A DNA stretch of 10,593 bases from Bacilli bacterium. Its GTDB lineage: Bacteria; Bacillota_I; Bacilli_A; RF39; UBA660. Positions 1 through 10,593 of this stretch are shown here, piece by piece. The position numbers and the translations under genes are program-made. Every line of letters begins with the position of its first letter. Position 1 is the first letter of the stretch. Location: the NCBI GenBank assembly GCA_024683115.1, contig JAIKYM010000095.1, positions 1 to 10,593 on the forward strand, in the 5' to 3' direction. The notes below the pieces were generated by a model. That model did not search any database. It worked only from the letters and a program-made list of their open reading frames with translations, and had not been told where the DNA came from.

Positions 1-1
1 A

Positions 2-184
2 TCTGATAGTAATCAAAAGAATAAAGATCACCAAGTAGTATTAGTTTATAAAGATAAAGAAGTAACAGATAGTAATTCAATAAAAGATATTAAACATTCT
101 TTAAATGATTTAAGATATGAAGTTACTTTCAATTATGATGATAAAGGATATATTAATAAAATAGTTGTAGAGGAAATATCTTAA
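2..184 (+). CDS. C-terminal end of an unrecognised protein (partial at window edge)
   Basis: An open frame runs from base 2 to a TAA stop at 182-184 and gives the last 60 residues of a protein whose start lies outside the window. The tail is hydrophilic, rich in Lys, Asp and Asn. It has alternating hydrophobic stretches (VVLVYKD, YEVTFNYDDKGYINKIVVEEI) that could form beta strands. There is no membrane segment or catalytic motif in what is visible, and I do not recognise the family. Codon use (AT-ending, AGA for Arg) matches the neighbouring genes. No terminator hairpin is visible between its stop and the promoter at 198, so its transcript may run on into the T-box region. The frame is well supported; the function is unknown. 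Confidence 0.6.
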   Translation, partial: SDSNQKNKDHQVVLVYKDKEVTDSNSIKDIKHSLNDLRYEVTFNYDDKGYINKIVVEEIS

Positions 185-197
185 TAATTATATTTAC

Positions 198-226
198 TTG
201 ACTAATAGGGTTTAAGTGACTATAAT
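198..226 (+). promoter_or_regulatory. Sigma-A type promoter of the hisS-gatB operon
   Basis: TTGACT (198-203) and TATAAT (221-226) are separated by exactly 17 bases, a near-perfect vegetative promoter. Transcription would start near 232-235, just ahead of the first stem of the T-box leader. It is the only strong promoter I see for the seven-gene operon. Confidence 0.85.
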
Positions 227-232
227 TAAGAT

Positions 233-433
233 ATATTTTTGTGGAGAAGACAAGTCTTTAATACTCCCTGTATAAAGAGAAGGCTAGTTGGTGGAAATGC
301 CTATACATATTATTAAAGGTAACAATTCTCGTTAACATAAAACGTTGCATGCGATAAATGTGAATTAAGTGTACTTAAGTAAAGCAAGATGGCACCGCGG
401 GGGAACTCGTTCTTGCAGACCTTAAGTTTTTTT
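233..433 (+). promoter_or_regulatory. T-box riboswitch leader, probably sensing tRNA-Asn
   Basis: The T-box core AAGATGGCACCGCGG lies at 386-400. It folds into a classic antiterminator: helix GCAAGA/TCTTGC (384-389 with 411-416), the seven-base bulge TGGCACC (390-396), then a short helix (397-401 with 406-410) capped by GGAA. Stem I is also visible. Its base pairs 244-248 with 326-330, a middle helix pairs 256-263 with 311-318, an upper helix pairs 270-274 with 302-306, and the apex has the AGAGA bulge (276-280) and GGTGGAA (290-296) elements. The loop between base and middle helix (319-325, GTAACAA) contains AAC, an Asn codon, at 321-323. The bulge base that pairs with the tRNA discriminator is C393, which suits G73 (Asn, Asp) and not the C73 of tRNA-His. 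The riboswitch identity is secure. The specifier is an inference from hand folding. Confidence 0.9.
374..433 (+). terminator. Putative T-box terminator stem and U-tract
   Basis: CTTAAG at 374-379 pairs with CTTAAG at 421-426, directly followed by a run of seven T and, after one G, five more T. Inside it, GCAAGA/TCTTGC can pair as well, with a 4x4 internal loop between the two helices. A competing small hairpin (365-369 with 374-378) could hold the 5' arm away. The platform is unusual because the inner helix is also the antiterminator helix. A translational mechanism, with CCTT (420-423) masking AAGG (441-444) of the hisS ribosome binding site, is an alternative. Confidence 0.5.
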
Positions 434-454
434 GTTTTTAAAGGAGTGAAATGT

Positions 455-1705
455 ATGATAACTAAACAAAAAGGAACATATGACATCTATGGAGATTTAG
501 CAAAAAAGAGAATGTATGTTAATGATGTATTAAATGCATTATGTGAAAAATTTAACTATGGTTATATTGAAACACCAGTATTTGAGGCTTCTGAATTATT
601 CCACAGAGGTGTTGGTGAAACAACTGATATGGTACAAAAGGAAACATATGATTTTGTTGATCGTGGAGAAAGAAATATAACACTTAGACCAGAAGGAACA
701 GCAGGTGTTGTTAGATGGTTTATTGAAAATAAGTTATATGGTAATTTAACTGATGCTGTAAAAGTATACTACAACATGAAGATGTATAGATATGAAAGAC
801 CTCAAAGTGGAAGAAATAGAGAATTTACTCAATGGGGATTTGAAGTATTTGGGCCAGATACTGTTGAAAGTGATGCTGAAGTAGTTTCTTTAGCTTACAA
901 TGCATATAGATTATTAGGTTTAGATGATGTTAAGATTCAATTAAATTCATTAGGTGATACTGAATCACGTATGAAATATAGAGAAGCTTTAATTAATTAT
1001 TTTGAACCATATATAAATGATTTATGTGAAGATTGCCAAGAAAGATTTAAGAAAAATCCATTAAGAATATTAGATTGTAAGGTAGATGCAGGTTCAGATA
1101 TTATTAAGAATGCACCTAAAACAATTGATTATTTAAATGAAGAATCTAAAAAGAGATTTGAAAGATTACAAGAATTATTAGATTTAATGGATATTCCTTA
1201 TGAAGTTAATACTAACTTAGTTAGAGGATTAGATTATTATAACCACATGGTATTTGAAGTAACTTTAAGAGATTCATATGCATTAGGTGGAGGAGGTCGT
1301 TACAACGGTCTTATTGAAACATTAGATGGACCATCTACACCAGGTGTTGGTTTTGCTATGGGTTATGATAGAACAATCTTAGCTATGGAGGAAGAAGGAG
1401 TAAATATTCCAATTAATAATAAAATTGATTTATATTTACTTGCTGTATCTGAATCAGAAAGAGAAACTGCTCAATACTTAGCTCAAGATTTAAGATTAAA
1501 CGGATTTATTGTTGAAACAGACCTTATGAATAAAGGTTTAAAAGGACAATTCAAATCTGTTGATAGATTTAATTCTAAATTCTTAATCGTATTAAATGAT
1601 GAAGATTTACAAAAAAATGAAGTAGTATTAAAAGATAATGCTACTAAAGAAGAAACAAGAGTAAATATTAATAATATAGTAGAGTTCTTAGATACTCATA
1701 TGTAG
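455..1705 (+). CDS. hisS: Histidyl-tRNA synthetase (HisRS)
   Basis: HisRS activates histidine with ATP and loads it on tRNA-His in the cytoplasm, normally as a class IIa homodimer. The 416 residues fit the usual length of about 420. Visible signatures are LRPEGTAG (77-84), motif 2 with YRYERPQSGRNREF (111-124), the histidine-specific loops LVRGLDYYN (255-263) and GGGGRYNGL (278-286), motif 3 GVGFAMGYDR (297-306), and a C-terminal anticodon-binding domain from about residue 325. CEDC at 191-194 with C208 occupies the insertion domain, as in other Bacillota HisRS. The ATG at 455 is chosen because AAAGGAG (440-446) sits 8 bases upstream. An in-frame ATG at 389 lies inside the T-box core and would add 22 unrelated residues. 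It is the first gene of the operon, although the leader does not appear to read a His codon. Confidence 0.97.
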   Translation: MITKQKGTYDIYGDLAKKRMYVNDVLNALCEKFNYGYIETPVFEASELFHRGVGETTDMVQKETYDFVDRGERNITLRPEGTAGVVRWFIENKLYGNLTDAVKVYYNMKMYRYERPQSGRNREFTQWGFEVFGPDTVESDAEVVSLAYNAYRLLGLDDVKIQLNSLGDTESRMKYREALINYFEPYINDLCEDCQERFKKNPLRILDCKVDAGSDIIKNAPKTIDYLNEESKKRFERLQELLDLMDIPYEVNTNLVRGLDYYNHMVFEVTLRDSYALGGGGRYNGLIETLDGPSTPGVGFAMGYDRTILAMEEEGVNIPINNKIDLYLLAVSESERETAQYLAQDLRLNGFIVETDLMNKGLKGQFKSVDRFNSKFLIVLNDEDLQKNEVVLKDNATKEETRVNINNIVEFLDTHM

Positions 1706-1716
1706 GAGGTTATCTT

Positions 1717-3477
1717 ATGAAGAAAGTTTATAATGAAACAATTAATATTGAATCAGTTGGTAAGACTGTTACTTTAGCTGGATGGGTAGCAAAAAAAAGA
1801 GACTTAGGTGGTTTAATATTTATTGATTTAAGAGATAGAACAGGAATAATTCAAATTGTAGTTAATCCTGAGAATAAAAATTATGATATAGCTAATTCAT
1901 TAAAGAATGAATATGTTATTGAAGTAACTGGTAAAGTAGTTGAAAGAAGTAATAAAAATCCAAATCTTAAGACAGGTGATATTGAAATTGAAGTTGATAC
2001 ATTAGAAATATTAAATACATGTGATGAACTTCCATTCCCAATTGTAGATGATGTTAATACTTCTGAAGATAATAGATTAAAATATAGATATCTAGATATT
2101 AGAAGAAATAAATTAAAAGAAAACTTATTCTTAAGAAATGAAGTATTACATTATTTAAGAAATAAAATGTATGATTTAGGATTTACTGAAGTTCAAACTC
2201 CAATTTTAACTGCATCATCACCAGAAGGTGCAAGAGACTTTGTAGTTCCTTCACGTGTATATCCAGGTAAGTTCTATGCATTACCTCAAGCCCCACAAAT
2301 CTATAAAGAATTATTAATGGTTGGTGGTTTTGAAAGATATTTCCAAATAGCTCCATGTTTTAGAGATGAAGATCCAAGAGCTGATAGAACACTAGAATTC
2401 TATCAATTAGACTTAGAAATGTCTTTTGTTGATGAAGATGATGTATTAGCTGTAGGTGAAGAAATATTCTATGATACTTTTACTAAGTTTAGTAATAAGA
2501 AGGTAAGTCCAAGACCATTTAGAAGAATTTCTTACAATGATGCTATTGATCAATATGGTTCAGATAAACCAGATATTAGATTTGAAATGACTATTCAAGA
2601 TATTACAGAAGTATTTAAAGATACAGAGTTTGCTGTATTTAAGAATGTAATTGATGAAAAGGGTATTATCAATGCTATAGTAGCTAAGAATGCTGCTGAT
2701 AAATTCTCACGTAAGAATTTAGATGAATTAACTGATTTTGTAAAGAGTAAGAAAGCATCAGGATTAGCTTATTTAAAGATTGAAGAAGAATTATCAGGAT
2801 CTATTGCTAAAGTTGTTACTGAAAGTGAAGTAAGTGCTTTAAAAGAACAATTATCATTAGAAAACAATGATTTAGTTTTAATCATTTGTGGGAATAAAAA
2901 GATTGTTAAAAATGCTTTAGGACAATTAAGATTAAAAGTAGCTGATACTTTAGGATTAATTGATAATGATAGATTAGAGTTATGTATAGTTAATGACTTT
3001 CCAATGTTTGAATGGGATGAAAATAATGAGAAGTGGGATTTCTGCCACAATCCATTTAGTTTACCTCATGGTGGAGTTCATGCTTATGATAATCTAGATA
3101 ATATTGAAGATATCTTAGCATATCAATTCGACTTTGTTTGTAATGGTAATGAAATGGCTTCTGGTGCAATAAGAAACCATGACTTAGATTCATTAGCTAA
3201 GGGATTTGAAATAGTTGGATACCCTAGAGAAGAAGTTGAAAAGAGATTTAGATCTATATTTACTTCATTTAGATATGGTTGTCCTCCACATGGAGGTATG
3301 GCTCCTGGATTAGATAGAATTCTTATGTTAATCAAGGATGAACCAAATCTAAGAGAAGTACAAGCGTTCCCACCAAGTGCATCTGCACAAGATTTAATGA
3401 TGGGTTCACCTTCTGAATTAATGCCTGAACAATTAGAAGAATTAGGTATTATAGTTAAACCAAAAGAAGATAAGTAG
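1717..3477 (+). CDS. aspS: Aspartyl-tRNA synthetase 1, bacterial type, probably discriminating
   Basis: This enzyme loads aspartate on tRNA-Asp. The 586 residues contain, in order, an N-terminal OB-fold anticodon domain (about 1-105), the class IIb catalytic core with LPQAPQ (189-194) and motif 2 FRDEDPRADR (215-224), the bacterial GAD insertion (about 290-415), and motif 3 GMAPGLDRILML (527-538). Forms such as EFYQLD (227-232), HNPFSLPHGG (444-453) and ASGAIRNH (481-488) recall a bacterial AspRS subtype common in alphaproteobacteria. Leu30 in KKRDLGG and Lys80 match the pair seen in AspRS that charge only tRNA-Asp (E. coli Leu30 and Lys81). Its ribosome binding site AGGAGG (1704-1709) overlaps the hisS stop, 7 bases before ATG, suggesting translational coupling. 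Specificity is inferred from these residues only. Confidence 0.95.
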   Translation: MKKVYNETINIESVGKTVTLAGWVAKKRDLGGLIFIDLRDRTGIIQIVVNPENKNYDIANSLKNEYVIEVTGKVVERSNKNPNLKTGDIEIEVDTLEILNTCDELPFPIVDDVNTSEDNRLKYRYLDIRRNKLKENLFLRNEVLHYLRNKMYDLGFTEVQTPILTASSPEGARDFVVPSRVYPGKFYALPQAPQIYKELLMVGGFERYFQIAPCFRDEDPRADRTLEFYQLDLEMSFVDEDDVLAVGEEIFYDTFTKFSNKKVSPRPFRRISYNDAIDQYGSDKPDIRFEMTIQDITEVFKDTEFAVFKNVIDEKGIINAIVAKNAADKFSRKNLDELTDFVKSKKASGLAYLKIEEELSGSIAKVVTESEVSALKEQLSLENNDLVLIICGNKKIVKNALGQLRLKVADTLGLIDNDRLELCIVNDFPMFEWDENNEKWDFCHNPFSLPHGGVHAYDNLDNIEDILAYQFDFVCNGNEMASGAIRNHDLDSLAKGFEIVGYPREEVEKRFRSIFTSFRYGCPPHGGMAPGLDRILMLIKDEPNLREVQAFPPSASAQDLMMGSPSELMPEQLEELGIIVKPKEDK

Positions 3478-3485
3478 GAGTATAT

Positions 3486-4853
3486 ATGGATTTAATCGAT
3501 GTATTTAAGAATAAAAAAATAGGTGATGAAGTTACTCTTGAAGGTTGGGTTAGAAATAATCGTGATCAAAAAGAATTTGGTTTTATCGACTTTTATGATG
3601 GAACTTCAATCAATACTATTCAAGTAGTTTATGATAAAGATTTATCTAACTTTGATGAAGTAGCTAAAATATTAGCTGGTACTTCAATTATTGTTGAAGG
3701 TAAGTTAGTTGAATCAAATGGTAAACAAGATTATGAAGTAAAACCAAGTAAAATTGAAATAGTTGGAGATTGTCCAGCAGACTATCCAATTCAACCAAAA
3801 AGACATACAATGGAATTCTTAAGAAGCCAAGCGTACTTAAGACCAAGAACAAAAACATTCCAAGCTGTATTTAAGATAAGATCAGTTGCTGCACAAGCAA
3901 TACATTCTTATTTCCAATCAAATAATTATGTTTATGTTCATACTCCATTGTTAACAACTGCTGATTGTGAAGGATCAGATCAAATGTTTAAAGTTACTAC
4001 TTTAAATATGAATGATGTACCTAAGAAAGACGGAGCAGTTGATTATAGCCAAGATTTATTTGGTAAACAAACATATATAACTGGTTCAGGCCAATTACAT
4101 GGTGAAACTTTTGCCATGGCATTTAAGAAGATTTATACATTTGGACCAACATTTAGAACAGAAAATTCAAATACTAAAACTCATGCCAATGAATTCTGGA
4201 TGATTGAACCAGAAATGGCTTTCATGCATTTAGATGATTTAATGAATGTAGAAGAAGAAATGTTAAAGTATGTTGTTAAAGATGTATTAGATAAATGTAG
4301 AAGCGAATTAGAATTCTTAGATCAATTTGTTCAAAAAGGATTAATTGATAAATTAACTAAGTTAGTTGATTCTAATTTCGTTAAGATTACACATAAAGAA
4401 GCTATTGATTTATTATTAGCTTCAGGAGAAAAATGGGAATTTACTCCTGACTATGAATCAGATATAGCTAAAGAACATGAAAAATGGATAACTGAACACT
4501 TTAATTCACCAGTATTCATATATAACTGGCCTAAAGATATCAAGGCTTGGTATATGAAGTTAAATGATGATGGAAAGACAGTCGCTGCTGTTGATCTTGA
4601 AGTACCTGGTTCTGGTGAACTTATGGGTGGATCAGAAAGAGAAGTTGACTTAGATAAGTTAGAAGAACTTATTAAGAAACATAATGTAGATAGAGAACAA
4701 ATTGAATGGTATATCAACTTAAGAAAGTTTGGTGGATGTTATCATTCAGGATTTGGTATGGGATTTGAACGTTTGATTATGTACCTAACAGGTATTGAGA
4801 ATATTAGAGATGTTATTCCATATCCTAGAACACCAGGTAACTGTGATTATTAA
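3486..4853 (+). CDS. asnS: Asparaginyl-tRNA synthetase (AsnRS)
   Basis: AsnRS loads asparagine directly on tRNA-Asn. The 455 residues comprise an N-terminal OB-fold anticodon domain (about 1-105) and a class IIb catalytic domain without a GAD insertion. This, together with GSGQLHGE (200-207), separates it from the two AspRS genes on either side. Motif 2 is FGPTFRTENSNTKTH (219-233) followed by EFWMIEPE (236-243). Motif 3 is GFGMGFERLIM (422-432), and the protein ends in the family hallmark PRTPGNCDY (447-455). The ribosome binding site TAGGAG (3475-3480) overlaps the stop codon of the upstream aspS, with 5 bases before the ATG. Three class IIb synthetase genes thus stand in a row. With AsnRS present, the GatCAB route to Asn-tRNA further down is formally redundant. 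Confidence 0.96.
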   Translation: MDLIDVFKNKKIGDEVTLEGWVRNNRDQKEFGFIDFYDGTSINTIQVVYDKDLSNFDEVAKILAGTSIIVEGKLVESNGKQDYEVKPSKIEIVGDCPADYPIQPKRHTMEFLRSQAYLRPRTKTFQAVFKIRSVAAQAIHSYFQSNNYVYVHTPLLTTADCEGSDQMFKVTTLNMNDVPKKDGAVDYSQDLFGKQTYITGSGQLHGETFAMAFKKIYTFGPTFRTENSNTKTHANEFWMIEPEMAFMHLDDLMNVEEEMLKYVVKDVLDKCRSELEFLDQFVQKGLIDKLTKLVDSNFVKITHKEAIDLLLASGEKWEFTPDYESDIAKEHEKWITEHFNSPVFIYNWPKDIKAWYMKLNDDGKTVAAVDLEVPGSGELMGGSEREVDLDKLEELIKKHNVDREQIEWYINLRKFGGCYHSGFGMGFERLIMYLTGIENIRDVIPYPRTPGNCDY

Positions 4854-4859
4854 AAATAG

Positions 4860-4865
4860 AAAGGG
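4860..4865 (+). promoter_or_regulatory. Ribosome binding site that decides the second aspS start
   Basis: AAAGGG lies 9 bases before ATG 4875 but directly abuts an in-frame TTG at 4866. The ATG is therefore the better start. This site is weaker than the AGGAGG sites of the other operon genes, and the 21-base gap between asnS and this gene is the longest inside the operon. Confidence 0.6.
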
Positions 4866-4874
4866 TTGATTAAG

Positions 4875-6620
4875 ATGAATATTTATAGAACTCATCTTAT
4901 TAAAGATTTATCAGCCGACATAAAAGACGAAATAGTAGTTTCTGGATGGGTTGAAAACATAAGAGACCATGGTGGAGTATTATTCCTAGATTTAAGAGAT
5001 CATACAGGAATACTTCAAACTGTATCTAACGATGATAATATGTTTAAAGGATTAGCTAAAGAATCAGTAGTTAGATTACATGGTAAAATTAGAAAAAGAG
5101 ATGAAGATACTTTCAATGATAAGATTGTATCAGGTGATATTGAATTAGTTGTTGATAAATTAGATGTATTAGGTGAATCATTACATGAATTACCATTTGA
5201 TATTAGAACATCTAAAACAGTTAAAGACGACGTAAGATTAAAATATAGATATCTAGATATGAGAAATGATAAGGTAAAAGATAATCTTATATTAAGAAGT
5301 AAAGTATTACATTTCTTAAGAAATAAAATGTATGATTTAGGTTTTGATGAAGTACAAACTCCAATTTTAACTGCATCATCACCAGAGGGAGCAAGAGATT
5401 TCGTTGTTCCATCTCGTTTATTTAAAGGAAAATTCTATGCATTACCTCAAGCACCACAAATCTATAAAGAATTATTAATGGTAGGTGGATTTAATAAGTA
5501 TTTCCAAATAGCACCATGTTTTAGAGATGAAGATGCAAGAGCTGATAGAACATTGGAATTCTATCAATTAGACTTAGAAATGAGTTTTGTTGAAGAAGAC
5601 GATGTATTAGCTATAGGTGAAGATATTTTCTATTCAGTATTTAAAGAGTTTAGTGATAAGGAAGTTTCTAAACCACCATTTAGAAGAATAGCATATACTG
5701 ATGCTATGGAAATGTATGGTTTAGATAAACCAGATTTAAGAAACCCTTTGATTATTAAAGATGCGAGCGTTGTATTAAAGAATACTGAATTTGGACCATT
5801 TAAGAAGAGTGTAATTAAAGTAATAGTAGCTGATGATATTGGTGAAAATTCTAACTCTTGGTTTAATGAAATTGTTGATTTTGCATCATCAATTGGTATG
5901 CCAGGTATTGGATATATTACACTTATGGAAGATGGCTCTTTAAAAGGACCTATTGATAAATTCTTATCTGACGAAGAAAGAAAGAACTTAATAGAACAAT
6001 TTGATATGAAGACAAACTCAGTTATGTTCTTCATAGCTAACAAAAACTTAAAGACTGCACAAAAGTTTGCAGGTCAAATAAGAAACTATGTTGGTGAAAA
6101 GATGGGATTAATTGATAAGAATAAACTAGAATTATGTATTATCAAAGATTTCCCAATGTTTGAATATAAAGATGATGAAAAGAAGTGGGATTTCTGTCAT
6201 AACCCATTTAGTTTACCTCATGGAGGAATTAAAGATTATGAAGAAAAAGAACCTGGTGATATTTTAGCTTACCAATTCGACTTTGTTTGTAATGGTAATG
6301 AAATGGCTTCAGGTGCAATAAGAAACCACGATATCAATTCATTAATTAAGGGATTTGAAATTGTTGGATATACTAAAGAAGAAGTTGAAGAAAGATTTAA
6401 ATCACTAATGACAGCATTTAAATATGGTTGTCCTCCACATGGTGGTATGGCTCCTGGTATTGATAGAATTCTTATGTTAATTAAGGATGAACCAAACCTA
6501 AGAGAAGTACAAGCATTCCCACCATCTGCATCTGGACAAGACTTAATGATGGGGTCACCTTCAACATTAACTACACAACAATTAAGGGAATTAGGTATTA
6601 AGATTAAGGAGGAAGAATAA
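4875..6620 (+). CDS. aspS2: Aspartyl-tRNA synthetase 2, bacterial type, probably non-discriminating (Asp/Asn)
   Basis: This paralogue of the upstream AspRS (581 residues from ATG 4875) has the same layout: OB-fold anticodon domain (about 1-107), LPQAPQ (190-195), motif 2 FRDEDARADR (216-225), a GAD insertion (about 291-413), and motif 3 GMAPGIDRILML (524-535). All catalytic motifs look intact, so it should be active. The anticodon domain reads NIRDHGG with His32, and Asp78 stands where the upstream copy has Lys80. His at this place and absence of Lys are features of bacterial non-discriminating AspRS such as the Pseudomonas aeruginosa enzyme, which charges both tRNA-Asp and tRNA-Asn. Its position directly before gatC, one base away, fits the role of making Asp-tRNA-Asn for GatCAB to amidate. 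The specificity is inference; AspRS identity is firm. Confidence 0.94.
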   Translation: MNIYRTHLIKDLSADIKDEIVVSGWVENIRDHGGVLFLDLRDHTGILQTVSNDDNMFKGLAKESVVRLHGKIRKRDEDTFNDKIVSGDIELVVDKLDVLGESLHELPFDIRTSKTVKDDVRLKYRYLDMRNDKVKDNLILRSKVLHFLRNKMYDLGFDEVQTPILTASSPEGARDFVVPSRLFKGKFYALPQAPQIYKELLMVGGFNKYFQIAPCFRDEDARADRTLEFYQLDLEMSFVEEDDVLAIGEDIFYSVFKEFSDKEVSKPPFRRIAYTDAMEMYGLDKPDLRNPLIIKDASVVLKNTEFGPFKKSVIKVIVADDIGENSNSWFNEIVDFASSIGMPGIGYITLMEDGSLKGPIDKFLSDEERKNLIEQFDMKTNSVMFFIANKNLKTAQKFAGQIRNYVGEKMGLIDKNKLELCIIKDFPMFEYKDDEKKWDFCHNPFSLPHGGIKDYEEKEPGDILAYQFDFVCNGNEMASGAIRNHDINSLIKGFEIVGYTKEEVEERFKSLMTAFKYGCPPHGGMAPGIDRILMLIKDEPNLREVQAFPPSASGQDLMMGSPSTLTTQQLRELGIKIKEEE

Positions 6621-6621
6621 T

Positions 6622-6915
6622 ATGGAATTTAATGAACAAACTATTGATAAATTAGCTGATTTATTAATGATAGGTCTAACTCCTGAAGAAAATAAAATGG
6701 TTTTAGATGAATTTGAAGTAATTGATAAAAATATAAATAAAATAAATAATATTGAAGGTATTGATAAAGCTGTTCCTATGACTCATGCTTTAGATGATTT
6801 TGAATGTGAGTTAAGAGAAGATGTAGCTGAAGAATCACCTTCTATAGAAGAATTACTATCTAACTGTGATTTTAAAGATGGTAGAGAAGTAGAAGTACCA
6901 AAGGTGGTGGAGTAA
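6622..6915 (+). CDS. gatC: Asp-tRNA(Asn)/Glu-tRNA(Gln) amidotransferase subunit C
   Basis: GatC is the small belt-like subunit that wraps GatA and GatB together in the tRNA-dependent amidotransferase. The 97 residues match the family in size and layout. An N-terminal helical half (about 1-47) carries the LADLLMIGLTPEE start. An acidic linker follows, then LREDVAEESPSIEELLSNC (64-82) and a C-terminal VEVPKVVE corresponding to the usual phi-x-VPxV tail. Sequence conservation in GatC is always low, so the call leans on the tail, the length and the position before gatA and gatB. AAGGAGG (6606-6612) lies inside the end of the second aspS, 9 bases before the ATG, and only one base separates the two genes. 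Confidence 0.92.
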   Translation: MEFNEQTIDKLADLLMIGLTPEENKMVLDEFEVIDKNINKINNIEGIDKAVPMTHALDDFECELREDVAEESPSIEELLSNCDFKDGREVEVPKVVE

Positions 6916-6916
6916 T

Positions 6917-8368
6917 ATGATGGATAAGACTATAGTAAAATTACATGAAGAACTTAAAAATAACAAAGTTACTTCAGATGAATTAGTTAAAGAATCATTA
7001 GAAAAATCACATGAAGTACAAGAAAAATGTAATGCTTTCGTTACAATTATTGATGATGCTAAAGGTACTGAAGTAACTGATGATTTATTATCAGGTATTC
7101 CATTTGGTATTAAAGATAATTATTCAACTAAAGGAATCTTATCGACTGGATCATCTAATACATTAAAGGATTATGTTCCATTCTTTACTGCAACTGCAAT
7201 AGAGAATTTAACTAAACATGGATGTGTTCCAGTTAATAAAACAGCAATGGATGAATTTGGTATGGGTGGAACTGGTACAACAGGTCATACTGGTGTACAA
7301 AAGAATCCTTGGGATACTACTCGTATGTGTGCTGGATCTTCATCAGGTTCTGCTGCTGCTGTAGCTGCTGGTGTTTATCCATTTGCTACAGGTTCAGATA
7401 CTGGTGATTCAATAAGAAAACCTGCTGCTTTCTGTGGTATTGTAGGATATAAACCAACATATGGTATGATTTCAAGATATGGTTTATTTGCTTTCGCATC
7501 ATCATTAGATACATGTGGTGTTTTAACAAGAAGTGTTGAAGATGCTGCTATCGTTGTTGATGCAATGAAGGGTAAAGATCCTAAAGATATGACATCTTGG
7601 GATTCATCAAATATAAATTTATATAAAGATTTAAATAAAGATATTAAAGGTAAGAAATTATTCTATATCAAAGAAATTGTTGATAAGTCTAACTATAAGA
7701 ACTTACCAGAAGAAACTGAAAAACATTTAGATAATTTTATGGCTACATTAGATAGGTTAAAAGAATTGGGTGCAGAAGTTGAAGCTGTATCTATTGATCA
7801 AAACTTACTTAATGCTATAGCATCAACTTATGTAGTATTATCATGTGCTGAAGCTACATCTAATATGTCTAACTTAACAGGTTTCATCTTTGGACCTCGT
7901 GGAGAAGGAAATACTTACCAAGAACAAATGAAGGATCACAGAACTAAAGGATTCTCATCATTAATTAAGAGAAGATTTATAATTGGTTCATATGTATTAC
8001 AAGCATGTAATCAAGATAGATATTTCAAGAATGCTCAAAGAGCTAGAAGATTAATTGTTGATGCAATTAAAGAACAATTCAAGAAATATGATGGATTAAT
8101 TATGCCTGTAGGTACTGGTGTAGCACCTAAGATAGATGGAACAGATAAAGTAACTGATGATGAATTAACACCATTAGATGAACACTTACAAATAGGTAAC
8201 TTTGGTGGATTCCCATCAATTACAATACCTAATGGATTCATTGATGGTTTACCAGTAGGTGTTAATATTACAGGTAACTGTTATGATGATCAAAATGTAT
8301 TAAATATTGCTTATGCCTTAGAATCATCTATGGATTATAAGAATCAAATAGCTAAGGAGGTAAAGTAA
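6917..8368 (+). CDS. gatA: Asp-tRNA(Asn)/Glu-tRNA(Gln) amidotransferase subunit A (glutaminase)
   Basis: GatA is the amidase-signature subunit that frees ammonia from glutamine and passes it to GatB. In this 483-residue protein the Ser-cisSer-Lys triad is recognisable as Lys66 (GIKDN), Ser141 (AGSSSGSAAA) and Ser165 (GSDTGDSIRKPA). The 99-residue Lys-to-Ser and 24-residue Ser-to-Ser spacings equal those of Staphylococcus aureus GatA (79, 154, 178). Two positions differ from the usual signature: SSGGS reads SSSGS (Ser143), and TGGSIR reads TGDSIR (Asp164, next to the nucleophile in the oxyanion-hole region). I believe the latter also occurs in some Mollicutes and Clostridia GatA, so activity is likely kept. 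ATG 6917 or ATG 6920 could start translation; GGTGGTGGAG (6903-6912) gives a spacing of 4 or 7. One base separates it from gatC. Confidence 0.96.
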   Translation: MMDKTIVKLHEELKNNKVTSDELVKESLEKSHEVQEKCNAFVTIIDDAKGTEVTDDLLSGIPFGIKDNYSTKGILSTGSSNTLKDYVPFFTATAIENLTKHGCVPVNKTAMDEFGMGGTGTTGHTGVQKNPWDTTRMCAGSSSGSAAAVAAGVYPFATGSDTGDSIRKPAAFCGIVGYKPTYGMISRYGLFAFASSLDTCGVLTRSVEDAAIVVDAMKGKDPKDMTSWDSSNINLYKDLNKDIKGKKLFYIKEIVDKSNYKNLPEETEKHLDNFMATLDRLKELGAEVEAVSIDQNLLNAIASTYVVLSCAEATSNMSNLTGFIFGPRGEGNTYQEQMKDHRTKGFSSLIKRRFIIGSYVLQACNQDRYFKNAQRARRLIVDAIKEQFKKYDGLIMPVGTGVAPKIDGTDKVTDDELTPLDEHLQIGNFGGFPSITIPNGFIDGLPVGVNITGNCYDDQNVLNIAYALESSMDYKNQIAKEVK

Positions 8369-8369
8369 T

Positions 8370-9818
8370 ATGGGTAAATATTATGTAACAATTGGTTTAG
8401 AGATGCACTGTGAAGGTTCTGAAACAAACTCTAAAGTGTTCTCATCAGGTAGAAATGAATATACTGAAGAATCTAATTCAAATATATCTCCAGTAGATAT
8501 GGCATTTCCAGGTATACTTCCTGTAGTTAATAAAAAAGCAGTAGAACAATCTATAATGATGGCTTCTATCTTACATGCAAGAATACCTGAATATATGTAT
8601 TTTGAAAGAAAGAACTATTATTATCCAGATTTACCTAAAGGATATCAATTAACTCAAAATCCACCAGAAGAATGTGTTGGTAATGGTGGTTATATAGATA
8701 TTGAAAGAGAAGATGGTTCAACATTCAGAGTAGAAATTGATAATCTACACTTAGAAGAAGATGCTGCTCAATCAACACACTTATATGATACATCTACAAT
8801 TAACTATAATAGAGCTGGTGTACCATTATTTGAACTTGTTACAACTCCATGTCTACATTCTGCAGATGATGCTGTAACTTATTTAGAGTACATTAGAGCC
8901 ATTTATCAATACTGTGGTATATCTGAAGCTGATAGTAAAAAAGGACAAATCAGATGCGACGTAAACGTATCTATAAGTGATGATCCAAATACATTAGGTA
9001 CTAAAGTTGAAATTAAGAATGTTAACTCATTCTCTGCAGTAAGAGATGCAATTAACTATGAAATTCAAAGACAATCAGATCTTAAGGATGATGGAAGATA
9101 TGATGAAGAAGTAGAACAAGAAACAAGAAGATGGGATGAAGCATCTATGAAGACTGTTCACATGAGATTTAAAGTAGATGCAATAGATTATAAGTATTTT
9201 GTTGAACCAAATATTCCTAGATTTAAATTAGATGAAAAATGGGTTAAAGAAATACAAGAATCTATTCCTGAATTACCATATGAAAGAAAAGAAAAATACA
9301 TGAACGAGTTAGGTTTATCTTCATATGATGCAGGTATAATTATTAAAGAAAAACCAACTGCTGATTATTTTGAAAAGTGTGTAGAATTAGGTGTTGATCC
9401 TAAGACTGCTGCTAACTGGTTATGTACTCAAATACTTGGTTATTTATATCAAGAAGAATTAAATATTCAAGATTTATATTTAACTCCTGAATATTTAAAA
9501 CAAATAACTGATGCTATTAAAGATGGTTCTATTTCATCTAAACAAGCTAAAGATGTATTTGCTAAAACTTTAGAAGAAAAAGAAGAACCTAATACAATAA
9601 TGGAAAAATATTCAATTAAACAAATGTCTGACGATGGTGCTTTACTTGATATTGTTATTAAAGTATTAGATAACTCTGAATCACAAATTAACCAATATAA
9701 AGATGGTCAAACAAACTTATTTAACTATTTTGTTGGTCAAGTAATGAAAGAAACTAAAGGACAAGCAAATCCAGTTAGATTAAAAGAATTATTAGATCAA
9801 GAATTAGCTAAGAGATAA
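8370..9818 (+). CDS. gatB: Asp-tRNA(Asn)/Glu-tRNA(Gln) amidotransferase subunit B
   Basis: GatB binds the mischarged tRNA, phosphorylates its Asp or Glu side chain with ATP and adds the ammonia delivered from GatA. The 482 residues show GLEMH (9-13; usually GLEVH), FERKNYYYPDLPKGYQ (78-93), LHLEEDAAQSTH (126-137), NRAGVPLFELVT (147-158), RCDVNVSI (195-202), EIKNVNSF (214-221) and EQETRRWDEA (249-258). A C-terminal helical/YqeY tail ends in KGQANP...LDQELAKR. The CxC and CPVC cysteines present in many GatB proteins are missing, as they are in S. aureus. The usual YRYFPEP reads YKYFVEP (274-280). AAGGAGG (8354-8360) inside gatA precedes the ATG by 9 bases. The stop codon sits in the loop of the operon terminator. 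Confidence 0.96.
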   Translation: MGKYYVTIGLEMHCEGSETNSKVFSSGRNEYTEESNSNISPVDMAFPGILPVVNKKAVEQSIMMASILHARIPEYMYFERKNYYYPDLPKGYQLTQNPPEECVGNGGYIDIEREDGSTFRVEIDNLHLEEDAAQSTHLYDTSTINYNRAGVPLFELVTTPCLHSADDAVTYLEYIRAIYQYCGISEADSKKGQIRCDVNVSISDDPNTLGTKVEIKNVNSFSAVRDAINYEIQRQSDLKDDGRYDEEVEQETRRWDEASMKTVHMRFKVDAIDYKYFVEPNIPRFKLDEKWVKEIQESIPELPYERKEKYMNELGLSSYDAGIIIKEKPTADYFEKCVELGVDPKTAANWLCTQILGYLYQEELNIQDLYLTPEYLKQITDAIKDGSISSKQAKDVFAKTLEEKEEPNTIMEKYSIKQMSDDGALLDIVIKVLDNSESQINQYKDGQTNLFNYFVGQVMKETKGQANPVRLKELLDQELAKR

Positions 9819-9831
9819 TCTTAGCTTTTTT
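9806..9831 (+). terminator. Intrinsic terminator of the hisS-gatB operon, overlapping the gatB stop
   Basis: AGCTAAGA (9806-9813) pairs perfectly with TCTTAGCT (9819-9826) around the five-base loop GATAA, followed by a T-run to 9831. The loop contains the gatB stop TAA (9816-9818), so the 5' arm is coding sequence. It separates the operon from the downstream reductase gene. Confidence 0.85.
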
Positions 9832-9834
9832 CTA

Positions 9835-9843
9835 TGCTATAAT
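9835..9843 (+). promoter_or_regulatory. Extended -10 promoter of the dihydrofolate reductase gene
   Basis: TGC-TATAAT (TATAAT at 9838-9843) is an extended -10 element placed four bases after the terminator T-run. No good -35 is visible at 17 bases. The start site would be near 9850, giving a leader of roughly a dozen bases beginning at the GGAAGTGA ribosome binding site (9850-9857). Confidence 0.7.
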
Positions 9844-9861
9844 ATATTTGGAAGTGATAAT

Positions 9862-10362
9862 ATGTTAGCTATAATTGTTGCAAGATCAAAAAATAATGTT
9901 ATAGGTAAAGATGGATGTATTCCTTGGAGAATAAAAGGAGAACAAAAACAATTTAAGGAATTAACAACTAACAATGTTGTTATCATGGGAAGAAAAACAT
10001 ATGAGGATATAGGACATCCTCTACCTAATAGATTAAATATTGTTATATCATCTACAGTTAACTATGAAGGAGAAAATCTAATAACAGTTAAAAGTTTACA
10101 AGAAGCTTTAGAATATACAGATGGAAAAGATGTATATGTTGCAGGTGGCTTTGGTGTATTTAAAGAAGCTATTCCATATGTTGATAAAATGTATATTACT
10201 GAAGTAGATATGGAAGTTGAAAATGGAACTACATTTTTTCCTGAGTTTAATGAAGATGAATTTGATAAAGAAGAAGGCGAAATCCTTGGAGACGAAATAA
10301 AATTCCAAAGAGTAATATATAGTAGAAAAAGAGGAGAAGAAACTAGATCTAAGAGTATCTAG
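9862..10362 (+). CDS. folA: Dihydrofolate reductase
   Basis: The enzyme reduces dihydrofolate to tetrahydrofolate with NADPH, feeding thymidylate, purine and formyl-Met-tRNA synthesis. The 166 residues fit the family (about 160). Visible features are VIGKDGCIPW (13-22), the acidic catalytic residue as Glu27 in IKGEQKQFK (24-32), VIMGRKTYEDIG (40-51), PLPNRLNIVIS (53-63) with Arg57, the cofactor loop VYVAGG (91-96), and YITEVD (111-116) with Thr113. Glu in place of the usual Asp27, within a KGEQ or GEQK context, is the pattern of mobile DfrA-type trimethoprim-resistant reductases and of some clostridial chromosomal enzymes. It is a single-gene unit with its own promoter and terminator, and no thyA is next to it. 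Base use matches the neighbours, so there is no sign of recent transfer. Trimethoprim sensitivity cannot be read from sequence alone. Confidence 0.94.
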   Translation: MLAIIVARSKNNVIGKDGCIPWRIKGEQKQFKELTTNNVVIMGRKTYEDIGHPLPNRLNIVISSTVNYEGENLITVKSLQEALEYTDGKDVYVAGGFGVFKEAIPYVDKMYITEVDMEVENGTTFFPEFNEDEFDKEEGEILGDEIKFQRVIYSRKRGEETRSKSI

Positions 10363-10368
10363 TTTTTT
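10341..10368 (+). terminator. Intrinsic terminator overlapping the folA stop codon
   Basis: AACTAGAT (10341-10348) pairs with ATCTAGTT (10357-10364) around an eight-base loop, and the T-run continues to 10368. The folA stop TAG (10360-10362) is part of the 3' arm. This is the second terminator in the window built into the end of a coding region. Confidence 0.8.
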
Positions 10369-10379
10369 ATTTATCTTTG

Positions 10380-10388
10380 TGCTAGAAT
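10380..10388 (+). promoter_or_regulatory. Extended -10 promoter of the last gene
   Basis: TGC-TAGAAT (TAGAAT at 10383-10388) repeats the arrangement found before folA: terminator T-run, short spacer, TGC plus a -10-like hexamer, then a GGAAG ribosome binding site (10400-10404). No clear -35 is visible. One mismatch to TATAAT makes it weaker than the folA promoter. Confidence 0.5.
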
Positions 10389-10411
10389 AACAACTCATAG
10401 GAAGTTTTATT

Positions 10412-10593
10412 ATGAAAAAGTATATATATCTAAGTATTATAGTTATATTAATTATTGTTTGTGTACTACTTAATCGTAATACATATGATTTAGGTAAAAA
10501 GATAGTAATCCTAACTGATGAACCTATTGAAAATGATATTGAATTAATAAACTTAAATGTTAAAGAAGTATCTAATAAATATGAAGAGTTTAA
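10412..10593 (+). CDS. N-terminus of an unrecognised membrane-anchored protein (partial at window edge)
   Basis: ATG 10412 follows TAGGAAG (10399-10404) by 7 bases and opens a frame that is still open after 60 codons at the window end. Residues 2-3 are Lys. Residues 4-20 are a strongly hydrophobic stretch (YIYLSIIVILIIVCVLL) that looks like an uncleaved signal anchor. A hydrophilic, acidic region with KKIVILTDEP follows and would lie outside the cytoplasm. The Cys at residue 17 is preceded by Val, so it is a poor lipoprotein site. I do not recognise the family. Its own promoter after the folA terminator suggests a separate transcript. Confidence 0.7.
   Translation, partial: MKKYIYLSIIVILIIVCVLLNRNTYDLGKKIVILTDEPIENDIELINLNVKEVSNKYEEF

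Follow-up and report, generated by a model that had tools for sequence, protein, structure and literature searches.

Two bacterial-type AspRS genes in one operon

In the genome of an uncultured bacterium, a single operon contains two complete bacterial-type AspRS genes with asnS between them, which raises the question of what each of the two enzymes is for. The window, i.e. the whole stretch of 10,593 nt that was analysed, belongs to a genome (G000) that is 87.83% complete and split into 180 contigs. Its features are listed in Table 1; T designates the ordinary AspRS of the host's family, alpha-H the lineage of aspS2 and alpha-L the Leu-type alpha lineage.

Table 1. Features of the operon and segments of the aspS1 gene
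Feature	Positions	Strand	Supporting data
T-box leader, 5' of hisS	230..417	+	Rfam RF00230
hisS, histidyl-tRNA synthetase	455..1705	+	TIGR00442, 454.7 bits
aspS1 (copy 1), mosaic AspRS, 586 aa, predicted discriminating	1717..3477	+	TIGR00459, 637.8 bits
aspS1 residues 1 to ~130, anticodon-binding domain with hinge, T-lineage-like, Leu30, Lys80	1717..2106	+	41% identity to aspS2
aspS1 residues ~131-275, catalytic core part 1, alpha-H-like	2107..2541	+	81% identity to aspS2
aspS1 residues ~276-411, region of the GAD insertion, T-lineage-like	2542..2949	+	35% identity to aspS2; Pfam GAD 308-401
aspS1 residues ~412-586, catalytic core part 2, alpha-H-like	2950..3477	+	76% identity to aspS2
asnS, asparaginyl-tRNA synthetase	3486..4853	+	TIGR00457, 554.9 bits
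aspS2 (copy 2), alpha-H AspRS, predicted tRNA-Asn charging	4875..6620	+	TIGR00459, 575.5 bits (TTG version)
gatC	6622..6915	+	TIGR00135, 42.0 bits, under cut-off 47.1; position supports
gatA	6917..8368	+	best TIGR00132, 432 bits, under cut-off 481.1; position supports
gatB	8370..9818	+	TIGR00133, 496.4 bits, and NF004012, 548.3 bits, both above cut-off

The probable start of hisS is the ATG at 455, the start of its open reading frame (389) falling within the T-box; aspS2 starts at ATG 4875 (581 aa) or at the alternative TTG 4866 (584 aa), with gatCAB immediately 3' of it. The asnS gene between the copies, gatCAB after copy 2 and the T-box before hisS were absent from the initial annotation of this DNA.

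As that annotation had it, both AspRS are of the bacterial type, with the GAD insertion and class II motifs: they exceed the TIGR00459 cut-off (373.85 bits), Pfam assigns each of them an OB-fold, a class II core and a GAD domain, and the equivalents of E. coli Q195, K198, R217, D233, H448, R489 and R537, which we take to be class II and Asp-site residues, are the same in every aspS1, alpha-H, alpha-L or T sequence of an 84-row alignment. No match to the archaeal-type model TIGR00458 was found in G000 (87.83% complete) at E 1e-85. The residues singled out in the anticodon-binding domain were also exact, namely Leu30 and Lys80 in copy 1 and His32 and Asp78 in copy 2 (numbered from the ATG). Leu30 with Lys80 is the rule for discriminating AspRS; the pair of copy 1 aligns with E. 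coli L30 and K81 and is invariant in the best 120 listed copy-1 homologues. The His of copy 2 aligns with that of chains 4wj3, 4o2d and 5gro (presumably the P. aeruginosa, M. smegmatis and H. pylori AspRS) and is invariant in the best 120 listed copy-2 homologues. At the second site, copy 2 has Asp instead of the Gly of 4wj3 and 4o2d, and its listed homologues have Gly (90), Asp (24), Glu (5) or Ala (1); among the entries of both lists of 120 are the copies of the window itself and numerous close relatives.

Non-discriminating bacterial AspRS, such as those of P. aeruginosa, H. pylori and M. smegmatis, are described as charging both tRNAs. Copy 2 is like them in having His at the Leu30 position and, through most of its listed relatives, Gly at the second site. 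It is unlike them in its own Asp there, in the Lys or Arg that 29 of the 34 alpha-H rows have at the position of E. coli N84, and in that alpha-H is always accompanied by another AspRS in the family surveyed.

Mosaic structure of aspS1

Over the whole gene the copies look like sisters, with 60% identity to each other against about 40% between copy 2 and T-type AspRS, as would be expected if a single bacterial AspRS gene had been duplicated in tandem and copy 2 had then lost discrimination; the initial annotation had indeed derived the non-discriminating copy from a bacterial-type duplication. The sister look arises because the catalytic core is common to both. Judged by its sequence, aspS1 is a mosaic, in which an alpha-H-like catalytic core is combined with T-like anticodon-binding and GAD domains, and its identity to aspS2 shifts sharply at the domain borders (Table 1). 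In AU tests, a position of aspS1 within alpha-H was rejected for the anticodon-binding domain (p-AU 0.0047) and for GAD (2.1e-5), and a position within T was rejected for core part 1 (8.8e-8) and core part 2 (4.6e-5), all four values being optimistic because the named subclades were picked post hoc, when the trees were known. Another AU test, in which copy 1 + T or copy 1 + alpha formed one side of a branch, left the alternatives at p 0.085 to 0.475 and was uninformative because copy 1 can occupy the long branch between the groups. The modules did not reject the clade of copy 1 plus 10 T enzymes (p 0.49 and 0.62), yet this clade is absent from the single-domain trees. The four segment tests and the alpha-L comparison given below omitted seven of the 84 rows, i.e. 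six flagged as long-branched and RUG10929, Alpha_L045 being flagged but retained.

These placements speak against the duplication, as do the jumps at the domain borders and the occurrence of alpha-H without copy 1 in 32 of the 34 surveyed genomes that have it, and we regard it as extremely improbable. The two copies lie in distant clades for the tRNA-reading domains and close together for the core. From this hybrid make-up it follows that they probably differ in the tRNA they read.

The mosaic is not peculiar to this window. Its pattern recurs in 120 of 120 listed copy-1 homologues, and the six copy-1 homologues in the trees form a single clade for the modules (support 99) as well as for the core (support 89). 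Over 300 core columns, not one position is fixed differently between six copy-1 and 13 near alpha-H rows. We saw no sign of current gene conversion between the copies, since own pairs, at a core identity of 0.789 to 0.873, were not consistently more alike than cross pairs. A core swap in alpha-L, suspected from a split in the free core tree, gained no support: the tree constrained to keep alpha-L intact scored 25.6 log units higher (p-AU 0.79). No mosaic AspRS turned up in our literature searches, which covered few subscription journals.

The alpha-H lineage and its association with tRNAAsn

Alpha-H is present in 34 of the 117 genomes of the host's family (lineage labels were assigned by hand). 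AspRS shorter than 500 aa were left out of the residue reading, so that the His is unread in the alpha-H fragments of G021 and G091, which were assigned by identity to aspS2. In none of the 34 is alpha-H the sole AspRS; the partner is archaeal-type in 21, T in 11 and mosaic in two. AsnRS was undetected in 21 of the 34, versus 15 of the 83 other genomes (Fisher 1.3e-5, a test that treats related, non-independent genomes as separate), and in 18 of 28 versus 6 of 63 at a completeness of at least 90%; gene absences are soft because the genomes are incomplete. G010 and G118 have the order aspS1-aspS2-gatCAB with AsnRS undetected, and the search of the whole G118 genome found 21 tRNAs with no tRNA-Asp among them. 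Of 42 alpha-H loci, nine have a tRNA-Asn no more than 4 kb away, versus 0 of 44 for T, 0 of 8 for alpha-L, 0 of 4 for the mosaic and 1 of 57 for archaeal-type AspRS, that one locus being shared with alpha-H.

The leader of the window also points to Asn. With 58 bits (E 3.2e-12), it does not reach the RF00230 gathering score of 93 and was thus missed at the Rfam threshold and recovered by a permissive search on 401 bases. Its specifier loop, read from the alignment and compared with relatives, is AAC (Asn) and its UGGC acceptor-binding bulge fits discriminator G73; the loop is without the usual GAA, and the MFE fold was not better than shuffles, 162 of 200 of which folded at least as well. Among the relatives, 20 of 24 scanned loci gave RF00230 matches (49.7-151.1 bits, seven above the gathering score). 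The specifier is AAC in 15 of 16 alpha-H loci chosen for scanning, G148 being the exception with GAC, and GAC (Asp) in four of four readable loci without alpha-H. The opposite tRNA specificities proposed in the initial annotation are therefore favoured by comparison, copy 2 being predicted to serve tRNAAsn from gatCAB, the Asn T-box and its AsnRS-poor lineage, and copy 1 to be discriminating from its Leu/Lys-type domains.

A lineage that is never the sole AspRS and occurs mainly where AsnRS is undetected could also load Asn instead of Asp, as an additional AsnRS of bacterial type that arose from AspRS. The G1-C72 pair of tRNAAsn (see below), which should block GatCAB, would agree with this. 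We consider it very unlikely, since the equivalents of Q195, K198, D233, H448 and R489, presumably the Asp-binding residues, are kept in 34 of 34 alpha-H and 6 of 6 mosaic rows. The mosaic, whose core has no fixed difference from near alpha-H, is moreover the sole AspRS detected in G126 (89% complete), and G152 and G153, two relatives among the proteobacteria that have the same core, showed neither AsnRS nor, in a search that covered the bacterial type, any other AspRS.

The acceptor stem of tRNAAsn is a difficulty for an amidation route. According to a review (PMC9976931), a U1-A72 pair makes Asp-tRNAAsn amenable to amidation in bacteria and a G1-C72 pair blocks it, and a survey (PMC4206432) gives U1-A72 for 186 of 186 GatCAB-only genera. 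Here tRNA-Asn has G1-C72, and not U1-A72, in 21 of 21 genomes read, including G000 and 12 where AsnRS is undetected; a pattern search matched in 15 of 15 chosen genomes and recovered tRNA-Asn from 11, the other rows being taken from loci retrieved on account of AspRS or GatB, a non-random sample. The U20a antideterminant is absent from the tRNAAsn of G000 and of 15 of 15 alpha-H genomes read, and present in four of six genomes without alpha-H.

GatCAB might then make Gln-tRNAGln only, with Asn-tRNAAsn coming from AsnRS alone and aspS2 being a redundant or vestigial AspRS. GlnRS was detected in 0 of 117 genomes at E 1e-40, tRNAGln has U1-A72 in five of five genomes read, and the window genome has AsnRS as well as an AsnB-type match, all of which would fit. 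What makes this improbable to us is that alpha-H adjoins gatCAB and at times also tRNA-Asn, that its operons mostly read AAC and that AsnRS is so often undetected beside it. In the GatB tree, furthermore, a 12-row clade (9 of the 16 GatBs sampled from non-alpha-H genomes and three of four second copies) contains no GatB from an alpha-H locus, although the remaining 7 of the 16 fall among alpha-H-linked ones.

A proposed division of labour and known systems

Taken together, the operon is probably controlled by tRNAAsn and holds both routes to Asn-tRNAAsn, aspS1 supplying Asp-tRNAAsp and aspS2 with GatCAB forming an amidation route beside AsnRS. Most likely, on the sequence comparisons, aspS2 makes Asp-tRNAAsn for GatCAB and aspS1 makes Asp-tRNAAsp. 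Uncharged tRNAAsn would switch on the T-box through its AAC specifier. The tRNA would next receive either free Asn from AsnRS or, from aspS2, Asp that GatCAB would amidate in vivo. GatCAB would also serve tRNAGln, because no GlnRS was detected. In the hisS-linked slot, aspS1 would be an ordinary AspRS that has retained its own anticodon-binding and GAD domains and taken over the core of an aspS2-type gene; the two enzymes thus have one kind of active site and diverge in the regions that recognise tRNA and partner proteins. Against this reading count the G1-C72 pair, the GAC operon of G148, the sub-threshold T-box of the window and the Asp at the second site of copy 2; the amidation route is not strictly needed in the window genome because AsnRS and the AsnB-type match are present.

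A T-box-controlled transamidation operon was reportedly described in Clostridium acetobutylicum by Saad et al. in 2012. There, too, an extra AspRS and GatCAB stand in an operon under a tRNAAsn T-box, in a Firmicute with other AspRS genes, the likeness being one of operon content. The present operon differs in also containing hisS, asnS and a predicted discriminating AspRS that is a mosaic, and in the G1-C72 of its tRNAAsn, the 15 extra-AspRS genera all having U1-A72 in the survey of PMC4206432. The same survey already reports a second AspRS outside Thermus and Deinococcus, in 15 further genera, with three AspRS in C. acetobutylicum.

Like the operon as predicted here, Thermus and Deinococcus combine one discriminating and one tRNAAsn-charging AspRS with AsnRS and GatCAB. 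According to PMC4206432 and PMC6523644, their second AspRS is archaeal-type and non-discriminating, unlike the two bacterial-type enzymes of the window. In the 21 of 34 alpha-H genomes with an archaeal-type partner, it is this partner that would, by its position, discriminate, so that the roles would be swapped relative to Thermus.

A further parallel comes from GluRS, a class I enzyme. The GluRS2 of Helicobacter pylori and relatives is tRNAGln-only and a proposed chimera (PMC3927822); as predicted for aspS2, it is a second synthetase for an amidation route, and as in aspS1 its catalytic and anticodon-binding domains come from different lineages. In H. pylori and relatives the chimera is the enzyme dedicated to amidation; in the window the chimeric enzyme is the predicted ordinary partner. 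That alpha-H is the sole AspRS in 0 of 34 genomes is only suggestive of a GluRS2-like, tRNAAsn-only charging. A bolder and rather doubtful possibility is a split Asp/Asn system, run by bacteria of the host's family, in which one core serves two enzymes differing only in exchangeable anticodon-binding and GAD modules, aspS2 charges tRNAAsn only, and GatCAB does without U1-A72, specificity being ensured by the dedicated synthetase and the loss of U20a. On this view the common core may also allow mixed aspS1-aspS2 dimers.

The occurrence of G1-C72 in tRNAAsn where AsnRS is undetected calls into question the rule by which bacterial GatCAB requires U1-A72. If the proposed division of labour is true, the operon would be a natural domain-swap experiment, with nearly the same core joined to different anticodon-binding and GAD modules and probably to opposite tRNA choices, and it would allow a direct test of whether these modules suffice for Asp/Asn specificity.

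Gene content of the operon and residues of its two AspRS

The window is contig 176 of the 180 that make up a genome of 1,040,720 bases, 87.83% complete. Its genes follow the order T-box leader, hisS, aspS1, asnS, aspS2, gatC, gatA, gatB and a DHFR gene, probably an ordinary chromosomal one. GatC and GatA score under the curated cut-offs; since the gene order fits, there is little doubt about their identity. Close loci in named records come mainly from uncultured Bacilli, with one Tenericutes MAG and one Erysipelotrichaceae MAG. This group probably corresponds to the order RF39. The genome has an AsnRS and one asparagine synthetase (AsnB-type) match. The family was surveyed through 117 genomes from 116 genera, taken evenly out of a larger group. 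GlnRS was found in 0/117 (E 1e-40), so that GatCAB is required for Gln-tRNA anyway.

Features of the window with assigned positions
Feature	Position	Remark
Start of the longest hisS ORF, within the T-box	389-455	start at 389 gives 22 additional hisS residues
aspS1 (copy 1)	1717-3477	bacterial-type AspRS
aspS2 (copy 2)	4875-6620	bacterial-type AspRS; from ATG
DHFR gene, 3' of gatB	9862-10362	best NCBIfam match DfrF, 244 bits; cut-off of 320 not reached

The initial annotation had the two copies differing at the specificity residues, and they do: copy 1 carries Leu30 and Lys80, and copy 2, counted from its ATG, carries His32 and Asp78. Leu/Lys versus His/Gly at these anticodon-domain sites is tied to the tRNA specificity of AspRS. 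In alignments to solved structures, copy 1 shares its Leu with 1c0a/1eqr, which we take to be E. coli AspRS, and with 1efw, presumably Thermus AspRS-1; copy 2 shares its His with 4wj3, 4o2d and 5gro. All of the best 120 listed relatives of copy 2 carry the His, with Gly (90), Asp (24), Glu (5) or Ala (1) at the second site. The Asp site is retained in both copies: the residues matching E. coli Q195, K198, D233, H448 and R489 are invariant in 6/6 copy-1 rows, 34/34 rows of alpha-H (the aspS2 lineage) and 10/10 rows of alpha-L (its Leu-bearing sister lineage), and none of the core positions tells the 6 copy-1 rows apart from the 13 near alpha-H rows. Both results argue against aspS2 being an AsnRS.

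Mosaic structure and origin of aspS1

The identity between aspS1 and aspS2 is 41% in the anticodon-binding domain and hinge, 81% in core 1 (the catalytic core before the GAD region), 35% in the GAD region and 76% in core 2 (the core after it). In 20-residue windows, copy 1 resembles T, the ordinary AspRS of the family, to residue ~130 (with a small contrast from ~90), alpha-H from there to ~275, T to ~411 and alpha-H beyond, the last few residues showing no difference. As Pfam places the GAD of copy 1 at 308-401, the breakpoints are near domain borders. In the tree of the two tRNA-reading modules, six copy-1 homologues group with 10 T enzymes (support 96); in the core tree they fall within alpha-H (99), close to the alpha-H of G118 and G123 (91). 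In AU tests with subclades picked once the trees had been inspected, the anticodon-binding domain (p 0.0047, 90.5 log units) and the GAD (p 2.1e-5, 109.3 log units) each rejected a placement of copy 1 within alpha-H, and core 1 (p 8.8e-8, 148.7 log units) and core 2 (p 4.6e-5, 234.3 log units) each rejected a placement within T. A looser, earlier AU test of its placement rejected no alternative. We count the mosaic nature of aspS1 among the strong facts read from the sequence.

The modules tree (99) and the core tree (89) both recover the six homologues as a single clade; as far as the data go, the mosaic arose once. Each of the 120 listed homologues of copy 1, which are 82-100% identical and some of which are copies of the window's own gene, shows the four-segment pattern. 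Core identity within a genome's own pair is not consistently above that of cross-pairs, so gene conversion between aspS1 and aspS2 seems not to be ongoing. The slot after hisS, held by copy 1 in the window, is occupied elsewhere by T, archaeal-type or alpha-L enzymes; from this we infer that an alpha-H core was transferred into a resident T gene. A tandem such as that of G021, where a T-type AspRS lies immediately 5' of an alpha-H, could yield such a mosaic. No mosaic AspRS appeared in the literature listings searched; for GluRS2, a chimeric make-up that joins a catalytic to an anticodon-binding domain has been proposed (PMC3927822).

The alpha-H lineage across the family

Detected among the 117 genomes were bacterial AspRS in 76, archaeal-type AspRS in 57, AsnRS in 81, GatB in 112 and AsnB-type enzymes in 48; no AspRS was detected in 7, which makes visible the degree of incompleteness of such genomes. 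Alpha-H is found in 34 genomes and is the sole AspRS in none, its partner being archaeal-type (21), T (11) or mosaic (2). Sole AspRS are T in 31/44 genomes, archaeal-type in 34/57, alpha-L in 8/8 and mosaic in 1/3. AsnRS was undetected in 21/34 alpha-H genomes versus 15/83 others (Fisher 1.3e-5, kinship ignored) and, at completeness of at least 90%, in 18/28 versus 6/63 (Fisher 1.6e-7, kinship again ignored); it is present in 13/34 alpha-H genomes, as in that of the window. It was undetected in G010, of the window's genus, and in G118 (searched whole, three contigs, itself incomplete with 21 tRNAs and no tRNA-Asp), both with the order aspS1-aspS2-gatCAB.

Genus g1 displays T alone, archaeal-type, mosaic with alpha-H, and alpha-H with archaeal-type enzymes; synthetase turnover within it looks very high. 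A T-type AspRS that has Met at position 30 and an insert of two residues immediately precedes gatC in L091 (G060) and L075 (G130), genomes in which AsnRS was undetected; this is possibly a second, independent non-discriminating AspRS. Two proteobacterial MAGs (L045, L046), in which AsnRS was undetected, have an alpha-H-like enzyme (51% and 45% identical) as sole bacterial-type AspRS, and may represent a source lineage.

In most loci with sufficient flank gatCAB adjoins alpha-H, either as hisS, partner, optional asnS, alpha-H, gatCAB or as gatCAB, optional asnS, alpha-H. The linkage of aspS2 to gatCAB is likewise counted as strong. A gene for tRNA-Asn is no more than 4 kb away from alpha-H in 9/42 loci, versus T 0/44, alpha-L 0/8, mosaic 0/4 and archaeal-type 1/57 (a locus also holding alpha-H), the flank scanned being longer for alpha-H (281 kb) than for T (166 kb) or archaeal-type (223 kb); the window itself yielded none. 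A GatB tree of 70 rows has a 12-row clade with 9/16 GatBs sampled from alpha-H-less genomes and 3/4 second copies, and none from alpha-H loci. The other 7/16 fall among alpha-H-linked GatBs, so the type of GatB is not by itself a predictor of alpha-H. Four genomes (G074, G093, G110, G119) have two GatB genes each, one alpha-H-linked and the other, in 3/4, in the separate clade.

Predicted T-box control, tRNA-Asn identity and probable division of labour

At a permissive threshold, T-box leaders were found in 21/25 chosen loci; the four without (L189, L098, L091, L100) have no alpha-H. We read the specifier as AAC in the window plus 14 further alpha-H loci, and as GAC in 4/4 readable loci without alpha-H (L092, L118, L124, L178); that of L184 is unreadable. 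One alpha-H locus, L041 (G148), is an exception, its operon of alpha-L, asnS, alpha-H and gatCAB having a GAC (Asp) T-box. The specifier loop of the window lacks the usual GAA ahead of the codon, and the UGGC bulge of the window's T-box matches G73 of tRNAAsn and tRNAAsp, not C73 of tRNAHis (G118). The reading of this T-box as Asn ranks with the strong ones.

According to a review (PMC9976931), U1-A72 confers amidation of Asp on the tRNA and G1-C72 and U20a prevent it; a survey (PMC4206432) gives U1-A72 in 186/186 GatCAB-only genera. Here, at loci including L230, L248 and L249, tRNA-Asn has G1-C72 in 21/21 genomes read, 12 of them without detected AsnRS, so that the expected amidation signal is missing; tRNA-Gln has U1-A72 in 5/5. 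Alpha-H genomes also lack one antideterminant of the two: U20a is absent from their tRNA-Asn in 15/15 cases (G129 and G136 with an odd nine-base D-loop). The tRNA-Asn of G060 and that of G047 have no U20a either, and it occurs in four genomes that have AsnRS and no alpha-H (G011, G042, G053, G061); among 11 genomes, from a pattern search of 15 chosen, U20a is found in 0/7 with alpha-H or without AsnRS versus 4/4 others. Either GatCAB here takes G1-C72, or the amidation route does not operate in the proposed way.

PMC4206432 calls an extra AspRS rare in bacteria, lists 15 genera beyond Deinococcus-Thermus, cites T-box control for C. acetobutylicum with its three AspRS, and describes the second AspRS of Thermus and Deinococcus as archaeal-type; it is non-discriminating according to PMC6523644. 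As alpha-H is never the sole AspRS in this family, it is worth asking whether aspS2 would charge tRNAAsn alone or both tRNAs. The proposed division of labour between aspS1 and aspS2 is well supported as an inference.
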